NCBI RefSeq assembly: GCF_004348335.1
Contig: NZ_SMJW01000014.1
Coordinates: 1 to 57,596, forward strand
Reading direction: 5' to 3'
DNA from: Actinomadura bangladeshensis
Lineage (GTDB): Bacteria; Actinomycetota; Actinomycetes; Streptosporangiales; Streptosporangiaceae
DNA length: 57,596 nt
The notes under the pieces are model-generated. The model saw only the letters and a list, made by a program, of their open reading frames with translations, did not search any database and was not told the DNA's origin. The position numbers were made by a program, and so were the translations under genes. Below are positions 1 to 57,596 of this stretch, piece after piece; position 1 is the stretch's first letter; each line of letters opens with the position of its first letter.

Positions 1-284
1 CGCATGGGCACGTCCACGCTCTGGTGCGCGGGGGTGCGGTGCACGGTGCCCAGGCCGCCGGCCAGGGACGACGGCGGGGCGGGGCGCAGGAGGCGGGTCG
101 GTTCCCGGGTCAGGACCGGGTTCTGCCAGGTCGGGAGGGTCGGGCCGAAGGCCGCGTCGCTGATCGGGCGCAGGGACGTGAGCGGCGGCGGGGGCAGCGT
201 CGTCCAGGCAGGCCGGGACGGGGCGGCCTCCGAGGCCGGAGCCGGAGTCGGGCGGGCCGGGCGGCGGAAGGGGTTCCAGGGCAT
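1..284 (-). CDS. CIS-associated proline-rich protein, N-terminal part (cut by left edge)
   Basis: The first 94 codons of a leftward gene are visible. It starts MPWNPFRRPARP and is rich in Pro, Ala and Arg, with no recognisable catalytic motif. Its ATG overlaps the stop codon of the DUF6760 gene (TGATG), so it is translationally coupled to the tube/tail-assembly genes upstream. Proline-rich proteins of unknown role occur at this kind of position in actinomycete contractile injection clusters. The assignment rests on operon position and general character, not on a known domain. The rest of the gene lies outside the window. Confidence 0.55.
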   Translation of the reverse strand, partial: MPWNPFRRPARPTPAPASEAAPSRPAWTTLPPPPLTSLRPISDAAFGPTLPTWQNPVLTREPTRLLRPAPPSSLAGGLGTVHRTPAHQSVDVPM

Positions 285-436
285 CAGGCACCCGCCCGGG
301 TCACCAGGGAGGCGATCTCCCGGACGTAGCGGCGGCGGTCGGGGTGCTCCAGGTCCAGGATCTCCTCGCGGCTCCAGTGGAAGTGGAAGGCGATGTACGC
401 GATCTCCTCATGGAGCCGGTCGGGCGCGTACGTCAC
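284..436 (-). CDS. DUF6760-like small CIS tail protein
   Basis: A 50-residue protein starting at GTG (VTYAPDRLHEE), which overlaps the upstream stop by four bases (GTGA). A longer reading beginning at 496 would run through the upstream gene and is unlikely. The core HFHWSREEILDLEHPDRR is typical of the very short proteins annotated as DUF6760 or GpE-like that follow the tail-assembly gene in phage-like contractile systems. Such small proteins are thought to help tail assembly with their neighbour. The function is inferred from size, motif and position between the tail-assembly and proline-rich genes. Confidence 0.7.
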   Translation of the reverse strand: MTYAPDRLHEEIAYIAFHFHWSREEILDLEHPDRRRYVREIASLVTRAGA

Positions 437-840
437 GATTCCCCCAGGCGGCTCCCCGCGAGGTCGACCTCGAAGGTCTCCGCGCACGCGGGGCACGCCA
501 CGGCGGCGCGGGTGTGCCCCTCGGCGTTGATCTGGCGGTAGAAGTCCTGCAGGAACGCCAGGTCGGACGCGAACAGGTTCTCCACGACGCCGTCGTGGAC
601 GGCCGGGAGGTCGCCGAGGCGGGTGATGACCCGTCCCAGCAGGACGACCGAGAGGTACGGGGGGTTCTCCCGCACCCGGACGTCCTGCAGGGGGACGAGT
701 TCGTCCTTGGCCGTGGCGAGCCGCATCGCGCCGCGCCTGTGCACGGTCCCGGACTCGTCGACGTAGCCGCGCGGGAGTTCGAACTCGAACTCGGTCCGCA
801 TCGGCCCGGCCGTTTCGACGGCGGGGGCGGAACGGCGCAT
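433..840 (-). CDS. phage tail assembly chaperone-like CIS protein
   Basis: 135 residues, with the ATG overlapping the tube gene stop by one base (TAATG). The middle (LVPLQDVRVRENPPYLSVVL, then VITRLGDLP and FLQDFYRQIN) follows the pattern of gpE/gp41-type tail assembly chaperones. The C-terminus carries a CPAC pair that could bind metal together with other ligands. A second in-frame ATG (MRTEFEFELP) lies 13 codons in and could be the true start. In contractile systems the gene after the tube usually codes for a factor acting on the tape measure or tube. That role is inferred here. Confidence 0.65.
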   Translation of the reverse strand: MRRSAPAVETAGPMRTEFEFELPRGYVDESGTVHRRGAMRLATAKDELVPLQDVRVRENPPYLSVVLLGRVITRLGDLPAVHDGVVENLFASDLAFLQDFYRQINAEGHTRAAVACPACAETFEVDLAGSRLGES

Positions 841-1283
841 TACTCGATGGTCAGTTCTTCGAAGGTGATGGTGACCTGCTCGGTGAGGGCCGAGGTGCCG
901 CCCGCCTCCGGGTTGCTGGCCTCGATGCCGCTGCACCAGGCGTTGCGCATGTGGTACCGCTTCACCGGGCTGTTCTGGTAGTCCATCAGGATGATGGAGG
1001 CGTTCTTGCGGGCGCTGCCCATGTCGCCCTTGAGCGACGCGTTGATCCAGTCGTTGAACGCCTTGCTCTGCGTCATGCCGCGCGTGACGCTGCATTCGCC
1101 CGCCTGCGCGACGCCCGGCATCTTCTTCGTGACGGGCTTGCCCTGCGCCGAGTTCTGCTTGAACTCGATGACGTCCTGCCTCTGCGACAGGCCGCTGACG
1201 GACTGCAGGTACTCGACCATCACGCCGTCGATCTGCAGGCCGAAATTATGTGCCGCTACGGCGTCGCCACCGTCGAAGGTCAT
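840..1283 (-). CDS. CIS inner tube protein (T4 gp19 / Hcp-like)
   Basis: 147 residues. The pattern FGLQIDGVMVEYLQSVSGLS near the N-terminus, a central WINASLKGD segment, then RNASIILMDYQNSPVKRYHMRNAW and a final TEQVTITFEELTIE strand is the classic T4 gp19-type tail tube fold. In contractile injection systems hexamers of this protein stack into the tube that is driven through the target envelope. It lies 30 bases downstream of the sheath gene, as in other CIS clusters. Confidence in the family is high. Which tube paralogue it is (Cis1 or Cis5) cannot be decided without the missing left part of the cluster. Confidence 0.93.
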   Translation of the reverse strand: MTFDGGDAVAAHNFGLQIDGVMVEYLQSVSGLSQRQDVIEFKQNSAQGKPVTKKMPGVAQAGECSVTRGMTQSKAFNDWINASLKGDMGSARKNASIILMDYQNSPVKRYHMRNAWCSGIEASNPEAGGTSALTEQVTITFEELTIE

Positions 1284-1313
1284 CGTTCGCTCTTTCCGTT
1301 GGGGAGGTGGGGG

Positions 1314-2864
1314 TTACTCTTCGAGTTCGCCGCCGCCGGAGATCTGCGCGAGGCGGAAGACCACGAATTCGGCGGGCTTCACCGGCGCGATGCCGATCTC
1401 GCAGACCACGCGGCCGAGGTCGACCGACTCGGCCGGGTTGGTCTCGGCGTCGCACTTGACGTAGAACGCCTCCTCGGGGCTGGCCCCGAACAGGGCGCCG
1501 TCCCGCCACTCGGTGACGAGGAACGCGGAGATGTTGCGCCGGATCCGTGCCCACAGCGCGTCGTCGTTCGGCTCGAACACCACCCACTGGGTGCCGATCA
1601 GGATCGACTCCTCCAGGTAGTTGAAGTAGCGCCGGACGTTCAGGTACCGCCACGCCGGGTCGGAGGAGAGGGTCCGGGCGCCCCACACGCGGACGCCGCG
1701 GCCGGGGAACGCGCGGATGCAGTTGACGCCGATCGGGTTCAGCAGATCCTGCTCGCCCTTGGTGACCTGGAGCCCGAGGTCCACGACGCCGCGGACGATC
1801 TCGTTCGCCGGTGCCTTGTGGACGCCGCGCTCGGCGTCGCTGCGCGCCCAGATGCCGGCGACGTGCCCGCTCGGCGGCATCAGCTGCGCCTTGCCGGACG
1901 ACGGGTCGAACACCTTGATCCACGGGTAGTAGAGGGCGGCGTACTTGGAGTCGTACCCGGCGGTCTCCTGCCGCCAGTCGCGGACCTGCTTGGCGTTCAG
2001 CCCGGGCGGCGGGTCGATGATCGCGACGCGGTCGCCCATCAGCTCGCAGTGCGCGATCATGCCGAGCTGGACGGCCTTGACGCCCTCCATGTCGATCGCG
2101 CCGCGCTCGTAGGCGGCCATCAGGTCGGGGGCGCACACCATGGTGACGGCGTCCAGGGCCTCCAGCCCGCCGAAGCCGGTGCGGTCGGCGGCGTCGCCGA
2201 GGTAGTCGTCGGGGCCGATGCCGCGGCCGTCCGCCGTAGTCGGCACCGGCACGGGCGCGGGCTCCAGCTTCACCGTCTGGGCCTCCGGCCTGGCGAGCTG
2301 CCCCGCCGGGGCCGCCTCCTCGACGGAGATGAGCTTCGACCGCTCCTTGACCTGCGTGACGATGTAGGTGCGGGCCGCCTTTTTCGCCGACACGTGGAAG
2401 CTCTCGACGACGGTGTCGTCCACCTTGACGTTCAGGCGGAACCGGTCGCCCTTGTCGTCGGCGTCGACGTCGGCGACCTCGACGCTGATCTCGCCCGCGG
2501 TGCCGGACGGCAGCGCCGACACCCGGAACCCGCCGAGTTCGGCGGGCGCACCGGCGGCGAGCTGCCGCGGCATGGCCTTGGCGTCCGCGCCGTGCCCCGA
2601 CGTCCCGCCGACGCGGATGACGTAGCAGGTGGTGCCGCCGTTGTTGAAGAACCCGTAGACCGCGTGCGCCAGGTAGTACCCGTCGGCGAACTCACCGAAC
2701 GCGGCGACGTACTGCGACCAGTTGGTCACCAGCGTGGGCTCGTTCAGCGGCCCCTCGGGCGCGAACCCCACGAAGGCGGCGACGGACGTGCCGACACCCT
2801 CGATGGGACGCGACCCGCTGGCCACCTCCTCGACGTACACACCGGGCGACAGATATGTGGCCAT
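1314..2864 (-). CDS. CIS contractile sheath protein
   Basis: 516 residues starting at ATG 2864 (MATYLSPGVYVEEV), with a GGGGG ribosome-binding stretch about ten bases upstream. An in-frame TTG three codons earlier is less likely. The N-terminal SPGVYVEEV, the central ALDAVTMVCAPDL and YYPWIKVFDPSSG segments, and the C-terminal YLNVRRYFNYLEESI and VVCEIGIAPVKPAEFVVFRL are hallmark sheath sequences. The protein forms the outer sleeve that contracts to fire the tube. A variable insertion domain sits at about residues 90-215. The Cis15 ATPase encoded further right is the expected sheath recycling or assembly factor. Confidence 0.95.
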   Translation of the reverse strand: MATYLSPGVYVEEVASGSRPIEGVGTSVAAFVGFAPEGPLNEPTLVTNWSQYVAAFGEFADGYYLAHAVYGFFNNGGTTCYVIRVGGTSGHGADAKAMPRQLAAGAPAELGGFRVSALPSGTAGEISVEVADVDADDKGDRFRLNVKVDDTVVESFHVSAKKAARTYIVTQVKERSKLISVEEAAPAGQLARPEAQTVKLEPAPVPVPTTADGRGIGPDDYLGDAADRTGFGGLEALDAVTMVCAPDLMAAYERGAIDMEGVKAVQLGMIAHCELMGDRVAIIDPPPGLNAKQVRDWRQETAGYDSKYAALYYPWIKVFDPSSGKAQLMPPSGHVAGIWARSDAERGVHKAPANEIVRGVVDLGLQVTKGEQDLLNPIGVNCIRAFPGRGVRVWGARTLSSDPAWRYLNVRRYFNYLEESILIGTQWVVFEPNDDALWARIRRNISAFLVTEWRDGALFGASPEEAFYVKCDAETNPAESVDLGRVVCEIGIAPVKPAEFVVFRLAQISGGGELEE

Positions 2865-3011
2865 GCGCGACAAACCCCCACAGAGCGATCAAGGTCTCAC
2901 CAGCGTGCCGTCCGGCTCAGACCACCAAAACGTCGGAACGGACCTCCCCGGAGGCAGCCTTCCGCGCACATTCGTGCAACCGCCCGCCCCGCGGACGCCG
3001 GTTCCGGGGGC

Positions 3012-5069
3012 TCAGGACGCCATCTTCGACGCGATGCGGGCGACGGCGCCGTCGCGGTCGGCGCCCATCTTCTCCGCCTTCCAGTCGAGCCCGAGCGCCG
3101 CGACGATCGACAGCGCGCTCCCGGCCGGGATCTCCACGCCCGCGACCGGTGTGTCCCGCTCGCCCGCAGCGGAATCGCGGTCCTGCTCGTCGGCCAGTTC
3201 CCAGAGGGCGCCGGCGACCAGTTCGCGCTTGCCGGGGCCGAGCGGCTTCATGACGTTCAGGGTGGCGAGGATGCGTTCCCCCGTCGTCCGCTCGGTTCCG
3301 GTGTCGTCGAGCCGCGCCCGGTCCCAGCGCTTGCCGAAGTACTTGCTGGTCTTGTACGCGGCGACGGCGAGGCCGAGGGCCGCGCCGAGCCCGGCCAGCG
3401 CCCAGCCGAGCGGGGTGGCTGCGATCGCGGCCCCGGCGGCGAAGGCCGCGACCAGGGCGGCCACGCCGGCGAGGGCACCGGCGATGGAGCCGGCCGCGAC
3501 GGTCGCCTTCTTGTGCTTGCCGCGCGCGTTCTTCTTGTGCGCGTACGCCGCGATGGCGGCGGTCAGCTCCGCGTCGCAGCGGCGCTTGGCCTCGGTGGCC
3601 TCGGCGATCCGGTCGGCGACGTTCTCGGTCTGCGCCAGCACGCGCTCCAGTTCGGCGCGCACGAGGTCGGCGGCCGGGTCGGCCGTCGCCGCGAAGGCGG
3701 TGTCGATCTCCGCCGCGAACCCGGTCATCGAGGCGGGTACCGGCGCGCCCGCGGGCTCGGGCCGGTTCGCCAGCTCGCGGGCCTCGGCCTCGACCTCGCC
3801 CCGCCATTCCCGCTGGGCCTGATAGAGCTCGACGAGCGCCCCGGCGAGGTCGCGGGAGTACATCAGCGTCCTGAGCTCGGAGTCGCCGGTGCCGCCCGCG
3901 CCGAGGACCTTCGCGAGCGCCTCGGCCCGCTCCCGCGCGTGGTGCGCCTTGCGGATGTAGCGTCCGCCCTGGATCAGCGAGGCGGGCAGGGTGAACGCGC
4001 CGCCGACACCGCCGGCCACGTCCGCCGCCCCGGACTCCGCGACCTTCAGCGCGCCGCCCGCGATGCCCACGGTGTTGCCGGTGAGGTTGAAACCGTCCTG
4101 CGCCGCGTCGCCGGCGGCCCCCTTCCAGGCCCGGCGGTGGTTGCGGTGGGCCGCTGTGCCCGCTTCGGCGGCCTTCATGCCGCGCCGTGCGCCGTGCATC
4201 GTCCGGGCGTCGGCGTAGAGCCCGGCGGCGGCCGCCCCGGCCCCGATGCCCGGTGCGCCGAGCCCTCCGCTGAGGGACGACGAGGTCGAGGCGTCCGAGT
4301 CGGCGAACTTGGAGCCGACGGACGCGGCCGTCCCCATCGCGGTCATCGCGCCGGACGGTTCGGCGGCGTCCTTGAGCGCCGTCGCCGCCTCGGTGCTGGA
4401 GAGCCGCTGGACGGCACCCGGCCCGGCGGGCGTCCCAGCGGGCGGTGCGGAGACGGGGGTGCCCGCCATGGCACGGCGGGCGGTGGCCTCGGCCTCGCGT
4501 TCGAAGCGGTCGGACGGGTCGCTGACCTTCAGCCCGGAGCCCGTGTCGGTGCCCGCGACCGGCCCGGACCGCTGCTGCACGACATGGGTGAGCTCATGGG
4601 CGAGCATCGTCCGCCCCGCCGTCGAGCCGGTGTCGTAGCGGCCGCGCTGGAAGACGATGTCGCTGCCCGTGGTGAACGCGTGCGCCTGCACGGACTCGGC
4701 CGCGGTGTGCGCGGCGTGGTCGGTGTGGACGCGGACGTCGGAGAAGTCCGCGCCGAGCCGCGCCTCCATGTCCGCGCGGACCGACGCCCCGAGCGGCGCG
4801 CCCGGACGGCTCAGCGCCTCGTGCACGGCGGACCGCTGCACCTCGTGGCCGCAGGACGGGCCGTGCTCGTGCCGTTCCGCCGCCGCCCCGGCCACGGCGG
4901 CGTTGCCCGCCGCGCGCTGGAGGGCGAGCATCTGCGCCGGCCCGAGACCGGCCAGCGTGCCGCGCGCGGCAGCGGCGGCGGCCCGGCCCGCGTGCGGTGC
5001 CCGCCGCCGGCTCGACCGCTCGCCCGCACCGGTGCGCCCGTTCTCGGTCACACGAGACTGCTCGAACAT
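3012..5069 (-). CDS. DUF4157-domain protein of the CIS cluster, putative effector or accessory
   Basis: 685 residues from ATG 5069. Residues about 85-167 form the DUF4157 domain, ending in HELTHVVQQ (158-166), a HExxH zinc-peptidase-like motif. DUF4157 proteins are repeatedly linked to extracellular-type CIS clusters, as cargo or accessory proteins. The N-terminus is disordered and Arg/Ala rich. A strongly hydrophobic Ala/Gly stretch around residues 515-575 (IAGALAGVAALVAAFAAG, then GWALAGLGAALGLAVAAY) could make a membrane hairpin, and long helical segments surround it. It is the first gene of the leftward CIS unit, divergent from the CisA-like gene. Cargo status is an inference. Confidence 0.75.
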   Translation of the reverse strand: MFEQSRVTENGRTGAGERSSRRRAPHAGRAAAAAARGTLAGLGPAQMLALQRAAGNAAVAGAAAERHEHGPSCGHEVQRSAVHEALSRPGAPLGASVRADMEARLGADFSDVRVHTDHAAHTAAESVQAHAFTTGSDIVFQRGRYDTGSTAGRTMLAHELTHVVQQRSGPVAGTDTGSGLKVSDPSDRFEREAEATARRAMAGTPVSAPPAGTPAGPGAVQRLSSTEAATALKDAAEPSGAMTAMGTAASVGSKFADSDASTSSSLSGGLGAPGIGAGAAAAGLYADARTMHGARRGMKAAEAGTAAHRNHRRAWKGAAGDAAQDGFNLTGNTVGIAGGALKVAESGAADVAGGVGGAFTLPASLIQGGRYIRKAHHARERAEALAKVLGAGGTGDSELRTLMYSRDLAGALVELYQAQREWRGEVEAEARELANRPEPAGAPVPASMTGFAAEIDTAFAATADPAADLVRAELERVLAQTENVADRIAEATEAKRRCDAELTAAIAAYAHKKNARGKHKKATVAAGSIAGALAGVAALVAAFAAGAAIAATPLGWALAGLGAALGLAVAAYKTSKYFGKRWDRARLDDTGTERTTGERILATLNVMKPLGPGKRELVAGALWELADEQDRDSAAGERDTPVAGVEIPAGSALSIVAALGLDWKAEKMGADRDGAVARIASKMAS

Positions 5070-5205
5070 AGCCCCGAGCGTCCCGCCGCGGCGCCGGCCG
5101 CGCCAGAGCGGAGGGAGCACATCATCGGGCAGTACGGCCTGCGCGATCGGGCATCCTGGTCCATTCGGGCAGGACATGCTGCACGGGGTGCTGCTCGCTC
5201 GGACG

Positions 5206-5240
5206 TTTCCCGGAGAGGGGGACGCTCGTAGCGTCGGAGG
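5206..5240 (+). promoter_or_regulatory. putative leaderless promoter of the CisA-like gene
   Basis: The in-frame stop TAG at 5229 forbids any start before GTG 5241, and the only GGAGG (5236-5240) abuts that GTG, too close to work as a ribosome-binding site. A TAGCGT hexamer at 5229-5234 lies at the right distance to be a -10 box for a transcript beginning at the GTG itself. Leaderless messages are common in actinomycetes. The -35 element is not clear. Confidence 0.35.
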
Positions 5241-6689
5241 GTGAGTATCTGGTCTTCGCTGGAACCGCGGTCCGCGACGGTCGATCCCGGGAAGCGCACG
5301 ACGGTCGCGCTGCGCGTCCGCAACACCGGCGACCTCGTCGAGGAGTACCGGATCGGTGTCGCGGGCGACCCGGCGGTGTGGGCGCGGGTCGAGCCGGCCA
5401 CGCTGCGGCTCTACCCCGGCACCACCGGGACCGCGGAGATCGTGTTCGCGCCGCCGCGCACGCCGGACGCGGCGGCGGGCGGGCATCCGTTCGCGGTCGA
5501 GGTGACGCCGACCGAGCAGCCCGGCGCGAAGGAGGTCGTCGAGGGCCACCTGACCATCACCCCGTTCACGGTGCTCCGGGCGGAGCTGGTGCCGCCGGTC
5601 GTGCGGGGCCGGTTCGGCGCCAAGCCGAAGGTCGCCGTGGACAACCTCGGCAACACCAAGGTCACCGCGTCGCTGAGCGGGAAGGACCCCGCCGGACGGC
5701 TGGGCGTCGAGCTGCACCCGGCGAACGTGCAGATCGAGCCGGGCCGGGCCGCCTGGGTGGACGGGCGGATCAAGCCCGGCGGCATCACCTGGTTCGGCCG
5801 GCGGGAGTCGCGCCCGTACACGGTGCACGTGCTGCGTTCCGGGCGCGAGCCGGTGGAGGTCGACGGCACCTTCGAGCAGGGCGCGATCATGCCGCGCTGG
5901 CTGCTCGGGACGGGCGCCTGCGTCCTGGCGATGGCGGTGGCGTTCACCGTCGCCTGGTTCGCGTTCCAGCCGAACTTCTCCTCGCGCGCGCGGGACGGCG
6001 CGATGAGCCCGATGGGCAACCCGCTGGCGCTGCCCAGCCAGCCGGAGCAGAAGGGGTCCCCGAGCCCGCCGGAGACTCCGACGGCCGCCCCGAGCAAGCC
6101 GGCCGGGCAGGCCGAGCCGAAGAAGAAGCGCAAGCCGCGCCCGCTGGGCGGGCCCGGGTCGATGCTGTTCTACCTGTCCGCGGGCGGGCCGTGGATGAAC
6201 CCGCCGCCGCCCGGCGAGCAGGCCCAGACGTGGAGCGTCCCGCCCGGCCAGAGCTTCCCGGCGGTCGGGAAGGACTGGCCCAAGGGCGGCAACCCGGCGA
6301 TACGCACGATCTACAACCTCAACGAGGTGCCGCGTCCGGGCAGCAGGCCGACCTTCGACTTCTACGTGCGGTCGCCGAGCGGGGCGACCGGCGTGACCGT
6401 GTCGGCGATGTTCCTCTGGCAGTTCGACGGGACCGAGGGCGCCCTCGACCGGCTGGACGTCTTCAAGCCGATCCGGCTGCGGGCGGACGGCGCCTGGCAG
6501 AAGTACACCGAGCTGGCCGGGCTCCAGTACTCGGCGGGGTCGGAGTACAAGCCGCTGACGTTGGGCCGGCTCGGGGTCGCGTTCTACGTCCGGTCGCCGG
6601 GCGGGCAGCCCGTCGAGGTCCGGACGAACGTCCCGCCGGGCGACAAGTACGTGTCCGCGCTCCGGATCCCCTACGTCACGCAGAAGTAG
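5241..6689 (+). CDS. CisA-like CIS membrane protein
   Basis: 482 residues, GTG start. Residues 1-210 look like two immunoglobulin-type beta domains (RTTVALRVRNTGDLVEEYRI; KVAVDNLGNTKVTASL). One transmembrane helix spans about 217-241 (WLLGTGACVLAMAVAFTV), followed by a Pro/Ser/Lys-rich linker to about residue 310 and a C-terminal beta domain (TIYNLNEVPRPGSRPTFDFY) that may bind ligand. With no signal peptide and a single helix, the N-terminal domains should be cytoplasmic and the C-terminal one outside. This resembles the layout reported for Streptomyces CisA, which brings the CIS to the membrane. The name is inferred from architecture and context. It is convergent with the ATPase gene, 16 bases apart. 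Confidence 0.65.
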   Translation: MSIWSSLEPRSATVDPGKRTTVALRVRNTGDLVEEYRIGVAGDPAVWARVEPATLRLYPGTTGTAEIVFAPPRTPDAAAGGHPFAVEVTPTEQPGAKEVVEGHLTITPFTVLRAELVPPVVRGRFGAKPKVAVDNLGNTKVTASLSGKDPAGRLGVELHPANVQIEPGRAAWVDGRIKPGGITWFGRRESRPYTVHVLRSGREPVEVDGTFEQGAIMPRWLLGTGACVLAMAVAFTVAWFAFQPNFSSRARDGAMSPMGNPLALPSQPEQKGSPSPPETPTAAPSKPAGQAEPKKKRKPRPLGGPGSMLFYLSAGGPWMNPPPPGEQAQTWSVPPGQSFPAVGKDWPKGGNPAIRTIYNLNEVPRPGSRPTFDFYVRSPSGATGVTVSAMFLWQFDGTEGALDRLDVFKPIRLRADGAWQKYTELAGLQYSAGSEYKPLTLGRLGVAFYVRSPGGQPVEVRTNVPPGDKYVSALRIPYVTQK

Positions 6690-6705
6690 CCGCCGGCGGT
6701 GGTGG

Positions 6706-8697
6706 TCACCAGGTGCCGGGGAGCAGGCGGCCCATCTTGAGGTACTCGCGTTCGGCGCCGGTCAGCACGTCCGCCATCGAGACGGGACGCCCGGCGGCCG
6801 CCGCCAGGTAGGCGGCGGTCGTGGCGGCGCTGCGGATCGCGCCGCCCGCCAGCTCGAACTCGCGTGCGCACCGTGCCAGGTCGAGGTCGTCCCCGCACGG
6901 CAGCGGCGGCGCCAGGCAGTGCGCCCACAGCGCGCGGCGCTGCGCCGCGTCCGGGAACGGGAAGTCGACGATCACGTCGAGGCGGCGGGTGAACGCGTCG
7001 TCGATGTTGGCCCGCAGGTTGGTGGTGAGGATCGCGATCCCGTCGAACGATTCCAGCCGCTGCAGCAGGAAGGCGCTCTCCAGGTTGGCGTAGCGGTCGC
7101 GGGCGTCCTTCACCTCCGACCGCTTGCCGAACACCGCGTCGGCCTCGTCGAACAGCAGCACGGCGTCCAGCCGGTCGGCCTCGGTGAAGATGCGCTCGAG
7201 GTTCTTCTCGGTCTCCCCGACGTACTTGTCGACGACCGCCGACAGGTCCACCACGTACAGGTCGAGGCCCAGTTCGCCCGCGACGACCTCGGCCGCGAGG
7301 GTCTTGCCGGTACCGGACTCGCCCGCGAACAGCGCGACCACACCGCGGCCCCGCCCGCCGCCGGTGCGCAGCCCCCAGTCGCCGAGCACGCGGTGCCGGT
7401 GCCGGGCGCGCGCGACCAGCTCGCCGAGCCGCCCGGCCTCCTCCGGGGGCAGGACCAGGTCGTCCCAGCCGACCGCGGGGCTGACCCGGCGGGCGTGCCG
7501 CTGCAGGCCGACCGCGTTCTGCAGCCGCGCGCCCCGGTGCAGGTGCCGGGCCTCCGGCGGGACGCCCTCCAGCGCGGCGTAGTCGAGTGCCGCGCGGACG
7601 GCGCGCCGGATCTGGCCCCGGTCGAACCGGTACGGCGCGGTGGCCGCCGCCACGTCGAACGCGACGTCGGGCGGGAGTTCGGCCGCCCACGCGTCCGCCT
7701 CGGGCGGCGCCGCGAACTCCAGCACGAGCGGCTGCCGGCGGCTCCAGGCCGGGTCGTAGGGCACCACCCCGGTCAGCACGGCCGCGACCGCGCCCGCGCC
7801 CGCGTCGTCGGTGAAAGCGTCGGTGGAGGCGTCGGTGAAGGCGCGGACCTGGGTGCCCGTGGTGACGGGGCCCGCGACGATTCCGGCGGAGCGCAGGCGG
7901 GCCTCGCGGATCAGGGTCGGGATGAGGGCCTCGTCCAGGCGCGACAGGTCGGCCCGCAGCACCGGCCGTCCCGCGCCGCCGAGCACCGCCGCGCCCGGCG
8001 CCATGCCCGACCCCTGGCGCGTCTCCCGCAGGTACACCACGCGCCGCACGGGGGCCAGCGCCCGCAGCTCGGGCGGAACGGGCCCGCAAGCGTCCTCGAC
8101 CTCGGTGACCGCGCCGGACAGCGCGGGATCGAGGTGGTCCCCGCCCAGCAGATGGTCGGTCACCCGGTCCGGTACGCGCAGGGCGCGGCCGAGGAACGGG
8201 CGGTCCTCGTCCTCCAGGACGACCAGGCCGCCCGCGAGCAGCGGCCCGGACGGGCCGAGCCGCGCGCGGGCCGCGGCCGACGCCGCCGGGCTTCCGCACA
8301 GGTCCAGGGCCAGGCCGACGGTCGCGCGGCGGCGGCTCACATCGTCGTTGAGGTAGCCGTACAGCGGTTCGAAGGAGCGGTCCACGTCGGGCGCGAGCGC
8401 GATCAGCAGAAGTTCGGCGTCGAACGCGTCCAGCCCGAAGCCGGCCGCGAGCCGCGCGAGGCGGGTGTCCCCGGCGCCGTCCTCGACCTCGCCCACCGCA
8501 CGGTCGTGGGCGGCGTCGCGTCCGGGACGCGGGACGCCGAGTTCGGCGAGCCGCGCAGCCCCCTCCGGCGAGACGTACAGGCCCCGGAACGGGTCCTGCG
8601 CCGTAGGATCGGCGGCGGCCCTGTCCTCCACCAGGACGCGCACCCGCCGCCGCAGCAGCTCGATCCTGGCGAGGAGGTGCCCGGCCGAATCGGTCAA
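6706..8697 (-). CDS. CIS AAA+ ATPase (Cis15/Pvc15-like)
   Basis: 663 residues. A TTG at 8697 overlaps the cap-protein stop (TTGA) and is the only sensible coupled start. The N-terminal ~400 residues are a helical region typical of Pvc15-type proteins. The C-terminal AAA+ module has Walker A GESGTGKT near residue 457, Walker B AVLLFDEADAVF near 512, a sensor 1 ILTTNL and an arginine-finger segment DDAFTRRLDVIVDFPFPD. The family is found in nearly all CIS clusters and is thought to remodel or recycle sheath. It is the last gene of the I36-LuxR-Cis16-Cis15 unit. Confidence 0.88.
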   Translation of the reverse strand: MTDSAGHLLARIELLRRRVRVLVEDRAAADPTAQDPFRGLYVSPEGAARLAELGVPRPGRDAAHDRAVGEVEDGAGDTRLARLAAGFGLDAFDAELLLIALAPDVDRSFEPLYGYLNDDVSRRRATVGLALDLCGSPAASAAARARLGPSGPLLAGGLVVLEDEDRPFLGRALRVPDRVTDHLLGGDHLDPALSGAVTEVEDACGPVPPELRALAPVRRVVYLRETRQGSGMAPGAAVLGGAGRPVLRADLSRLDEALIPTLIREARLRSAGIVAGPVTTGTQVRAFTDASTDAFTDDAGAGAVAAVLTGVVPYDPAWSRRQPLVLEFAAPPEADAWAAELPPDVAFDVAAATAPYRFDRGQIRRAVRAALDYAALEGVPPEARHLHRGARLQNAVGLQRHARRVSPAVGWDDLVLPPEEAGRLGELVARARHRHRVLGDWGLRTGGGRGRGVVALFAGESGTGKTLAAEVVAGELGLDLYVVDLSAVVDKYVGETEKNLERIFTEADRLDAVLLFDEADAVFGKRSEVKDARDRYANLESAFLLQRLESFDGIAILTTNLRANIDDAFTRRLDVIVDFPFPDAAQRRALWAHCLAPPLPCGDDLDLARCAREFELAGGAIRSAATTAAYLAAAAGRPVSMADVLTGAEREYLKMGRLLPGTW

Positions 8698-9311
8698 CGC
8701 ACCGCCCCGCGGTCCACGATCTCGCGGTCCACCGCCCCGCGATCCACCACAGTGACGTCGAGCCCCTCCACGGGAGGCCCGACCGGGTACTCCGGCGAGA
8801 CCGGGAACGGCGCGGTCACGACGACGTCGAGGGACGGTTTCAGCTCCCCGCCCAGTGCCGACCACAGATCGGCGATGGCGCGCGACTCGACCGGCGGGAC
8901 GGCGGCCGTCAGCGGGACCGGCGCGCCGAACCGCCGCAGCGTCCCGTCCGCCGGGAGGGACTCGCCGGGCAGGGTCTCGTTCCGCAGCAGGCAGGCCAGC
9001 ACCGCCGACAGCAGCCGGTGCTCGTCCTCCGGGCGCTTGGTCCACGCGGTGACCAGGTACGACAGCCGGAAGTAGCGCGGCGGCTGGCGCCGCGTGGTCA
9101 CCCTCCCGTCGGCGTCGCGGACCTGGAGCGGGCCCCGCTCGCGCCGCCCGGTGTCCTCCCGGACGTCGTACAGGTAGGCGTTCACGGCCGGGCCGTTGCG
9201 CTGCGCCGCCCACTCCCGCGTCGGCGCGTCGAACACCACCTTGACGTCGCTGCCGGCGAGCGCGCCGCCGTCCAGCAGCGCGCGCAGCGCCGCGTCCACC
9301 TCGTGGAGCAT
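8694..9311 (-). CDS. CIS cap / tail-terminator protein (Cis16, DUF4255)
   Basis: 205 residues with ATG 9311 overlapping the LuxR stop (TGATG). The N-terminal pattern MLHEVDAALRALLDGG, VVFDAPTREWAAQRNGPAVNAYLYDV and the RYFRLSYLVTAWTKRPEDEH segment are diagnostic of the Pvc16 N-terminal (DUF4255) family, which caps the distal end of the tube and sheath. The C-terminus ends in a short repetitive VDRGAVDREIVDRGAVR tail, encoded by imperfect 15-18 bp repeats. It is co-translated with the ATPase, as in many CIS loci. Confidence 0.88.
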   Translation of the reverse strand: MLHEVDAALRALLDGGALAGSDVKVVFDAPTREWAAQRNGPAVNAYLYDVREDTGRRERGPLQVRDADGRVTTRRQPPRYFRLSYLVTAWTKRPEDEHRLLSAVLACLLRNETLPGESLPADGTLRRFGAPVPLTAAVPPVESRAIADLWSALGGELKPSLDVVVTAPFPVSPEYPVGPPVEGLDVTVVDRGAVDREIVDRGAVR

Positions 9312-9925
9312 CAGATGTGCCCCTCACGGACGGCGTAGGCGACCAGGTGCGGGCGGTTCTTGAGCTGGTACCGCGTCATCATGGTGTGCAGGACGTTCTT
9401 CACCGTGCGCTCGGAGTAGGAGAGCTTCGCGGCGATGTCCGCGGTGTCGAACCCGTCGGCCACCAGCCGCAGCACCTCCTTCTCCCGCTCGGCCAGCCCG
9501 GCGGCGGTGAAGCCGTGCTCGCGCAGCGCGCCGCGCTGCAGTCGGCGCACCTGCTTCAGCAGCCGGCCGAGCAGGTCCGGGGGCAGGTCGCCGTTGCCGC
9601 GCGCGGCGGACTCGATCGCCCGCGCGATGCCGTCCGGCGTCGCCTCCTGCCGCCACAGGATCGCCACCACCCCGTGCTCGACGACCTCCAGCAGCTCGGC
9701 CTCCTTGATCCGCCCGGCGATCAGCACCCGGCGGGACCGGCCGGCGCGCCGCAGCATCGCCAGCGCGGTGTCGTCGACGCCGTCGGCGACCACCACCGTC
9801 ACCTGGGCCTCGGCGGTCCCGACCAGCACCAGTTCCGGACGCCCGCGCAGCCCGCCGGTCACCCCGGCCAGCGAGATCGGATCGGCCGCCTCGACCGCGA
9901 CGGGGATGCGCATCGTCGTCGTCAT
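9311..9925 (-). CDS. orphan LuxR-type response-regulator-like transcription factor
   Basis: 204 residues from ATG 9925, one base after the stop of the I36-like gene. An alternative GTG lies three codons upstream. Residues 1-110 resemble a receiver fold (VTVVVADGVDDTALAML, VVEHGVVAILWRQEATPDGIARAI), but the usual N-terminal acidic pair is not evident, so phosphorylation is doubtful. The C-terminal 65 residues are a LuxR/NarL helix-turn-helix (LAEREKEVLRLVADGFDTAD then ERTVKNVLHTMMTRYQLKNR). No histidine kinase is nearby. As part of the operon encoding cap and ATPase, it probably controls CIS expression. Confidence 0.85.
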   Translation of the reverse strand: MTTTMRIPVAVEAADPISLAGVTGGLRGRPELVLVGTAEAQVTVVVADGVDDTALAMLRRAGRSRRVLIAGRIKEAELLEVVEHGVVAILWRQEATPDGIARAIESAARGNGDLPPDLLGRLLKQVRRLQRGALREHGFTAAGLAEREKEVLRLVADGFDTADIAAKLSYSERTVKNVLHTMMTRYQLKNRPHLVAYAVREGHI

Positions 9926-9926
9926 C

Positions 9927-11459
9927 TCACTCACCCGCCGCATCGGAGACCGCGGCGGAACGCTCCTCCGCGGCCCCCTCCCCGGCGGACCGCGCTTCGG
10001 ACGACCCGGCCTCGGACGACCCGGTCTCGGAGGACCGCGCCTCCGGTGGCACCGCCAGCGCGCCGCCGGACCGCACCGGCCAGGTCGTGCGCGCGCCGGG
10101 CACCCGGCCGACCGCGATCACCGCGCAGCCCGCCGGGACGTTCGCGGGCACCGCGCGCCCGTCGTCGACGAACACCACCCGGGCGCGCTCCTCGCCGTCC
10201 CCCACGTCGGCGTCGCCCAGGCCGGCGGTGGACCCGCCGAAGCCGACCATGCGGATCCGGACGCCGTCCGACCAGGGGCTGTTGCCCAGCAGCCCGGACA
10301 GCGCCCGCACCGCACGGCGCGCGTTGCCGCGGGTCCCGTCCAGCGCGATCGGCCCGGGCGTCTCGGCGAGGTTCACCCAGGTGTCGGGCCGCACGGCCAC
10401 CAGCAGCGGGAACGGGCGGTGCGGGCCGATGTCGTCGGTCAGCTCGGTGATGTCGGACGCGGCGAGCGTCCAGCGGTCGCCGTCGGCACGCCAGGGCTGC
10501 GGCGCGTCGGCGTCGGGCGCGGCGAGCACGAGGGTGAGGGCGGTGTCCGCAAGCAGGACGGTGCGGACGGCGGGCACCTCGCGGTGCTCCTGCTCGCAGT
10601 CCACCGCCAGCAGCCGCAGCGCGCGGTCGACCCGGCGGGTGGCCTCGGGGTCGGCGCCCGGCGCCACGGCCCTCTGCTTCGGCTCCCGGCGGGCGGACGC
10701 GCCCCGGCGCCGGACGAAGATCCCCGCCACCGCGAGCGCGGCGAGCAGCGCGATGACACCGGCGCCCACGCCGATGACGATCAGCGCCCCGGTGCCGAGC
10801 CCGCCCTTGTCGTCGGACGTGGCGCTCACCGGCCGCGCCGGGTGCGTCCCGGCCAGTTCGGGCAGCGCGACCGCCGGGGTCGGCTCGTCCAGCTCCGGCA
10901 GGGTGCCCGTGGGCGTCGCGTCCGGTGCCGGCACCTGGGACGGCGCGCTGACCTTGGCCTTGGCGGACGGCGACTTCGACACCTTCGGCTTCCCGCTGGA
11001 CGCGCCCTCCTCCTCCTGCTGCTTCGGCGTGCGTTTCGGGGCGGCCTGCTGGGCGGGCGCGGAGCCCCCGCACGCGGCGGCGCGCCCGGGACGCATCCGG
11101 ATCGAGGTCACCTTGTCGCTCGGCAGCTGGTTCGTGCTGGAGTTGGGCGGCAGGCACAGCATCGGCTTCTGGAAGCCCGCGTCCTCGTACAGGCCCATGT
11201 AGGACGACGTCCGGTTGATCACGGAGTCCGCCCGGTCGTTGAGGCCGCCGTACTGGCCGATCAGCTCGACGTCCGCGCCCGGGTTGTTGGTGCCGATCAG
11301 CAGGCCCTGCAGGCCGGGATCGGCGTACAGGCACCACCAGCCCGCGTTGTCGCGGCACTCGCCCGCGTGCGCGGGCGGCGCGGTGAGCGGTGTCAGCGCG
11401 GTCACGGCCACGAGAACGGCGCCGGCCAGCACCCCCGCCTTCCCCCGAAGGCCGATCAT
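9927..11459 (-). CDS. secreted/membrane peptidase-inhibitor I36 (crystallin-fold) protein with cytoplasmic domain
   Basis: 510 residues from ATG 11459, preceded by AGGAGAG. A signal peptide (1-32, cut after AHA) is followed by a beta/gamma-crystallin-like I36 domain (about 34-115; CRDNAGWWCLYADPG, IGQYGGLNDRADSVINRTSS, YMGLYEDAGF). A Pro/Ala/Lys linker comes next, then one transmembrane helix near 221-248 with RRR after it. About 190 cytoplasmic residues follow, including NSPWSDGVRIRMVGFGG, similar in style to a segment of large actinomycete membrane regulators. The tail is a Ser/Glu repeat (RSSETGSSEAGSSEARS). As first gene before LuxR, Cis16 and Cis15, it may be an outside-in sensor. That role is inference. 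Confidence 0.7.
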   Translation of the reverse strand: MIGLRGKAGVLAGAVLVAVTALTPLTAPPAHAGECRDNAGWWCLYADPGLQGLLIGTNNPGADVELIGQYGGLNDRADSVINRTSSYMGLYEDAGFQKPMLCLPPNSSTNQLPSDKVTSIRMRPGRAAACGGSAPAQQAAPKRTPKQQEEEGASSGKPKVSKSPSAKAKVSAPSQVPAPDATPTGTLPELDEPTPAVALPELAGTHPARPVSATSDDKGGLGTGALIVIGVGAGVIALLAALAVAGIFVRRRGASARREPKQRAVAPGADPEATRRVDRALRLLAVDCEQEHREVPAVRTVLLADTALTLVLAAPDADAPQPWRADGDRWTLAASDITELTDDIGPHRPFPLLVAVRPDTWVNLAETPGPIALDGTRGNARRAVRALSGLLGNSPWSDGVRIRMVGFGGSTAGLGDADVGDGEERARVVFVDDGRAVPANVPAGCAVIAVGRVPGARTTWPVRSGGALAVPPEARSSETGSSEAGSSEARSAGEGAAEERSAAVSDAAGE

Positions 11460-11492
11460 CGGTCTCTCCTCCTGCTTTTCTCGCCCAAAAGG

Positions 11493-11522
11493 GATCACCG
11501 TGCGAACGACACCCGGGTGATC
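11493..11522. promoter_or_regulatory. inverted repeat GATCACC-N16-GGTGATC upstream of the I36/LuxR/CIS operon
   Basis: Seven-base arms GATCACC (11493-11499) and GGTGATC (11516-11522) lie 34-63 bases upstream of the I36-like start codon, where an operator for the operon would sit. Further GATC-centred sequence follows at 11564-11578. The orphan LuxR protein of the same operon is the obvious candidate binder. No binding consensus is known to me for it. Confidence 0.35.
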
Positions 11523-11613
11523 ATCTAGCGGATGGCAACCCTAGGGGGACCCGATAACCAACGGATCATCGTTCGATCAACGCCGCAGGCCACGCCCGGC
11601 TTCACGGGCGGGG

Positions 11614-11763
11614 GACCCCGCCGAGGCGCGCGCCGCCATCCAGATCGGCATCATCATCGGCGGCGCGGACGGCAACTTCGACAGCAGCGAGAAGGCCGCC
11701 GTCCGGGAGGCGTGCTTCGCGGTCGGCGGAGGGCGAGCAGCGGCAGCAGGGACGATGCGATGA
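11614..11763 (+). pseudogene. TerB (tellurite-resistance-like) remnant
   Basis: In one forward frame the stretch reads DPAEARAAIQIGIIIGGADG followed by NFDSSEKAAVREACFAVG. This is the core of actinomycete TerB-type proteins, with the acidic ADGNFD loop. After about codon 40 the similarity ends in low-complexity sequence and a stop at 11761. There is no start codon or upstream domain in frame. It is therefore a fragment of a once longer gene, left in the 411-base gap between the CIS operon and the CDF locus. Basis: pattern recognition of the TerB core. Confidence 0.6.
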
Positions 11764-11874
11764 CGTGATCGAGCTGGAGGGTCGCGGCGGTCAGCGAGCC
11801 GGAGACGACGCTCGGCCGAGCACCGTGCCGAGCGTCGGCATGATGACCAGGGGCAGGAAGGTGAACCAGTTCAC
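11764..11874 (-). pseudogene. frameshifted membrane-protein fragment
   Basis: A GTG at 11874 overlaps the stop of the preceding small reading frame (GTGA) and opens MNWFTFLPLVIMPTLGTVLG, a convincing transmembrane start, but it stops after 27 codons. In the next frame the sequence continues as VSGSLTAATLQLDHVIASSL, also membrane-like, until it meets the TerB remnant. This suggests one frameshift in the 5' end of a membrane-protein gene whose remainder was lost. The family is not recognised. Confidence 0.35.
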
Positions 11875-12143
11875 CCGTCGCCTTCCGGGCGGTCGAGGAA
11901 CTCGCGCAGCTTGCGCGCCTCCTCGACGCTCAGCGACCGCGCGAACCGGTGCAACACGCTGCCCGGATCGCCGGCCGGCCGCGCCCGCAGCTCGGCCGTG
12001 CCGGCCGGACCGCCCGCGCCGGCCAGCGCCGCCGGGACCTCGGCCTCCGGCGCCCCAGCGGCCTGCGCGTCACCGGCCTCACCCGCCTTTTCGGAGGACG
12101 TCCGGTTCCAGGTAGACCAGGCGGGCGATCGGCACCGCCGCAC
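11871..12143 (-). CDS. small hypothetical protein overlapping the CDF gene 3' end
   Basis: A 90-codon frame (GTG 12143) with strong third-position GC through its length. It ends LSVEEARKLREFLDRPEGDG and has an Ala/Pro/Gly-rich middle. The first 20 codons overlap the end of the CDF gene in another frame, so the true start may lie nearer 12081. I recognise no family. It could be a real small protein, the C-terminus of a lost gene, or a chance frame. Coding-like codon usage beyond the CDF stop is the main support. Confidence 0.35.
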   Translation of the reverse strand: MRRCRSPAWSTWNRTSSEKAGEAGDAQAAGAPEAEVPAALAGAGGPAGTAELRARPAGDPGSVLHRFARSLSVEEARKLREFLDRPEGDG

Positions 12144-12999
12144 GGATCCGCGCCTCCGCGTCGTTGATCGCGTCGGCGACCTCGCGGGCGTCGTCCTGCA
12201 GGTCCACGGCGATCTTCGCGGCGACGAGCAGCTCGTCCGGCCCGAGGTGCATGGTGCGCATGTGGATGACCGCGGGGACGTCGCGGCTCGCCACGATCGC
12301 CTCCCGGATCAGCCGCACGTGCTCCGGCCCCGCCGACTCGCCGATGAGCAGGCTCTTCACCTCGGTGGCCAGCACGATCGCGATGGCGGTGAGCAGCACG
12401 CCGATGGCGGCGGTGCCGATCCCGTCCCAGACCCCGTTGCCGGTGATGAGCGTCAGGCCCACACCGCCGAGCGCGAACACGAGGCCGGCGAGCGCGCCGG
12501 TGTCCTCCAGCAGGATCACCGGCAGCTCCGGCGACTTGGACCGCCGGACGAACTGCACCCAGCTGGACGTCCCCCGGCTGCGGTTCGACTCCTTGACCGC
12601 CGTGCGCAGCGCCGTCCCCTCCAGGGCGATCGCGACCAGCAGCACCGCGATCGGCACCCACTGCCACGTGTCGATCGGATGCGGGTCGCGGATCTTGTGC
12701 CACGCCTCGTACAGCGCGAACAGGCCGCCCAGGCTGAACAGCACGATCGCGACCAGGAACGCGTAGATGTAGCGCTCGCGCCCGTACCCGAACGGGTGCT
12801 CCTCGGTGGCGCGCCGCTCCGCGCGCTTCCCGCCGATCAGCAGCAGCGCCTGGTTGCTGGAGTCGGCGACCGAGTGAATCGCCTCGGCCAGCATCGAGGA
12901 CGAGCCGGTCAGCGCGAACGCCACGAACTTGGTGACCGCGATCCCGAGGTTCGCGCCCAGCGCGGTCAGAACGGCCCTGGTACTTCCTTCGGCGCTCAC
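12079..12999 (-). CDS. cation diffusion facilitator (CDF) family transporter
   Basis: 306 residues from GTG 12999, with GGGGGAG just upstream. An ATG at 13044 would add 15 poorly conserved residues. Six hydrophobic helices are visible. The metal-site motif AEAIHSVADSSNQ (HxxxD) lies in helix 2 and LLEDTGALAG in helix 5, as in the SLC30A9-like branch. The C-terminal cytoplasmic domain has the usual alpha-beta pattern (IREAIVASRDVPAVIHMRTM). CDF proteins export Zn2+, Mn2+, Co2+ or Fe2+ by proton antiport. The metal cannot be told from sequence. It stands alone, convergent with nothing and upstream of debris. Confidence 0.9.
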   Translation of the reverse strand: MSAEGSTRAVLTALGANLGIAVTKFVAFALTGSSSMLAEAIHSVADSSNQALLLIGGKRAERRATEEHPFGYGRERYIYAFLVAIVLFSLGGLFALYEAWHKIRDPHPIDTWQWVPIAVLLVAIALEGTALRTAVKESNRSRGTSSWVQFVRRSKSPELPVILLEDTGALAGLVFALGGVGLTLITGNGVWDGIGTAAIGVLLTAIAIVLATEVKSLLIGESAGPEHVRLIREAIVASRDVPAVIHMRTMHLGPDELLVAAKIAVDLQDDAREVADAINDAEARIRAAVPIARLVYLEPDVLRKGG

Positions 13000-13119
13000 G
13001 TACTCCCCCGCCGCCGTCCGGTCGTGTGCGCCGCTCGGACGCATCCGTCGAAACTGCACTTGTAGCAGACCGGAGACGCCCACGGGAGATGGCGCCCGGG
13101 CGCTCGCGGCACGCCGGAA

Positions 13120-14589
13120 TTAGAAGGGGAAGTCGCGGTCCTGGTCGCGGGTGGTGATCCATTGGAGTTCGCAGAACTCGTCGGCGGCGAAGCCGAGGCC
13201 GAAGCGGCCCCAGCCGGTGTCCTTGACGCCGCCGAAGGGCATCTGCGGCTCGTCGTTGACGGGCTGGTCGTTGACGTGGACGATGCCGACGTCGAGCGCG
13301 GAGGCCAGCCGGAGGCCGCGTGGGCGGTCGCCGGTGATGACCGAGGCGACGAGGCCGAAGTCGGAGGCGTTGGCGCGGGCGATGGCCTCCTCGGCCGAGT
13401 CGACCGCCTCCAGGACGACGACCGGCCCGAACGTCTCGCCCTGTGCGATCTCGGCCTCGTCCGGGACGTCGGCGAGGACGGTCGCCGGGTAGCAGGGCGG
13501 CTCGGGGACGCCGCCGGCGAGGACGCGGGCGCCGAGCCCGACGGCCTCCTGGACGCGGCGGTCGATGAGGGCGAGCGCCCACTCGTTGATCACCGGTCCG
13601 ATGACGGTGGCCGGGTCGGACGGGTCGCCCGCCGGCAGCGCCGATGCCCTGGCCGCGAACCGCTCGGCGAACTCCTCGGCCAGCGGGCGCTCCACGTAGA
13701 CGCGGCGGGCGCACATGCAGACCTGCCCCTGGTGGACGAAGGCGCCGTAGGTGGCGGCGTCCACGGCGTAGTCGAGGTCGGCGTCGGCCGCGACGATCAG
13801 CGGGTTCTGGCCGCTGAGCTGGAGCACCATCCGCTTCAGGTGGCGGCCGGCCTTCTCGGCGAGGCGGCGGCCGGTCGCCGTGGAGCCGGTGAAGTTGATC
13901 CGCTTGACGAGCGGGTCGGCCAGCAGCGCGTCGGCGATGCCGCCCGCTTCGCCGGGGGCGTGCGTGACGACGTTGAGGGCGCCGGGCGGCAGACCCGCCT
14001 CCTGCAGGATCTCCGCCCAGAGCGCGCCGCCGGTGTACGGGGAGTCCTCGGACGGTTTCAGCACGACCGTGTTGCCGAGCGCGAGCGGGCCGATGATCCC
14101 GCGTCCGGCGAGGGTCAGGGAGGCGTTCCACGGCGTGATCGCCGCGACCACGCCGACGGGGCGGCGGACGGCCATCGCGGTGGTGCCCGCGACGTCCGAC
14201 GGCAGCAGTTCTCCCGCCGGCCGGTAGGCGAGCTGCGCGGCCTGGCGCAGCAGCCTGATCGCGAAGCCGAGCTGGACGCCGCCGAAGCCGGCGCCGCAGC
14301 CGGTCTCGGCGGCGAGGGCGGCGAGCACCTCGTCGCCGCGGCGCTCCAGGACGTCGGCCGCGCGCAGGAACACGAGCTGGCGCTCGTGCGGCAGCGTCCG
14401 CGCCCAGCCGTCGAACGCCGCGTGCGCGGCGGCCACGGCCCGGTCGGCGTCCTCGATGTCGCCGGCGGCGACCTCGCTGAGCGTCTCGCCCGACCACGGC
14501 GAGAGGTTCAGGTACGAGCGCCCTGAGGCGGAGTCGCCCCACTCTCCGCCGATGAAGTGTCCGACGCGCGGCTTGCGCCAATCCGCCAT
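13120..14589 (-). CDS. aldehyde dehydrogenase (benzaldehyde/vanillin DH-like) with altered catalytic Glu motif
   Basis: 489 residues from ATG 14589. NAD-binding ALDH fold: TPWNASLTLAG holds the oxyanion Asn, NFTGSTATGRR the nucleotide loop, and GQVCMCARR the catalytic Cys. The general-base motif, normally L-E-L-G-G-K, reads LQLSGQNPLIV, so the glutamate is replaced by Gln and the Lys by Gln. It is divergent from the IclR gene with a shared GTTCGAA-N5-GGAAC operator, so its substrate is probably an aromatic aldehyde from the neighbouring pathway. It could be an active variant, or have lost dehydrogenase turnover while keeping esterase or acyl-transfer activity. Confidence 0.85.
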   Translation of the reverse strand: MADWRKPRVGHFIGGEWGDSASGRSYLNLSPWSGETLSEVAAGDIEDADRAVAAAHAAFDGWARTLPHERQLVFLRAADVLERRGDEVLAALAAETGCGAGFGGVQLGFAIRLLRQAAQLAYRPAGELLPSDVAGTTAMAVRRPVGVVAAITPWNASLTLAGRGIIGPLALGNTVVLKPSEDSPYTGGALWAEILQEAGLPPGALNVVTHAPGEAGGIADALLADPLVKRINFTGSTATGRRLAEKAGRHLKRMVLQLSGQNPLIVAADADLDYAVDAATYGAFVHQGQVCMCARRVYVERPLAEEFAERFAARASALPAGDPSDPATVIGPVINEWALALIDRRVQEAVGLGARVLAGGVPEPPCYPATVLADVPDEAEIAQGETFGPVVVLEAVDSAEEAIARANASDFGLVASVITGDRPRGLRLASALDVGIVHVNDQPVNDEPQMPFGGVKDTGWGRFGLGFAADEFCELQWITTRDQDRDFPF

Positions 14590-14666
14590 GGGGCCCGGTT
14601 CTCCTCGCTCGCGTCGTCGTCCTACGGCCCTAGAAGATTGCCATCGCGGGTCCGGCGGTCAAAAAC

Positions 14667-14683
14667 GTTCGAATACCTGGAAC
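14667..14683. promoter_or_regulatory. IclR-type operator, copy 1 (GTTCGAA-N5-GGAAC)
   Basis: GTTCGAATACCTGGAAC, flanked by c and g, forms CGTTC/GAACG half-sites in the divergent region between the aldehyde dehydrogenase and iclR. It overlaps the likely -35 region of the iclR promoter, whose -10 (CATACT, 14692-14697) lies about ten bases before the GTG start. A matching copy stands at 15565-15581. IclR-family members such as PcaU/PobR bind GTTCG-containing palindromes. Confidence 0.55.
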
Positions 14684-14706
14684 GGTCAAGCCATACTCTG
14701 ACCACT

Positions 14707-15555
14707 GTGACCGATGAAGACTCCCCGAGGCGGCGTCCCCGCCCCGCCACCGATCCCTCCTTCTCCGCATCGCTGGACCGCGGGCTGCGCATCCTGTCCG
14801 CCTTCACCGGCGATCGCTCGGTGCTGGGCATCGCCGACCTCGCGCGGGCGGTGGCGCTCACCAAGAGCACCACGCACCGCTACGTCGCCACGCTCACCAA
14901 GCTGGAGTACCTCCAGCAGGACCCGGAGACCAAGAAGTACTCGCTCGGCCCGCGCGCGGTGGACCTCGGGTTCGCCGCGATCGACTCGATGGAGCTGACC
15001 GGCATCGCCGGCCCCCCGCTGCAGACCCTGGCGGACGAGACCGGCTACACGGCCAGCATGGGCCTGAGCGACGGCCTCGACGTCGTCTACGTCGACCGGA
15101 GGCGAAGCGGACGGCGCAGCTCGCTGGCCATGGACCTCAACCTCCACATCGGGTCGCGCCTCCCGGCCTACTGCACGTCGATGGGGAAGGTCCTGCTGGC
15201 GTACAAGGATGCGGCGGAGCTGCGGCAGCTCCTCGACCGCACCGACATGGCGCGCCGGGGGCCGAAGACGATCACCAACCGGGAGCAGCTCATGGCGGCG
15301 CTCGCCCGGGTGCGGCAGACCGGCGTCGCGGTCAACGACGAGGAGCTCGCGCCCGGCCTGCGGTCGTTCGCCGCGCCGGTGCGCGACCGCTCCGGCTCGG
15401 TGATCGCGGCGGTCAACGTGGCCGTCCACCTGACGGTCGCGCCCGCATCGGTGGACGCGCTGGCGGGACGCGTCGAGCCGCCGCTGCGGCGCGCCGCCGC
15501 GGAGATCTCCCGGCGGCTCGGCCATCGCCCCACGTCAGAGTCGCGTTCCAAATAA
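14707..15555 (+). CDS. IclR family transcriptional regulator
   Basis: 282 residues from GTG 14707. No ribosome-binding site precedes it, and CATACT at 14692-14697 would place a transcript start beside the GTG. The N-terminal winged helix-turn-helix (LGIADLARAVALTKSTTHRY) and the C-terminal IclR ligand-binding domain (SRLPAYCTSMGKVLLAY, GVAVNDEELAPGLRSFAAPV) are complete. These proteins usually sense aromatic or small acids. Its operator is repeated before the adjacent Liv-type transporter operon, so it most likely controls itself, the divergent aldehyde dehydrogenase and the transporter/amidase operon. Confidence 0.93.
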   Translation: MTDEDSPRRRPRPATDPSFSASLDRGLRILSAFTGDRSVLGIADLARAVALTKSTTHRYVATLTKLEYLQQDPETKKYSLGPRAVDLGFAAIDSMELTGIAGPPLQTLADETGYTASMGLSDGLDVVYVDRRRSGRRSSLAMDLNLHIGSRLPAYCTSMGKVLLAYKDAAELRQLLDRTDMARRGPKTITNREQLMAALARVRQTGVAVNDEELAPGLRSFAAPVRDRSGSVIAAVNVAVHLTVAPASVDALAGRVEPPLRRAAAEISRRLGHRPTSESRSK

Positions 15556-15581
15556 CAAAGTCGCGTTCGAACTCTCGGAAC
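15541..15581. promoter_or_regulatory. IclR-type operator region, copy 2 with TCGCGTTC direct repeat
   Basis: GTTCGAACTCTCGGAAC at 15565-15581 matches the site at 14667 outside the five-base spacer. The octamer TCGCGTTC at 15541-15548 (over the last iclR codons) recurs at 15561-15568, exactly 20 bases or two helical turns away. The array lies about 175 bases before the substrate-binding-protein gene, in its promoter region (15556-15753 otherwise has no gene). Confidence 0.55.
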
Positions 15582-15753
15582 ACCCTGTTGCTCCCCTGGT
15601 CACGGGCCCGTACGGTCGCCTCAACTTTCCGCCGTCCGGGCCGTGACCTCCTCGGCCGCGTGGCGGTCGCCAGTTTCCCGAGCTACCGAGGCGTTCCCCC
15701 CGAGGACGGGTCGGCCCCTGCCGTGCGAACGCCGCGGCGACAAGGAGTTCAGC

Positions 15754-17052
15754 GTGAGCGAGATCTCGGCACGCGGTGTGAACCGCCGTTCCTTCCTCAA
15801 GACGGCCGCGATCCTCGGCGGCGGCGCGCCGCTGCTGAGCGCGTGCGGCGGGCTGAAGGGCACCGGCGGCTCGTCCTCGGACGTCCTCAAGATCGGCTAC
15901 GTCAGCCCGCAGACGGGCCCGCTCGCCGGGTTCGCCACCGCCGACAACTTCGTCGTCCAGCAGATCCAGAACGCGCTGAAGGGCGGCTTCACCTCCGGCG
16001 GCAAGAAGCGCCGGATCGAGATCGTCGTCAAGGACACCCAGTCCAACTCCAACCGCGCCACCGAGGTCACCCGGGAGCTCATCAACAGCGACAAGGTCGA
16101 CCTGATCGTCGGCTCGTCCACCCCGGACACCACCAACCCCGTCGCCGACCAGTGCGAGGCCAACGGCATCCCGAACGTCACCACGATCGCCCCCTGGGAG
16201 GCGTGGTTCCACGGCCGCAACGGCAAGGACGGCGAGGGCTTCAAGTACACGACGCTGTTCTTCTTCGGCATGCAGGAGTTCGCTGACTGCTTCTTCCCCA
16301 TGTGGGAGCGCATGGACGTCTCCAACAAGAACGTCGCGTCGCTGTGGCCCAACGACACCGACGCCAACGCCTTCCGCCAAGGCCTCGGCCCGATGATGAA
16401 GAAGGCCGGCTACAACCCGGTCGACGGCGGCGCCTACCAGAACGGCGCGACCGACTTCACCGCGCAGATCGCGAAGTTCAAGGACTCGGGCGCCGAGCTG
16501 TTCACCTGCACGCCGATCCCGCCCGACTTCCAGACGTTCTGGAAGCAGTCCCGGCAGCAGGGCTTCAAGCCGAAGCTGGCGACGGTCGCCAAGGTCATGC
16601 TGTTCCCGTCCGAGGCCGAGGCGCTCGGGCAGCTCACCGACAACATCGCCACCGACTTCTGGTGGAGCCCGGCGCACCCGTACAAGTCGGTCCTGGACGG
16701 CCGGAGCGCCAAGCAGCTCGCCGACGACTTCGCCGCCTCCACCGGCAAGCAGTGGACGCAGGCGCTCGGCTCGGTGTACTCGCTGTTCGAGATCGCCGTG
16801 CAGGCGTTCAAGGACGCGAGCGACCCGAAGGACCGCGACGAGGTCGCCTCGAAGCTGCGCACCATGAAGATCGAGTGCATGAGCGGGAAGCTCGACTTCA
16901 CCGCCGGCCCGCAGCCCGGCATCGCGATCCAGCACCCGGTCGGCGGCCAGTGGCGCAAGGGTGACAAGTTCCCCTGGGACGTCGTCATCGTCGACAACTC
17001 GGCCAACAAGGACGTCCCGATCGGCGGCGACCTCAAGCCCACCAACGCGTGA
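15754..17052 (+). CDS. branched-chain-amino-acid-type ABC transporter substrate-binding lipoprotein
   Basis: 432 residues from GTG 15754, with AAGGAG seven bases upstream. The N-terminus carries a twin-arginine motif NRRSFLK and a lipobox ending LLSAC, so it should be exported folded by Tat and lipid-anchored. The mature part is a LivK/Peripla_BP_6 domain (LKIGYVSPQTGPLAGFATAD; IVVKDTQSNSNRATEVTREL; DLIVGSSTPDTTNP). First gene of a five-gene importer followed without gaps by amidase and two dehydrogenase genes. Homologous systems import many non-amino-acid ligands, including aromatic acids, urea and amides. The amidase suggests an amide or aromatic ligand. Confidence 0.9.
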   Translation: MSEISARGVNRRSFLKTAAILGGGAPLLSACGGLKGTGGSSSDVLKIGYVSPQTGPLAGFATADNFVVQQIQNALKGGFTSGGKKRRIEIVVKDTQSNSNRATEVTRELINSDKVDLIVGSSTPDTTNPVADQCEANGIPNVTTIAPWEAWFHGRNGKDGEGFKYTTLFFFGMQEFADCFFPMWERMDVSNKNVASLWPNDTDANAFRQGLGPMMKKAGYNPVDGGAYQNGATDFTAQIAKFKDSGAELFTCTPIPPDFQTFWKQSRQQGFKPKLATVAKVMLFPSEAEALGQLTDNIATDFWWSPAHPYKSVLDGRSAKQLADDFAASTGKQWTQALGSVYSLFEIAVQAFKDASDPKDRDEVASKLRTMKIECMSGKLDFTAGPQPGIAIQHPVGGQWRKGDKFPWDVVIVDNSANKDVPIGGDLKPTNA

Positions 17053-17873
17053 TGACCCGGCAACCGGCCGCAGAGCCGCTTCTCCACCTCGACGGGATCA
17101 CCAAGAGCTTCGGCCGGGTGACCGTCGCCAAGGACCTGACGCTGCGCGTCGAGCCGGGCGAGGCGCTCGGGATCGTCGGGCCGAACGGGGCCGGCAAGTC
17201 CAGCCTGTTCGCGATGATCTCGGGCGACCTGCGCCCGGACGCCGGCGCGGTGCGGTTCGGCGGACGGGACGTCACCGGCGTCCCGCCGCACGCCCGCACC
17301 CGCGCCGGCGTCGGCCGCACCTACCAGGTGCCGCGCCCGTTCGAGGACCTCACCGCGTTCGAGAACGTGCTGGTCTGCGCGTACCAGGGCGCGGGGCTCA
17401 AGGGCCGGAAGGCGCAGGAGCACGCCATGGAGGTGCTGGAGCGCACCGGTCTCGCCGACCTCGCCAACACCCCGGGCGGGCGGCTCACCCTGCTCCAGCG
17501 CAAGCGGCTGGAGGTGGCCCGCGGCCTCGCCACCGACCCGCGGCTGCTGCTGCTGGACGAGGTCGCCGGCGGGCTGACCGAGCCGGAGGTGCTGGAGCTC
17601 GTCGAGATCATCAAGGACCTGCACGCGGGCGGCCTCGGCATCGTCTGGATCGAGCACGTCGTCCACGCGCTGGTGAAGACCGTCGGCCGGATGGTGTGCC
17701 TGGCGGGCGGCGACCTCGTCGCCGACGGCGCGCCGATGGACGTGCTGGCCGACGCGAAGGTGCGCGAGCTGTACCTGGGCGGCGGCCCCGAGACCGGCCT
17801 GCCCGACGAGGACACCGGCCTGCCCGGCGAGGACACCGGCCTGCCCGGCGAGGAAGGGGGCGAGGGCTCGTGA
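17052..17873 (+). CDS. ABC transporter ATP-binding protein, LivG-like
   Basis: 273 residues. ATG 17052 overlaps the upstream stop (TGATG), with an in-frame GTG one codon earlier. Walker A GPNGAGKSS, a Q-loop in YQVPRPFEDLTAFENVL, and Walker B LLLLDEVAGGL are present. The signature is divergent (GGRLTLLQRKRLEVARGLA rather than LSGGQ), and the usual H-loop is EHVVHAL. The C-terminus carries a low-complexity tail built from 7-residue DTGLPGE repeats that is not part of the LivG fold. Confidence 0.92.
   Translation: MTRQPAAEPLLHLDGITKSFGRVTVAKDLTLRVEPGEALGIVGPNGAGKSSLFAMISGDLRPDAGAVRFGGRDVTGVPPHARTRAGVGRTYQVPRPFEDLTAFENVLVCAYQGAGLKGRKAQEHAMEVLERTGLADLANTPGGRLTLLQRKRLEVARGLATDPRLLLLDEVAGGLTEPEVLELVEIIKDLHAGGLGIVWIEHVVHALVKTVGRMVCLAGGDLVADGAPMDVLADAKVRELYLGGGPETGLPDEDTGLPGEDTGLPGEEGGEGS
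17790..17852 (+). repeat. 21-bp tandem repeat inside livG 3' end
   Basis: Three consecutive 21-base units encode ETGLPDE, DTGLPGE and DTGLPGE. The last two are identical in DNA, the first differs at two positions. They extend the C-terminus of the LivG-like ATPase in frame. Such in-frame repeats readily expand or contract by slippage. Confidence 0.8.
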
Positions 17874-18643
17874 CGCTGCTGTCGGTCCGCGACCTCACCG
17901 TCCACCACGGCCAGCTGCGCGCGGTGGACGCGCTCAGCCTGGACGTCGCGAAGGGCGAGGTCCTGGCGATCATCGGGGCGAACGGCGCGGGCAAGTCGAC
18001 GCTGCTGCGCGCCCTCGCCGGGCTGAACCTGCCGACGTCGGGCTCCGTCCGGCTCGACGGCCGCGACATCACGCGGCTGCCCGCGCACAAGCGGGTGGCG
18101 GCGGGCGTCGCCCTCGTCCCGGAGGGGCGGCGGCTGTTCCACTCCCTCACCGTGGAGGAGAACCTGCTCGCGGGCGCCTACCGCAAGCGCCCCGGGCCGT
18201 GGACGGTCGCCGCCGTCCACGAGCTGTTCCCGTGGATGGCCGACCGGCGCGGGCAGAACGCGTCCCAGCTGTCGGGCGGCGAGCAGCAGGCGGTGGCCAT
18301 CGGCCGTGCGCTGCTGTCCAACCCGGACCTGCTGCTCATCGACGAGCTGTCGCTCGGCCTCGCCCCGGTCATCGTCCGCCGGATCTACGAGATCCTCCCG
18401 GACATCGTGGGCGCCGGCACCACCGCGCTGATCGTCGAGCAGGACGTCTCGCAGGCCATGCGGGTCGCCGACCACGTGCACTGCCTGCTCGAAGGCCGGT
18501 CGGTGCTGCGGGGACGGCCCGCCGACCTGACGGCGGAGCAGGTCGAGCACGCCTACTTCGGCATCGGCGCCGGCACGGACGCGAGCACCGACACCGACAC
18601 CGACACGGGAGCGGCGCTCGCCGGCCAGGAAGGACACGACTGA
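17870..18643 (+). CDS. ABC transporter ATP-binding protein, LivF-like
   Basis: 257 residues from GTG 17870, overlapping the LivG stop by four bases. Walker A GANGAGKST, signature LSGGEQQAVAIGRALL, Walker B LLLIDELSLGLAP and H-loop-region IVEQDVSQAM are all as in LivF. The C-terminus ends in an Asp/Thr run (ASTDTDTDTG), again a low-complexity extension. It pairs with LivG as the heterodimeric motor of the importer. Confidence 0.93.
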   Translation: MTLLSVRDLTVHHGQLRAVDALSLDVAKGEVLAIIGANGAGKSTLLRALAGLNLPTSGSVRLDGRDITRLPAHKRVAAGVALVPEGRRLFHSLTVEENLLAGAYRKRPGPWTVAAVHELFPWMADRRGQNASQLSGGEQQAVAIGRALLSNPDLLLIDELSLGLAPVIVRRIYEILPDIVGAGTTALIVEQDVSQAMRVADHVHCLLEGRSVLRGRPADLTAEQVEHAYFGIGAGTDASTDTDTDTGAALAGQEGHD

Positions 18644-18644
18644 T

Positions 18645-19511
18645 ATGGGCTGGCTCAACGCCGTCATCCAAGGAGTGCTGCTCGGCGGCCTCTACGCGCT
18701 GTTCGCGGCGGGCCTGTCGCTGATGTTCGGCGTCATGCGGATCGTCAACCTGGCGCACGGCGACCTCGGCGTCGTCGCGGCGTTCCTCGCGCTGGCCATG
18801 GTCAGCGGGACGGGGCTGCCGCTGTGGATCGTGCTGGTGGTGACCGTCCCGCTGTTCGCGCTGCTCGGCTACCTGACCCAGCGGGTGCTGCTGCAGCGCA
18901 GCCTCGGCGCCGGGCCGCTCGCGACCCTGCTCGTCACGTTCGGGCTGTCGATCGTGCTGCAGAACGTCCTGCTGGAGGTCTTCTCCGCCGACACCCGCAC
19001 CCTCGACGGCGGCTCCTTCGCCACCGGATCGTTCAAGGTCACCGACTCGATCTCGATCGGCTACCTGTCGGCGGCGACGTTCCTGCTGGCCTGCGGCGCG
19101 CTGATCGGCATCCAGGTGTTCCTGTCGCGGACCGGGCTCGGGCGGATGCTGCGCGCCTCGTCCGACGACCAGGAGACCGCGAGCCTGATGGGCGCCGACA
19201 GCAGGCACGTGTACGGCATCGCGACCGCGATCGCGTTCGCGACCGTCGCGCTCGCCGGGCTGATGTTCGCCATCCGGTCCTCGTTCGACCCGGCGATCGG
19301 CCCGTCGCGGCTGATCTTCGCGTTCGAGGCGGTCGTCATCGGCGGGCTCGGCTCCCTGTGGGGGACGCTGATCGGCGGCATGGTCCTCGGCATCACGCAG
19401 TCGCTCGGCGCGCAGATCGACCCCGCGCTGACGCTGCTCGCCGGCCACCTCGTCTTCCTCGCCGTGCTGGCCTTCCGGCCGCAGGGCCTTCTCACGGGAC
19501 GGACCGCATGA
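18645..19511 (+). CDS. ABC transporter permease, LivH-like
   Basis: 288 residues, ATG one base after the LivF stop. The N-terminal GVLLGGLYALFAAGLSLMFGVMRIVNLAHG is the hallmark of LivH permeases, and about eight hydrophobic helices follow, with the late GGLGSLWGTLIGG loop that contacts the ATPase. It forms half of the membrane channel with the LivM-like protein encoded next. Confidence 0.93.
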   Translation: MGWLNAVIQGVLLGGLYALFAAGLSLMFGVMRIVNLAHGDLGVVAAFLALAMVSGTGLPLWIVLVVTVPLFALLGYLTQRVLLQRSLGAGPLATLLVTFGLSIVLQNVLLEVFSADTRTLDGGSFATGSFKVTDSISIGYLSAATFLLACGALIGIQVFLSRTGLGRMLRASSDDQETASLMGADSRHVYGIATAIAFATVALAGLMFAIRSSFDPAIGPSRLIFAFEAVVIGGLGSLWGTLIGGMVLGITQSLGAQIDPALTLLAGHLVFLAVLAFRPQGLLTGRTA

Positions 19512-20539
19512 CGATCTCCGAGATGGTGGCGGCCCGTGCGGCGGGCGCGCTGCGGGTGAACCGGGCGGCCCGGTCCTCGAAGCTGTCGGCCGCCGGGATG
19601 GCGGTGGGGACGGTCGTCCTCGTGGCCCTGCCGTTCCTCGTGTTCAGCTCGGTCACCGACACGATGGTCAACCTGTTCGTGCTGATCGCGCTCGCGAGCA
19701 TGTGGAACCTGCTCGCGGGGTTCGGCGGCCTCGTGTCGGTGGGGCAGCAGGCGTACATCGGCATCGGCGCCTACAGCCTGATCGCGCTCGCCGACCTGGG
19801 CGTGCAGCCCTACCTCGCCGTCCCGCTGGCCGCGCTGACGTGCGTGCTGTTCGCCCTGCCGACCTCGTGGCTTGCGTTCCGGCTGCGCGGCGACTACTTC
19901 GCCGTCGGGACGTGGGTCATCGCCGAGGTGTACCGGCTGCTGGTGGTGCGGGTCGACAGCCTCGGCGGCGGCAGCGGCAAGGGGCTGACCGGCCTGTCCG
20001 GCATCGACCAGACGCTGCGCGGCGCCCTGACGTACTGGGTGGCGCTCGCGCTGGCGCTGTGCACGATCGCCGGCTGCTACCTGCTGCTGCGCGGCCGGCT
20101 CGGCCTGTCGCTGATGGCGGTGCGGGACGAGGAGACCGCGGCCGGCTCGGCGGGCATCGACGTGCGGCGCGCCAAGCTGCTCGTCTACCTGGTCTCGGCG
20201 GCCGGGTGCGGCGCGGCCGGGGCCGTGATCACGGTCAGCTCGCTCAGCGTCAACCCCGACTCGATCTTCAGCGTGCAGTGGTCGGCGTACATGATCTTCA
20301 TCGTGGTGATCGGCGGGATCGGGTTCGTCGAGGGCCCGCTGCTCGGCGCGATCATCTTCTTCGGCCTGCAGGAGCTGCTCGCCGACTACGGGTCCTGGTA
20401 CCTGGTCGTGCTGGGCGCCATCGGCATGGCGGTGGCATTGTGGCTTCCGGGCGGGTTGTGGGGCCTGGTCCGCGGAAGGACCGGATTGAGCCTGTTCCCC
20501 GTCGGCTACCACGTGCGGAGGCCCGATGTCGCTCAGTGA
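19508..20539 (+). CDS. ABC transporter permease, LivM-like
   Basis: 343 residues. ATG 19508 overlaps the LivH stop. A cytoplasmic N-terminus of about 30 residues precedes nine or so helices. LLAGFGGLVSVGQQAYIGIGAYS and the GIGFVEGPLLGAIIFFGLQE coupling segment are typical of LivM. Its last 14 bases overlap the amidase gene, tying transport and amide hydrolysis in one message. Confidence 0.93.
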   Translation: MTISEMVAARAAGALRVNRAARSSKLSAAGMAVGTVVLVALPFLVFSSVTDTMVNLFVLIALASMWNLLAGFGGLVSVGQQAYIGIGAYSLIALADLGVQPYLAVPLAALTCVLFALPTSWLAFRLRGDYFAVGTWVIAEVYRLLVVRVDSLGGGSGKGLTGLSGIDQTLRGALTYWVALALALCTIAGCYLLLRGRLGLSLMAVRDEETAAGSAGIDVRRAKLLVYLVSAAGCGAAGAVITVSSLSVNPDSIFSVQWSAYMIFIVVIGGIGFVEGPLLGAIIFFGLQELLADYGSWYLVVLGAIGMAVALWLPGGLWGLVRGRTGLSLFPVGYHVRRPDVAQ

Positions 20540-21860
20540 ATCGGCCGCCGCCCTCGCCGCCGGACGGCTGTCGCCGGTCGAGCTGACGGAGCGGATGCTG
20601 GCCGCGGTCGAGGCCACCGAGCCGCACGTGCACGCCTACGCGACCGTCACGGCGGACGAGGCCCGTGCGCGGGCCGCCGAACTGGCAGAGGCCGCCGAGC
20701 GCGGCCCGCTGCACGGCGTCCCGGTCGGGATCAAGGACCTGATCGACACGGCCGGCGTCCGCACCGCCTACGGGTCGCCGCGGTTCACCGACCACGTCCC
20801 GGCGCGGGACGCGGAGGCCGTGCGGCTGCTGCGCGAGGCGGGCTGCGTGATCCTCGGCAAGCACACCACCCACGAGCTGGCCTGGGGCGGACGCACCGAC
20901 AGCGCGTTCTTCGGCCCGACCCACAACCCGTACCGGCGGGGACGCATCCCCGGCGGCTCCTCGGGCGGGTCGGCGGCGTCGGTCGTCGCCGGCAGCAGCC
21001 TGGGGGCGGTCGGTTCCGACACCGCCGGGAGCGTGCGTATCCCGGCCGCGCTCAGCGGCTGCGTCGGGTTCAAGCCGTCCCGCGGCCGCGTCCCGCTCGA
21101 CGGGGTGCTGCCGCTGGCACCGTCCCTGGACCACCTCGGCGTCCTCGCGGGATCGGTGGACGACGCCGCGCTGCTCGCGTCCGCGCTCACCGGGTCGCCT
21201 TCGGACGGCCCCGCCGCGAGGCCGCGCGTGGGGTGGCTCGTCGGCTGGTTCGAGGCGGTGCTGGCCCCCGAGGTGCGCTCGGCCCTCGCGGACGCGCGCG
21301 CCCGGCTCGAAATGCACGGCGTACACGTCGAGGACGTCGTCGTCCCGGACGAGCCGCGCATGCCGGAGGCCGTCCTGAACCGGATCGTCGCCGAGGCCGG
21401 CGCCTTCCACCGCGACGCGTTCGAGCGCGACCCCGGCCTGTTCGGCCCCGACATCGCCGAACTGATGCGCATGGCGCCGCGCACCGCCGGGCAGGCCGAA
21501 CAGGACGAGGCCGCGATCGCCCGGATGACGGCGTTCATGGAGCGGGCGCTCGGCGCCTACGACGTGCTCGCCGGCGCCACCGTGCCGATCACGGCCCCGC
21601 CGATCGGCGCGATGACCTTCGAGGTCGGCGGCCGGGAGTGGCCCATCGAGTTCGTGCTGACCCGGCTGACCTCGCTGTTCAACGCCGCCGGGCTGCCCGC
21701 CGTCTCGGTGCCGATCGTCCTCGCGGACGGCCTGCCCGTCGGGCTCCAGCTCGCCGGGGCCGCCGGAGGCGACGGCACCGTCCTGGCCGCGGCCCGGCTC
21801 GTCGAGCGGCTGACCCCGCCGCTGCCCCGTCCCGCCTTCGCCGAAAGGAGCCCCGTATGA
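20526..21860 (+). CDS. amidase (amidase signature family)
   Basis: 444 residues from ATG 20526, inside the end of the LivM gene. The Ser-cisSer-Lys triad of the family is in place: Lys70 in VPVGIKDLID, the cis-Ser in GGSSGGSAAS (about 145/146) and the nucleophile Ser169 in GSDTAGSVRIPA. The closest relatives by motif are AtzF/GatA-like carboxylic-amide hydrolases. No GatB/C partner is near, so this is a catabolic amidase rather than the tRNA enzyme. Its position between a Liv-type importer and benzyl-alcohol/benzaldehyde dehydrogenases suggests it hydrolyses an imported aromatic amide or a related compound. Confidence 0.88.
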   Translation: MSLSESAAALAAGRLSPVELTERMLAAVEATEPHVHAYATVTADEARARAAELAEAAERGPLHGVPVGIKDLIDTAGVRTAYGSPRFTDHVPARDAEAVRLLREAGCVILGKHTTHELAWGGRTDSAFFGPTHNPYRRGRIPGGSSGGSAASVVAGSSLGAVGSDTAGSVRIPAALSGCVGFKPSRGRVPLDGVLPLAPSLDHLGVLAGSVDDAALLASALTGSPSDGPAARPRVGWLVGWFEAVLAPEVRSALADARARLEMHGVHVEDVVVPDEPRMPEAVLNRIVAEAGAFHRDAFERDPGLFGPDIAELMRMAPRTAGQAEQDEAAIARMTAFMERALGAYDVLAGATVPITAPPIGAMTFEVGGREWPIEFVLTRLTSLFNAAGLPAVSVPIVLADGLPVGLQLAGAAGGDGTVLAAARLVERLTPPLPRPAFAERSPV

Positions 21861-22972
21861 GAGTGACCGCCGCCGTCGTCGACGAACTCGGCGGGCCGTT
21901 CCGCATCGAGGACCTCGAGCTCGACGAGCCCGGCCCCGGTGAGGCGCTGGTGCGGGTCGTCGCCACCGGGATCTGCCACACCGACGAGATCACCCGCCAC
22001 GGCGACCTGCCGATGCCGTTCCCGAGCGTGCTCGGCCACGAGGGCGCGGGCGTGGTCGAGGCGGTCGGCGACGGGGTGGCCTCCGTCCGGCCGGGCGACC
22101 ACGTCGTCATCGGCTGGCCGTCCTGCGGGACGTGCCGCAACTGCCGCGACGGCGAGCCCCGCTACTGCGCCCGCCTCGACGAGGCGCTGGCCGGCGGCGG
22201 CCGGCTGCTCGGCCCGCGCGCCGGGCAGAGCGCGCTGCGCCGCCCGGACGGCTCGCCCGTGCACAGCCACTTCTTCGGCCAGTCCTCGTTCTCGACGTAC
22301 GCGCTGACCTGGGCGGACTCACTCGTCGTGGTGCCCGCCACCGCGCCGCTGGAGCTGCTCGGCCCGCTGGCCTGCGGCATCTCCACCGGCGCCGGGGCGG
22401 TGTTCAACACGCTCCGGCCGCGCACCGGATCGAGCCTGGTCGTCTACGGCGTCGGCGCGGTCGGGCTGGCCGCCGTCATGGCCGCCCGGCTGTCGCCCGC
22501 CACGACGATCATCGCCGTGGACCGGCACGCGTCCCGGCTCGCGCTGGCCGCCGAGTTCGGCGCGACCCACGCGATCGACGCCGGGGAGACCGACCCGGTC
22601 GCGGAGATCCAGCGGATCTGCGGCGGCCCGGCCGACTACGCGCTGGAGTGCACCGGCGTGATCGACGTGGTGCGGCAGGCCGCCGACAGCGTCGGCATGC
22701 TCGGCACCTGCGTGCTCATCGGCGGCGCGCCCGCCGGCGCCGAGTTCTCCCTCGACCACCTGACCACGCTGTGGGGCAAGCGCGTCGTCGGGACGCTCGG
22801 CGGCAGCGGCCGCAGCGACGTCCTCATCGGCGCCCTGGTCGAGCTGCACCGGCAGGGCCGCTTCCCGTTCGACCGCCTCGTCCGCTTCTACGAGCCGGCC
22901 GACATCGACAGCGCCCTGGCGGACAGCCGCAGCGGCGAGGTGCTCAAACCGGTGCTCCGCATGAAGCACTGA
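21857..22972 (+). CDS. zinc-dependent (aryl-)alcohol dehydrogenase
   Basis: 371 residues. ATG overlaps the amidase stop, with AAAGGAG upstream. The catalytic zinc ligands Cys40 (GICHTDE) and His of GHEGAG, and the structural four-Cys cluster CGTCRNCRDGEPRYC, are intact. The Rossmann glycine motif is VYGVGAVGLAAV. The sequence style (QSSFSTYALT, GPLACGISTGAGAVFN) matches the benzyl-alcohol/aryl-alcohol dehydrogenase branch (XylB/AreB-like). It likely oxidises an aromatic alcohol to the aldehyde used by the enzyme encoded next. Confidence 0.88.
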   Translation: MRVTAAVVDELGGPFRIEDLELDEPGPGEALVRVVATGICHTDEITRHGDLPMPFPSVLGHEGAGVVEAVGDGVASVRPGDHVVIGWPSCGTCRNCRDGEPRYCARLDEALAGGGRLLGPRAGQSALRRPDGSPVHSHFFGQSSFSTYALTWADSLVVVPATAPLELLGPLACGISTGAGAVFNTLRPRTGSSLVVYGVGAVGLAAVMAARLSPATTIIAVDRHASRLALAAEFGATHAIDAGETDPVAEIQRICGGPADYALECTGVIDVVRQAADSVGMLGTCVLIGGAPAGAEFSLDHLTTLWGKRVVGTLGGSGRSDVLIGALVELHRQGRFPFDRLVRFYEPADIDSALADSRSGEVLKPVLRMKH

Positions 22973-22998
22973 CACACCAAGAAGAAGGAGGAACCGCC

Positions 22999-24465
22999 GT
23001 GGGACTGCTCGACAGCGTCGACTGGCAGGGCAACATCTTCAAGAACGGTGCGTGGACGGCGGCGCACGGCGGCGGCGATTACGCCGTGGTCGAGCCCGCG
23101 ACCGGAGCCGAGCTCGGCCGGATGGGGCAGGCGACCGCGCAGGACGTCGCCGAGGCCGCCGCGAGCGCCGCCAAGGCGCAGCGGGAGTGGGCGGCGCTGC
23201 CGCACACCGCCCGCGCCGCCGTGCTGCGCAAGGCCGGCGACCTGTGGCAGCAGCACGCCGAGGAGATCATCGGCTGGAACGTCCGCGAGGTCGGCACGGT
23301 CCCCGGCATGGCCGGGTTCGCCGTGCACGTCGCGGCGGAGGAATGCTACGGGGCGGCCGGCCTGCCGGCCCGCGCGATCGGCGAGATCCTGCCGTCGGAG
23401 GAGCCGCGGCTGTCCATGGCGCGGCGCATGCCGGCCGGCGTGGTCGCGGTGATCTCGCCGTTCAACGTGCCGATCATCCTCGGCATCCGCTCGGTCGCCC
23501 CGGCGCTCGCGCTCGGCAACGCCGTCCTGCTCAAGCCCGACCCGCGCACCGCCGTCACCGGCGGCACGCTGATGGCGCGGGTCTTCGAGGAGGCCGGACT
23601 GCCGCCGGGCGTCCTGCAGATGCTGCCCGGCGGCGCGGACGTCGGCGAGGCGCTGATCACCGACCCGAACGTGCGGGTCATCTCCTTCACCGGCTCCACC
23701 CCGGTCGGCCGCCGCATCGGCGAGCTGGCCGGCCGCCACCTCAAGCGCGCCCACCTGGAGCTCGGCGGCAACTCCGCCCTGCTCATCCTGGACGACGCCG
23801 ACGTGGACGCGGCGGTGAACCTCGCGACCTGGGGCTCGTTCTTCCACCAGGGCCAGGTCTGCATGACCGCCGGCCGCCACCTGGTCGCCGACCGCCTCTA
23901 CGACGACTTCGTGGAACGCCTCGCCGCCAAGGCCGGTGCGCTCTCGGTCGGCGACCCGGCCGCCGGCGAGGTCGCGCTCGGCCCCGTCATCGACGCCGGC
24001 CAGCGCGACAGGATCCACGGCATGGTCACCGAGAGCGTCGACCAGGGCGCCAAGCTCGCGTCCGGCGGCACCTACGAGGAGCTGTTCTACCGTCCGACGG
24101 TGCTGGCCGACATCCCGCTGACCGCGCCCGCGTTCGCCGAAGAGGTCTTCGGCCCGGTCGCCCCGGTCACCCGCGTGTCCTCCGTCGAGGAGGCGGTGGA
24201 GCTGGCGGGCGCGACCGACTACGGCCTGTCGCTCGGCATCGTGACCCGGGACGTGATGCGCGGCCTCGCCGTCGCCGAGCAGATCCCGACCGGGATCGTC
24301 CACATCAACGACCAGACCGTGAACGACGAGGCCAACGCCCCGTTCGGCGGCGTGGGGGCGTCCGGCACCGGCTCCCGCTTCGGCGGCGCCGCCGCGAACA
24401 TCGAAGCCTTCACCGAAACCCGCTGGATCACCATGCGCGGCGAACCCGCCCAGTACCCCCTCTAA
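22999..24465 (+). CDS. benzaldehyde-type aldehyde dehydrogenase
   Basis: 488 residues from GTG 22999, with GAAGGAGG upstream. All ALDH signatures are intact: SPFNVPIILG, SFTGSTPVGRR, general base in LELGGNSALLIL and nucleophile in GQVCMTAGRH. The N-terminus (LLDSVDWQGNIFKNGAW) and the C-terminus (EAFTETRWITMRGEPAQYP) are like NAD+-dependent benzaldehyde dehydrogenases. As last gene of the importer-amidase-alcohol dehydrogenase operon it would yield the aromatic acid. The 64-bp palindrome after it may end transcription. Confidence 0.9.
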   Translation: MGLLDSVDWQGNIFKNGAWTAAHGGGDYAVVEPATGAELGRMGQATAQDVAEAAASAAKAQREWAALPHTARAAVLRKAGDLWQQHAEEIIGWNVREVGTVPGMAGFAVHVAAEECYGAAGLPARAIGEILPSEEPRLSMARRMPAGVVAVISPFNVPIILGIRSVAPALALGNAVLLKPDPRTAVTGGTLMARVFEEAGLPPGVLQMLPGGADVGEALITDPNVRVISFTGSTPVGRRIGELAGRHLKRAHLELGGNSALLILDDADVDAAVNLATWGSFFHQGQVCMTAGRHLVADRLYDDFVERLAAKAGALSVGDPAAGEVALGPVIDAGQRDRIHGMVTESVDQGAKLASGGTYEELFYRPTVLADIPLTAPAFAEEVFGPVAPVTRVSSVEEAVELAGATDYGLSLGIVTRDVMRGLAVAEQIPTGIVHINDQTVNDEANAPFGGVGASGTGSRFGGAAANIEAFTETRWITMRGEPAQYPL

Positions 24466-24478
24466 CCGACCGCCCCCT

Positions 24479-24542
24479 CGTTGACCTGCGGCGTGTTGTT
24501 GTTTTCGACGCGCTCATAACAACAACACGCCGCAGGTCAACG
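24479..24542. repeat. 64-bp palindromic element, copy 1
   Basis: Perfect 25-bp arms (CGTTGACCTGCGGCGTGTTG plus TTGTT, 24479-24503, and its complement 24518-24542) around a 14-base loop. It lies between two convergent genes and could act as a bidirectional terminator. The reverse complement occurs at 32007-32070 with a single mismatch, so it is a dispersed repeat rather than a site-specific hairpin. No target duplication or coding capacity is seen. Confidence 0.9.
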
Positions 24543-24560
24543 CATCCGGTGGGGGGCGCG

Positions 24561-25643
24561 CTAGGCGAGTTTCACCCGGGAGCCGTCGTCGAGGAGGAAC
24601 GCCGCCAGGCGTTCTGCCTCCTCGGTCAGCTCGGTTCGGGCGGGTTTCGGGAGGTCGTGCAGCGGGGTGATGACGACGGTGCCGGTGTCGACGGTCCAGG
24701 TGGCGGCGACGCGGCCGTCGACCAGGACCACGCGTTCCCCGGCGACCGAGAGGCCGCGGTGGGCGTCGTCGATGATGCGGCCGCGGTCGTGGTAGCCGAG
24801 GATCGCGTTGTCGAACGCCGGCAGGAAGCGCACCGGGGCCGGTGTGTCCGGGTCCGGGCGGGGGGCGCCCGGGAGGTCGAGCAGTTCGCGGCCGCGCTCG
24901 TCCCGGAACGCGACCAGTTCGCCGCGCACCGCGGCGACCGCGGCCGGCAGGCCGGCGAGGCCGCACCAGGCGCGCAGGTCGGACGAGGCGGCGGGGCCGA
25001 ACGCGGCGAGGTAGCGCCGGACCAGCTTCTGGCCGACCGGGTCGGAATCGTCCGAGGGCAGCGGGTCGATCTCCCGGCCCAGCCAGGCGGGGAGCAGGAC
25101 GTGGCGCACTCCGGCTTTGGTCCGCCACAGGCCGCGCGGCGGCGCCTGCACCATCGGGACCACGGCGCCCAGCATCTCGCCCAGCGCCCGCGGCCCCACG
25201 GCGGGCCAGCGTTCGCGGAGCCCCTGGACGAGCTCGGCCGTCGTGCGGGGACGGCCGTCGGCCACTAGTGCGCGACCCGCCGCGGCGAGCTCGTCCAGGT
25301 CCACGCCGTCCAACTCGCGGCGATAGACCCCGAGGACCCGCTGGCGCAGCATGGCATCGTGGCGCGCGCGCCAGGCGAGCGCGTCGGCGGCGGTCACCAG
25401 GTGGATGGTGCGGCGCATGAGCTGCGTCCGCACCACGTGCCGATCGGTCAGGAGATCGGAGAGCGCGGCCGGGTCGAACGCGCGCAGCCGTGACCACAGG
25501 CCGATGAACGGCTCCTGCGGTTCCTGCGCCTGCAGTCCGCCGAGGTGGGCGACGGCGTCCAGCACCGGTACGTCGGCGCGTTCGAGCAGGAACTGCCGGG
25601 CGAGGGCGGCTCGGTTGAGCGCTCGGTCGTCCAGAACGGTCAT
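24561..25643 (-). CDS. winged-helix DNA-binding protein, AlkZ/YcaQ-like (HTH_42)
   Basis: 360 residues from ATG 25643. The family carries tandem winged helices. AlkZ relatives are DNA glycosylases that unhook interstrand crosslinks, with an essential QxQ motif. Here VAHLGGLQAQEPQEP near residue 35 provides LQAQ. RTQLMRRTIHLVTAADALAW and GLWRTKAGVRHVLLPAWLG are further family segments. Such proteins are often near natural-product clusters as self-resistance factors, but no such cluster is visible here. DNA-repair activity is inferred from the family. Confidence 0.82.
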   Translation of the reverse strand: MTVLDDRALNRAALARQFLLERADVPVLDAVAHLGGLQAQEPQEPFIGLWSRLRAFDPAALSDLLTDRHVVRTQLMRRTIHLVTAADALAWRARHDAMLRQRVLGVYRRELDGVDLDELAAAGRALVADGRPRTTAELVQGLRERWPAVGPRALGEMLGAVVPMVQAPPRGLWRTKAGVRHVLLPAWLGREIDPLPSDDSDPVGQKLVRRYLAAFGPAASSDLRAWCGLAGLPAAVAAVRGELVAFRDERGRELLDLPGAPRPDPDTPAPVRFLPAFDNAILGYHDRGRIIDDAHRGLSVAGERVVLVDGRVAATWTVDTGTVVITPLHDLPKPARTELTEEAERLAAFLLDDGSRVKLA

Positions 25644-25668
25644 GCATTCACCGTCGCAGAAGAAGCGG

Positions 25669-26355
25669 TCAGATCCTGTCCGCTTCTCGCCCGCGCAGGG
25701 CGCCGGTCGCCGGTTCGTTCGCGGGACGCGGCACGACGAGGGCTCGGCCGGCGCAGGCCAGGAGCGCGCCGAGCCCCCAGCCGGCGACGGCGTCGGTCGG
25801 CCAGTGGTAGCCGAGGACGACGGTCGCGGTCCCGACGGCGACCGCCACGGCATGGGCGGCGGCCGTCCAGCGGCGGGACGCGCCGGTCACCGCCGCGATG
25901 AACAGCAGGCAGGCGGCGGCGTTGGCGGCATGGCCCGACGGATATGACAGGTACCCGTCGGTGAAGAACGTGTCCTGGCCGGTGCGCGGCGGCGTCCGCG
26001 CGAGGACGATCTGCGCCCCGCGAATGATGAGTTCGCTGGCCACGAGCCACACCCCCGCACGGATCAGCAGACCCGTGCTGCGGCGCCGCCTGGCAACGAC
26101 GACGGAGACGACGGCCGTGATCGAACCGACCAGCCAGTACTGGCCACCGTTCACGATCGTCCGCCAGCCGACATGCCAGGCACCGCTGCGCGGCGGCAGG
26201 CCGCCGACGAAGACGCGGCCGTCGAGATGCCGCAGCGCGCCGCCGACCAGCACGTCCGCCGTCACCGCCGCCGTGACGAGCGCGGCGGCGAGCGCCAGCG
26301 CGTACGGCCGCTTACGGGCAGGGAGCACCCCGCCCCCTGTCCGAGGCTCCCGCAT
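25669..26355 (-). CDS. PAP2 superfamily membrane phosphatase
   Basis: 228 residues from ATG 26355, with several hydrophobic helices. The second PAP2 motif SYPSGHAAN and the third-motif GYHWPTD (HxxxD) are clear. The Arg normally found shortly before that His (SRx5H) is not in place, and the first motif (KxxxxxxRP) is degenerate (RGAQIVLARTPP). It may be a lipid phosphatase or a weak or altered member. It is divergent from the PH-domain gene, with only 41-59 bases between. Confidence 0.8.
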   Translation of the reverse strand: MREPRTGGGVLPARKRPYALALAAALVTAAVTADVLVGGALRHLDGRVFVGGLPPRSGAWHVGWRTIVNGGQYWLVGSITAVVSVVVARRRRSTGLLIRAGVWLVASELIIRGAQIVLARTPPRTGQDTFFTDGYLSYPSGHAANAAACLLFIAAVTGASRRWTAAAHAVAVAVGTATVVLGYHWPTDAVAGWGLGALLACAGRALVVPRPANEPATGALRGREADRI

Positions 26356-26401
26356 CCCTCAATCCTGCCCGATCCGGCGGGCGGCCCGCGTAACGCATGG
26401 C

Positions 26402-26414
26402 CATAATGGCGATC
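26402..26414 (+). promoter_or_regulatory. putative -10 box giving a leaderless start at ATG 26415
   Basis: CATAAT at 26402-26407 is followed seven bases later by ATG 26415. No ribosome-binding site precedes any of the three nearby in-frame ATGs (26397, 26406, 26415). This spacing is what leaderless actinomycete transcripts show. The first two ATGs overlap the box and would then be untranslated. Confidence 0.35.
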
Positions 26415-27425
26415 ATGCATGGGGTGGAGGCCGGCGGCGGACCGGTCGAGTTCGGGCCGGGGACGGCACGACGCTGGGCATGGGCCGTCCTCGCCCTCCT
26501 CCTGGCCGGGGGCGTGGTGGCGTACGTCCTGCTCGCGCCCGTCGTCCTCCTGATCCCGTTGGTGTCGGCGTCACCGCTCGTCCCGCTCGCGGTCGCCGGA
26601 ATCCTCGGGCGGGTCCGGCCGCCGACCGCGGTCGGTCACGACGGCATCCGGTGCCACACGGCGTTCTCCTACCAGCTGCGGCGGCAGTTCGTGCCGTGGA
26701 CGGCGATCGCGCGGGTCGACGTCCAGAAGCGAGGACGCCGGACGTTCGCCGTGCTCCAGTTGACCGACGGGGCCCGGATGGTCCTCCGGCACCCGGCGGG
26801 CCGGCACCTGCACGAGGCGGTCGCGTACCTGCAGCAGCGGCACCTGGCGGCCTGCGGCGGACGGCTGCCGGCGGTCGACCGGGTCCCTCTCCCCTGGCGC
26901 CGGTTGCGCGCCTGGGTGCTAGTCGCGGCGATCGCGCTTCCCGTCGTCAGCGTGATCGGGCTGGTGACGTGGATGTCCGCGGCGGTCGGGAGCACGAGAT
27001 CCCCCGCCGCCGTCGTCGCCTGCGACCAGATCCCCCGGGAGGCCGTCGCCCGCGTGCTGCCGGACGGCGGCGTCCACGGTTTCGACAACCCGGCGGCCTG
27101 CCGCTGGAGCACCGATTCGACCGCGGAGAACGGCACGTGGATCGACTTCCACATCGTCGCCCGCCTGCCGTCCGAATCGGAGCGGTCCTACCGGGAGTCG
27201 CTGAAGGCGATGCGGTCCGCCGGACGTGCACCGAAGCCGCTGCGGGACGGCGACGCCTACACCGCGGCCTGGCCGGACGGCTGGGGCTACACCGCTCAAG
27301 GGAGAGCGAACGTGAAGGGCTACCAGGTGATGGTCGCGCTCCACAGCCGGAAGGCGGCCTCCGCCGACGAGGCCGAGCGGCAGGTCGGCGATGTCCTGCG
27401 CGCGATGACGGAGAAGCTGGGATGA
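26415..27425 (+). CDS. PH-domain membrane protein with DUF3558-like extracytoplasmic domain
   Basis: 336 residues from ATG 26415 (alternatives 26397 and 26406). Two N-terminal helices (about 20-65) precede a bacterial PH-like domain (VGHDGIRCHTAFSYQLRRQF, VPWTAIARVDVQKRGRRTFA). A third helix (WVLVAAIALPVVSVIGLVTW) leads to an outer domain of about 140 residues with two Cys (VACDQIPREAVARVL; AACRWS). That Cys/helix/CxW layout resembles DUF3558 lipoprotein folds and recurs in the next gene. The two genes overlap by four bases. The function is unknown, and a cell-surface role is likely. Confidence 0.65.
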   Translation: MHGVEAGGGPVEFGPGTARRWAWAVLALLLAGGVVAYVLLAPVVLLIPLVSASPLVPLAVAGILGRVRPPTAVGHDGIRCHTAFSYQLRRQFVPWTAIARVDVQKRGRRTFAVLQLTDGARMVLRHPAGRHLHEAVAYLQQRHLAACGGRLPAVDRVPLPWRRLRAWVLVAAIALPVVSVIGLVTWMSAAVGSTRSPAAVVACDQIPREAVARVLPDGGVHGFDNPAACRWSTDSTAENGTWIDFHIVARLPSESERSYRESLKAMRSAGRAPKPLRDGDAYTAAWPDGWGYTAQGRANVKGYQVMVALHSRKAASADEAERQVGDVLRAMTEKLG

Positions 27426-27988
27426 GGCTGAACAGGCGCGAGAGCGGGCTGCTCATGGGAATGCTGCTGCTGTCGGCCTTCCTGTGGGCACCGTTCCTGA
27501 CGGTCAAGGCCGCTCTCGGATCGGACGACGACGAGCAGGTCCCGCCGCGGACACCGCTGGTGGACCTGTGCGCCTGGTTCCCGTCCCCGAAGGCCGCGGA
27601 ACTGGTGCCGAAGGCGCGCGCCCCCAAGCTGGAGGCCTACTTCTACGGACAGGTGCGGTGCGACTGGGTCGGTGGCGACGAACGCACCGAACTGGGGGTG
27701 AGCGCCTTTCGTCCTTCCGGGACGCTGACCCCCGAAAAGGAGTCCTCCAAGGCGCGGGAGTTCTACATCGGTCAGACCGATGGCGGCGAGCCGGCGGGCC
27801 TCGGTGACATGAGCGCGGTCAGCGTCGAGCACGGGTCCGACTACACCGAGGCGCACGTCGTCGTCCTCGACGGCGTCCTCGTCGCCGAGGTCACCTACCG
27901 CCTGCCCGGCAAGAGCACGGACGTCGCCGCCAAGGCCAAGGAAGCCGCCGTCGAACTCCTGAAGGTGCTGCCTCCCAAGGGCCGGTAA
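27422..27988 (+). CDS. membrane-anchored DUF3558-like surface protein
   Basis: 188 residues, ATG overlapping the previous stop (ATGA). One N-terminal helix (GLLMGMLLLSAFLWAPFL) acts as signal anchor. The outer domain has LVDLCAWFPSPKAAELVP and VRCDWVG, the same two-Cys plus Trp arrangement as the outer domain of its neighbour, suggesting a disulphide and a common fold. The function is not recognised. Paralogy with the upstream gene suggests the two act together at the cell surface. Confidence 0.7.
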   Translation: MRLNRRESGLLMGMLLLSAFLWAPFLTVKAALGSDDDEQVPPRTPLVDLCAWFPSPKAAELVPKARAPKLEAYFYGQVRCDWVGGDERTELGVSAFRPSGTLTPEKESSKAREFYIGQTDGGEPAGLGDMSAVSVEHGSDYTEAHVVVLDGVLVAEVTYRLPGKSTDVAAKAKEAAVELLKVLPPKGR

Positions 27989-28105
27989 CTGCGGGTCGCG
28001 CAACTGCCGCTTGAGCGTCTTACCGGACGGGTTGCGGGGCATCTCCGCGATCCGGTCGACCACCCCCGAGCACCCGCGCCCGGCACCGAAAAGCTTGATC
28101 AACAT
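27989..28105 (-). pseudogene. acyl-CoA synthetase C-terminal remnant
   Basis: The reverse strand reads VVDRIAEMPRNPSGKTLKRQ then LRDPQL. The PRNPSGKxLKRxLR block is the C-terminal signature of AMP-forming acyl-CoA synthetases, containing the catalytic Lys. Only about 30 residues remain. The sequence upstream on that strand has no ANL-family content, and the frame runs on into the neighbouring gene. It is debris of a lost ligase gene. Confidence 0.6.
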
Positions 28106-28187
28106 GCCGCTGCATCTGGCGCGCCGAACGGAGTTCTAGTAAGCAGAGGGGACCAACGGCTGCCGTATGTCCCATCAGGAGGCACCA

Positions 28188-29333
28188 GTGCAAACACGAG
28201 CGGCGATTCTGTGGGAACCGCACACCGACTGGAGCATCGAGGACATCGAACTCGACGATCCGAAGGCCGGTGAGATCAAGGTCAAGCTGGCGGCCTCGGG
28301 GCTGTGCCACTCCGACGAGCACCTGGTCACCGGGGACATGGTGCTCGACCCCGAGATCGCCACGCTGATGGGATGGGAGCAGTTCCCGGTCATCGGCGGC
28401 CACGAGGGCGCCGGCGAGGTCGTCGAGGTCGGCCCCGGCGTGACCACGCTCAAGGAGGGCGACCACGTCGTCCTGTCGTTCATCCCGGCGTGCGGCCGCT
28501 GCCCGTCCTGCGCGATGGGCCGCCAGCACATCTGCGACCTGGGCGCGGTACTGCTGGCCGGCAAGCAGATCGGCGACATGACCGCCCGCCACCACTCCAA
28601 GAGCGGCAAGGACCTGGGCATCATGTGCTGCACCGGGACCTTCTCCCCCTACACCGTCGTCAACGAGGCGTCCGCCATCAAGATCGACGACTGGATCCCG
28701 CTGGACAAGGCCGCGCTCGTCGGCTGCGGCGTCACCACCGGGTGGGGCGCGGCCGTCAACGTCGCCGACGTCCAGCCGGGCGAGACCGTCGTGGTGATCG
28801 GCATCGGCGGCATCGGCATGAACGCGGTGCAGGGCGCCGCGGCGGCGGGCGCGCGGCACATCTTCGCCGTCGACCCGGTCGACTGGAAGCGGGAGAAGGC
28901 CACCGAGTTCGGCGCCACCCACGGCGCCGCGTCCATCGAGGAGGCGGCCGCCCAGCTCGCCGAGCTCACCTGGGGCGCGAACGCGGACAAGGTCATCCTC
29001 ACCACCGGCGTCGCGACCGGCGACCTCATCGGCCCGATGATGGGCATGGTCGGCAAGGGCGGCCGCGGCGTCGTCACCGCCGTCGCGCCCGTCGCCCAGG
29101 AGGACGTCAAGCTCAGCCTGTTCGACCTGGCGATGCAGCGCAAGGAACTGGTCGGCTGCATCTTCGGCAACGCCAACCCGCGCCGCGACATCCCGCGCCT
29201 GCTGCGCCTCTACGACGAGGGCAAGCTCAAGCTGGACGAGCTCGTCACCAGCACCTACACCCTGGACGAGGTCAACAAGGGCTACCAGGACATGCGGGAC
29301 GGCAAGAACATCCGCGGAGTGATCAAGTACTGA
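28188..29333 (+). CDS. NDMA-dependent alcohol dehydrogenase
   Basis: 381 residues. AGGAGG at 28177-28182 places the start at GTG 28188 rather than ATG 28167. Zinc ligands: GLCHSDEH, GGHEGAGE and structural CGRCPSCAMGRQHIC. The Rossmann motif is GIGGIGMNAV. Sequence blocks such as IMCCTGTFSPYTVVNEAS and KKGRG-like GKGGRGVVTAVAP are those of the actinomycete medium-chain alcohol dehydrogenases with tightly bound NAD that are assayed with nitrosodimethylaniline and rely on mycofactocin. No mycofactocin genes are in the window. The substrate is likely a primary alcohol. Confidence 0.88.
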   Translation: MQTRAAILWEPHTDWSIEDIELDDPKAGEIKVKLAASGLCHSDEHLVTGDMVLDPEIATLMGWEQFPVIGGHEGAGEVVEVGPGVTTLKEGDHVVLSFIPACGRCPSCAMGRQHICDLGAVLLAGKQIGDMTARHHSKSGKDLGIMCCTGTFSPYTVVNEASAIKIDDWIPLDKAALVGCGVTTGWGAAVNVADVQPGETVVVIGIGGIGMNAVQGAAAAGARHIFAVDPVDWKREKATEFGATHGAASIEEAAAQLAELTWGANADKVILTTGVATGDLIGPMMGMVGKGGRGVVTAVAPVAQEDVKLSLFDLAMQRKELVGCIFGNANPRRDIPRLLRLYDEGKLKLDELVTSTYTLDEVNKGYQDMRDGKNIRGVIKY

Positions 29334-29394
29334 CCGGCCGGAGTCGTCCGGCCGGCGCCCGGGCCGGGAGAGCGGGGTGGGCTCTCCCGGCCCG
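29334..29394. terminator. tandem hairpin terminators between convergent genes
   Basis: Two perfect hairpins stand one after the other: a 9-bp stem with a 4-base loop (29334-29355) and a 14-bp stem with a 7-base loop (29360-29394; CGGGCCGGGAGAGC and its complement). They lie directly after the alcohol dehydrogenase stop and before the convergent lyase gene end. No U-tract follows, as is usual in actinomycetes. Confidence 0.75.
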
Positions 29395-29428
29395 CTCGGC
29401 GGGGTTCACCTCCGGAGGCTACGCCCTT

Positions 29429-31237
29429 TCACCGCACGTAGATCTGCGGCTGGGGCGGGGTCGCCATGCGGTCGCCCAGGAAGAAGCTCGGGTGCGGCGG
29501 CTGGTTGTAGGCGGTGTTCTGCCAGGCCAGGGCCGTCCGGTACTGGGTGTCGTGCAGGAGCGTGTAGATCTTCCGGTCGGTGACGTCCCGGGTCGTATAG
29601 ATGCGGAGCCGCGTGTCGTCGCTCGTGGGCCAGATGACCTCCTCGCGCCAGTCGCCGAACAGGTCGCCGCTCAGCGACGGGACGGCCTTGGTGCCGTTGT
29701 TCGAGTGGACGCCCGAGGCCGTCAGCAGCCGGGTGTCGCCGGACGGCCCGTACTTGTCGATGTGGGTCCCGTCCAGCAGTTCGCGCACCGGGTCGGCGTC
29801 CCACCACACGAGGAAGTTCGTGGACGACGGCTTGCGGCCGGCGTTGTTGCCGGTGACGCTGCGCAGCTCGGAGACGCCCGACGACCAGAACTCGGCGCCG
29901 AGGCGCCCGTTCCAGATGTCCCCGGCGACGCCGCGCCCGTTGTCGCAGCACGCGGACGTCTGCCACAGCACCTGCCCGTTGTGCGGATCGATGTAGAGCG
30001 ACGACGGCTGGCTGGACGACTCGCTGACCTTGAAGTACTCCAGCCCGGGACGCGCCGGGTCGAAGTCGCCGAGGTGCTGGGCGTCGCCGTGGCCGGTGCG
30101 GGTCGTCCACATGCCGTAGCCGTTGTCGTCCACCGCCATCGCGCCGTAGACGATCTCGTCGCGGCCGTCCTGGTCGATGTCGCCGACGGACAGGCTGTGC
30201 GACCCCTGGCCGTCGAAGCCCCGGCCGGTGTTGGTGGAGCTGTTGGTGTCGAACGTCCAGCGGCGGGTGAAGTGCCCGTCCCGCCAGTCCCAGGCGGCGA
30301 TGACGGTCCGGGTGTAGTAGCCGCGGGCCATGATCAGGCTGGGCCGGGAGCCGTCCAGGTAGGCGGTGCCGGCGAGGAACCGGTCGACGCGGTTGCCGTA
30401 CGAGTCGCCCCAGGACGAGACGCTGCCGCGCGGCGGCACGTAGTCGACGGTCTGCATCGCGGCGCCGGTCCGCCCGTCGAACATGGTGAGGTACTCGGGG
30501 CCGCTGAGGACGTACCCGCTCGAGTTGCGGTAGTCGGCACCGGCGTTGCCGATGACCCGGCCGGTGCCGTCGACCGTGGCGTCCGCGGTCTTCATGGCGA
30601 CCTCGGCGCGGCCGTCGCCGTCGTAGTCGTACACCTGGAACTGGGTGTAGTGCTGCCCGGCGCGGATGTTGCGCCCCAGGTCGATCCGCCACAGGCGCGT
30701 GCCGTCCAGCCGGTAGGCGTCCACGAAGACGTCGCTGGTGTAGCCGCTCTGCGAGTTGTCCTTGGAGTTGGACGGGTCCCATTTGAGGACGATCTCCAGG
30801 CGCCCGTCGCCGTCCAGGTCGCCCACGCTCGCGTCATTGGCGCTGTAGTCGGACCCGGGCCGCTGGATCGGCACGTCCAGATACCCGTCGCCGAAGCGCA
30901 GCGACGCCTCGGACGCCGCCCCTTCGCTCCCGTTCACGATCGGCCGGACCGTGTACGAGGCGCCGGCCGGCGCGCCCTGGTCCCAGTAGTTGGTCGAGCC
31001 GGTGACCGTGGCGATCCGCGACGACCCGCGGTAGAGGGCGAACGTCGTGCCGGCCGGGTCGGTGCCGAGCAGCCGCCAGCCGACGTAGTTGCCGTCGCCG
31101 GAGCGGACGCTGATCAGCCCGCGGTCGAGGTCCTCCACCTGGCGGGCGGCCGCGGCGCTCGCCGTCACGGGCACGGTGGCGACCGCCGCGGCGACGGCCA
31201 GGGGCAGCAGGTGCCGGAGCAGGGGGATGCGTCTCAC
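29429..31237 (-). CDS. rhamnogalacturonan lyase, PL11 family, secreted
   Basis: 602 residues from GTG 31237, which overlaps the sigma-factor stop (GTGA). A signal peptide (about 1-29, LPLAVAAAVATVPVTASAAA) leads to an eight-bladed-propeller type PL11 catalytic domain (GLISVRSGDGNYVGWRLLG; IQRPGSDYSANDASVGDLDG). Repeated calcium loops DLDGDGRLE, DYDGDGRAE and DIDQDGRDE are present. There is no carbohydrate-binding module, so this is a single-domain YesW/YesX-like enzyme that cleaves the rhamnogalacturonan I backbone of pectin outside the cell. The gene sits behind a sigma factor and a LacI-type palindrome. Confidence 0.92.
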   Translation of the reverse strand: MRRIPLLRHLLPLAVAAAVATVPVTASAAAARQVEDLDRGLISVRSGDGNYVGWRLLGTDPAGTTFALYRGSSRIATVTGSTNYWDQGAPAGASYTVRPIVNGSEGAASEASLRFGDGYLDVPIQRPGSDYSANDASVGDLDGDGRLEIVLKWDPSNSKDNSQSGYTSDVFVDAYRLDGTRLWRIDLGRNIRAGQHYTQFQVYDYDGDGRAEVAMKTADATVDGTGRVIGNAGADYRNSSGYVLSGPEYLTMFDGRTGAAMQTVDYVPPRGSVSSWGDSYGNRVDRFLAGTAYLDGSRPSLIMARGYYTRTVIAAWDWRDGHFTRRWTFDTNSSTNTGRGFDGQGSHSLSVGDIDQDGRDEIVYGAMAVDDNGYGMWTTRTGHGDAQHLGDFDPARPGLEYFKVSESSSQPSSLYIDPHNGQVLWQTSACCDNGRGVAGDIWNGRLGAEFWSSGVSELRSVTGNNAGRKPSSTNFLVWWDADPVRELLDGTHIDKYGPSGDTRLLTASGVHSNNGTKAVPSLSGDLFGDWREEVIWPTSDDTRLRIYTTRDVTDRKIYTLLHDTQYRTALAWQNTAYNQPPHPSFFLGDRMATPPQPQIYVR

Positions 31238-31827
31238 GGGGACTCCCTCGGGAGTTGGCGGGGGGCTTTACCCCTAGTCGCCCGGCGGGGCCCGGAAGGT
31301 TGCCGCTCGACCGCGAGCAGCCGCGTCAACTCGGCGACGCCCTTGGCGGTCTGGCTCTTGACCGTGCCGACCGCGATGCCGAGGACCTGGGCCGTCTCCT
31401 TCTCCGACAGGTCGAACGCCAACCGCAGAACCACGCAGGCACGCTTGCGCTGCGGCAGCCGCAGCAGCGCCGCGCGGACGTCCACGATCGCCGGGACGTC
31501 CGGCCCGTACAGGTGCTCGTCGGAACCGGCGCCCATCCGCTCGACCCGGTCGCGCTCCCGCACAAGGACCCGGATCCGGCTCCGCGACATGTTGACGACC
31601 ATCCGCCGCACATAGGCGAGCGGCTGGTCGGCGGCCCGGACCCGATCCCATCGCCGCCAGGCCGCCGCCATGACGTCCGCCGCCAGATCATCCGCACCGT
31701 CCGAGTCGCCGAGCATGACGAACGCCAGCCGCGCCAACTCCCGGTGATGCCGCCGGAAGAACCCCTGGAACTCGACATGAGAGAGTTCCCAACCCGCTTC
31801 GGGGTTCGCGTGGCCACCCCTAGACAC
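31234..31827 (-). CDS. ECF sigma factor (SigE family)
   Basis: About 197 residues if GTG 31827 is the start. GTG 31836 is also possible, and no good ribosome-binding site precedes either. Region 2 (FFRRHHRELARLAFVMLGDS, ADDLAADVMAAAWRRW) and region 4 (LPQRKRACVVLRLAFDLSEK, then VLGIAVGTVKSQTAKGVAEL) are clear. SigE-family ECF factors of this type are common in actinomycetes. No anti-sigma gene is adjacent. Instead it overlaps the pectin lyase gene, an unusual pairing. Confidence 0.85.
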   Translation of the reverse strand: MSRGGHANPEAGWELSHVEFQGFFRRHHRELARLAFVMLGDSDGADDLAADVMAAAWRRWDRVRAADQPLAYVRRMVVNMSRSRIRVLVRERDRVERMGAGSDEHLYGPDVPAIVDVRAALLRLPQRKRACVVLRLAFDLSEKETAQVLGIAVGTVKSQTAKGVAELTRLLAVERQPSGPRRATRGKAPRQLPRESP

Positions 31828-31911
31828 TGGGCCCACGAGAACACACCAAGACCCGGCGACCGCCCCACCCGAACACGTCCACCGCCCCTCCTCTCGGCCC
31901 CGGCCCGCACA

Positions 31912-31923
31912 GAAAGCGCTTTC
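31912..31923. promoter_or_regulatory. LacI-family-type operator palindrome GAAAGCGCTTTC
   Basis: A perfect 12-bp palindrome with the CG centre and AAAGCGCTTT core typical of LacI/CcpA-family operators, set in an unusually AT-rich patch. It lies about 85 bases upstream of the sigma-factor start on the reverse strand, so it probably controls the sigma/PL11 pair in response to a sugar. No LacI gene is in the window. Confidence 0.55.
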
Positions 31924-32006
31924 ACAAAAAGTAGGAACGCACACGCCCCCCGTCAACGCCCCTTCCACAACCACCACGCGCCAACCGCACGGGGCCGGGG
32001 CTCGTG

Positions 32007-32070
32007 CGTTGACCTGCGGCGTGTTGTTGTTATGAGCGCGTCGAAAGCAACAACACGCCGCAGGTCAACG
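32007..32070. repeat. 64-bp palindromic element, copy 2 (inverted relative to copy 1)
   Basis: Arms of 23 bp (32007-32029 and 32048-32070) around an 18-base loop. As a 64-mer it equals the reverse complement of 24479-24542 except for one base in the inner arm (G instead of A), which shortens the stem by two pairs. It lies 54 bases past the prfC stop, in the 296-base gap 31828-32123, where it could end prfC transcription. Confidence 0.9.
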
Positions 32071-32123
32071 AGGCGGTGGCGCGGTCGACGTCCGGGCCGG
32101 GGGTGTTCTCTTCCTGGGCAGGG

Positions 32124-33731
32124 TCAGTCTTGGACGCCGGCGGCGAGCATGGGGGTCAGGGTCAGGCCGGGGTGTTCTCGTTCGAGGGCGCGTAGGCGCC
32201 ATTTGTCGGTGAAGACCGCTACCAGGGAGCCGTCCAGGGGGCGGGACAGGACCTCGGCGCCGCGGCGGCCGGTCAGTTCCTCGGCGGATTCCTTGTCGGT
32301 GATCCGGGCGGTCGAGTAGTCGAGGCGGGTCAGTTCGATCGGGGCGCCGAACTCGGTGTCCATGCGGGCGGCGACGACCTCGAACTGCAGGGGGCCGACC
32401 GCGGCGAGGACCGGGGCCTGGTCGCCGCGCAGGTCGCTGCGCAGCACCTGCACGACGCCCTCGCCGCCGAGCTGCTCGATGCCGCGCCGGAACTGCTTGG
32501 CGCGGCCGTTGTCCTTGGCGCGCGCCACCATGAAGTGCTCGGGCGCGAACGCGGGGATGGGCGGGAACTCCACCGGGGTCTTGGTGTAGAGGGTGTCGCC
32601 GACGGTCAGGCCGGACGTGTTCGGCAGCCCGATCACGTCGCCGGGGTAGGCCGCGTCCAGCGTCGAGCGGTCGCGGCCGAACATCGTCTGCGCGTACTTC
32701 GTCGCCAGCGGGCGTCCCGTGGAGGCGTGGACGAGGGTCATGCCGCGCTCGAACCGGCCCGAGCACACCCGGATGAACGCGAGCCGGTCGCGGTGCGCCC
32801 GGTCCATGCCCGCCTGCACCTTGAAGACCTGGCCGGAGAACGGTGCCGCCACCGGACGCTCGGTCCCGCCCGTGTCGGCGCGCGCGGACGGGGCGGGCGC
32901 CAGCCGCCGCACGGTCTCCAGCAGCGCGCCGACGCCGAAGTTGGGCAGCGCCGCCCCGAACAGGACGGGCGTGCACACCCCGGCGTGGAAGGCGTCCATG
33001 TCGAGGACGGCGCCGATCTCGTCGAGCAGTTCCAGTTCTTCGAGGGCGGTCCGCCAGGCGTCGCCCTCCTCCCGCGCCGCCTGCTCGGCGGGCACCCGCT
33101 CCTCGATGGCGCGGGTCGCGCCGCCGGGGGTGCGGCGGAACCGGGTGAACGTGCCGGTGGCCCGGTCGATGAGGCCGCGGAAGTCGCCCGCGGCGCCGAC
33201 CGGCCAGGTCAGCGGGGCGGGACGCAGCCCGATGCGCTGCTCGACCTCGTCCAGCAGTTCGAGGGGCTCGCGTCCGGGCCGGTCCCACTTGTTGACGAAC
33301 GTGAGCACCGGGATGCGGCGGTGCCGGCACACGTCGAACAGCTTCAGCGTCTGGGCCTCCAGGCCCTTGGCCGAGTCCAGCAGCATGACGGCGCCGTCGA
33401 CGGCCGCGAGCACCCGGTAGGTGTCCTCGGAGAAGTCGGCGTGGCCGGGGGTGTCGAGCAGGTTCAGCAGTGCGCCGCCGAACTCGAAGCGCAGCACCGA
33501 GGACGTGATCGAGATGCCGCGGGAGCGTTCGATGTCCATCCAGTCGGACCGGACGCCGCCGCGCCCCGCCTTGCCGTGCACGGCGCCCGCCTGCTCGATC
33601 GCCGCCGCGTGCAGGGCGAGCGCCTCGGTCAGCGTCGACTTCCCCGCGTCCGGATGGCTGATCATCGCGAACGTCCGGCGGCGTGCCGCCTCGGCCGCGA
33701 CGTCCTCCGGCGTGCCCGTTCCGCCGCTCAC
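32124..33731 (-). CDS. prfC: peptide chain release factor 3
   Basis: 535 residues from GTG 33731, with GGAAGGGGAG upstream. This is a translational GTPase that removes RF1/RF2 from the ribosome after termination. G1 SHPDAGKST, switch region ERSRGISITSSVLRFEF, G3 DTPGH and G4 NKWD are intact. The specific RF3 blocks (VWP-like TWPVGAAGDFRGLIDR; LQFEVVAARMDTEFGAP) distinguish it from EF-G. Normal length. It is divergent from the small leader frame and MerR gene. Confidence 0.95.
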   Translation of the reverse strand: MSGGTGTPEDVAAEAARRRTFAMISHPDAGKSTLTEALALHAAAIEQAGAVHGKAGRGGVRSDWMDIERSRGISITSSVLRFEFGGALLNLLDTPGHADFSEDTYRVLAAVDGAVMLLDSAKGLEAQTLKLFDVCRHRRIPVLTFVNKWDRPGREPLELLDEVEQRIGLRPAPLTWPVGAAGDFRGLIDRATGTFTRFRRTPGGATRAIEERVPAEQAAREEGDAWRTALEELELLDEIGAVLDMDAFHAGVCTPVLFGAALPNFGVGALLETVRRLAPAPSARADTGGTERPVAAPFSGQVFKVQAGMDRAHRDRLAFIRVCSGRFERGMTLVHASTGRPLATKYAQTMFGRDRSTLDAAYPGDVIGLPNTSGLTVGDTLYTKTPVEFPPIPAFAPEHFMVARAKDNGRAKQFRRGIEQLGGEGVVQVLRSDLRGDQAPVLAAVGPLQFEVVAARMDTEFGAPIELTRLDYSTARITDKESAEELTGRRGAEVLSRPLDGSLVAVFTDKWRLRALEREHPGLTLTPMLAAGVQD

Positions 33732-33841
33732 CGCTCCCCTTCCCGTTCGTTCCGACGCTCGAATCTACCCTTACGTTAGAGTACTGTGCGCGCGGCCGGC
33801 CGGAGGCATGTTCACCGGCCGGGCGGCCACCGGAACAGGAG

Positions 33842-33901
33842 ATGGCAAGCTTGACCGACATTGTGGATCGTCCGCCCCGGCAGGACGCGCCGGTGGCGTG
33901 A
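33842..33901 (+). CDS. possible 19-residue leader peptide before the MerR gene
   Basis: ATG 33842 directly after ACAGGAG opens MASLTDIVDRPPRQDAPVA and a stop at 33899-33901, twelve bases before the merR start and overlapping its AGGAGGAG. It could be a translated leader coupling to merR, the remnant of a longer N-terminus, or chance. No family is recognised. Confidence 0.3.
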   Translation: MASLTDIVDRPPRQDAPVA

Positions 33902-33912
33902 GGAGGAGCCCG

Positions 33913-34341
33913 ATGGACGGCAGGCACATGCAGATCGGCGAGGTCGCCGACCGGACGGGGCTCAGCCTGCGCACCATCCGCCACTACGAGGAGGTCGGCC
34001 TCGCCCTCCCCACCGCGCGTTCCCAGGGCGGCTTCCGCCTTTACACCGACGACGACGTGGCGCGCCTCCTGGTCATCAAGCGGATGAAGCCGCTCGACTT
34101 CACCCTCGAAGAGATGCGCGACCTGCTGACCGTCCTCGACCGGCTACGGTCGGCCGGTACGGACGAGACCCTCCGCGCCGACCTCGCCGAACGGCTCGCC
34201 GTCTACCGCTCGCTGGTCGAGGAACGCTGCGCGAAGATCCGGGCCCGCCTGTCGGACGCCGAGCAGTTCTCCGCCGAACTCACCACGGAGCTGCGCGTGC
34301 ACCGTCCCCGCGAGGACCGTCCCCGCGAGGACCGTTCCTGA
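33913..34341 (+). CDS. MerR family transcriptional regulator
   Basis: 142 residues from ATG 33913, with AGGAGGAG six bases upstream. MQIGEVADRTGLSLRTIRHY with YEEVGLALPTARSQGGFRLY is the MerR winged helix-turn-helix. A coiled-coil dimer helix follows (ADLAERLAVYRSLVEERCAK). There is one Cys only and no metal-binding C-terminal loop, so it is not a classical metal sensor. The C-terminus has a short RPREDRPRED repeat. It precedes a ClC channel gene by 89 bases and may regulate it. Confidence 0.9.
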   Translation: MDGRHMQIGEVADRTGLSLRTIRHYEEVGLALPTARSQGGFRLYTDDDVARLLVIKRMKPLDFTLEEMRDLLTVLDRLRSAGTDETLRADLAERLAVYRSLVEERCAKIRARLSDAEQFSAELTTELRVHRPREDRPREDRS

Positions 34342-34379
34342 GAGCACCGTTCCTGCCACGGCGCCGCGCATCCAGAGTG

Positions 34380-34392
34380 TTGCATACTGCAA
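34380..34392. promoter_or_regulatory. dyad TTGCATACTGCAA upstream of the ClC gene
   Basis: TTGCA-TAC-TGCAA, 38 bases before the GTG start of the ClC gene. It contains a plausible -10 (CATACT) and is the only AT-rich patch in the merR-ClC gap. The MerR protein encoded just upstream is a candidate ligand. The assignment is a guess. Confidence 0.35.
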
Positions 34393-34430
34393 TAGTTGGT
34401 TCGGGTTGAATGTGCGAGGAGAGGGGCCTG

Positions 34431-36299
34431 GTGGGTGGTGCCTCGCCGGACGCGGTGATACCGGTCGAGCGCCGGGCGCGCGGGATCATGGCGCGGGTCC
34501 GGGAGACGCAGTGGGGCCTCATCCTGCTCGCGCTGGTCGCCGGGTGCGGGGCCGGCGCCGGGGCCGTCGTGTTCCGGGAGCTCATCAGGCTGTTCACGCA
34601 CCTGTTCACCGGGCACGCGGACTACTCCGCGGCCGGGCACGCCGCCAACCCGCACCTCGCCTGGGCGGGGCCGTTCTTCGTGCTGGCCGTGCCGGTCGTC
34701 GCGGGGCTGGTGTACGGGCCGCTGGTGCACCGGTTCGCGCCCGAGGCGCGCGGGCACGGCGTCCCGGAGGTCATGCTGGCCGTCGCACAGCGCGGCGGGC
34801 GCATCGGCGCGCAGGTCGCGCTGGTCAAGTCGCTCGCGTCCGCGCTGACCATCGGCTCGGGCGGCTCGGTGGGACGCGAGGGTCCGATCGTGCAGATCGG
34901 CGCGGCGCTGGGCTCGACGCTGGGCCGGGTCGTGCGGCTGACAGAGGCCCGGCTGCGCATCCTCGTCGCGTGCGGCGCGGCCGGCGGCATCGCGGCGACC
35001 TTCAACGCGCCGCTGGCCGGCGTGTTCTTCGCGATGGAGCTGATCCTCCGCGACTTCACCGTCGAGTCCTTCGGCGTGGTGGTGCTGGCGAGCGTCACGG
35101 CCAGCGTCATCGGACGGGCCGCGTTCGGCTCGGGCTCGTTCATGCAGCTGCCGGACTTCCACATGGACCATCCCGCCGAGTACGCCCTCTTCGCCGTTCT
35201 CGGGCTGGCCGGCGCCCTGGTCGGAGTGGGGTTCACGCGCGTCCTCTACACGGTGGAGGACGCATGCGACCGCATCTGGCGCGGGCCCGAGTGGCTGCGC
35301 CCGGCCGCCGGGGGGTTGCTGCTCGGCGGGCTGCTGCTGGCCGTCCCGCAGATGTACGGCGTCGGGTACCCCGCACTGGAGAAGGCCGTGGACGGCGGGT
35401 ACGCGATCGGGTTCCTGCTCCTGCTGCTGGGCGCCAAGATCCTCGCCACCAGCCTGACCATCGGGATCGGCGGTTCCGGCGGGGTGTTCGCACCGAGCCT
35501 GTTCATGGGCGCGATGCTCGGCAGCGCGTTCGGCGCGGGCGTCCACCAGGTCGCGCCGTCGCTCACGTCCTCGCCGGGCGCGTACGGGCTGGTCGGCATG
35601 GGCGCGGTGTTCGCGGGCGCCGCCCGGGCCCCGATCACCGCGGTGGTGATCCTCTTCGAGCTGACCGGCGAGTACTCCATCATCCTGCCGATGATGACCG
35701 CGATCGTGGTGGCCGCCCTGGCGAGCCGGCACCTGTCGGCCGGCACCGTCTACACCGTGAAGCTCCGCCGCCGCGGCATAGACCTGGACGCGCCGCCCAC
35801 CGACCCGCGCCTGACCAGGCGTGTCGCCAGTGTGATGGAGCCGGTGCCCGCGCCGCTCTCCGGGGCGCTGTCGGTGGCGGCGGCGGCGCAGCCGCTCGTC
35901 CTGTCCGAGCATGGGGCGCTGCCGGTGCTCGACGAGCAGGGCGCCTACCAGGGCGTCATCACCGCGCGGGCCGCCGCCGAGGCCCTCGCCGACGCGGAGG
36001 CGGGGCGGCAGACGGTCCCGCCGAGCGCGGGGGACTTGGCGGAGATGCCGGCGCCGCTCACCATCGACATGCCGCTGTCGGACGCGTTGCACGTCCTGAC
36101 GGCCGCCGGCGGGTCCGGGCTGCCTGTCCTGGACGCCGAGCGCACCGTCCTGGCGGGCTGGATCACGCATCAGTCCGTGCTGCGGGCGCTGCACGTCCCG
36201 GCCGAGGGCGGGCAGGGGGCGGATCCGGTGGCGTCCAAAGGTGTACTACGGTTCGTAGTAGATGGCTCCGGACGCCGCGAACGAGAGGATGCGCGCTGA
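34431..36299 (+). CDS. ClC family chloride channel/antiporter with CBS domains
   Basis: 622 residues from GTG 34431, with GAGGAGAGG 6-7 bases upstream. ATG 34410 in frame would put that site inside the gene. About 16 membrane segments are present. The gating motif GSGGSVGREGP keeps the ion-pathway Glu, and GIGGSGGVFAPSLFMGA is intact. The first selectivity motif, usually GSGIP, reads GHGVPEV. Two CBS domains follow (about 460-610; ALPVLDEQGAYQGVITARAA and GLPVLDAERTVLAGWITHQS). The last codons overlap a BlaI-type operator, and the tail after LHVPAEGG may be foreign. Confidence 0.9.
   Translation: MGGASPDAVIPVERRARGIMARVRETQWGLILLALVAGCGAGAGAVVFRELIRLFTHLFTGHADYSAAGHAANPHLAWAGPFFVLAVPVVAGLVYGPLVHRFAPEARGHGVPEVMLAVAQRGGRIGAQVALVKSLASALTIGSGGSVGREGPIVQIGAALGSTLGRVVRLTEARLRILVACGAAGGIAATFNAPLAGVFFAMELILRDFTVESFGVVVLASVTASVIGRAAFGSGSFMQLPDFHMDHPAEYALFAVLGLAGALVGVGFTRVLYTVEDACDRIWRGPEWLRPAAGGLLLGGLLLAVPQMYGVGYPALEKAVDGGYAIGFLLLLLGAKILATSLTIGIGGSGGVFAPSLFMGAMLGSAFGAGVHQVAPSLTSSPGAYGLVGMGAVFAGAARAPITAVVILFELTGEYSIILPMMTAIVVAALASRHLSAGTVYTVKLRRRGIDLDAPPTDPRLTRRVASVMEPVPAPLSGALSVAAAAQPLVLSEHGALPVLDEQGAYQGVITARAAAEALADAEAGRQTVPPSAGDLAEMPAPLTIDMPLSDALHVLTAAGGSGLPVLDAERTVLAGWITHQSVLRALHVPAEGGQGADPVASKGVLRFVVDGSGRREREDAR
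36244..36260. promoter_or_regulatory. BlaI/CopY-type operator TACTACG-GTT-CGTAGTA
   Basis: A perfect 7-bp inverted repeat with a 3-base spacer, closely matching the TACTACA/TGTAGTA-type sites of BlaI/MecI/CopY repressors. It lies inside the last codons of the ClC gene and about 65-80 bases before a small membrane-protein frame of copper-cluster type. No blaI gene is present in the window. Confidence 0.55.
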
Positions 36300-36322
36300 C
36301 GGCGGCATGCGGCGTCCAGGTG

Positions 36323-36604
36323 ATGCCGGGGCCGGGCATGTTCGCCGTGCACCTCGCCGCCGCGTTCCTGCTCGGCCGGGTGCTGCACCGCGGCGAGGAC
36401 GCCCTGTGGCGGATCGTGCGGGCGTCGCGGCGGACGGCGGGCGCGCTCTTCGCCGCCGTCTTCCTGCGTCCCGCCGCGCACCGCCCGCCTGAGGTGCGCG
36501 TTCTGGTGCGCCGCCGTTTCGAGAACGAGGCCGGACGGGGCGAGTCCCCGCTGCTGGACCATGCCGTGATCCGGCGCGGTCCGCCCGGCGTGGCGATGGC
36601 TTGA
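36323..36604 (+). CDS. small membrane protein fragment, copper-cluster type
   Basis: 93 residues if ATG 36323 (GTG 36320 also in frame) is used. One hydrophobic segment GMFAVHLAAAFLLGRVLHRG then EDALWRIVRAS resembles the second half of small multi-helix proteins found with CopC/YcnI/DyP genes in actinomycetes. The frame is open upstream without a better start, suggesting a lost N-terminus. It ends in the junction with the truncated DyP gene, overlapping it out of frame. It may be non-functional. Confidence 0.4.
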   Translation: MPGPGMFAVHLAAAFLLGRVLHRGEDALWRIVRASRRTAGALFAAVFLRPAAHRPPEVRVLVRRRFENEAGRGESPLLDHAVIRRGPPGVAMA

Positions 36605-37406
36605 GCCGGACGCCCTGGTGGAGATGCCGCCGTTCCCCGCCGACGCCCTCGACCGCTCGCGCAGCGACGGCGACCTGTGGGTGCAGATCGGCGCCGACGA
36701 CCCCCTGGTGGCCGTGCACGCATTGCGCATGCTCCAGAAGGCCGCGGCAGGCACGGCGGAAGTCCGCTGGATGATGAGCGGCTTCAACCGGGCGCGGGGT
36801 GCGACCGACCGTCCCCGGACCGGCCGCAACCTGATGGGACAGATCGACGGCACCGGCAACCCGGACCCGTCCGAGTACGACGCCGAGATCTTCGTCGCGG
36901 ACACGACCGGCCCGCACGCGTGGATGAACGGCGGCTCGTACGCGGTCGTCCGGCGCATCCGGATGCTGCTCGACAGCTGGGACCGGCTGCCCCTCGCCCG
37001 CCAAGAGCGGATCATCGGCCGCCGCAAGTCCGACGGCGCCCCGCTGTCCGGCGGGACGGAGACGACGCCGCCGAACCTCGGCGCGGTCGGCCCGGACGGG
37101 GCGCTCGCCATCGCCGGCGACGCCCACGTCCGGGTGGCCGCGCCGTCGTCCAACGGCGGCGCGACGATGCTGCGCCGCGGCTTCTCCTACCACGACGGCC
37201 TGCGCCCGGACGGCGCGCCGGACGCCGGCCTGCTGTTCGTCGCCTGGCAGGCCGACCCGACGACCGGCTTCATCCAGGTGCAGCGCAAGCTCGACGGCGC
37301 GGACGGCCTCACCCGCTTCCCGCGGCACGAGTCCAGCGCGATCTTCGCCGTCCCCGGCGGCGCCGACTCCGGCGGCTACGTCGGACAATCGCTCCTGGAG
37401 GCTTGA
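36603..37406 (+). pseudogene. DyP-type peroxidase, N-terminally truncated
   Basis: About 268 codons are readable from 36603. GTG 36618 is the first start-like codon. LMGQIDGTGNP holds the GxxDG motif with the distal Asp, DAHVRVAAPSSNGGATMLRR the proximal heme His region, and RFPRHESSAIFAVPGG the C-terminal signature. Full EfeB/DyP enzymes are about 400 residues, so about 130 N-terminal residues, including any Tat signal and half of the ferredoxin-like fold, are missing. In frame, a stop at 36567 bounds the deletion junction to 36570-36603. It is likely inactive or a recent deletion product. Confidence 0.75.
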
Positions 37407-37434
37407 CCTTCGAGCCGGGTCGAAGGTTTACCGT
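37403..37434 (+). promoter_or_regulatory. MerR-type promoter with long spacer and CCTTCGA-N6-TCGAAGG operator
   Basis: TTGACC (37403-37408) and a -10 at about 37428-37434 (TTACCG/TACCGT) are separated by 19-20 bases, and a perfect dyad ACCTTCGA-GCCGGG-TCGAAGGT fills the spacer. This is the architecture that MerR-family activators untwist. It stands directly before the second merR gene, whose ATG is at 37442, so autoregulation with little or no leader is expected. Confidence 0.8.
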
Positions 37435-37441
37435 CGCAAGT

Positions 37442-38212
37442 ATGAGCACGATGCGGATCTCACAGCTCGCCGAGCGCAGCGGCGTCCCGGCGACGACGCT
37501 GCGGTACTACGAGAGCGCGGGCCTGCTGACCGCGGACCGCACCCCGTCCGGCTACCGGGCGTACGGGGAGGACGCGGTCGCCAGGCTCGCGTTCATCGGC
37601 TCGGCCAAGCACCTCGGCCTCCCCCTGGACGAGATCGGGGAACTGCTCGCCGTCTGGGAGTCCGGGGCCTGCGCGGACGTGAAGGCCGACCTGCGCCCCC
37701 GCGTGGCCGCCCGCCTGGACGAGTCCGAGCGGCGCCTCGCGGAGACGGAGGCGTTCACCCGGTCACTGCACGACGTCCTCCGCCACCTGGACGAACTCCC
37801 CGACCGGACGGTCCCCTGCGACGCCGAATGCGGCTTCCCGGACGGCCCGCCCCGCGCCGAGCAACACGCGGACACGGCCGAGCTGGATGGTTGCGGATGC
37901 GGCGCGGCGCCCGGTCCCGAGAAGGCCGGGGAACAGGCGATCGTCTGCTCGCTCTCCGGAGACGGCATGGCCGAGCGCATCGCCGAATGGCGGACGCTCG
38001 CCCACGGCGCCCGGCCGCTGGAGATCGACGGCGGCGTACGAGTCACGCTGCCCGCCGCCAAGGCCGGAGCGGTCGCCGAGCTGGCCGCGGCCGAGCAGCG
38101 GTGCTGCCCGTTCTTCGACTTCCGGCTCTGCTTCGATGGTGACGTCGTTCATCTGGAGGTCCGCGCCCCAGCGGACGCCGCCGGCCTGATCGACGACCTG
38201 TTCGCCCCGTGA
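37442..38212 (+). CDS. MerR family metal-responsive-like regulator with Cys-rich C-terminal domain
   Basis: 256 residues, nearly twice the usual MerR length. Residues 1-75 are the MerR DNA-binding domain (MRISQLAERSGVPATTLRYY). Cys77, at the position used by Zn/Hg/Cd sensors, is followed by the dimer helix and Cys126/Cys130 (VPCDAEC), then CGCG at 151-154. An extra C-terminal domain of about 85 residues (AEWRTLAHGARPLEIDGGVR, AAEQRCCPFFDFRLCFDG) adds more Cys. This suggests a thiophilic metal sensor with an accessory metal-binding domain. It is preceded by its own 19-bp-spacer promoter and followed closely by ynfA. Confidence 0.85.
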   Translation: MSTMRISQLAERSGVPATTLRYYESAGLLTADRTPSGYRAYGEDAVARLAFIGSAKHLGLPLDEIGELLAVWESGACADVKADLRPRVAARLDESERRLAETEAFTRSLHDVLRHLDELPDRTVPCDAECGFPDGPPRAEQHADTAELDGCGCGAAPGPEKAGEQAIVCSLSGDGMAERIAEWRTLAHGARPLEIDGGVRVTLPAAKAGAVAELAAAEQRCCPFFDFRLCFDGDVVHLEVRAPADAAGLIDDLFAP

Positions 38213-38226
38213 TCTAGGACGCCGCC

Positions 38227-38562
38227 GTGCTCGTCGCCCGCTCCATCGCCCTGTTCGCCGTCGCCGCCGTCCTGGAGATCGGCGGCGCCTGGCTGGTGTG
38301 GCAGGGCGTGCGCGAGCACCGGGGCTGGCTCTGGGCCGGCGCGGGCCTCATCGCGCTCGGGCTGTACGGCTTCGCCGCCACGTTCCAGCCGGACGCCCAC
38401 TTCGGCCGCGTCCTCGCCGCCTACGGCGGCATCTTCGTCGCCGGGTCGATCCTGTGGGGCGTCGTCGCCGACGGCTACCGCCCCGACCGCTTCGACATCG
38501 CCGGCGCCCTGATCTGCCTCGCCGGCATGGCCGTCATCATGTACGCCCCGCGCGGCCACTGA
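38227..38562 (+). CDS. YnfA family (UPF0060) small membrane protein
   Basis: 111 residues from GTG 38227, 14 bases after the merR stop. Four hydrophobic helices with the family blocks [54 protein letters not shown] and [16 protein letters not shown]. YnfA proteins are SMR-like in size. A drug or metal efflux role has been proposed for some. Co-transcription with the Cys-rich MerR hints at a metal or thiol-reactive inducer here, which is inference. Confidence 0.92.
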
Positions 38563-38604
38563 ACGCGGCCGGCGGGCTCCGTCCCTCCCGCGAAAGGCCC
38601 TCCA

Positions 38605-39426
38605 TTGACCTCCCCGAACGTCCTGGTCACCGGCGCATCGTCAGGCATCGGCCGGGCGACCGCGCTGCTGTTCGCCGAGCGCGGCGCCCGCGTCTTCGGC
38701 ACGTCCCGGCGGGACCGCCCGGACGAGGCCGGTGTGCGGATGCTCCGCCTGGACGTGCGCTCCGACGAATCCGTGCGGGCCTGCGTCGGCGAAGTGACCG
38801 CTCAGGCGGGCGGCATCGACGTCCTTGTCAACAACGCGGGCGTCATGCACGAGGGCTTCGCCGAGGAGACCGCGCCGCAGGAGGCGCGGGCAGTGTTCGA
38901 GACGAACTTCTTCGGTGCCGTACGCCTCGTCAACGCCGCGCTGCCCGGCATGCGCGAACGGCGCCGGGGACGCATCGTCAACGTCGGGTCGCTGGCCGCG
39001 TGGGTCGGGGAGCCGGGCGAGGGCTTCTACGCCGCCTCCAAGGCCGCCCTCGCCCGGTACACCGAGTCGCTGCGCCACGAGGTGTGGCATCTGGGTATCG
39101 CGGTCTCGCTGGTCGAGCCGGGCGTCTTCACCACCGAGGTGCTGAACTCGTCCACCGCCACCGCCGGCACCGCCGCGATCGCCGACTACGACGGGCCCCG
39201 GGAGAGCGCCCGCGCCACCCTCCATGACGCCCTGCGGAAGGGCGACGACCCGGGCAAGGCGGCCCGGATCATCTGGAAGGCCGCGACCGTGAAGGCGCCG
39301 CGCGGACGCTACGGCGCCGGACCGCAGAGCTTCGCGGTGCCCCGGCTCAAGACGCTGGCCCCGCAGCGACTCGTCGACGCCGCGCTGCGGCGGGCCTACC
39401 GGCTGCCGTCGAGGGCGGACAGGTAG
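38605..39426 (+). CDS. short-chain dehydrogenase/reductase
   Basis: 273 residues from TTG 38605 (GCGAAAGGCC upstream; no ATG or GTG fits the conserved N-terminus). Classical SDR: cofactor motif TGASSGIG, NNAG, catalytic Ser in VNVGSLAAW and YxxxK in YAASK. The basic Arg after beta-2 (TSRRDRP) favours NADP(H). The substrate is unknown. Its last 31 bases overlap the end of the convergent acyl-CoA ligase gene. Confidence 0.9.
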   Translation: MTSPNVLVTGASSGIGRATALLFAERGARVFGTSRRDRPDEAGVRMLRLDVRSDESVRACVGEVTAQAGGIDVLVNNAGVMHEGFAEETAPQEARAVFETNFFGAVRLVNAALPGMRERRRGRIVNVGSLAAWVGEPGEGFYAASKAALARYTESLRHEVWHLGIAVSLVEPGVFTTEVLNSSTATAGTAAIADYDGPRESARATLHDALRKGDDPGKAARIIWKAATVKAPRGRYGAGPQSFAVPRLKTLAPQRLVDAALRRAYRLPSRADR

Positions 39427-40967
39427 TCGTCCTTCAGCTGGGCCTTGTGGATCTTGCCGACGGGGGTCAGCGGGACCTCGGCGGTGACGACGAACTGGCG
39501 GGGCACCTTGTAGTCGGCCAGGCGGTCGCGGCAGTAGGCGGCGAGCTCGTCGGCGGTGGGCGGCTCGGCGCCGGGGCGCGGGACGACGTAGAAGCGGCCG
39601 ATCTCGCCGAGCACCTCGTCGGGGACGCCGATGCCGGCGGCCATCGCGACGCCGGGGTGGGCGGTCAGGACGTTCTCGATCTCGACCGGGTACACGTTGA
39701 AGCCGCCCTGGATGTACATCTCCTTCTTGCGGCCGCGCAGGACGAGGTGGCCGTCCGGCTCCATCTCGACCATGTCGCCGGTGGCGAGCCAGCCGCCCGG
39801 CAGGAAGACCTCGGCGGTCTCGTCCGGCATGTCCCAGTAGCCGGCGGTGACGCAGCCGCCGCGGATCTGCAGCTCACCGGTCTCGCCCGGGGGCAGGACG
39901 GCGCCGTCCGGGCCGGTCACGCGGGCCTCGAAGTCGCCGATGATCGCGCCGAGGGTGCGGGCGACGGTCTCCGGGTCGTCGTCCAGGGGCGACAGGACGC
40001 AGGCGCCCGAGGACTCCGACAGGCCGTACAGGCCGTAGAGCGGCGCGCCGGGGAAGGCGCGGCGGATCGACTCCGCGAGCGCCGGTTCCACGTTGGAGCC
40101 GCCCGCCATGCACAGCCGCACGGACGAGACGTCGTGGTCGGCGAAGTCGTCGCGGCCGAGCATCAGCACGTACATCGTGGGGACGGCGCCGAGGAACGTC
40201 ACCCGGTGCCGTTCGATGGCGCGGAGCGCGCCGTCCGGGGAGAACGCGGGCAGCAGCGCCACCGACCCGCCGCTGACCAGCGCGGCCATGATCGTGCAGG
40301 TGATGCCGCCGACGTGGTTGAACGGCAGATGCCCGAGCAGCACGTCGGCGTCGGTCATCACGAAGTGGTCGGCCTGGGCGCGCGCCGACGCCAGGATGCT
40401 GCCGTGCGTGATCACCGCGCCCTTGGGCCGCCCGGTCGTCCCCGAGGTGTAGAGGATCATCAGCGGGTCGTCCGGGGCGACGGCGTCCCGCGCCGCCGCG
40501 AGCGCGGCCGGGTCGGCGGGCGCCGCGGCCAGCTCGCCGAAGCCCTCGCCGAAGAACAGGTAATCGGTCACGCCGGGCGCTTGCGGACGGAACTTCTCGA
40601 AGAACGCCGCGAAGTCGAAACCCGGAATGGCGGGGGTGCTGATGACCATTCTCGCGCCGCTCTGGCCGAGCATGTACGACAGCTCTTGTTCGCGGTAACG
40701 CACGTTGAGCGGGACGACGACGGCGCCGATCCGCGCCGCACCGAAAAAGGCGGCGAGCCATTGCGTCGTATTGAGCCCCAGCAGGCCGATCCGGTCGCCT
40801 CGCCCGATCCCGCGTGCGAGCAGACCGCTCGCGACACGGTCGGTCAGCGCGTTGAACTCCGCGAACGTGACGGTGTCGTCACCGTCGTACAGGAATGCCT
40901 TGCCACGCGCCGCCGTGTTCTCCAGCGCCGTGTTCTCCAGCGCCGCTCCGACCGTATCCGCCCGCAT
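39396..40967 (-). CDS. AMP-dependent (fatty) acyl-CoA ligase
   Basis: 523 residues from ATG 40967, with AAGGGGAGG upstream. The ANL-family P-loop LYTSGTTGRPKG, A5 region LYGLYGLSESSG, A7 WLATGDMVE, A8 RGRKKEMYIQGGFNVYP and C-terminal catalytic Lys in TPVGKIHKAQLK are all present, so it should form acyl-AMP and acyl-CoA. FadD3/FadD17-like enzymes are the nearest by feel. The chain specificity is unknown. The N-terminus contains a doubled ALENTALENTA, from a 15-base direct repeat. Confidence 0.9.
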   Translation of the reverse strand: MRADTVGAALENTALENTAARGKAFLYDGDDTVTFAEFNALTDRVASGLLARGIGRGDRIGLLGLNTTQWLAAFFGAARIGAVVVPLNVRYREQELSYMLGQSGARMVISTPAIPGFDFAAFFEKFRPQAPGVTDYLFFGEGFGELAAAPADPAALAAARDAVAPDDPLMILYTSGTTGRPKGAVITHGSILASARAQADHFVMTDADVLLGHLPFNHVGGITCTIMAALVSGGSVALLPAFSPDGALRAIERHRVTFLGAVPTMYVLMLGRDDFADHDVSSVRLCMAGGSNVEPALAESIRRAFPGAPLYGLYGLSESSGACVLSPLDDDPETVARTLGAIIGDFEARVTGPDGAVLPPGETGELQIRGGCVTAGYWDMPDETAEVFLPGGWLATGDMVEMEPDGHLVLRGRKKEMYIQGGFNVYPVEIENVLTAHPGVAMAAGIGVPDEVLGEIGRFYVVPRPGAEPPTADELAAYCRDRLADYKVPRQFVVTAEVPLTPVGKIHKAQLKDDYLSALDGSR

Positions 40968-41045
40968 GCCGCCTCCCCTTTGTGGCCCGTCCCGCCCCAA
41001 CCATCACGCATCGGACGCGTTATGCCAATACCTGCGGCCCCGGGC

Positions 41046-41852
41046 TCAGGGCTTGCGGCCGACACCGGCGTAGAACCAGATCGGCAGCGCCTCCTCCAGG
41101 GAGATGGACCGTTCCGGCCGCCACAGCGGCGCCCACACGAGGCCGGGGTCGAGCAGTTCGAAGTCGCCGAACAGTCCGGTGACCTGCTCGCGGGTGCGGG
41201 GGGTGCCGGGCGCGGACGTCCGCTTGTAGACCTCCACGACCTTGGCGACCACGTCGGGGACGCCGTCGGCGGACGCGTGGGTCAGCACCAGGTGGCTGCC
41301 CGAGGGGAGCGCGTCGCGCAGTTCGGCCATGATGCCCGGCGGGTCGTCCTCGTCCGGGATGAAGTGCAGGGTCGCGACGAGGAGCAGCGCGATCGGCCGG
41401 TCGAAGTCGAGCAGCCGCCGCACCTCGGCGTTGCCGAGGATCGCCTGCGGGTCGCGGACGTCGCCGACGATCATCCGGGTGCCCTCGGAGTCGGCGAGCA
41501 GCGCGCGGCCGTGCGCGACGACCTGCCCGTCGTAGTCGACGTAGGCGACGCGGGCCTTGGGGTTCACCGCCTGCGCGATCTGGTGGACGTTCTGCTGCGT
41601 GGGCAGCCCGGTGCCGATGTCGAGGAACTGGTCGATGCCCTGCTCGGCGAGGTACCGCACGGCGCGGCCGAGAAAGGCGCGGTTCTCCCTGATCAGCGTG
41701 ATCAGCGTCGGATCGGCCTCGATCGCCGCCTCCGCGGCGGCGCGGTCGGCCGTGTAATGGTCCTTGCCGCCCAGGTAATAGTCGTACATTCGGGCAATAT
41801 TCGGCACATTTGGGTCGAAACCGCTCGGCTGCGCCCGGTCAGCTGCCACCAT
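41046..41852 (-). CDS. SAM-dependent methyltransferase, PF04672 (DUF574) family
   Basis: 268 residues from ATG 41852. Family blocks are present: PNIARMYDYYLGGKDHYTAD at the N-terminus, the SAM site FLDIGTGLPTQQNVHQIAQ, and VATLHFIPDEDDP. The family is large and almost limited to actinomycetes. Its substrates are unknown. It stands alone, 52 bases after the lrp stop on the same strand, so it may be read through from lrp. Confidence 0.9.
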   Translation of the reverse strand: MVAADRAQPSGFDPNVPNIARMYDYYLGGKDHYTADRAAAEAAIEADPTLITLIRENRAFLGRAVRYLAEQGIDQFLDIGTGLPTQQNVHQIAQAVNPKARVAYVDYDGQVVAHGRALLADSEGTRMIVGDVRDPQAILGNAEVRRLLDFDRPIALLLVATLHFIPDEDDPPGIMAELRDALPSGSHLVLTHASADGVPDVVAKVVEVYKRTSAPGTPRTREQVTGLFGDFELLDPGLVWAPLWRPERSISLEEALPIWFYAGVGRKP

Positions 41853-41904
41853 TTCTCCTCACAGCCGCGAGAGCGGGGGCTCACGGCCCCTACAGGCTAC
41901 GCGA

Positions 41905-42420
41905 TCATGAGCGCTTTTCGTGCTCGGCGGGTTCCGCCGGGATCTCGTCGAAGATGAGCCAGGTCCGGGTGGCGCGGACCCCTTCGACCGCGTGAATGCG
42001 GGCCAGCACGACATCGCGGAGCGAGGCGTTGTCCGGGGTGCGGACGAGCATGACCAGGTCGACGTCGCCGCCGACGAACGCCAGGTGCTCGACATGGGCC
42101 ATCGTCCGGAGTTCGGCCGACACCTTGCGCCAGGAGTTCTGCTCGATGTTGACCAGGACGTAGGCCGCCGTCCCGAGGCCGGCGCGCACGGGGTCGACCT
42201 GCGCGGTGAACCCGGTGACGACGCCGTCGGCGATGAGCCGCTCCACCCGCGTGTAGGCGTTGGAGCGGGACACGCTGACCTTCTCGGCGAGGGCGCGCAT
42301 GGAGATGCGGCCGTCCGCGCGCAGCTCGCGGACGATCGCGCGATCGAGGTCGTCGAGCGGCGCCGCCGAACGTCCGTCATGTCCCGCGAGCGGCGGGGTA
42401 TCAGGAGACAGATGGTCCAT
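41905..42420 (-). CDS. Lrp/AsnC family regulator (BkdR-like)
   Basis: 171 residues from ATG 42420. The N-terminal helix-turn-helix (LDDLDRAIVRELRADGRISM, RALAEKVSVSRSNAYTRVER) and the C-terminal RAM/AsnC ligand domain (VLVNIEQNSWRKVSAELRTM, DVDLVMLVRTPD) are complete. It is divergent from the branched-chain 2-oxoacid dehydrogenase genes, the classical BkdR arrangement. Three 20-bp-phased repeats between the two starts are the likely binding site. Confidence 0.92.
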   Translation of the reverse strand: MDHLSPDTPPLAGHDGRSAAPLDDLDRAIVRELRADGRISMRALAEKVSVSRSNAYTRVERLIADGVVTGFTAQVDPVRAGLGTAAYVLVNIEQNSWRKVSAELRTMAHVEHLAFVGGDVDLVMLVRTPDNASLRDVVLARIHAVEGVRATRTWLIFDEIPAEPAEHEKRS

Positions 42421-42434
42421 GAACGCTCCACTGG

Positions 42435-42482
42435 TTGGCCGTATGTCCTGATTTTTGGCCGTCTATTGAGACCTATGGCCGA
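42435..42482. promoter_or_regulatory. three 20-bp-phased TTGGCCGT repeats between lrp and the bkd operon
   Basis: TTGGCCGT at 42435 and 42455 and the related ATGGCCGA at 42475 start exactly 20 bases apart, putting all three on one face of the helix, as multimeric Lrp-type regulators need. The spacers are AT-rich for this genome (atgtcctgattt; ctattgagacct) and may hold the promoters. The third copy covers an in-frame ATG (42475). Confidence 0.55.
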
Positions 42483-42528
42483 TCTGGTTCATATTCCTAG
42501 CACCGATCGAGTGCGGAGGTGGAGGCGT

Positions 42529-43671
42529 ATGGCGGCGGGCCGGGTTGAGACGGGCCGGGTCGAGGCGGGCCTGGTCGAGGCGCTGCTCCCCTCGGCGGAG
42601 CCCGTGCGGTTCCTGACCGACGGCGGAGCGGCGGTGCGCGGGAGGCAGCGGTACGCGGTCCCGGACCCGGAGCTGCTGCGCCGGGCGCACCGGGCGATGG
42701 TCGTCGGGCGGCGGTTCGACGCGCAGGCGACCGCGCTCACCAAGCAGGGCCGGCTGGCGGTGTACCCGTCCAGCCACGGGCAGGAGGCGTGCCAGGTCGG
42801 CTCGGTGCTCGTCCTGGAGGACGGCGACTGGTTCTTCCCCACCTACCGGGAGTCGATGGCGCTGGTGTCGCGCGGCATCGACCCGGTCGAGGTGCTGTCG
42901 CTGCTGCGGGGCGACGCGCACTGCGGATACGACCCGCAGGTCCACCACACGGCGCCGCAGTGCACGCCGCTCGCGACGCAGACCGTCCACGCGGCGGGCC
43001 TCGCGTACGCGGAGCGGCGCAAGGGGACGGGACGGGTCGCGCTGGCCTGCGTGGGCGACGGCGCCACCAGCGAGGGCGACTTCCACGAGGCGCTCAACTT
43101 CGCCGCCGTCTTCAAGGCGCCGGTCGTGTTCTTCGTGCAGAACAACCAGTACGCCATCTCGGTGCCGCTGGAGAGGCAGACCGCCGCGCCCTCCCTCGCC
43201 TACAAGGGCATCGGCTACGGCGTGCGCTCCGAACGGGTGGACGGGAACGACCCGGTCGCCGTGCTGGCCGTCCTGTCGGCGGCCGTCGAGCACGCCCGCT
43301 CCGGCAATGGACCGTTCCTGGTCGAGGCCCACACCTACCGGCTCGACCCGCACACCAACGCCGACGACGCGTCCCGCTACCGCACGGACGCCGAGGCCGA
43401 CGCCTGGCGCAAACGCGACCCGGTCGCCCGGCTTGAGGCCTACCTGCGGCGGCGCGGGCATCTCACCGACGAGGACGTCGCGGCGGCGTCCGCCGAGGCG
43501 GAGGAGTTCGCCGGACGCCTCCGCGACCGGATGAACGCCGACCCCGAACTCGTCCCGCTGGGGCTGTTCGACCACGTCTACGGCACCCCCGACCCGCAGC
43601 TGGACGAGCAGCGGGCCCAGCTCCGCACCGAGATCGAGGAGACACCGTCATCCGAGGAGGCGCTGTCATGA
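42529..43671 (+). CDS. bkdA: branched-chain 2-oxoacid (or pyruvate) dehydrogenase E1 component, alpha subunit
   Basis: 380 residues from ATG 42529, chosen for GGAGGTGGAGG just upstream. ATG 42475 would add 18 residues and could be a leaderless start. The thiamine-diphosphate motif GDGATSEGDFHEALNFAAVF...NN (VQNNQYAIS) is intact, and FFPTYRESMALVSRGIDP and HCGYDPQVHH are E1alpha blocks. With E1beta and E2 it forms the complex that converts branched 2-oxoacids to acyl-CoA, feeding degradation and branched fatty-acid primers. The adjacent Lrp supports Bkd rather than Pdh. Confidence 0.88.
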   Translation: MAAGRVETGRVEAGLVEALLPSAEPVRFLTDGGAAVRGRQRYAVPDPELLRRAHRAMVVGRRFDAQATALTKQGRLAVYPSSHGQEACQVGSVLVLEDGDWFFPTYRESMALVSRGIDPVEVLSLLRGDAHCGYDPQVHHTAPQCTPLATQTVHAAGLAYAERRKGTGRVALACVGDGATSEGDFHEALNFAAVFKAPVVFFVQNNQYAISVPLERQTAAPSLAYKGIGYGVRSERVDGNDPVAVLAVLSAAVEHARSGNGPFLVEAHTYRLDPHTNADDASRYRTDAEADAWRKRDPVARLEAYLRRRGHLTDEDVAAASAEAEEFAGRLRDRMNADPELVPLGLFDHVYGTPDPQLDEQRAQLRTEIEETPSSEEALS

Positions 43672-44672
43672 CGACGATGGCCCAGGCGCTCAACACGGCG
43701 CTCCGCGAGGCGATGGACGAGGACGAGCGCGTCCTGGTGTTCGGCGAGGACGTCGGCGCGCTCGGCGGCGTCTTCCGCATCACCGACGGCCTGTCCGCCA
43801 AGTTCGGCGACGACCGCTGCTTCGACACCCCGCTCGCCGAGGCGGGCATCGTCGGGTTCGCGGTGGGCATGGCGATGGGCGGCTTCCGGCCCGTCGTCGA
43901 GATGCAGTTCGACGCGTTCGCCTACCCCGCCTTCGAGCAGATCGCCTCGCACGTCGCGAAGATGCGCAACCGCACGCGCGGCCGGGTGCGCCTGCCGCTG
44001 GTCATCCGCATCCCCTACGCGGGCGGGATCGGCGGCGTCGAGCACCACTGCGATTCCAGCGAGGCGTACTACGCGCACACTCCCGGCCTGAAGGTCGTCA
44101 CGCCGGCGACGGTCGAGGACGCGTACTCCCTGCTGCGCGAGGCGATCGAGGACCCCGACCCGGTCGTGTTCATGGAGCCGAAGAAGCTGTACTGGTCGAA
44201 GTCGGACATCGAGCACCTGGAGCGGACCGAGCCGTTCGGCCGCGCCGCCGTCCGCCGCCCCGGCCGGGACGCGACGGTCGTCGCGTACGGGCCGAGCGTG
44301 CCGGTCGCGCTGGAGGCCGCGGACGCGGCCGCCGCCGAGGGCTGGGACCTGGAGGTCATCGACCTGCGCACGATCGTCCCGTTCGACGACGCGACCGTGG
44401 CCGCGTCCGTCCGGAAGACGGGCCGCTGCGTGGTCATCAGCGAGGCCGCCGGGTTCGCGGGCGTCGGCGCGGAGATCGCCGCCCGCGTCCAGGAGCGCTG
44501 CTTCCACAGCCTGGAGGCCCCGGTGCTGCGGGTGACCGGCTTCGACATCCCGTACCCGCCGCCGATGCTGGAGCACCACCACCTGCCGGGCGTCGACCGC
44601 ATCCTGGACGCTCTGGACCGCCTCCAGCGCGACGACGAGCCCGACACCCGCTACTTGGGCGGTGCGGCATGA
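43668..44672 (+). CDS. bkdB: branched-chain 2-oxoacid dehydrogenase E1 component, beta subunit
   Basis: 334 residues, ATG overlapping the alpha-subunit stop. The transketolase-like N-terminal domain (RVLVFGEDVGALGGVFRITD, DTPLAEAGIVGFAVGMAMGG, QFDAFAYPAFEQIASHVAKM) and C-terminal domain (EVIDLRTIVPFDD) are typical of E1beta. It pairs with the alpha subunit as an alpha2beta2 tetramer. It overlaps the ATG-proximal end of the E2 region. Confidence 0.92.
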   Translation: MTTMAQALNTALREAMDEDERVLVFGEDVGALGGVFRITDGLSAKFGDDRCFDTPLAEAGIVGFAVGMAMGGFRPVVEMQFDAFAYPAFEQIASHVAKMRNRTRGRVRLPLVIRIPYAGGIGGVEHHCDSSEAYYAHTPGLKVVTPATVEDAYSLLREAIEDPDPVVFMEPKKLYWSKSDIEHLERTEPFGRAAVRRPGRDATVVAYGPSVPVALEAADAAAAEGWDLEVIDLRTIVPFDDATVAASVRKTGRCVVISEAAGFAGVGAEIAARVQERCFHSLEAPVLRVTGFDIPYPPPMLEHHHLPGVDRILDALDRLQRDDEPDTRYLGGAA

Positions 44673-44722
44673 GCGCAGCGAACCGGGGGGTGCGGGGGGT
44701 CGTCCCCCCGCAGGAGACACGC

Positions 44723-46033
44723 GTGAGCCCGACGGTCTTCAAGCTGCCCGACCTGGGCGAGGGCCTCACCGAGGCCGAGATCCTGGAGTGGAAGGTCTCC
44801 GTGGGCGACACCGTCACGGTCGACCAGATCATCGTCGAGGTGGAGACCGCCAAGGCCGCCGTCGACGTCCCGATCCCGGTCGCCGGCACGGTCACCGAGC
44901 TCTACGCCAAGGCGGGCACCGTCGTGGACGTGGGCTCGCCCCTCATCGCGGTGACGGCCCGGTCGCACGCGACGGCCGGTGCTGAGAACGCGGCTGCGGA
45001 GCAGTACCGGGAGGAGGAGCGGGCCGGGTCCGGCAACGTCCTCGTCGGCTACGGGACGTCCGCGAACCGCCGCTCGCGCCGCCGCGCCGCGAAACCGGCT
45101 CCCGAGCCGGCCGCGGCACCGGCGGCAACCGCGTCTCGTCACGGGGTGCCGCGGGTGATCTCGCCCGTGGTGCGGCGGCTGGCGAAGGATAACGGGATCG
45201 ACGTCGCGGCACTCGCCCCGACCGGCCCCGGCGGCGTCATCCTGCGGCGTGACGTGGAGGAGGCCATCGCCCAAGCCGCGCCGGCCACCAGCCCGACCAG
45301 CACCGGCCTGACCACCACCGGCCCGGCAGGCGAAGAGGCCGGCGTCGTGCGCGTCCCGCTCAAGGGTGTGCGGCGGACGATGGCCGATAAGCTGTCACGC
45401 AGCCGCCGCGAGATCCCGGACGCGACCACCTGGGTCGACGTGGACGCGACCCGCCTGGTCAAGCTCAAGAACAAGATCGCGCACGCCGACCCGGAGGCGC
45501 GCGTCGGCATGCTGGCGCTGCTCGCCGCCGTCTGCGTGACGGGCCTGCGCCGCTTCCCCGAGCTCAACGCCTACGTGGACACCGAGCGGCAGGAGATCGT
45601 CCGGCTGCCGCACGTCCACCTCGGGTTCGCGGCGCAGACCGACCGGGGCCTCGTCGTGCCGGTCGTCCGCGACGCGCACGCGATGACGCCGGCCGAACTC
45701 GCCGCCGCGCTCAGGGAGCGGACGGAGGCGGCCCGCGAGGGGCGCCTCTCTCCGAGCGACCTCACCGGCGGCACGTTCACGCTCAACAACTACGGCGTGT
45801 TCGGCGTGGACGGCTCGACCCCGATCATCAACCACCCGGAGGCCGCCATGCTCGGCGTCGGCCGGATCACCGACAAGCCGTGGGCGCACAAGGGGAAGGT
45901 CAGGCTGCGCAAGGTGACGCAGCTGTCGTTCACCTTCGACCACCGGGTCTGCGACGGCGGCGTCGCCGGCGGTTTCCTGCGGTTCGTCGCCGACTGCGTG
46001 GAGCGTCCCGAAGTGCTGGTCACCCACCGCTAG
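44723..46033 (+). CDS. bkdC: dihydrolipoamide acyltransferase (E2) of 2-oxoacid dehydrogenase complex
   Basis: 436 residues from GTG 44723, placed by AGGAG at 44712-44716. An upstream ATG (44669) would add an unlikely 18 residues. One lipoyl domain (1-78) carries the lipoylated Lys in VETAKAAVDVP. A peripheral-subunit-binding domain (ISPVVRRLAKDNGIDVAALA) follows a charged linker. The catalytic domain ends with FTFDHRVCDGG (HxxxDG). No E3 gene is adjacent, so a shared lipoamide dehydrogenase elsewhere is expected. The 3' end overlaps the convergent tetR gene by 14 bases. Confidence 0.92.
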   Translation: MSPTVFKLPDLGEGLTEAEILEWKVSVGDTVTVDQIIVEVETAKAAVDVPIPVAGTVTELYAKAGTVVDVGSPLIAVTARSHATAGAENAAAEQYREEERAGSGNVLVGYGTSANRRSRRRAAKPAPEPAAAPAATASRHGVPRVISPVVRRLAKDNGIDVAALAPTGPGGVILRRDVEEAIAQAAPATSPTSTGLTTTGPAGEEAGVVRVPLKGVRRTMADKLSRSRREIPDATTWVDVDATRLVKLKNKIAHADPEARVGMLALLAAVCVTGLRRFPELNAYVDTERQEIVRLPHVHLGFAAQTDRGLVVPVVRDAHAMTPAELAAALRERTEAAREGRLSPSDLTGGTFTLNNYGVFGVDGSTPIINHPEAAMLGVGRITDKPWAHKGKVRLRKVTQLSFTFDHRVCDGGVAGGFLRFVADCVERPEVLVTHR

Positions 46034-46655
46034 GCTCCGCGCGGCGGCGCAGTCCGTCGAACGCGACCTTGCAGAGCGCGTCGGCGATCTCTCCCCCACT
46101 CGCGCCGCCGCGCGGCCGGTACCACTCGATCAGCGAGTTGACGAGCCCGAACAGCAGCCGCGCGGCGATCGCCGGGTCGATGTCGGGGCGGATGTCGCCG
46201 TCCGCCTCGGCCTCCGCGACCAGCCCGGACACCAGGTGGTCGAACTCGCGGCGGCGGGCCAGCGCCCGCTTCTCGACGGCGGTGTTGCCGCGCACCCGCA
46301 GCAGCAGCGTGACGAACGGCTGCTGCTCGACGAGGACGGCGACGCTGGCCCGGACGAGGTGCTCCAGCCGGTCGATCGCGCGCCCCTCCACGGCCGCGGT
46401 CTCCGCGGCGGCGGCGAACAGCCCGTCGAGGGCCCGGTCGACGGCGAGTTGCAGCAGCTCGTCCTTGCCGGAGACGTGGTGGTAGATCGCGGACTTGCCG
46501 ATCCCGAGCCGCTTGGCCAGGTCGTCCATGCTGGTGCCGTCGTAGCCGCGCTCGTTGAACACCTGCACGGCGACCCGCAGCAGCGACTCCCGGTCGTAGC
46601 CGGGCCGCCCGCGCCGGTTCGCCCGCCCGCCGCCCACGTTGCTCACGGCGGCCAT
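46020..46655 (-). CDS. TetR family regulator (PaaR-like)
   Basis: 211 residues from ATG 46655. The start is uncertain because no ribosome-binding site is visible and a GTG lies three codons in. The N-terminal helix-turn-helix (LLRVAVQVFNERGYDGTSMD, DLAKRLGIGKSAIYHHVSGK) and the C-terminal TetR domain are complete. It is divergent from paaZ, with a palindrome ACTGAACGTACGGTCAGT between them. It most likely represses the paa operon until phenylacetyl-CoA binds, as for actinobacterial PaaR. Ligand by analogy only. Confidence 0.88.
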   Translation of the reverse strand: MAAVSNVGGGRANRRGRPGYDRESLLRVAVQVFNERGYDGTSMDDLAKRLGIGKSAIYHHVSGKDELLQLAVDRALDGLFAAAAETAAVEGRAIDRLEHLVRASVAVLVEQQPFVTLLLRVRGNTAVEKRALARRREFDHLVSGLVAEAEADGDIRPDIDPAIAARLLFGLVNSLIEWYRPRGGASGGEIADALCKVAFDGLRRRAEPSGG

Positions 46656-46716
46656 TATCGCAGCGCCGGGCCCGGTCCCGCTCTTCTCTCCGGGCCCTTC
46701 GCCGGGTTAATATCTG

Positions 46717-46734
46717 ACTGAACGTACGGTCAGT
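46717..46734. promoter_or_regulatory. PaaR-type operator
   Basis: ACTGAACGTACGGTCAGT is an imperfect palindrome (ACTGA...TCAGT around ACGTACGG) 17 bases upstream of the paaZ ATG. It lies next to a TAATAT -10-like hexamer (46708-46713). Its core agrees with the ACCGTACGGT-type sites of TetR-type PaaR proteins. It would block the paaZ promoter. Confidence 0.6.
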
Positions 46735-46750
46735 AATTCGAGGAGGGCCG

Positions 46751-48792
46751 ATGGCTCCGCTGCCCAGCTACGCATCCGGCGCATGGCATGTCCCGCCGGA
46801 CGAGGGCGCGCCGCTCACCGACGCCGTCACCGGCGAGGAGGTCGCCCGCATCTCCTCCACCGGCATCGACATGGGCGCGGCGCTGGAGTACGGGCGCCGG
46901 ACGGGCGGCCCGGCCCTGCGCGAACTGACCTTCCACCAGCGCGCGGCCCTGCTGAAGAAGCTCGGGCTCCACCTGCGCGAACACCGCGACGAGCTGTACG
47001 CGCTGTCGGCCCGCACCGGCGCCACCCTCGCCGACTCGAAGATCGACGTCGACGGCGGCATCGGCGTCCTGCTGGCGTACGCGAGCAAGGGCAAGCGCGA
47101 GCTGCCCAACGACACCGTCCTCGTCGACGGGGACGTGGAGCCGCTGAGCAAGGGCGGCACGTTCGCCGGACGGCACATCTGCACGCCGCTGCAGGGCGTC
47201 GCCGTGCAGATCAACGCGTTCAACTTCCCCGTCTGGGGCCCGCTGGAGAAGCTCGCGCCCGCGTTCCTCGCCGGCATGCCGAGCCTGGTGAAGCCGGCGC
47301 CGCAGACGGCGTACCTGTCCGCGCGGCTCGTCGAGCTGATCATCGAGTCGGGCATCCTGCCGGAGGGCACGCTCCAGCTCGTCTGCGGCGACCCCCGCGA
47401 CCTGCTCGACCACCTGACCGAGCAGGACGTCCTGGCGTTCACCGGGTCGGCCGCGACCGGGCGGCTGCTGCGCAAGCACCCCGTCGTGACCGGGCGGTCG
47501 GTCCGGTTCAACGCCGAGGCCGACTCGCTGAACGTCTCGATCCTCGGCCCGGACGCCCGCCCCGGCACGGCCGAGTTCGACCTGTTCGTCAAGCAGCTCG
47601 TCGCCGAGATGACGGTGAAGGCGGGCCAGAAGTGCACGGCCATCCGCCGCGCGCTGGTGCCGTCGGACCTGATGGACGACGTCGCGCGGGCCGCGAGCGA
47701 GCGGCTCGCGCGGGTGAAGATCGGCAACCCGTCCGACCCGGACGTCCGGATGGGCGCGCTCGCCACCCTCGACCAGCGCGACGAGGTCCGCCGGCAGCTG
47801 AAGAAGCTCCTGGACGCGGGCCGCATCGTGTTCGGCGACCCCGAGCGCGTCGAGGTGGTCGGCGCCGACGCCGAGCGCGGCGCGTTCATGTCCCCGATCC
47901 TGCTGCGGGTGGACGACACCGACCGTCCCGAACCGCACGAGGTGGAGGCGTTCGGCCCGGTCAGCACCCTGCTCCCCTACGACGGCGGCGCCGAGCAGGC
48001 CGTCGCGCTGGCGGCGCGCGGCCTGGGCAGCCTGGTCGGCTCGGTCGTCACCGCCGACCCCGAGTTCGCGCGCCGGGTCGTGATCGGCGCCGCGCCCTGG
48101 CACGGGCGGCTGCTCGTCCTCAACGAGGAGGACGCGAAGGAGTCCACCGGGCACGGCTCCCCGATGCCGGGCCTGGTTCACGGCGGGCCGGGACGCGCGG
48201 GCGGCGGCGAGGAGATGGGCGGGATGCGCGGGGTCATGCACCACATGCAGCGCACCGCCGTCCAGGCCGGGCCGTCGATGCTGTCCGCGATCACCGGCCG
48301 CTGGACGCAGGGCACGTCCCGCACCGAGACCGGCGTCCACCCGTTCCGCAAGCACCTCGAAGAGCTGCGGATCGGCGACACCGTCGTGGCCGGTCCCCGC
48401 ACCGTCACCCTTGCGGACATCGAGCACTTCGCCGAGTTCACCGGCGACACCTTCTACGCGCACATGGACGAGGAGGCCGCCAAGGCGAACCCGTTCTTCG
48501 GCGGCCGCGTCGCGCACGGATACCTCGTGGTCTCGTTCGCGGCGGGCCTGTTCGTGTCGCCCGAGCCGGGCCCCGTCCTCGCCAACTACGGGCTGGAGAA
48601 CCTGCGGTTCCTCGCCCCGACGTTCCCCGGCGACGAACTGACGGTGAAGCTCACCGCCAAGCAGATCACCCCGCGCGAGAACGCCGACTACGGCGAGGTG
48701 CGCTGGGACACCGAGGTCACCCGGCAGGACGGCGCCGTCGTCGCGGCGTACGACGTCCTGACCCTCGTGGCCAAGCGTCCGGAGGAGGAGGC

Positions 48793-48796
<4 letters not shown>
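46751..48796 (+). CDS. paaZ: PaaZ bifunctional ring-opening enzyme (oxepin-CoA hydrolase / semialdehyde dehydrogenase)
   Basis: 681 residues from ATG 46751, with GAGGAGGG upstream. The N-terminal aldehyde dehydrogenase domain (1-530) has [11 protein letters not shown], general base in FNAEADSLN and nucleophile in [10 protein letters not shown]. The C-terminal MaoC-like hydratase (545-681) has the catalytic Asp/His pair in [15 protein letters not shown]. It opens the oxepin ring of oxepin-CoA and oxidises the reactive aldehyde to 3-oxo-5,6-dehydrosuberyl-CoA. First gene of paaZABCDE. Confidence 0.96.
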
Positions 48797-49742
<946 letters not shown>

Positions 49743-49743
<1 letters not shown>

Positions 49744-50027
49744 TGGAGAGGGACTGGCCGCTCTACGAGGTGTTCGTCCGCGGCAAGCGGGGCCTGAACC
49801 ACGTGCACGTCGGCTCGCTGCGCGCCCCCGACGCTGAGATGGCGCTGCGCAACGCCCGCGACCTCTACACGCGGCGGAACGAGGGCGTCAGCATCTGGGT
49901 GGTGAGGTCGCAGGACATCACCGCGTCCAGCCCGGACGAGAAGGACCCCTTCTTCGCCCCGAGCGGCGACAAGGTCTACCGGCACCCGACGTTCTACGAC
50001 ATCCCCGAGAACGTCCCGCATATGTGA
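49743..50027 (+). CDS. paaB: phenylacetyl-CoA epoxidase subunit PaaB
   Basis: 94 residues, ATG overlapping the paaA stop (TGATG). WPLYEVFVRGKRGLNHVHVG, LRAPDAEMALRNARDLYTRR and VSIWVVRSQDI are hallmarks of PaaB. PaaB bridges two PaaAC heterotetramers in the epoxidase complex. Length is normal. Confidence 0.96.
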
Positions 50028-50035
50028 GGCTCCCG

Positions 50036-50923
50036 ATGCCGTCTGACTACCCGTCGTCCGACAACCCGTTCGAGGCGCTCTCCGAGGAGAGCGACGACGC
50101 CCGCTGGGCGTTCGGCACCGGCTTCGACGACCCGCTCGCCGGGATCGACCCGTCCGTCCCGGACGGCGTCGACCGCGGCGCGCTGGCCGCGTACTGCCTG
50201 ATGCTCGGCGACGACGCGCTCGTCATGTCGCACCGCCTCCAGGAGTGGTGCACGCACGCGCCCGAACTGGAGGAGGAGGTCGCGCTCGCCAACATCGCGC
50301 TCGACCTGCTCGGCCAGGCCCGGCTGCTGCTGGCCCGCGCCGGCGTCGCCGAGGACAAGGGCCGCGGCGAGGACGACCTCGCCTACTTCCGGGACGCGTC
50401 CGACTTCCGCAACGTCGGCCTGGCCGAGGTGGAGAACGGCGACTTCGCGCACTCGACCGTCCGGCTGCTGCTGTTCGCGACGTGGCGGCTGGCGCTGCTG
50501 GACCGCCTCACCACGTCACGCGACCCCGTCCTGGCCGCGATCGCCGCGAAGGGCGTCAAGGAGGTCGCCTACCACCGCGACCACGCCGCGCTGTGGACGG
50601 TCAGGCTCGGCGACGGCACCGACCTGTCCCACGAGCGCGCGCAGCTGGCGCTGGACGACCTGTGGCCGCATACCGGCGAGCTGTTCACCGCGCACGAGGT
50701 CGAGCGGCTGCTGGCCGACGCCGGTGTCGCCGTCGACCCGGCCGGCGTCCATGCGGAGTTCGACGCCGTCCTCGACGAGGTGCTGTCGAGGGCGACCCTT
50801 CGCCGCCCCGAGCCCGTCCCCGCGCACCTGGCCGGACGGGACGGTGCGCACTCGCCCGCGCTGGCCGGCCTCCTCACCGAGATGCAGAGCCTCGCCCGCG
50901 ACCATCCGGGGGCGGCATGGTGA
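50036..50923 (+). CDS. paaC: phenylacetyl-CoA epoxidase structural subunit PaaC
   Basis: 295 residues from ATG 50036 (GAGG six bases upstream). GTG 50024, overlapping the paaB stop, would add four residues. DDALVMSHRLQEWCTHAPEL, EEEVALANIALDLLGQARLL and KEVAYHRDHAALWTVRLGDG are PaaC signatures. The protein has a ferritin-like fold without a working diiron site and supports PaaA. Confidence 0.95.
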   Translation: MPSDYPSSDNPFEALSEESDDARWAFGTGFDDPLAGIDPSVPDGVDRGALAAYCLMLGDDALVMSHRLQEWCTHAPELEEEVALANIALDLLGQARLLLARAGVAEDKGRGEDDLAYFRDASDFRNVGLAEVENGDFAHSTVRLLLFATWRLALLDRLTTSRDPVLAAIAAKGVKEVAYHRDHAALWTVRLGDGTDLSHERAQLALDDLWPHTGELFTAHEVERLLADAGVAVDPAGVHAEFDAVLDEVLSRATLRRPEPVPAHLAGRDGAHSPALAGLLTEMQSLARDHPGAAW

Positions 50924-51405
50924 GCGCCCGGACGATCGCCGAGACCGTCACCGACCCCGAGCTGCCGATGCTCACGCTGGCCGAACTGGGCGTCCTGCGC
51001 GACGTCACGGAGGAGACCGGCCGCGTCGAGGTGACGATCACCCCGACCTACACCGGCTGCCCGGCCCTGGACACGATGCGCGCCGACCTGCGGCACAGGC
51101 TCGCCGACGCCGGGTACACCGACGTCCGGGTCCGCACGGTCCTGGACCCGCCGTGGACGACCGACTGGATCAGCGACGCGGGCCGCCGCAAGCTGCACGA
51201 GGCCGGGATAGCGCCGCCCGGCCCGGCACCCCGCCGCGCGCCCGGCCCGATCCCCCTCACGCTGGGCCCGACCCGGCGCGTCCGCTGCCCGCACTGCGGC
51301 TCCACCGAGACGGTCGAGCTGTCCCGGTTCGGCGCGACCGCCTGCAAGTCGCTGCGCCGCTGCGACGCCTGCCGCGAGCCGTTCGAGCACTTCAAGGAGA
51401 TCTGA
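50917..51405 (+). CDS. paaD: PaaD, iron-sulphur assembly factor of the epoxidase
   Basis: 162 residues from ATG 50917, overlapping paaC by seven bases. The N-terminal MIP18/DUF59 domain (TDPELPMLTLAELGVLRDV; TPTYTGCPALDTM with its Cys) and the C-terminal zinc-ribbon-like CPHCGS...CKSLRRCDACREPF are complete. PaaD is thought to mature the 2Fe-2S centre of the PaaE reductase. Confidence 0.95.
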   Translation: MVSARTIAETVTDPELPMLTLAELGVLRDVTEETGRVEVTITPTYTGCPALDTMRADLRHRLADAGYTDVRVRTVLDPPWTTDWISDAGRRKLHEAGIAPPGPAPRRAPGPIPLTLGPTRRVRCPHCGSTETVELSRFGATACKSLRRCDACREPFEHFKEI

Positions 51406-52497
51406 GTGACGCTCACCGAGGTCGCCCCGCGCCGCGCCGGGTTCCACGCGCTGCGCGTCGCGGGCGTCGAGCGGCTGTGCGACGACGCGGTCGCGGTCAC
51501 GTTCGACGTGCCGCCGGACCTGGCGGACGTCTACGCCTTCCGCCCCGGCCAGTTCCTCACGCTCCGCCGCACGATCGACGGGCGGGAGGAGCGCCGCTCC
51601 TACTCGATCTGCGCGCCCGCCGGGGCCGCGCCGCGCATCGGCGTGCGGGAGATCCCGGACGGCCTGTTCTCGTCCTGGCTGGTGCACGACGTGCGGCCGG
51701 GCGACGTCGTCGAGGTGCTGCCGCCGTCGGGCACGTTCACCCTGGACACGTTCACCCCGGGCACCGCGGCCGCGCACCACGTGCTCATCGCCGCCGGCTC
51801 GGGGATCACCCCGGTCATCTCCATCGCCGCGTCCGCGCTCGCCGACCCCGGCGCCCGCGTCACCGTCCTGTACGGGAACCGGCGCAGCGGCACGGTCATG
51901 TTCGCCGACGAGCTCGCCGACCTGAAGGACGCGCACCCCGACCGCTTCGAGCTCGTGCACGTCCTCTCCCAGGAACCGCGCGAGGCCGAGCTGTTCAGCG
52001 GGCGCCTCGACGCCGACCGGCTCCGCACGCTCCTGCCGCTCCTCGTCCCGGTCGCCGGCGTCGACCACTGGTGGCTGTGCGGCCCGTTCGGCATGGTCAC
52101 CGGCGCCCGCGACGTCCTGCGGGGATTCGGCGTGCCGCGCGACCGCGTCCACCAGGAGCTGTTCTTCGTGGACGAGGCCCCGCCCGAGCCGAACCGGAAG
52201 CAGTCGGCCCCCACCGGCCCGGCGTGCGAGGTCACCGTCATCCTGGACGGCCGCTCCACCACCCTCACCCAGCCGGAGGACGCGAGGATCCTGGACTCCG
52301 CCCAGCGCATCCGCCCCGACCTCCCCTTCGCCTGCAAGGGCGGTGTCTGCGGCACCTGCCGCGCCAGGGTCGTCGAGGGCGAAGCGGACATGCACCGCAA
52401 CTTCGCCCTCGACCCGGCCGAAGTCGACGCCGGCTACATCCTGACCTGCCAGTCGACCCCCGCCACCCCGCACGTCACCGTCGACTACGACTCCTGA
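51406..52497 (+). CDS. paaE: PaaE, NADPH-dependent reductase of the epoxidase
   Basis: 363 residues, GTG directly after the paaD stop. The FAD-binding barrel has RRSYSICAP, the NAD(P)H domain has LIAAGSGITPVISI and LCGPFGMV. The plant-type ferredoxin domain carries CKGGVCGTC plus the later Cys in ILTCQST. It passes electrons from NADPH to the PaaA diiron centre. Last gene of the operon. The ~106 bases after it show no convincing hairpin. Confidence 0.96.
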   Translation: MTLTEVAPRRAGFHALRVAGVERLCDDAVAVTFDVPPDLADVYAFRPGQFLTLRRTIDGREERRSYSICAPAGAAPRIGVREIPDGLFSSWLVHDVRPGDVVEVLPPSGTFTLDTFTPGTAAAHHVLIAAGSGITPVISIAASALADPGARVTVLYGNRRSGTVMFADELADLKDAHPDRFELVHVLSQEPREAELFSGRLDADRLRTLLPLLVPVAGVDHWWLCGPFGMVTGARDVLRGFGVPRDRVHQELFFVDEAPPEPNRKQSAPTGPACEVTVILDGRSTTLTQPEDARILDSAQRIRPDLPFACKGGVCGTCRARVVEGEADMHRNFALDPAEVDAGYILTCQSTPATPHVTVDYDS

Positions 52498-52603
52498 CGC
52501 GCAGGCCGCCGCTCATACCGGCCGGATCCGGCAGAACCCTGCGCCGACCTGGCATGACGGTGCATCCTTGGACGTTCACGTGACCCGTGGAGGAGCTTCC
52601 CCG

Positions 52604-53311
52604 ATGCCCATCAGCCTGGACAAGGTGCAGTCGACCGCGCCCGGCCTCGTCAGCCTCTACAAGGCCGCCAAGGTCAACCTGGAGAAGCGCGGGCTCGGCG
52701 GGCAGCGCGCCGCCGTCTACCTCGTCCTGGACCGGTCGGGGTCGATGCGCCGCTACTACAAGGACGGCACCGTCCAGCACCTGGCCGAGCAGGCGCTCGC
52801 GCTCGCCGCGCACCTGGACGACGACGGCGTCGTCCCCGTCGTGTTCTTCGACAAGATCGCGCACCCGGCGGTGGAGGTGGGCCTCACCCGGTACCAGGGC
52901 CGGATCAACGAGGAGCACGACCGGCTCGGGCACATGGGGACGACGAACTACGCCGCCGCGATGCAGGCGGTCATCGACCACTACCGGGCCACCGCGCCCG
53001 CCGCCCCCGCGTTCGTCATCTTCCAGACGGACGGGTCGCCCGACTCCCGGACGGCCGCCCAGAAGACCCTCTGCGACGCGTCCACACTCCCGATCTTCTG
53101 GCAGTTCGTCGGGTTCGGCGACGACGAGTTCAGATTCCTCCGCAAGCTGGACGACCTGCCCGTCCCGCGCAAGCGCGCGATCGACAACGCCGACTTCTTC
53201 CCGGCCGGTCCGGAGCCGAAGGCCATCGCCGACGACGACCTCTACGCGCGGCTGATGAACGAGTTCCCGTCGTGGCTCACCGAGGCCCGCGCCGCCGGCA
53301 TCCTCCGCTGA
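52604..53311 (+). CDS. VWA-domain protein (TerF/TerY-like)
   Basis: 235 residues from ATG 52604, with AGGAG nine bases upstream. The N-terminal helix (SLDKVQSTAPGLVSLYKAAK) precedes a von Willebrand A domain with the MIDAS motif DRSGSMRRYY, Thr in GTTNYAAAM and Asp in QTDGSPDS. It matches the vWA-TerF-like proteins of the actinomycete Ter stress systems. A TerB remnant elsewhere in this window (11.6 kb) is not linked to it. The function is unknown beyond metal-dependent protein binding. Confidence 0.85.
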   Translation: MPISLDKVQSTAPGLVSLYKAAKVNLEKRGLGGQRAAVYLVLDRSGSMRRYYKDGTVQHLAEQALALAAHLDDDGVVPVVFFDKIAHPAVEVGLTRYQGRINEEHDRLGHMGTTNYAAAMQAVIDHYRATAPAAPAFVIFQTDGSPDSRTAAQKTLCDASTLPIFWQFVGFGDDEFRFLRKLDDLPVPRKRAIDNADFFPAGPEPKAIADDDLYARLMNEFPSWLTEARAAGILR

Positions 53312-53350
53312 GTCGGCCGCACGGCACGGGCCCGGGGTACGGGCAGGGGG

Positions 53351-54865
53351 CTACTCGGGCGCGCAGACCAGGTCGCGGACGGGAAGCCGGCCGGTCAGCA
53401 GGTAGTCGTTGACGGTGTCCGCCACGCACCTGTTCGGGTAGCCGCGCTGGTAGGGGGCGTGGACGTCGGCGTCCAGGGTGATCATCCGGCTGCCGGGCAG
53501 CATCCGGTGCGCCACCTCGTTGCGCTCGTAGATCGTCCGGGTGTCGCCGGTCGCCGCCACCATCAGCGCGGGGAGCGGGCCGACGGCCCGCACCGGCGGC
53601 TCGGCGGGTCGGACCGGCCAGGACGCGCACGGGCCGATGTTGTAGCTCACCGGCCCGAACACGGGGGCGGCACGGCGGGTGCGCTGGACGTCGCGCCAGT
53701 AGCCCGCCGGGTCGCGGGGAGCGGCCCCGTCACCGCAGACGATCGCGGCCTGGCCGCTGCCGTACCGTCCCTCCACCCCCGTCAGCAGGAAGGCGAGCTG
53801 CTCGTCCAGTTCCGGGGTCGGCCGCGCGGGACGGCCCGCCGCCGCGGCGGCCAGGACGCGGACCGACGCGGCGAGGGTCGCACGCGCCGCGTCCTCGTCG
53901 GTGTCGATGCCGGTGAACAGCACGAGGGGCACCATCGTGTCGTCGAGCCGGTACCGCCCGACCGCCAGGGGCGTGCGGGCGGACGCCTTGAGGATCCGGT
54001 GCACGGTCCGAATCACCTCGTCGCGAGTGCCGCCGAGACCGTACTCGGCATCGCGCCGCGCCGCCCACGCCGCCCAGTCGCCGAGGACCCGCTCGTTCGC
54101 GCCCTCAACACCCGCGAGCAGGCGCGGGCCCCAGCTGAACAGGTCCTGGGAGCTGTCCAGGAGAACCCGGTCGAGGCGGCCGGGGAACATCGACGCGTAG
54201 ACCTGCCCCAGGTAGGTGCCATAGGACGCTCCGTTGTAGGACACCTTCCGCTCGCCGAGCGCGCCCCGGACCACGTCCATGTCGCGGGCGATGTTGCGGG
54301 TGCTGATGTGCTGCAGGAGGTCGCGGTCGGTCCGCGCGCACCGGGCCGCCAGGTCCTTGGCGAACGCGACGGCACGGTCATAGGAGCGGTGCGTCAGCCC
54401 GGCCCCTTTGATCCAGGTGCCTGCGGGCCAGCCGCAGTCGACCGGGGCGCTGCGGCCGAGGCCGCGCGGGTCCATCGCGACGAGGTCGTAGCGCGGGCCG
54501 GCCGCGCCCATGATGCCGCGCATGTACGGCGGCATGTCCAGGGCGGGGCCGGGACCGCCGCCGTTGAGGAGCATCGTCCCGATCCGGGGACCGGACGCCG
54601 CGAGGCGGGAGATCGCGACGGTGATCGTGCGGCCGTCCGGGCGGCTGTAGTCAAGCGGAACGGTCACGTCCGCGCACCGCGCGCCTGCCTTGTCGAGTTC
54701 CGCGCCGATGGCGTCGTCCGGGCCGAGCGTGCACGGCTTCCAGTGGAGCCGCTGCTGGTAGAAGCGGTGGAGCGGGTCCGGGGCCGCGGCGGCCGGGGCG
54801 ACCGCCGTCAGGGCCAGCGCCGCGACCGCCGCCGCGGCGGCCGACGTCCAGCGGATCATCCTCAT
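53351..54865 (-). CDS. secreted alpha/beta hydrolase, TAP/SlpD-like tripeptidyl aminopeptidase
   Basis: 504 residues. ATG 54865 overlaps the serine-hydrolase stop (ATGA), with a second ATG two codons in. A signal peptide (about 1-28) precedes the hydrolase core: oxyanion loop LLNGGGPGPALD, nucleophile elbow YNGASYGTYLG (GxSxG), catalytic Asp/His expected in the TAP C-terminal domain (ALMVAATGDTRTIYERNEVA; DADVHAPYQRGYPN). Streptomyces relatives remove tripeptides from secreted proteins. It is co-translated with the upstream serine hydrolase, suggesting joint secretion. Confidence 0.9.
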   Translation of the reverse strand: MRMIRWTSAAAAAVAALALTAVAPAAAAPDPLHRFYQQRLHWKPCTLGPDDAIGAELDKAGARCADVTVPLDYSRPDGRTITVAISRLAASGPRIGTMLLNGGGPGPALDMPPYMRGIMGAAGPRYDLVAMDPRGLGRSAPVDCGWPAGTWIKGAGLTHRSYDRAVAFAKDLAARCARTDRDLLQHISTRNIARDMDVVRGALGERKVSYNGASYGTYLGQVYASMFPGRLDRVLLDSSQDLFSWGPRLLAGVEGANERVLGDWAAWAARRDAEYGLGGTRDEVIRTVHRILKASARTPLAVGRYRLDDTMVPLVLFTGIDTDEDAARATLAASVRVLAAAAAGRPARPTPELDEQLAFLLTGVEGRYGSGQAAIVCGDGAAPRDPAGYWRDVQRTRRAAPVFGPVSYNIGPCASWPVRPAEPPVRAVGPLPALMVAATGDTRTIYERNEVAHRMLPGSRMITLDADVHAPYQRGYPNRCVADTVNDYLLTGRLPVRDLVCAPE

Positions 54866-56025
54866 CGCTCCACCTCGCAGAGGGCGGCCTGGACGATGTC
54901 CAGTTCGTCGTTCCACGCCTCCAACGTGGGCGCGTTCTCGTTGAGCATCACGGTGACGCGGCGGCCGGACGGCCCCACACCGGCGAACGTGGTGAACCCG
55001 TCGATGCCGCCCGCGTGCCCCCACCACGCGCCACCGCAGCGCAGCGGCGTCCGGATGAGGCCGAGGCCGTAGTACGCGCCCTCCCACACGCGGTCGGGGT
55101 CGGCGCGGACGGTCCGCCGCATCTCCGCGAGCATCGCCGGGGGCAGCAGCCGTCCGCCCAGCAGGGCGCCGAAGAAGGCGTTCACGTCACGCGGGCTGGA
55201 GACCAGCGCGCCGCCCGCCCACGCGACCGTCGTGTTGAACGCGGTGTAGTCGGTGTACGAACCGTCCTCGCCGCGGACGTAGCCGTGCGGGTGCGGTCCC
55301 CGGATGCGGATCTCGTCGCCCGGCCAGTAGGTGTCGCGGAGCCGCAGCGGCGTGATGAAGCGCCGGTCGACCTCGTCCTCCAGCGTGCGCCCGGTGACCT
55401 TCTCCACGATGAGCCCGGCGATGATGTAGTTGGTGGTCGAGTAGTGCCAGTCACCTTCCGGCGGCGCCAGGGTCAGCGCGCGGGCCACCAGTTCCTCCGG
55501 CTCGAAGTGGCGGAAGCGGAACTCGTCGGTGCCGTCGAAGGTGTCCATGTGGTCGGGCAGGCCGCTGGTGTGCCGCAGCAGGCTGCGCACGGTGATCGTC
55601 CGCCCGTCGTAGCCGTTCCGATCGAGCAGGCCGGGCAGGTAGCGCTCGACCGGGGCGTCCAGCGAGATCCGGCGCTCGGCGGCGAGCGCGAGCACGGTCG
55701 TCGCCGTGAACGTCTTGGTGATGCTGGCGATGCGGGTCCGCAGGCCGGCGCGCATGGGCCGGTGCGTCCGCCGGTCGGCGACGCCGCTCGCCGCCGTCCA
55801 CGCGCCGCAGCGGGGATCGTCGATCCGGACGGCCGCGCCGGTGAGGCGGTGCACACCCGTCATGCGCTCCAGCGCGGCGCGCGTCGCATCGTGGTCACCG
55901 CAGCGGGGGGCGGCGTCGGCCCGGGAGGGCACCGCCCCGACGGCGGCGGCCGAGGCCGCCGCGACCAGCACAACGGTGACCCGTCCAGCGGTCTGTCTCG
56001 TCCCACTCTGTCTCGTACCGTTCAT
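54862..56025 (-). CDS. secreted serine hydrolase, class C beta-lactamase / DD-peptidase family
   Basis: 387 residues from ATG 56025, with a signal peptide of about 38 residues. The active-site Ser101 and Lys104 lie in IASITKTFTATT. The second motif (normally YxN) reads YSTTNY, and the third is HAGG in WWGHAGGIDGF. The family includes the R61 DD-peptidase, esterases and D-aminopeptidases. The substrate is probably a D-amino-acid peptide or ester, but is not determined. The 244 bases upstream (56026-56269) hold only the divergent promoter region towards the GMC oxidoreductase, with no clear signal. Confidence 0.9.
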   Translation of the reverse strand: MNGTRQSGTRQTAGRVTVVLVAAASAAAVGAVPSRADAAPRCGDHDATRAALERMTGVHRLTGAAVRIDDPRCGAWTAASGVADRRTHRPMRAGLRTRIASITKTFTATTVLALAAERRISLDAPVERYLPGLLDRNGYDGRTITVRSLLRHTSGLPDHMDTFDGTDEFRFRHFEPEELVARALTLAPPEGDWHYSTTNYIIAGLIVEKVTGRTLEDEVDRRFITPLRLRDTYWPGDEIRIRGPHPHGYVRGEDGSYTDYTAFNTTVAWAGGALVSSPRDVNAFFGALLGGRLLPPAMLAEMRRTVRADPDRVWEGAYYGLGLIRTPLRCGGAWWGHAGGIDGFTTFAGVGPSGRRVTVMLNENAPTLEAWNDELDIVQAALCEVER

Positions 56026-56269
56026 GCCCTCCGACGCTAAGCAGGCGGGCCCGGCGGCGCATTGGGGCGATCACCCGGAGCCGTGGTGGAGCAGACCCCC
56101 GGCGTCCCGTGCGGGTTCCGGTCATCGGGACAGGGGTTGGCCGGGCGTTCCCGGCCGCTTACGATCGCCGCACCCATTCCCGCCTGCACGGCGGTGCCGA
56201 TCGGGCCAGGCGCGGGCCCTCGACTGGGGTCGTTCGCGCGTGCGCGGGCGCCGCTGCGAGAGGAAGACC

Positions 56270-57577
56270 ATGGACCAGACCGCTGACTACGTCGTGGTGG
56301 GGGCCGGGAGCGCGGGATGCGTGCTGGCGCGGCGACTGGCCGATTCGGGGGCCGGCGTCGTCCTGGTGGAGGCGGGCGGACCGGACCGGACGCCGCTGGT
56401 CCGCAAGCCGGGTCTGATCGCCGTCTTCCACAACGTCCCGCAACTGAAGAAGAAGCTGGACTGGGGCTTCTACTCCGCCCCGCAGAAGCACGCGCTGGAC
56501 CGGAAGATCCCGCAGACGCGCGGGAAGGTCCTCGGCGGCTCCGGGTCGATCAACGGGATGCTGTTCGTGCGGGGGCACCGCAAGAACTACGACGACTGGG
56601 CCGCGGACGGCTGCGACGGCTGGGGCTACGACGACGTCCTCGCCAGCTACAAGCGCATGGAGAACTGGGAGGACGGCGCCAGTGAGCTGCGCGGCGCCGG
56701 CGGCCCGATCCAGGTGACCCGGCAGCGCGACCTGACGCCCGCCTCGGAGGCGTTCATCGAGGCGCTGATCGGGACGGCCGGGGTGAAGCGCAACGACGAC
56801 TACAACGGCGCGGAGCAGGAGGGCGCCGGCATCTTCCAGCAGAGCGTCGACAAGGGCCTGCGCTACAGCTCGTCCGTGGGCTACCTGGACGACCACGGCC
56901 TCGCGAACCTGACCGTGCTGACCGGCGCCACCGTCGGCCGCGTCGTGATCGACAAGGGCCGCGCGACCGGCGTCGAGGTCGTCACGAAGAAGGGGCGCGG
57001 GACGATCCGGGCCACCAAGGAAGTGGTGCTGGCGGCGGGTGCGTTCGGTTCGCCGCAACTGCTGATGCTGTCCGGTGTCGGCCCCGCCGCGCATCTGCGG
57101 GAGCACGGCATCGAGGTGCACGCCGACCTCCCCGTCGGCGACAACCTGCACGACCACATGTTCGTGCCGATGACGTTCATCATGGACACGGCCCGCCACA
57201 AGGGCACCGCGCCCTACTTCGGGCGGGGCGTCGCCAAGGAGTGGACCAAGGGCGGGACGTGGGTGGCCCGCAGCGTGTTCGAGGCGGTCGGGTTCGTCCG
57301 CACCGGGCAGGCCGGCGACATCCCCGACCTGCAGATCCACGCGCTGCCGTGGTCGTACCCGTTCCCGAACCAGGACGCCCCGGTGCGCCACAAGGTCGAC
57401 AAGCGGCCCGCGCTGACGATCATGCCGACGCTGATCTACCCGAAGAGCCGCGGCACGGTCCGGCTGGGGTCGGCGGACCCGTCCGCCGCGCCGGTGATCG
57501 ACCCCGGCTACCTGTCGGAGCCCGACGACGCCCGGCTGCTGCTGGACGGCATCGACCTCGTCCGCGAGGTCATGGCG
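56270..57577 (+). CDS. GMC family FAD oxidoreductase (choline dehydrogenase-like), 3' end missing
   Basis: ATG 56270, with GAGAGGAAG upstream. About 436 genuine codons are visible before the sequence runs into adapter. The N-terminal FAD motif YVVVGAGSAGCVLARRLADS, GMC signature 1 RGKVLGGSGSINGMLFVRGH and signature 2 GAFGSPQLLMLSGVGPA are present. The C-terminal catalytic His/Asn region is beyond the end. Family members oxidise alcohols (choline, aliphatic or polyethylene-glycol-type). The substrate cannot be told. The last residues read after 57577 are an artefact. Confidence 0.9.
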
Positions 57578-57596
57578 CTGTCTCTAATACACATCT
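57578..57596. other. Tn5/Nextera mosaic-end adapter sequence at contig end
   Basis: The final 19 bases read CTGTCTCTAATACACATCT, matching the transposase mosaic-end adapter CTGTCTCTTATACACATCT at 18 of 19 positions. Local composition drops sharply from the surrounding ~70% GC. It is almost certainly library-preparation sequence left at the end of an assembled contig, not genome. Confidence 0.92.

Follow-up and report, generated by a model that had tools for sequence, protein, structure and literature searches.

The first two genes of a contractile injection system (CIS) operon in Actinomadura bangladeshensis may encode the two parts of a single regulator. We put the probability at about one in two that the first product, a membrane protein with an exported I36 domain (I36-TM), and the second, a LuxR protein, form a split transmembrane transcriptional regulator of this operon, composed of a pseudo-ATPase transducer and a LuxR protein with a degenerate receiver. 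Actinomadura are soil bacteria, and CIS are spring-loaded protein-injection machines. In the proposed mechanism, a wall or extracellular event (binding of a ligand or protease, cleavage, or wall stress) would alter I36-TM. The pseudo-ATPase-like domain of I36-TM would then hold, release, or activate LuxR by protein contact, without phosphotransfer, and LuxR would in turn change transcription of the CIS operon. That I36-TM is made together with a likely CIS regulator suggests a kinase-free tie between the machine and events at the cell surface. A membrane protein in one operon with such a regulator would give direct entry to the signals for building actinobacterial CIS.

A conserved gene pair ahead of the CIS cap gene

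The stretch of DNA analyzed here (57,596 nucleotides; the window) is a whole contig and begins within a minus-strand CIS operon that runs off the contig end. Along that strand, the genes are ordered I36-TM, LuxR, Pvc16, WHD-AAA ATPase, eCIS core-domain protein, sheath, and tube (Table 1). The reading first made from the sequence only had placed an exported I36 domain with one transmembrane (TM) helix at the operon start, a LuxR gene one base behind it, and cap and ATPase genes next, and all of this is borne out: a single base lies between the I36-TM stop and the LuxR start codon, the LuxR stop codon shares its final base with Pvc16, and the AAA ATPase gene follows. Also in agreement with that reading, which described a kinase-less module, no histidine kinase was found among the CIS genes annotated in the window downstream of the pair or the two genes annotated upstream. 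The I36-TM and LuxR open reading frames (ORFs) have third-position G+C fractions of 0.96 and 0.97, respectively, and orthologues in other species; given the orthologues and codon bias, chance or misread ORFs were rejected.

Table 1. Features of the CIS operon start, with positions in the window
Feature	Positions	Strand	Basis or remark
I36-TM protein, 510 aa	9927..11459	-	Signal peptide, I36 domain, Pro-rich linker, TM helix, cytoplasmic pseudo-ATPase-like domain
Inhibitor_I36 (beta-gamma-crystallin-like) ectodomain, residues 39-98	11166..11345	-	Pfam PF03995
Pro-rich extracellular linker, residues ~132-225	10785..11066	-	Sequence; pairwise identity in text
Single TM helix, residues ~226-248	10716..10784	-	Hydropathy; model helix 235-248; Arg-rich stretch (RRR) after it
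Cytoplasmic domain, residues ~265-475	10035..10667	-	Homology to a domain found in membrane LysM/BTAD regulators; likely EccC-DUF/FtsK-like fold
P-loop place, residues 375-382 (GTRGNARR)	10314..10337	-	No Walker A; place inferred from fold and by eye
I36-TM/LuxR stop-start junction	9925..9929	-	I36-TM stop 9927-9929, LuxR ATG at 9925, 1-base gap
LuxR regulator, 204 aa	9311..9925	-	Atypical receiver and GerE HTH
GerE DNA-binding domain, residues 144-198	9332..9496	-	PF00196, E 5.2e-13
Pvc16_N, CIS cap/tail terminator	8694..9311	-	PF14065, E 1.6e-47
CIS AAA ATPase with WHD domain	6706..8703 (start approximate)	-	PF22977, PF00004
eCIS core-domain protein	3012..5828 (start uncertain)	-	PF13699, E 4.3e-32
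CIS sheath	1314..2873	-	PF04984, PF17482
CIS inner tube	840..1283	-	PF06841, E 2e-28

Conservation of the pair was assessed in 65 Actinomadura genomes, with E below 1e-80 defining a close Pvc16. Close Pvc16 was present in 11 of the 65 genomes, I36-TM in those same 11, and LuxR in the 11 plus two more (G263 and G279); one genome with a distant Pvc16 match (G016; E = 3.5e-12) and neither LuxR nor I36-TM was not counted. Around the LuxR genes of G263 and G279, none of the CIS genes sought was detected, either with six queries within 7.5 kb or with the Pvc16, ATPase, and I36-TM queries within 12.5 kb. I36-TM and LuxR were neighbors by coordinates in 10 of the 11 genomes; in the other (G282), each of the two genes sits at a contig end. 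Across 14 junctions, among which 4 of the 5 named loci repeat unnamed assemblies, the distance from the I36-TM stop to the start of LuxR homology ranged from -1 to +10 nt, and the LuxR stop touched the Pvc16 start. Distance matrices for I36-TM and LuxR correlated at 0.96 over 10 loci (reached by 0 of 999 permutations), and the remaining gene pairs of the CIS loci at 0.79 to 0.93; since other pairs are comparably correlated, the value of 0.96 shows shared descent of I36-TM and LuxR, not interaction or contact. Inspection by eye of 8 aligned upstream stretches revealed no conserved motif that might serve as a shared operator.

We sampled 249 genomes from the order, with E limits of 1e-35 for LuxR and 1e-30 for I36-TM: LuxR was found in 20 genomes, belonging to 9 of 57 genera, and I36-TM in 5, all Actinomadura. 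The candidates scored per genome numbered 6 (order) and 23 (genus) for I36-TM and 12 and 48 for LuxR, and remote copies may be missed at these depths. Two protein database searches returned 5 and 7 I36-TM relatives, including that of the window; their organism names, where given, were Actinomadura or, for two proteins, Spirillospora, with one record labelled M. tuberculosis. A scan of genome contigs with a single I36-TM protein returned 599 stretches, none of which was confirmed. Sought beside LuxR in other genomes, the I36-TM architecture recurs, within the limits of the genus (11/65 genomes). I36-TM and LuxR are thus conserved as a closely linked pair in front of Pvc16, but narrowly so: the pairing was found only in Actinomadura and the two Spirillospora-labelled proteins.

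I36-TM and the kinship of its cytoplasmic domain

The N-terminal residues 1 to 32 of I36-TM resemble, by eye, a cleavable signal peptide ending in AHA. The window protein passes the PF03995 gathering score (30.9 versus 21.1 bits; E = 2.6e-7), as do 4 of 4 further members scanned, and cysteines 35, 43, 102, and 130 are invariant across 9 of 9 aligned rows. The strongest hydropathy peak (2.81) falls at residues ~226 to 244, and the sole other internal peak reaches 1.65. The signal peptide, the single TM helix, and the Arg-rich stretch together predict that the I36 domain lies outside the cell and the last ~260 residues in the cytoplasm. Mean pairwise identity over the 9 rows is 0.53 in the I36 part, 0.55 in the cytoplasmic part, 0.30 in the linker, and 0.25 in the tail.

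The cytoplasmic part had been put at ~190 residues, which is too short: it spans the ~260 residues noted above, of which ~210 are folded in models. Structure prediction, made with P0003 left out throughout, gave low confidence in the I36 part and a cytoplasmic-domain model with a pLDDT of 84.6 and a pTM of 0.83. The best structural rows for this model were the EccC DUF and the FtsK motor, with RFC, Rho, RuvB-like, and F-type ATPase rows close behind. None of the 9 I36-TM rows matched the Walker A pattern GxxGxGK[ST]. The model suggests that the cytoplasmic domain likely has an ATPase fold of the EccC/FtsK kind, degenerate and lacking Walker A. A sequence search against solved structures returned only 4 rows (E = 0.26 to 0.91), on the TM or linker segments.

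Profile comparison revealed kinship with a family of membrane LysM/BTAD regulators (hhalign probability of 98.3%; E = 2.2e-14; 34% identity over 148 columns). Of 7,991 candidates scored, 1,466 matched the shared domain with E values no higher than 0.001, and the closest to I36-TM are BTAD regulators, not CIS parts. On this sequence comparison, the cytoplasmic domain of I36-TM is that of putative membrane regulators, and its homology to the domain of BTAD regulators supports reading I36-TM and LuxR as a regulator. The window protein itself has no BTAD output: Pfam matches up to E = 1 give I36 only, and the chain stops after the shared domain. Fusion of the shared domain to LuxR was seen in 0 of 7 I36-TM protein database matches (candidates of ~280 to 890 aa). 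The link to LysM/BTAD proteins would make findings on I36-TM informative for a large family of membrane regulators.

A broader idea, which we offer tentatively and consider rather doubtful, is that kinase-free transmembrane regulators of actinobacteria share, as a general signal transducer, an FtsK/EccC-like domain that has lost its enzyme activity. In one form, this domain would be fused to BTAD and carry LysM outside, one such copy lying at a Tad-pilus locus (in A. graeca). In the other, at CIS loci, it would be split from its DNA-binding part, LuxR, and carry I36 outside, and envelope events would directly gate production of the injection machine.

The LuxR receiver and the genes around LuxR elsewhere

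The LuxR profile aligns across the receiver and helix-turn-helix (HTH) to ChrA and VraR, with the GerE HTH behind the receiver. We aligned the receivers of 81 LuxR rows, namely, the window and the best 80 of 551 loci, a Streptomyces-rich set. Of these rows, 51 have D at the acceptor position, the window (Asp48) among them, whereas 29 have E and 1 has N. One residue of the acidic pair is kept in 81/81 rows, and the receiver Lys is found in 0/81 across the four columns (91 to 94) around its expected place. LuxR therefore lacks a complete NarL-type phosphorylation site (acidic pair, acceptor Asp, and Lys). The claim that the receiver lacks an obvious phosphorylation site holds insofar as the site is abnormal; however, because the window retains Asp48, it is better called degenerate than absent. 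Acceptor E in 29/81 rows and Lys in 0/81 argue for phosphorylation-independent action of LuxR.

Neighborhoods were surveyed in the same best 80 of 551 loci, a sample that favors Streptomyces. Pvc16 lies within 400 bp downstream of LuxR in 60 of the 80 and farther downstream in 6; in the remaining 14, it is not in the stretch covered, which for 2 of them spans under 1 kb downstream. Five loci without Pvc16 in the stretch (L133, L144, L146, L156, and L158) nonetheless have a divergent LAL gene. LuxR genes without Pvc16, in these 14 loci as well as in G263 and G279, indicate that the link between LuxR and CIS is not exclusive. Among the 75 of these 80 loci that reach 3 kb upstream, a divergent LAL gene lies within 3 kb of LuxR in 53 (reference, the 1,201-aa divergent gene of S. 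coelicoflavus locus L163). None of the 5 Actinomadura loci in that set of 75 has one, I36-TM standing there instead; a sixth Actinomadura locus (L103) begins 222 bases before LuxR. Actinomadura species with LuxR loci were A. rupiterrae, A. macra, A. harenae, A. pelletieri, and A. oligospora. Since LuxR outside Actinomadura occurs without I36-TM, the latter cannot be needed for LuxR function in general. The sequence-only reading, which took the pair to be dedicated to a CIS, is thus upheld in that the pair is coupled ahead of the cap gene and shares descent with CIS genes, but LuxR belongs to CIS loci across many actinobacteria rather than to this locus specifically.

Based on gene order in S. 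coelicoflavus L163, and not on the sequence of SCO4261 itself, we infer that the small LuxR corresponds to S. coelicolor SCO4261, which is listed as a LuxR protein (PMC3897704, PMC4848846). By position and class, the divergent LAL gene (again that of L163) would correspond to SCO4263. The S. coelicolor CIS cluster is given as sco4242-sco4263 and includes SCO4251-4253 (PMC10020575), and SCO4263 is reported to be needed for SCO4253 transcription and for the SCO4251-4253 proteins (PMC2000904). SCO4263 is further reported as a vancomycin-induced class I sigma-E target with a TTA codon (PMC6767563), and its homologue slpR as required for particles in S. lividans (PMC8505568). We rejected SCO4263/SlpR as the counterpart of the small LuxR, given that SCO4263 is described as an AAA+LuxR protein (PMC3466318).

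Other readings and comparison with known systems

I36-TM might instead work with the CIS particle itself, either structurally or in firing, by docking it at the membrane or triggering it, with LuxR in the same operon merely as a fellow CIS gene. We regard this as possible but on the unlikely side. EccC/FtsK-like domains usually assemble into rings at membranes, and the I36-TM gene lies within the CIS operon and, across the genus, occurs in exactly the genomes that carry a close Pvc16. Moreover, membrane contact and firing of the Streptomyces CIS are reported to depend on CisA, a membrane protein with a single TM pass (PMC12237407). However, a separate CisA-like gene is present in the window's own genome (G000:C27), in G007 (the query source), and in 5 other Actinomadura CIS genomes tested; overall, it was found in 9 of 10 genomes searched, the miss being Agromyces. 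The label CisA-like rests on a single TM peak, an NADase-type C-terminal domain, and identity of 47% to a protein of S. scabiei and of 42% to one of S. coelicoflavus, not on the SCO4242 sequence itself; provided that the contigs correspond to those species' records, these two proteins are encoded ~20 and ~24 kb downstream of LuxR, respectively. I36-TM as the Actinomadura version of CisA was accordingly rejected, and the separate gene makes a role as CisA substitute unlikely. A dock or trigger also fits poorly with the predicted topology of I36-TM, which differs from that of CisA, and with the BTAD regulators, rather than CIS parts, as nearest relatives of its cytoplasmic domain.

The I36 family takes its name from a metalloprotease inhibitor, and plain secreted protease inhibitors also carry I36 domains. 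Given the Pfam match, I36-TM could thus be protective and without any signalling role, either a wall-facing protease inhibitor or an envelope-stabilizing crystallin, co-expressed with a CIS linked to cell death, in which S. coelicolor CIS are reported to act (PMC10020575). We find this improbable, as an inhibitor would not need a cytoplasmic domain of ~210 residues conserved as well as its I36 part (0.55 versus 0.53). Slightly less probable still is that LuxR acts as a conventional response regulator and receives its phosphate from a kinase whose gene lies elsewhere, with I36-TM modulating that kinase or unrelated to it. The acceptor Asp in 51/81 rows, including the window, and the acidic residue in 81/81 would suit such a role, and histidine kinases are reported to precede the GerE gene in 9% of eCIS operons that have one (PMC8213781). 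The missing Lys and the frequent acceptor E (29/81) in the same rows (the window and the best 80 of 551 loci) speak against it, as does the lack of a kinase among the window genes annotated beside the pair. 

Returning to the split regulator, the earlier statement that no system of this make-up had been described stands for the I36-TM partner, which we did not find in the open-access literature searched, but not for LuxR: GerE regulators have been reported to adjoin 25.8% of eCIS loci (PMC8213781). What appears to be new is the I36-TM partner, the LysM/BTAD kinship of its cytoplasmic domain, and I36-TM in place of LAL; none of the three appeared in the mostly open-access literature searched. 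In open-access literature, no paper was found for Actinomadura with contractile injection or for family I36, and LysM with BTAD led to plant genomes and receptors only.

The LysM/BTAD regulators (e.g., P0006 and L020; ~1,000 aa; Actinomadura and relatives) resemble I36-TM in having an ectodomain, a linker, a TM helix with an Arg-rich end of the hydrophobic stretch, and then the shared cytoplasmic domain. Unlike I36-TM, they have three N-terminal TM peaks, a fused BTAD output, and LysM in place of I36, an assignment that rests on NCBI's name for P0070. EccC DUF and FtsK motor domains have a degenerate or an active ATPase fold, the former lacking a working Walker A as in I36-TM (PMC11154593). 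CisA (SCO4242), like I36-TM, is a single-pass membrane protein of actinobacterial CIS clusters; however, CisA is reported to be N-in with its C-terminal domain outside (PMC12237407), whereas that of I36-TM is predicted to be inside.

With the GerE/LuxR regulators of eCIS loci (PMC8213781) and, by position, with SCO4261, the window LuxR shares its small size and its place directly before Pvc16. The small LuxR of Streptomyces is mostly flanked by a divergent LAL, whereas that of Actinomadura is coupled to I36-TM. SCO4263/SlpR and I36-TM are alike as products of regulatory genes beside a small LuxR, but SCO4263/SlpR is an AAA + LuxR protein of a different family, in which no exported part was seen. 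As SCO4263 is a reported sigma-E target (PMC6767563), the head of the Streptomyces cluster already has an envelope-stress input, via a different protein. Given that LuxR in Streptomyces mostly lies beside this sigma-E-driven LAL, membrane input through I36-TM would replace transcriptional input in Actinomadura.

LuxR orthologues apart from CIS genes

In three genomes, an orthologue of the 204-aa LuxR regulator was present, and the queried CIS genes were not found within the fetched stretch (L220 in G279, L090 in G263, and L085 in G127). We read these as solitary regulators, either relics or put to new use. The cap gene Pvc16 was not found in the 10 kb downstream of LuxR at L133, L144, L146, L156, and L158, where LAL, an AAA+LuxR regulator, faces LuxR. 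The LuxR-LAL pair may act at loci that lack a CIS as well.

One genome of the same genus has a Pvc16/ATPase pair that is more distantly related (L223, G016:C31) and is accompanied by neither LuxR nor I36-TM; perhaps it represents a different CIS type.

Membrane proteins

A database protein with 85% identity to I36-TM of the window (P0003) is labeled Mycobacterium tuberculosis, probably reflecting a wrong label or contamination.

Close to LuxR on the opposite strand, a gene for a protein with one TM peak was observed in Cellulomonas, Actinoplanes, Pilimelia, Georgenia, Agromyces, and Amycolatopsis (L105, L119, L130, L139, L161, and L169). The peak lies near residues 224 to 258, and protein length is 420 to 474 aa, except in L161 (710 aa). 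None of the five proteins searched against NCBIfam (L105, L119, L139, L161, and L169) matched above the cutoff.

eCIS core and CisA-like proteins

Features of the window and of other loci
Feature	Location	Strand	Remark
Large protein with eCIS core (DUF4157) domain	window 3012-5828	-	within CIS operon
CisA-like protein	L179 13810-15063	-	also in G000:C27 (own genome)
Tad-pilus locus, A. graeca	L184 8562-16662	-	last gene, membrane LysM/BTAD regulator

The eCIS core protein is possibly a cargo or cargo-loading protein. Both copies of the protein resembling CisA, the single-pass membrane protein of Streptomyces CIS, have one TM peak followed by an NADase-type glycan-binding domain, and carry an N-terminal pair of CxxC motifs, as judged by eye.
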